Positions 1 through 10,855 of a DNA stretch of 10,855 nucleotides are shown in pieces. The stretch's first letter is position 1. Every line of letters starts with the position of its first letter. The position numbers and the translations under genes were made by a program. Source of the DNA: Myxococcota bacterium (GTDB lineage: Bacteria; Myxococcota_C; UBA6777); contig JAKLKB010000215.1 of the NCBI GenBank assembly GCA_023150835.1, forward strand, positions 1-10,855. Direction: 5' to 3'. A model generated the notes under the pieces. The model did no database searches, was not told where the DNA came from, and worked only from the letters and a program-made list of their open reading frames with translations.

Positions 1-76
1 TTGGACTGGTAGACAGAAACATCGGAGGAATGGACGTCTTGTGATGTCCCCTCTCAGACGAGATCCGCCCGTTGAG

Positions 77-158
77 TGATCGTAAAAATGTAGGGGCAGC
101 CCCCTGTGGCTGCCCAACCATCGGGCGGTTCGCGAACCGCCCCTACATCATGCGATCA
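77..158. repeat. Composite palindromic element with two inner hairpins
   Basis: The outer arms are inverted copies of each other: TGATCG...ATGTAGGGGC on the left (77-97) and its complement on the right (139-158), with one gap. Inside are two perfect stems: GGGCAGCC/GGCTGCCC (94-101 with 108-115, 6-nt loop) and a 20-bp perfect palindrome at 123-142. It codes for nothing recognisable. The architecture resembles REP-like or MITE-like intergenic repeats, which many bacteria carry in numerous copies. Copy number cannot be judged from one window. Confidence 0.75.
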
Positions 159-202
159 TACCTTACGCGGAGATCGTATGACGCAATCGAATGGTTTGGG
201 TG

Positions 203-316
203 GGGTGTGACGCCACGCCCCACAAGGGAGCGCAGCTCCCTTGACCCCGTATCGGCGAAGAGATTACTGGTTTTTCAAAACAACGGCTCTGTCGCTTGAA
301 GAGCGCGAACACGGCT
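203..316 (-). repeat. Dispersed ~115-bp repeat, copy A (3' of ompH)
   Basis: Read on the minus strand, this segment aligns over its length with 5136-5256 on the plus strand. Shared blocks include GTGTTCGCGC, TTCAAGCG, TTTGAAAAACC, GGGTCAAGGGAGC and GCTCCCTTGTGGGGCGTGG. Its core is a perfect 8-bp stem, AAGGGAGC/GCTCCCTT (224-231 with 235-242). The stem is identical in the two copies while its 3-nt loop differs (TGC against GCG), which suggests that the structure is conserved. The copy begins about 30 nt after the ompH stop and is oriented with the gene. It may work as a 3'-end or transcript-processing element, although no U-run follows the hairpin. Confidence 0.8.
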
Positions 317-346
317 TTTTTTGGCGACTTCGTAAGTCCTACAAGA

Positions 347-985
347 TCAAAACCCAACCCCCAAAGGATCTTCGGGTTTGTCCGTTGTGGTGGGGATCTC
401 GGGCGTTTTAAGAAGCCCTTTCTTTTTGCAGTAGGAAGTGTCGCCGCCGTGGGCTTGGTTGTACTTGCAGACGAGTTGGCGTGTGTAATCGATCTCTTGC
501 CGCGCCACAAGGATCTGCGCATGGCTGCGGTCCACGATCATATCCAAGCCATGCTTTGCTCGGATCTTTTCAAGGATCGGCAACATCTTCTTCACGATCT
601 TGTTGGTTTCTGTGGCTTCGACTTGCATCAATTGTTTCGTGAGACCCGCATACGCCTGTTGAAGCTGGAGAAACATCCGCTGCATATCGGTTTGCAGCTT
701 TTGGACTTCTTCTTTTTTTAACGTACTTCGGTGCATATCATAGTACGCTTTTTTCTCCTTCAATCGTTGCTGCAATCCGTTGAGTTGTTCTTGGTAGCGG
801 GCTTTCATCTGTGCGAGGCGCTTCTTGGCCTCAAGGCCGTCTTTGGTGAGCAGCAGCGCTTTTTTCACATCCACATAGCCGATCTTGCCCGCGTGTGCCG
901 AAGGCAAAGCCACCGAAAAAACAAGGGCAAACGTCACCAAAGAAACAGCAGCACGCACAAGTCGGAACAAGGGGCGATCAAACAT
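347..985 (-). CDS. ompH: Periplasmic OmpH/Skp-family chaperone
   Basis: The product is a 212-residue protein of the OmpH/Skp family: periplasmic chaperones that hold unfolded outer-membrane proteins between the Sec translocon and the Bam machine. A basic start, a hydrophobic core at about residues 10-28 and an AHA cleavage site after residue 32 form a signal peptide. The mature protein opens with the family hallmark GKIGYVDVKKALL. A long Lys/Gln-rich coiled coil follows (about 45-130), then the returning strand HGLDMIVDRSHAQILVA (145-161). Two cysteines (173 and 186) and a Pro/Thr-rich tail follow the Skp fold; these are not typical of E. coli Skp and could form a disulfide. The frame is open further upstream, but the start at 985 is chosen because GGAGAAACC precedes this ATG and the signal peptide starts here. 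It overlaps the end of pheT by 8 nt, so translational coupling is likely. The family call is firm; clients are not deducible. Confidence 0.88.
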   Translation of the reverse strand: MFDRPLFRLVRAAVSLVTFALVFSVALPSAHAGKIGYVDVKKALLLTKDGLEAKKRLAQMKARYQEQLNGLQQRLKEKKAYYDMHRSTLKKEEVQKLQTDMQRMFLQLQQAYAGLTKQLMQVEATETNKIVKKMLPILEKIRAKHGLDMIVDRSHAQILVARQEIDYTRQLVCKYNQAHGGDTSYCKKKGLLKTPEIPTTTDKPEDPLGVGF

Positions 986-2852
986 TGGTTTCTCCGTGAG
1001 ATTTCGAGGGTTCAAGAGCGTAGAGATCCTCGGTAGCAAGGAGGGGTTGGAGGCTGATCTCAAAGACGGCGAGAGGTTGGACGAGGCGGAGTTTTTCGAG
1101 GACAACGGGGTGGATCTCCCCTGCGATGCCGACAGGTTCATCACGGTAAAACAACTGCGCGGCGCGGCCTTCGAGAAATGCAGGGTGTTGGATCGACTGG
1201 TAGGTCAGAGGCATACCGAGTTCGTGGGCGATGGCTTCGGTGATGGCTTTGATGTCGGAGAATCCGACCTGTGTATCCAAGATCCCCCCCGAAAGATGCA
1301 GACGCTCGGAAGGATGGGGGGTTCCCTGTTCAAAGATCACCACGTCATCCGCCTCAAACAAACGCTGCGGAAGTCCTTGGCCGCGATTGAGTGCAAACAA
1401 CCGAAGCAACTGGGGCAAGATCATCGTGCGCATCATGGATTGTTCGACCGATGCGGGGTTATCAAGCAAGACGGCATCTTCGGGATCATCGACGTTCATC
1501 AAAGCATATTGTTCTTCCGGATTGGAAAGCAAAAGGCTCATCACCTCAAAGAATCCAAGGCCGATCAGCGCGCTGCGAGCGCGATTCGCAAGGATCCGCT
1601 CGGGTCGCTCTTGAGCCACCGTCATATTCGGAACCAACACAGGGACGATGCGATGATAACCATAAGCGATCGCAAGATCCTCGATCAGATCGACTTCGTG
1701 CATGATATCGTTGCGATAAGGGGCAACCGTCACACGGATGTGATGTTCGGAGCCTTCGGTGGCTTCGGCATGATGACGCATTCTTCGCAACAATTCGATC
1801 GCCTGCTCGCGGGTGATATCGATCCCGATGCGGCGACAAGCATGATGCACGTCGATCTCGAAAGACTCTGTCGCCATCGTAGGCAAAGCAACGGATGTTG
1901 CAGGGAGATTGTGCATTGCAGGGAAGCGCATCTGTACGCGCTCCGCCGCCGAGCCCGGAAACAACTCAAGCATCGAAGTGACAAGCGTGTGCAGGCACTT
2001 GGTGACGACACGATCCGAGATCCCCGTCACATCGACAAAGACATCTTTGGTCTCGGTTGTCACGCGGGTTTCGTGGGAATTGATGATCGGCGGCATCGAA
2101 AGAACTTGCTCGACTTTGTCGATCAACAAAGGGACGCGAGGATGCCCTTCGAGCAGATGGGCGTAGGCCGTGCCTTTGGGATGGTGTGAGAGGATCGCTT
2201 GGGGTGTGACAGCCTGTCCGTCACTTTGCAGCGGAACAAAGCGGATATCCTCGCGTCCAACGGTGGTATAAGTGATCGGCCCTTTGATCGCAGACAGGTC
2301 ATACACCCCGATAGAGGCGAGTTTGCGATCTCGCGCCAGCGCCCAGTGCAAGTTTTCTTGCAGCTTCATCAGCATACGCAAACCGACATCATCGATCTGC
2401 AAGTTGCGGATCACCGCACACCCGATCTGCGGACGTACCGCTGCGACCGAGGCATCCACAAACACCTCAAGGCTCGGAGGTTCGAGACGATACGCAGCCA
2501 GTCCCGTCTCCACCGCCAGCAGCCCTTTGATGGCACGCGTCAACCCGCCTGCATCGAAGATATCGGGGCGAACGGGCAACAAATCCATCTTGACCACATC
2601 GACATCCCCGAGATATTCCCAAAGCTCGTCGGGCTTGCCTTCGACCAAGGTTTCGGGACAACGGGAAGGAAGCTCTTCGTTGGGATTGAGTTCGATCAGC
2701 GCGCCACTCGGGCGGCAACGATAACGCCGCAGCTTGCTGAAGCCGTCGAGATCCACGCCCAACTGATCGAGATGCGCTTCCATCTCGCCAGAGGTCAGAT
2801 CGCGGCCAAGACGCCGATTAAGTTCTTCGATAGGAATAGCGATCACAGGCAT
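978..2852 (-). CDS. pheT: Phenylalanyl-tRNA synthetase beta subunit, archaeal/eukaryotic type
   Basis: The product (624 residues) is the beta subunit of the alpha2-beta2 enzyme that charges tRNA-Phe. It starts MPVIAIPIEELNRRLG, as archaeal PheT does. It has a B3/4 domain (about 80-290; VKMDLLPVRPDIFD, DLSAIKGPITY, SMPPIINSHETRVT), a B5 domain (about 325-402; PYRNDIMHEVDLIEDLAIAYGY split over 378-399) and a C-terminal class-II-like catalytic fold without the active-site motifs. It lacks the N-terminal EMAP/tRNA-binding domain and the C-terminal anticodon-binding domain that lengthen the common bacterial PheT to about 800 residues. The start at 2852 is preceded by GGAG at 8-nt spacing. The frame is open upstream into pheS, but that extension has no family match. 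It lies 11 bp after pheS. The family assignment is from remembered motifs and length. Confidence 0.94.
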   Translation of the reverse strand: MPVIAIPIEELNRRLGRDLTSGEMEAHLDQLGVDLDGFSKLRRYRCRPSGALIELNPNEELPSRCPETLVEGKPDELWEYLGDVDVVKMDLLPVRPDIFDAGGLTRAIKGLLAVETGLAAYRLEPPSLEVFVDASVAAVRPQIGCAVIRNLQIDDVGLRMLMKLQENLHWALARDRKLASIGVYDLSAIKGPITYTTVGREDIRFVPLQSDGQAVTPQAILSHHPKGTAYAHLLEGHPRVPLLIDKVEQVLSMPPIINSHETRVTTETKDVFVDVTGISDRVVTKCLHTLVTSMLELFPGSAAERVQMRFPAMHNLPATSVALPTMATESFEIDVHHACRRIGIDITREQAIELLRRMRHHAEATEGSEHHIRVTVAPYRNDIMHEVDLIEDLAIAYGYHRIVPVLVPNMTVAQERPERILANRARSALIGLGFFEVMSLLLSNPEEQYALMNVDDPEDAVLLDNPASVEQSMMRTMILPQLLRLFALNRGQGLPQRLFEADDVVIFEQGTPHPSERLHLSGGILDTQVGFSDIKAITEAIAHELGMPLTYQSIQHPAFLEGRAAQLFYRDEPVGIAGEIHPVVLEKLRLVQPLAVFEISLQPLLATEDLYALEPSKSHGETNV

Positions 2853-2863
2853 AACGCGCTCCG

Positions 2864-4399
2864 TTACCTTGAAAGGGCGCTTTCCTTGAGCCAGTCCAGT
2901 TGGCTCAAGTAAAGCTGTCGGATATCTTCGAGCTGATAGCGCACCATCGCGAGACGTTCGAGGCCAAGCCCCCACGCCAACACAGGGACATCCACCCCCG
3001 CAGGCTGCACCACTTCGGGGCGAAACACGCCTGCACCGCCCAATTCAAACCAGTCCTTGGCCCCCGGCAAACGCACAAACACCCCCACCGAAGGCTCGGT
3101 ATAGGGGAAAAAGTCTGGGCGGAACTTGACTTCATCGAAGCCCATTTGTTTGTAAAAGGCAGTAAGCGTCCCAAGCAACGAGGCAAAACTGGCGTCTTTG
3201 TCGATGATCACGCCGTCCACTTGGTGAAATTCAGGAAGGTGCTTCCAGTCGATGGTTTCGCGGCGAAACACCCGCCCGACACAAAAGATCTTTTGCGGAG
3301 GTTGGGGGTTTTTGTGGCACGCAGCCACCGTCACGGCGGTGGTGTGGGTACGCAACACCACTTGGCGGGCTTTTTGGGCGCTCCACTTGTAGCGCCATCC
3401 TGTGGACCCCGTCTGTCCGCCATCTTCGTGTGTACGACGGATCGTCTCGACAAGCGCCTCGTCAGGCAGTTCAAATTGATTCGGTCGGGCGCAATAAAAG
3501 GTATCTTGCATCTCGCGTGCGGGATGATCTTGGGGCTGAAACAGCGCATCAAAGTCCCAAAAAGCACTCTCCACATACGGGCCTCGGATCTCCGCAAAAC
3601 CAAGGTTGAGAAATGCCCGCCGTGTCTCTTCAAGAACGCGGCGTAAGGGGTGCATTTTCCCCGGTCGGACGGGGGCCGTTGCGAGTGTGACGTCATAACT
3701 GCGGAAACTGGCTTTGCGCCACGCTCCAGAAAGCAACATCGCTTCGGTCAGTTGGTTGATCTCGACCCGTTCTTCGATCCCGTCGGAGAGGACATCCTTT
3801 CCGATCTGCGTCAAACGGATCTCTCGAAACTTCCGCTCTTTGCTGCGGAGGTAACCTCGACTACGCAAGCCTTTGATGATCTCTTGGACAGCTTCGTCGT
3901 TGCTCTCGGAGGCGTCGAGCAACAAACAAGACTCCGGAGATCGTGTCAGGCGATCGAGCAAGATCTCATCGGGTTGACGGATATCAAGGTCTGCAGCAGA
4001 CGACCACACCAAGGATTTTCCTGCGCGCTCGGCGTATCCTTTGGCCGTCAGAGAACGCATGATCTTGCCGATAGCTTGGGCGTCTGAACCTGTGGCTTCC
4101 GCAAGCTCCACAGGCGTCATCGGCTGCGCCTTTTGACGCAAGGCCTCGGCGGCTCGGCGCTCCAACAAAGAAGCCCCGCTTTTCACAAACGCCAAACCCT
4201 CTTCATCCAGCGAAAGCTCCAACCGAATCTCTTCGGTGATCTCGATCCAACCGTCTTGTGCAAACGCTGTGGCGACCGCCATCGCTTGCGATTGATCGAT
4301 CCCCGTCTGCGCCACCACAGCCTCCATACCGAGGCGGCCCCCTTGGGCTTCAAGCTGCTTGAGTACTTTGTATGCGTTCGTTGTGAGTTGGCGTACCAT
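2864..4399 (-). CDS. pheS: Phenylalanyl-tRNA synthetase alpha subunit, archaeal/eukaryotic type
   Basis: The 511-residue catalytic subunit activates phenylalanine with ATP and transfers it to tRNA-Phe in the cytoplasm. The N-terminal 205 residues form three winged-helix-like segments (about 1-65, 75-132, 140-205), as in the archaeal and eukaryotic alpha subunit; the common bacterial alpha subunit has a coiled coil there and is about 330-350 residues long. Class II motif 1 lies around 249-285, followed by RTHTTAVT (350-357). Motif 2 reads FRRETIDWKHLPEFHQVDG (378-396). Motif 3 is GGAGVFRPEV with LAWGLGLERLAMVRY (454-488). The ATG at 4399 has GAGGAG nine nt upstream. It is the first gene of the operon with pheT and ompH. 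No T-box or attenuator-like leader is evident in the 227 bp before it. Confidence 0.95.
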   Translation of the reverse strand: MVRQLTTNAYKVLKQLEAQGGRLGMEAVVAQTGIDQSQAMAVATAFAQDGWIEITEEIRLELSLDEEGLAFVKSGASLLERRAAEALRQKAQPMTPVELAEATGSDAQAIGKIMRSLTAKGYAERAGKSLVWSSAADLDIRQPDEILLDRLTRSPESCLLLDASESNDEAVQEIIKGLRSRGYLRSKERKFREIRLTQIGKDVLSDGIEERVEINQLTEAMLLSGAWRKASFRSYDVTLATAPVRPGKMHPLRRVLEETRRAFLNLGFAEIRGPYVESAFWDFDALFQPQDHPAREMQDTFYCARPNQFELPDEALVETIRRTHEDGGQTGSTGWRYKWSAQKARQVVLRTHTTAVTVAACHKNPQPPQKIFCVGRVFRRETIDWKHLPEFHQVDGVIIDKDASFASLLGTLTAFYKQMGFDEVKFRPDFFPYTEPSVGVFVRLPGAKDWFELGGAGVFRPEVVQPAGVDVPVLAWGLGLERLAMVRYQLEDIRQLYLSQLDWLKESALSR

Positions 4400-4480
4400 C
4401 CTCCAAACACTCCTCTACATCGGGCTGTTCCACAGATCACCGCTGCTTTTGCTTGCGTCGCCCTTCGCAAGAAGACAAGC

Positions 4481-4509
4481 CTCTTAGCACATCAAGCACC
4501 GAAGATCAA
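4481..4509 (-). promoter_or_regulatory. Candidate promoter for pheS-pheT-ompH
   Basis: On the minus strand TTGATC (4504-4509) and TAAGAG (4481-4486) are separated by exactly 17 nt, about 80 nt upstream of pheS. The -35 is good and the -10 is weak. The remainder of the 4400-4626 intergenic region shows no hairpin leader. A weaker plus-strand candidate for the next gene is TTGACT (4544-4549) with a poor -10, CACGAT, 16 nt later. Both are guesses from consensus only. Confidence 0.3.
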
Positions 4510-4626
4510 CGCTTCTGCGGCTTGCGTTTGCGCGACCCTCTGCTTGACTTTTTGCGCGCTTTGCCCACGATCTCACCGCGTCTTGCATCCCTACACTCGA
4601 CCTCTTAACCACCCCGAGGCTTTTCG

Positions 4627-5097
4627 ATGAAACCCATCAAAACCATTTTTCTGATCGTTGCGTCGATGTCCTTTGTCGTCGCAGCCTTGATCTTTGTCCC
4701 GATGATGCTTCACCCAAGCGCCTCCTCGACGGTCTATTGGGTCGCAGCCTTTGTTTTTTCCCTACTGATCGGCCTTTTCTCTTTTGTCTGGCGGCTGCTC
4801 ACGAGCGTTCTTGCGGCCATCGATTCTTCTAGCTCGCTCCATCACCGAGGTACACGCATCCGCACCTCGGACGCGCACGAAGCCGATCCTTGGATCATCG
4901 AATCCTCCGACTCCAGCGACGCAAACGATGATCACCCACGCTACGGCGGCGAAACCGAAAGCAGCTACGATACCGCCGATAGCAGCTCGTTTAGCGATTC
5001 CTCTTCTTCTTACAGTAGCGACTCGTCCTCTTCTTCATCCGGCGACTCGTCTTCTTCTAGCAGCGATTCCTCTTCTTCTTCTAGCAGCGATTGGTGA
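4627..5097 (+). CDS. Small membrane protein with Ser/Asp-rich tail
   Basis: I do not recognise this 156-residue protein. Two hydrophobic helices are clear (about 7-28 and 37-60), the second ending in WRLL. Residues 64-100 are a polar, acidic linker, and 101-156 are almost only Ser with Asp/Gly/Tyr at intervals, ending SSSDW. The tail is encoded by short imperfect repeats of TCTTCTTCTAGCAGCGATTC type (about 4990-5093), so its length could change by slippage. A hairpin topology with a flexible tail is likely. Such a tail resembles spacer or phospho-acceptor segments, but no anchor motif (LPXTG, PEP-CTERM) is present. GAGG lies 8 nt before the ATG. It is divergent from pheS and followed by repeat copy B. 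Function is unknown; low-complexity tails give many spurious matches. Confidence 0.72.
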   Translation: MKPIKTIFLIVASMSFVVAALIFVPMMLHPSASSTVYWVAAFVFSLLIGLFSFVWRLLTSVLAAIDSSSSLHHRGTRIRTSDAHEADPWIIESSDSSDANDDHPRYGGETESSYDTADSSSFSDSSSSYSSDSSSSSSGDSSSSSSDSSSSSSSDW

Positions 5098-5135
5098 ACT
5101 CGTTTCGTGGAAACGTGCGCGGCGTTGTGGCATCA

Positions 5136-5256
5136 AAACCCCCGTGTTCGCGCCACTTCAAGCGGAGCCTCCGTTGGTTTGAAAAACCTGTGCTCACTCC
5201 GCCAACACAGGGTCAAGGGAGCGCGGCTCCCTTGTGGGGCGTGGGGCAAAGCCCCA
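5136..5256 (+). repeat. Dispersed ~115-bp repeat, copy B (3' of the Ser-rich gene)
   Basis: This is the plus-strand counterpart of copy A at 203-316. The AAGGGAGC/GCTCCCTT stem is at 5215-5222 with 5226-5233, followed by a second hairpin, TGGGGC AAA GCCCCA. Like copy A it lies within about 40 nt of a stop codon and points the same way as the gene it follows. Both copies translate in one frame to a similar string (FKR..R.FEKPV...GQGS.APLWGV), but this frame has no start or RBS, so I read it as repeat sequence and not as a gene. Confidence 0.8.
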
Positions 5257-5418
5257 TACGCGCCTTGTTAAGGTGGAAACCTCGTAGCGTCGGTCTTGAT
5301 CGCCTTTTTTTCTCCCCCCCTCAATCCCCCCGGCCAACGGGGGGAAGTTGGAACGGGCAGCGTCTGCATTTCGTGCATACAGCGTGCGTCATGAAAAAAC
5401 AAAATCCCCGATGCTTCC

Positions 5419-5478
5419 GACTTTCGCTCCCTCCCCTGTTCACGGACTTTCGCTCCCTCCCCTGTTCACGGGGGAGGG
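5419..5478. repeat. 26-bp tandem duplication ending in a G/C hairpin
   Basis: Two perfect head-to-tail copies of a 26-bp unit starting GACTTTCGCTCCCTCCCC lie at 5419-5444 and 5445-5470. The second copy supplies the left arm of the stem CCCTCCCC/GGGGAGGG (5455-5462 with 5471-5478, 8-nt loop). It looks like a local slippage duplication of one arm of a C-rich/G-rich intergenic palindrome. Confidence 0.8.
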
Positions 5479-5617
5479 CGGGGTGGGGGGCTTTCCTCCG
5501 CTTCACCTAACGCCTATGGGGCAATGCCCCACCAAACCAAACGAATCTGCGTAATCCTACGCCTCTCGCGCAACCGATCCTCCCCGACAACAGAGACCCA
5601 CACACAAAGAGGAAGCC

Positions 5618-8428
5618 ATGACCCATCCGAAACCACCCACCGCATCGAAGCCCCAAACAGATCCACGCAGCACACCGCCCTCCACGATAGAAGACGATTT
5701 GTGGCAAGAAGACGCTGCGCTCGAAGCCCCCGTCTCCATGTTTTCGGCACCTGATATCGCCATCCGTCGGCCCATTGCACGCGCTGCTCTATTGGCGACC
5801 CACGAATACCGCCGCCTCGAAGAAGACGAGCGCGACGAGATCCCTTGGCGGCGTTGGGGCCCGTACCTCAGCGAGCGACAGTGGGGAACTGTGCGCGAAG
5901 ATTACAGCAAAGACGGTGACGCTTGGAATTATTTCCCTCACGACCACGCAAGAAGCCGCGCCTATCGTTGGGGCGAAGATGGTTTGGCCGGATATTCCGA
6001 CAACAAACAATACCTCTGCTTTTCGCTCGCCTTGTGGAATGAACAAGATCCGTTTCTCAAAGAGCGGCTGTTCGGCCTCACCAACCCCGAAGGCAACCAC
6101 GGTGAAGATGTCAAAGAGTTGTATTATTACCTCGACGCAACGCCCACTCACAGCTATCTCAAGATGCTCTACAAATACCCGCAACAAGCCTTTCCTTACG
6201 AGCAGCTTCGCCAAGAGAGCCGCAACAGAGGCCGCATGGATCGGGAGTTTGAGTTGCTCGATACAGGGATCTTTGAGCAGGATCGCTACTTCGATATCTT
6301 TGTCGAATACGCCAAAGCTGCCCCAGACGACACGCTGATCCAGATCACCGCCCACAATCGCGGCCCCCAAGAAGCCCCGTTGCACCTGCTGCCGCAGATC
6401 TGTTTTCGCAATATCTGGTCATGGAAAGGCATCCCGCAGATGCCCGAAGCCTCGATGGCCAATGAAGAAGCCCTGTCGCTCCACCACCCAGAACTCGGAC
6501 AATACTTCCTCTACAGCGCAGAATCCTCTGCCCGTTTCTTGTTTTGCGAAAACAACACCAACACCCGCCGTTTGTATGGCGCACAAGACGCACAAGGCCC
6601 GTTCAAAGATGCCTTTCACGATCGGGTGGTGATGGGAAAACAAGACGCGACAAGCGCCGCAGATCGGGGAACAAAGGCCGCGATCTGGTCGCGTCATACG
6701 ATCCCTGCACATGGATCGATCACCTTGCGCTTGCGCCTCACCAACCTCCATGATCCCCATCCCTTCGCCTCTTTCGATTCGATCTTTGCGCGTCGCCAAC
6801 AAGAAGCCGACGAATACTACAACGCCCTCGAAGAAGATATCCCCCACGAAGACGACCGCCGCATCCAACGCCAAGCCTTCGCAGGCATGATCTGGAACAA
6901 GCAATACTACCGCTACAACGTACACGACTGGCAACGCGGTGATCCGCTCCAACCTCCCCCACCCAAGGGGCGTATCGCACGCAACGCTGAGTGGGGCCAC
7001 CTCAAAAATAACAACGTGATCTCCATGCCCGATACATGGGAATATCCGTGGTATGCCGCTTGGGATCTCGCCTTCCACGCCCTTCCCTTCGCCCTGATCG
7101 ATGCACCCTTTGCCAAGCGACAACTGCTCTTGATGACCCGTGAATGGTATATGCACCCCAACGGTCAACTTCCCGCTTACGAATGGAACTTTAGCGATGT
7201 CAATCCTCCCGTTCATGCGTGGGCCGCGTGGCGGGTCTTTCAGATCGACCGCAGCGCCCGAGGCGATCAAGGCGACCTGTTTTTCTTAGAGCGGATCTTC
7301 CACAAACTCTTGCTGAACTTTACTTGGTGGGTCAACCGCAAAGACGCCCAAGGGCGCAACGTCTTTCAAGGCGGCTTCTTGGGACTCGACAACATCGGCG
7401 TGTTTGACCGCAGCAAACCCCTTCCCACAGGTGGACATCTCGATCAAGCCGATGGGACTAGCTGGATGGGGATGTACTGCCTCAATATGTTGCAGATATC
7501 CCTCGAACTTGCCCGTCACAACGCCGTGTACGAAGACATCGCCACCAAGTTTTTCGAACACTTTTTGTACATCGCCCAAGCCATGACCAACATGGGCGGC
7601 GAAGGCGTCGGGCTTTGGGACGATCAAGACAAGTTCTTCTACGACGTGCTGCACTTCCCTGACGGTCGCAATCTCCCACTCAAAGTCCGATCGATGGTCG
7701 GCTTGATCCCCTTGTTTGCGGTCGAAACCATCGAACCTGAAACCCTCAAGCGCCTGCCCAACTTTTCCAAGCGTATGCACTGGTTTTTGGAGAAACGCCC
7801 TGACTTGGCGGATCTGGTGTCTCATTGGAATGAGCCCGGGCGTGGCGAACTGCGCTTGCTCTCGCTGTTGCGCGGCCATCGGATGAAACGCCTGCTACAG
7901 CGTACGCTCGATCCAAACGAATTTCTATCCGATTATGGCATCCGCTCACTTTCCCGCTACCACAAACAACACCCCTACACCTTCACTTACCGCGATCAAT
8001 CGTTTACGGTCGCCTATGTTTCGGGCGAATCGGACTCAGGACTCTTTGGCGGAAACTCCAACTGGCGCGGCCCGATCTGGTTCCCTGTCAACTATCTGCT
8101 GATCGAGTCGTTGCAAAAATTCCATCACTACTACAGCGACGACTTTTTGGTCGAATACCCCACAGGATCGGGGCAATCGCTGTCTTTGTTGCAGATCGCA
8201 GAACACCTCGGCCAACGCCTTGCCGGATTGTTTCGTCGTGGAGAAGATGGAAGACGCCCGATATTTGGCGACAACCGCAAGATGCAAGAAGACCCCCAAT
8301 TCCGCGATCATCTGCTGTTTCACGAATACTTTGACGGCGATACAGGCCGAGGATTGGGTGCCTCCCATCAAACAGGATGGACAGGTCTGATCGCCAAGCT
8401 ACTCCAGCCTCGACGCAAACCCTCCTAA
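5618..8428 (+). CDS. GH63-type glycoside hydrolase (glucosidase/MGH-like)
   Basis: This is a 936-residue member of the large bacterial GH63 group, usually annotated glucosidase or MGH1-like glycoside hydrolase. These inverting enzymes cleave alpha-glucosidic or glucosylglycerate-type linkages; the true substrate cannot be read from sequence. The strong family block WRRWGPYLSERQWGTVREDY begins at residue 77, followed by YFPHDHARSRAYRWGEDGLAG (split over 105-125). An N-terminal beta-sandwich is expected, then an (alpha/alpha)6 barrel. By analogy with characterised GH63 enzymes the candidate general acid is Asp483 (WYAAWDLAFH) and the candidate general base Glu903 (FHEYFDGDTG). A conserved block GLFGGNSNWRGPIWFPVNY lies at 808-826. 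No signal peptide is seen, so it is cytoplasmic. Residues 1-60 are a Pro/Ala-rich extension not needed by the family. The start at 5618 has AAAGAGGAA just upstream, while Met41 has none. It stands alone, without sugar transport genes nearby. Confidence 0.9.
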   Translation: MTHPKPPTASKPQTDPRSTPPSTIEDDLWQEDAALEAPVSMFSAPDIAIRRPIARAALLATHEYRRLEEDERDEIPWRRWGPYLSERQWGTVREDYSKDGDAWNYFPHDHARSRAYRWGEDGLAGYSDNKQYLCFSLALWNEQDPFLKERLFGLTNPEGNHGEDVKELYYYLDATPTHSYLKMLYKYPQQAFPYEQLRQESRNRGRMDREFELLDTGIFEQDRYFDIFVEYAKAAPDDTLIQITAHNRGPQEAPLHLLPQICFRNIWSWKGIPQMPEASMANEEALSLHHPELGQYFLYSAESSARFLFCENNTNTRRLYGAQDAQGPFKDAFHDRVVMGKQDATSAADRGTKAAIWSRHTIPAHGSITLRLRLTNLHDPHPFASFDSIFARRQQEADEYYNALEEDIPHEDDRRIQRQAFAGMIWNKQYYRYNVHDWQRGDPLQPPPPKGRIARNAEWGHLKNNNVISMPDTWEYPWYAAWDLAFHALPFALIDAPFAKRQLLLMTREWYMHPNGQLPAYEWNFSDVNPPVHAWAAWRVFQIDRSARGDQGDLFFLERIFHKLLLNFTWWVNRKDAQGRNVFQGGFLGLDNIGVFDRSKPLPTGGHLDQADGTSWMGMYCLNMLQISLELARHNAVYEDIATKFFEHFLYIAQAMTNMGGEGVGLWDDQDKFFYDVLHFPDGRNLPLKVRSMVGLIPLFAVETIEPETLKRLPNFSKRMHWFLEKRPDLADLVSHWNEPGRGELRLLSLLRGHRMKRLLQRTLDPNEFLSDYGIRSLSRYHKQHPYTFTYRDQSFTVAYVSGESDSGLFGGNSNWRGPIWFPVNYLLIESLQKFHHYYSDDFLVEYPTGSGQSLSLLQIAEHLGQRLAGLFRRGEDGRRPIFGDNRKMQEDPQFRDHLLFHEYFDGDTGRGLGASHQTGWTGLIAKLLQPRRKPS

Positions 8429-8457
8429 TCAGCCCTCTTCCTTCGTCGCGGAGGGTT
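8418..8457. terminator. Stem spanning the two abutting stop codons
   Basis: AACCCTCC (8418-8425) can pair with GGAGGGTT (8450-8457), enclosing the stop codons of both convergent reading frames in a 24-nt loop. It could serve as a bidirectional terminator, but no U-run follows on either strand, so this is weak. Confidence 0.2.
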
Positions 8458-8611
8458 CTCCCACCGCTTGCGCTTGCATCTTCACGATCGCTTCCGCTGA
8501 TAGCCCCGTCACTTTCGTGATCTGTTCCATCCCCATCCCCATCTCCAGCAACTTCAACGCCATCTCCCGCTTTTCTTCTTCTCGACCCTGCTGCAAAGAC
8601 AAACGCACCTT
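8429..8611 (-). pseudogene. C-terminal remnant of an Rpn/PD-(D/E)XK nuclease-transposase
   Basis: The 60 codons before the TGA at 8429-8431 read KVRLSLQQGREEEKREMALK, then LLEMGMGMEQITKVTGLSAE, then a short tail. The charged GREEEKRE helix, LLEMGM and the xITxVTGLSxExI helix are the usual tail of Rpn-family recombination-promoting nucleases (PDDEXK_2 transposase-like). The nuclease core with its catalytic Asp/Glu/Lys is absent. The frame is continuous with the upstream small gene except for one TAA (8612-8614), so it is either a decayed fragment or the former 3' part of a longer hybrid gene. Its stop directly abuts that of the convergent hydrolase. Confidence 0.65.
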
Positions 8612-8842
8612 TTACACGGCTTCATGATCTTCGCCGTCTTCGCTCTCCGCTTTCCCCATACCGCCCGCCATCTCCGTTAATTCACCTTGCTGATTCACAA
8701 TCCCTGCCCGAACGAGAGTCGCAAACTTTTCTTTCTCTGTCAGTCGGTCAAATGATTCCATCGCTTTCAAGTGGAAATGATATTCCTCACTCCGATAATA
8801 ATCCCATTCCTTCGGGAGCTTTCTCTCCTGTTGGCTGCTCAT
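8612..8842 (-). CDS. Small protein, candidate partner/antitoxin of the ART-like gene
   Basis: This 76-residue soluble, charged protein starts MSSQQERKLPKEWDYYRSEE. Its middle carries LTEKEKFATLVRAGIVNQQG followed by ELTEMAGG (about 36-61). I recall this pattern (LVRAGI..-G-LT..-GG) in short unnamed proteins encoded beside ART-like genes, but I cannot verify this here. Its ATG has GAAAGGAGAA immediately upstream, inside the last codons of the preceding gene, which it overlaps by 56 nt in another frame. The tight overlap suggests co-translation and a functional pair, with this protein a possible antitoxin or immunity factor. The frame ends at a TAA beyond which Rpn-like codons continue in phase, so the C-terminal ESEDGEDHEAV may not be ancestral. 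Confidence 0.6.
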   Translation of the reverse strand: MSSQQERKLPKEWDYYRSEEYHFHLKAMESFDRLTEKEKFATLVRAGIVNQQGELTEMAGGMGKAESEDGEDHEAV

Positions 8843-9452
8843 CCTTTTCTCCTTTCGCTACACGTGGCCGAAAATAGCCTAAAATACACGAAGGATCACG
8901 AACTGCGATCTGAAGATGATTTTTGCTCTGAAACCCAGAACCTTCATAAGCTGCCTCACCTTCCACAAAGACCCCTCGCACAGTCTGATAATACGACGTA
9001 CCCCCATACTCCGCATCCATCCATTCTAAATACCAGTTGAGATAAGCACAATCCCGATACCGAAGCAGGATATCATTAGTGAACCTTTGGCCTCTCTTGT
9101 TCTCTGGCAACGGTTTGCCTGCCGCTTCAAAAATGCCCTTAAACCTCGGCCAAGCCATCCGTAGCTGCTCCGTGTGATACACATCTGCAAGATCAAAACA
9201 ACGACCAAGGTGGATATACGCCCCCAACACAAAGGGAGTCTCCAACTTCCCCCGCTCTTTCTGCTCAAAAGCAAAGTCCCACGCACGACGCGGCCCATAC
9301 TCCCAAAAATACACGCCCTTCCCCAACCAATCGTATGTATTTTGACTTGGACGCAGTTCTTCACCTTCCATCAACACACGTTCCGCTACACTCTTCTCGC
9401 AACCATGATAGCCCACAATCAACCGTTGATAACCCCATTCTGGCGGTCTCAT
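8787..9452 (-). CDS. PARP-like ADP-ribosyltransferase-fold protein, probable toxin
   Basis: The 221-residue product has the layout of an H-Y-E (PARP/diphtheria-toxin-type) ADP-ribosyltransferase. YHG with His16 is near the start, YDWLGKGVYFWE with Tyr48 follows about 30 residues later, and a strand TVRGVFVEGE offers Glu164 or Glu166 as the acidic residue. SGFQSKNHLQIAVRDPSCIL (172-191) and GYF follow as the closing strands. No signal peptide is seen, so it probably acts inside the cell that makes it. Such proteins would transfer ADP-ribose from NAD to a target, or deplete NAD; the target is unknown. The start at 9452 is preceded by a near-perfect AAAGGAGG at 8-nt spacing. An earlier ATG at 9488 lies inside the predicted -10 box and is rejected. 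It overlaps the next small gene by 56 nt, typical of two-gene toxin systems. The fold assignment comes from motif memory. Confidence 0.68.
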   Translation of the reverse strand: MRPPEWGYQRLIVGYHGCEKSVAERVLMEGEELRPSQNTYDWLGKGVYFWEYGPRRAWDFAFEQKERGKLETPFVLGAYIHLGRCFDLADVYHTEQLRMAWPRFKGIFEAAGKPLPENKRGQRFTNDILLRYRDCAYLNWYLEWMDAEYGGTSYYQTVRGVFVEGEAAYEGSGFQSKNHLQIAVRDPSCILGYFRPRVAKGEKDEQPTGEKAPEGMGLLSE

Positions 9453-9487
9453 CTCTCCAACCTCCTTTGCGGCTCTCCTCTCTCCCA

Positions 9488-9516
9488 AAGATACCGATCT
9501 ATCCGCAGTATTTCAA
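9488..9516 (-). promoter_or_regulatory. Sigma70-like promoter for the ART-like gene pair
   Basis: On the minus strand TTGAAA (9511-9516) and TATCTT (9488-9493) are separated by exactly 17 nt. Transcription would begin near 9480 and give a leader of about 28 nt containing the strong AAAGGAGG. It lies just after the DGR terminator-like hairpin, so the pair is probably its own transcription unit. Confidence 0.5.
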
Positions 9517-9587
9517 CCGCTACCTTTGCCACGCTTCAACGCTCGGCAGACTCGCCTTGTCACCGCTTGCGCCTCGCTCCTCCATCC

Positions 9588-9641
9588 GCAAAAAAGAAAA
9601 CCCCTTGGGCGCTCAGTCGCTAGACCTACGGACGCAAGGGG
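9588..9641 (-). terminator. Rho-independent-like terminator of the DGR transcript
   Basis: Read on the minus strand, CCCCTTG (9635-9641) pairs with CAAGGGG (9601-9607). Two more base pairs are possible after a bulge. The stem is followed by TTTTCTTTTTTGCG (9587-9600). The enclosed loop is long (27 nt), but the U-rich run is convincing. It would end an RNA carrying the template repeat about 100 nt downstream of it. Confidence 0.55.
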
Positions 9642-9739
9642 CTTTCGGGGCGTTCTTTGTCCCACAATGGGGCGCGGGTAAGAGAAGATGGCCTGAGCCT
9701 TGTCCACACAAGCGGCAGCCGTAACCACCGCCTCTCTGG

Positions 9740-9868
9740 GATGCGCTGAGGATTGACGACACGGAAACCGATGTTGTTGTTGCGGTTCGTCGGCGTGTTG
9801 TTGTTACGCTGCGCCGCCCGCACGTTGTTGGCGTTGTTGTTCCAACTGCCACCACGTTTCACGCGGTT
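9740..9868 (-). repeat. DGR template repeat (TR), adenine-rich
   Basis: Starting about 12 nt after the reverse transcriptase stop, the minus strand carries a template typical of DGRs that diversify C-type-lectin/FGE-sulfatase-fold proteins. In frame it would read [17 protein letters not shown], then [11 protein letters not shown], then IGFRVV. Twelve AAC codons lie between 9773 and 9841, in groups of 3, 2, 3, 1 and 3, placed where such variable proteins diversify; AAC is the classic TR codon because adenine-specific mutagenesis can reach many residues from it without creating stops. The flanking RGGSW and IGFRVV match the conserved ends of an FGE-fold variable repeat. It is a template and not a coding region here: no FGE-type gene precedes it and the upstream sequence codes in another frame. 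No matching variable repeat lies in the window. Exact ends need the VR for comparison. Confidence 0.85.
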
Positions 9869-9879
9869 CGTGCTTCTCC

Positions 9880-10294
9880 TTACCCTTTTTCGATCCCTAA
9901 CAAACTCCGTCGCAACATACAAGTATTCGCCATCCGCGCATGACCCAACAGGCCGCGCATCCGACATTGCGCCTCTTCCTCGCTGATCTCCCCCAATGAT
10001 TCCGCCCTCTCCACATCCCGCCAACCCCCGATAAACCGCCGCAAGGCTCCCTGCCCAAATCGTATCAAATGCGGATATACCCGAAAACCCAGAAAACCAA
10101 ATCCCTCCCACGTCGGACACAAGCGCGTCTCGCTCTCCTTCAACCGCAGCCCCAGATGCTCCCGCAGATACCCCTCGATCTGCGCCTTCCACGCCCACAT
10201 CTGCGCCTTGTCCTCCCCAAATAACAACATATCGTCCATGTACCGCAGATAACGCCGCACCGCCTTCTGTTCCCGCGCTTTCCTCTGGCCTACG
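9880..10294 (-). pseudogene. Truncated DGR reverse transcriptase (C-terminal third)
   Basis: The frame carries [19 protein letters not shown], with the catalytic YMDD of RT motif C at 10231-10242. It continues with [17 protein letters not shown] (the primer-grip region of DGR reverse transcriptases), the thumb, and [18 protein letters not shown] near the end, the usual DGR-type C-terminus. A full DGR reverse transcriptase is about 300-400 residues; only about 137 codons are left. The fingers, motifs 0-4, the first catalytic Asp and the family's SQ motif are missing. No start codon or RBS of its own precedes the palm fragment. The HRDC gene runs straight into it, separated only by a one-base frame difference at the T7 run. 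It cannot polymerise alone. It stops 12 nt before the TR, the normal RT-to-TR spacing, so the 3' half of the element is undisturbed. Confidence 0.85.
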
Positions 10295-10301
10295 AAAAAA
10301 A
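10295..10301 (-). other. T7 run at the HRDC/RT junction (frame break)
   Basis: The minus strand reads GGG TTTTTTT CGTAGG. In the HRDC frame this is Gly-Phe-Phe-Arg, and the frame then runs on out of phase with the reverse transcriptase to a stop at 9626. With six Ts instead of seven, HRDC and the RT fragment would form a single 291-residue reading frame. The cause may be a replication or sequencing indel, or a slip site for polymerase or ribosome. Confidence 0.7.
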
Positions 10302-10756
10302 CCCAACAACACATCCGCATAACGTTCCATACTCGCCTTGCCGAAGCCTTGGATCGCCTCCAACCCTGCCCGTGTTTCCGGCTTTTGACGCACAATCTCC
10401 ATCAACACCTCATTGTTTAAGATCACAAACGCAGGGATCCCATCTTCTTTCGCTTGCTTTGCCCGCCAACGCCGCATCGTCTCAAAAAGCGCCTTGTCTT
10501 GCTCGTTTTCCAACTTCGCGCCTGCGCGTTCCCCCTTTCGCTCCTGCCCAGAAAAAATGCCCTGCCCTCCCCTCTTGCGCAAAAACGGGCTGTCCCGATA
10601 CGTCACCACCACGGCCATGCGCGGTACGCCTTGCTGCATGAAAAAATGTTCCTGCGCCGACAATATCTCGACTTCCTCCCCCAGCGCCTCCAACTCGCTG
10701 CTATCAAAACCGCCCGTCTCCGCATCATAACTTAAATTAAACACTTTCACCTTCAT
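10295..10756 (-). CDS. DGR-associated HRDC-domain protein, 3' end fused/disrupted
   Basis: It begins [20 protein letters not shown]. This and [20 protein letters not shown] (36-55) match the N-terminal module of HRDC proteins I associate with DGR loci. The HRDC nucleic-acid-binding domain spans about 84-154: a helical stretch, [20 protein letters not shown] (106-125) and [20 protein letters not shown] (134-153). HRDC proteins are recognised DGR accessories, possibly assisting the retrohoming RNA or target DNA; their role is not settled. AGGAAAAGGCGG directly precedes the ATG. After residue 154 the reading frame passes the T7 run and becomes a non-homologous reading of the RT gene. The end given here is that of recognisable HRDC sequence; the open frame itself continues to 9626, so a longer protein with a meaningless tail could be made. 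Confidence 0.75.
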
Positions 10757-10805
10757 CCGCCTTTTCCTTTCTTTTCTACAAACCTACACCTTGATTCTTC
10801 CATTT

Positions 10806-10855
10806 TTGGGGGCCTGCCCCCAATCCCCCGCCATAGACTCTCGCCCCTTGACCCC
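10806..10855. repeat. G/C palindrome and partial relative of the dispersed repeat
   Basis: TTGGGGGC (10806-10813) and GCCCCCAA (10816-10823) form an 8-bp stem. The final bases, CCCCTTGACCCC, resemble the CTCCCTTGACCCC edge inside copy A. This may be the beginning of a related repeat that continues outside the window, in the same strand sense as copy A. The rest of 10757-10805 shows only the HRDC ribosome binding site and no clear promoter. Confidence 0.4.

Follow-up and report, generated by a model that had tools for sequence, protein, structure and literature searches.

Diversity-generating retroelements (DGRs) are bacterial systems that rewrite receptor genes from a template. Degenerate DGR loci, and target genes that persist as remnants after loss of the DGR core, have already been described (PMC10907252, PMC4891356). 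In Thiohalocapsa PB-PSB1, Doré et al. (2024, PMC10907252) reported degenerate DGR loci with missing reverse transcriptases (RTs), targets that are diversified in trans and, within single aggregates, degenerate loci accompanied by structural variants that are intact. In Treponema denticola, one template repeat (TR) serves several remote targets, and isolates were found to keep target genes after the core had been lost (Nimkulrat et al. 2016, PMC4891356). The HRDC domain is likewise already known as a DGR accessory (PMC10053308). The locus analyzed here is, in our view, very likely a degenerate and recently inactivated multi-target DGR of the HRDC type. Its repertoire would now be frozen, unless an unassembled or strain-level RT that is intact acts on it in trans.

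The DNA studied (the window) is the entire contig C185, 10,855 nt, of a Myxococcota bacterium (GCA_023150835.1, JAKLKB010000215.1). Its source genome (G000) is a single-strain draft assembly with 239 contigs totalling 7.56 Mb and a completeness of 93%. The initial annotation had recognized an HRDC gene, a YMDD-bearing RT C-terminus, a TR and a terminator in the order expected of a DGR, and intact relatives were found to share the order target, HRDC, RT and TR. Four intact HRDC-type DGRs, from a Chromatiaceae MAG (L061), a Gammaproteobacteria MAG (L065), Desulfobotulus (L066) and a Desulfobulbaceae MAG (L068), have the order variable repeat (VR), HRDC, RT and TR, and encode full-length RTs with IGNLTSQ or IGNLPSQ and YMDD. 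Mismatches between TR and VR in these intact DGRs fall almost exclusively at adenines (19/0, 14/0, 15/1 and 18/1 at adenines/elsewhere). The target gene adjoining the window locus lies past the contig end; contigs C221 of this genome and C506 of a sister species suggest a position upstream of HRDC. The contig end itself falls inside a 53-bp repeat (10803–10855; GGGGTCAAGGGGCGA..TTGGGGGCAGGCCCCCAAAAA) with dozens of copies in both species. Elsewhere in the window, a 233-aa ORF (8787–9488, minus strand) has no Pfam match and a weak PADLOC match to PD-T4-9_A (E 3.5e-4), and a 76-aa ORF beside it (8612–8842, minus strand) could form with it a toxin-antitoxin-like unit. A further small ORF (4627–5097) combines two hydrophobic segments with an extended serine-rich tail (SSSSSDSSSSSS).

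The HRDC-domain accessory gene (10295–10756, minus strand) starts at 10756 and is complete apart from its last ~10–20 residues, with similarity to HRDC ORFs from intact DGRs ending at ~10295. Its identity, as initially proposed, was borne out by a match to Pfam PF00570 (E 2.3e-17, profile positions 2–65 of 68), and, aligned over its full length, it is 24–38% identical to the ORFs that precede intact DGR RTs (L061, L064, L065, L068, L071). Both its domain and its homology to the ORFs that occupy this position in intact DGRs assign it to a known class of DGR accessory genes (Avd, HRDC or MSL). The HRDC frame has no stop at the junction with the RT remnant and continues, out of frame, across the RT into the TR, forming an ORF of 376 codons. 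The initial annotation had described the remainder of the RT as joined to HRDC; at the protein level this does not hold, since the two are in different frames, which rules out a true HRDC-RT fusion protein. The 376-codon ORF does match Pfam FGE, because the TR resembles a VR in that frame. An HRDC-FGE fusion was ruled out on the same ground, the match being the TR read in the VR frame; the ORF is nevertheless at risk of being annotated as such a fusion protein, which is probably not real.

The RT remnant (9880–10287, minus strand) is the C-terminal third of the enzyme, extending from just before YMDD (~10287) to its own stop codon at 9882–9880. It matches the Pfam RVT_1 profile at positions 146–205 of 205 and the PHROG 1423 reverse transcriptase (E 4.7e-26). 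Against a profile of 355 positions built from twelve intact DGR RTs, it covers positions 221–349 (E 6e-38), in agreement with the earlier reading of 9880–10294 as the C-terminus of a DGR RT. The best PDB match of this DGR RT profile was 8ub7 (E 1.7e-78), annotated “Reverse transcriptase”, which we take to be one of the Bordetella phage bRT structures; the next entry, a group-II-type RT, had an E-value of 1.5e-38. Aligned to relatives, the RT lacks about 62% of its length, in line with the initial estimate that its first two thirds are gone. The missing portion includes the motif-A (first catalytic) aspartate and the DGR motif IGNLTSQ (IGxxxSQ), which is present in all aligned relatives with G, S and Q invariant. 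With this region deleted and positions 221–349 of 355 left, the window locus does not encode a complete DGR RT, that is, one carrying both IGxxxSQ and YxDD. The locus, with its truncated RT and retained HRDC and TR, corresponds to the degenerate DGR loci of PMC10907252.

The size of the loss can be read from the distance between the HRDC motif and YMDD, which is 97 nt in the window versus 884–1144 nt in seven intact relatives (884–1088 nt in L061, L065, L066 and L068). We conclude from this that the window locus has lost 0.8–1.05 kb, a segment that held the end of HRDC, the boundary between the two genes and, from the N-terminus on, ~62% of the RT. The junction lies at approximately 10287–10295 (minus strand), where HRDC homology ends (..DVLLGFF) and RT homology begins (QRKARE..). 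As a close intact homologue was not found, the breakpoints are given only approximately. Of the readings first offered for the locus, a recent internal deletion is well supported, both by relatives that have the same order with ~1 kb more and by a different deletion in the sister species (below).

The TR (9754–9873, minus strand; 120 nt, 36 adenines) begins, at 9873, 7 nt past the RT stop, compared with 6–9 nt in L061, L065, L066 and L068; the RT-to-TR spacing has thus been kept, as was remarked at the outset. It is followed by the structured 3′ tail of the TR RNA (9591–9753, minus strand; MFE −63.7 kcal/mol, z −2.1), which leads to a terminator hairpin (about 9597–9650) and U run. This terminator-like hairpin folds; a simple scan limited to loops of 3–8 nt did not list it. 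An Rfam search gave no match. The tail is 93–96% identical to two loci of the sister species, which is near background divergence, and its conservation between the species therefore says nothing on function. With an intact TR, a structured tail and a terminator hairpin, the remaining TR RNA gene looks competent at the level of sequence; without an RT, it should be silent.

Matches to the TR elsewhere in the genome differ from it mainly at TR adenines, with binomial p values down to 3.5e-11. Remote VRs for the window TR were located in contigs C221, C118, C9, C99, C58 and C120, as well as in the sister species. Adenines accounted for all 20 mismatches in one C221 repeat (C221b), 13 of 14 in the other (C221a), 14 of 16 in C118 and all 19 in C293 of the sister species. 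The counts at adenines/elsewhere were weaker for C99 (15/6), C9 (21/6), C58 (19/9) and C120 (14/10). In all pairs the identity between TR and VR stops at the same base (..GTGTCGTCA), at the 3′ ends where a functional DGR would have its IMH (VR) and IMH* (TR), and the downstream sequence differs between the two. A search with the 92-nt TR core, adenines masked, found seven places in this genome (the TR and six others) and two in the sister species, and none with the reversed pattern as control; the pattern was restricted to these two species of the genus. On this masked core, C9 and C221b were perfect, C118 and C221a had one mismatch, C99 two and C58 three. The VRs that the initial annotation had suggested looking for, matching the TR except at adenines, are therefore present, and their presence in at least five contigs agrees with its suggestion that one TR and enzyme diversified several targets. 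Taken together, the mismatches mark this as a genuine TR that has been in recent use.

The targets terminate in FGE domains, several of them behind Ser/Thr kinase domains (Pkinase-FGE and other ORFs), and the VRs end FGE-sulfatase domains, as in targets with a C-type-lectin fold. There are 50 FGE matches in the genome, about ten of which have TR similarity. Contigs C221, C118 and C58 end at the VR and other repeats that border the DGR loci. C221 also retains the start of HRDC, broken up by stop codons; the same stop-ridden HRDC start, entering the same downstream gene, is found in C177 of the sister species. The ORF abutting this HRDC 5′ remnant in C221 (424 aa, L045:1010-2284) looks Rpn-nuclease-like by eye and has no Pfam match, and its junction is common to C177.

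The sister species (G001), represented by one draft genome that is 86% complete, belongs to the same genus, with coding DNA about 93–95% identical where compared. Its VRs differ from the window TR at adenines/elsewhere by 19/0 (C293) and 25/2 (C515). Orthologous VRs of the two species differ chiefly at adenines, with differences at 15 of 30 adenine sites versus 2 of 72 others in the pair C9/C293, and at 20 of 30 versus 8 of 72 in the pair C58/C440. Unless the two species sorted diverged alleles from their ancestor, mutagenesis therefore persisted after they separated. A profile search of the G001 assembly, at its 86% completeness, found no DGR RT. In its contig C506, the HRDC start (ATGAAGG) runs straight into GAAACGTGG within the TR, with a short GAAA microhomology; G001 has lost HRDC and the RT by a different deletion at what seems to be the same locus. 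The TR that remains in C506 has six non-adenine changes and a 3-nt deletion that are mostly absent from the G001 VRs, and it was accordingly not the template of those VRs. In C311 the TR tail alone remains, after a target. The VR of that contig (L189:669-791) is one codon longer than the window TR (RYNYYIGF versus RNNNIGF), which hints at a lost TR variant with an extra AAC.

Only two DGR-type RTs were detected in the source genome, and both are broken, in different ways. The second, in contig C63, belongs to an Avd-type DGR with a complete Avd (NCBIfam E 7.4e-25). Its RT occupies two overlapping frames, profile positions 9–227 in one and 233–349 out of frame, with 5–7 residues (about 20 nt) missing just before MDD. 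The C63 DGR has its own TR, differing from the window TR at 20 non-adenine sites, and its adjoining FGE gene has an internal stop. A caspase (Peptidase_C14)-FGE gene in C182 (L143:145-2184) ends in a VR that differs from the C63 TR at 23 adenines and 3 other sites, and is evidently a remote target of the C63 DGR. The frameshift and the separate TR rule out the C63 RT as a helper enzyme for the window locus.

Other RTs were also ruled out as the missing enzyme. A 721-aa protein (C85, L197:4035-6200; in G001, L196:1520-3685) consists of two complete tandem RT domains, both retron-like; a 904-aa RT (C183, L198:3404-6118) is of the group II/CRISPR type with a PrimPol-like C-terminus (NCBIfam PrimPol_Msp); and in the RTs of genomes G002–G004 the motif, where found, is QGxxxSP, not IGxxxSQ. 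The family's other RTs have the QGxxxSP motif or are retron- or CRISPR-like. A close viral or phage source was ruled out as well, as matches were only distant (<60% identity). The tandem-RT protein has its best PADLOC match in RT_XIII and, with paired RT matches of ~720 aa in G002, G003 and G004, is conserved across the family. The 818-aa ORF that follows the 904-aa RT gene resembles the C-terminal part of that protein by eye. No complete DGR RT is present in the G000 or G001 assemblies (93% and 86% complete), an absence that is provisional, as each species is represented by a single draft genome.

We propose that the ancestral locus had the order target gene, HRDC, RT and TR, and that the RT, with the HRDC protein, would have copied the TR RNA with errors at adenines. 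The cDNA would then have replaced VRs at the 3′ ends of several scattered FGE/C-type-lectin genes, many with protein kinase domains. An internal deletion of 0.8–1.05 kb then cut away the end of HRDC together with the N-terminal ~62% of the RT. Most likely the DGR worked until recently, and its RT was lost separately in the two species. As no active enzyme is possible from the window locus, its targets would constitute a frozen repertoire. We infer that the loss of the enzyme was recent and that it is truly absent from living cells.

The main rival explanation supposes that a complete DGR RT, absent from the assembly but located at another site in the genome or in coexisting strains, acts in trans on the TR as a non-autonomous template. 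Across the core, several VRs show no difference from the TR outside adenines, and this, like the absence of a stop from the HRDC ORF, would equally be expected if the TR were still in use. Given a draft assembly (93%, 239 contigs) and DGR loci that lie amid repeats at which contigs end (C221, C118, C58), an intact copy could be missing, and the trans-diversified targets and intact variants of Doré et al. (PMC10907252) offer a precedent. The initial annotation had likewise raised a complete DGR elsewhere using this TR, or further HRDC-RT loci. Neither was found: the contigs of G000 and G001 hold not so much as a fragment of a further HRDC-type RT, the RT of C63 carries a frameshift and is paired with a different TR and with a remote VR in C182, and the only TR copy of G001 has decayed. 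Service in trans therefore seems unlikely, within an assembly that is 93% complete and from a single strain. A broader form of the idea is that the genus repeatedly loses the DGR enzyme and keeps templates and targets, either because RT-less TRs are served by an RT that the assembly lacks or that only some cells carry, or because selection, through deletion of the enzyme, locks the receptor repertoire; this we hold to be quite unlikely.

That a misjoin or collapse during assembly produced the gap in the RT, with the real locus intact, is highly improbable. The assembly is indeed a draft, and the breaks in the genome's two DGR RTs lie at similar positions ahead of MDD. However, the pieces are in the correct order, orientation and spacing, the missing RT portion is on no contig, the two breaks are unlike (a deletion of ~1 kb in the window versus ~20 nt with a frameshift in C63), and the separate G001 assembly has yet another deletion, with its own microhomology. 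We give almost no credence to the RT fragment acting as a functional short protein, or as one part of a split RT whose N-terminal part is supplied by C63, even though the C63 frame (9–227) and the window fragment (221–349) would together span the profile. C63 retains its own C-terminal part out of frame, as in a pseudogene; a start codon dedicated to the window fragment is lacking, the only ones being chance codons inside HRDC; and the two RTs are 36% identical and associated with different accessory classes (Avd and HRDC). We therefore favor a recently inactivated DGR, with the history of its use carried by the targets and the TR, a history that annotation of RT genes alone would miss.

Comparison with described systems places the locus further. 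The profile match to 8ub7 indicates an RT family in common with the DGR of Bordetella phage BPP-1 (bRT, Avd, TR, VR); that system has Avd, a single target and an intact RT, whereas the window locus has HRDC, several targets and a broken RT. The Thiohalocapsa PB-PSB1 genome has one complete locus per class, with intact variants in long reads (PMC10907252), whereas neither species of the genus studied here shows a complete DGR RT. Losses in Thiohalocapsa were documented as transposon or MITE events (PMC10907252); those here are plain deletions and frameshifts. The remnant isolates of Treponema denticola are without both RT and TR (PMC4891356), in contrast to the window locus, which keeps its TR and accessory gene with the RT gutted. 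The present locus adds to these systems a clear instance of enzyme loss occurring in parallel in two sister species, one of which has kept the template. Because the two species would have lost the hypermutation enzyme independently and after use, they may offer a dated before-and-after view of the freezing of a DGR repertoire.
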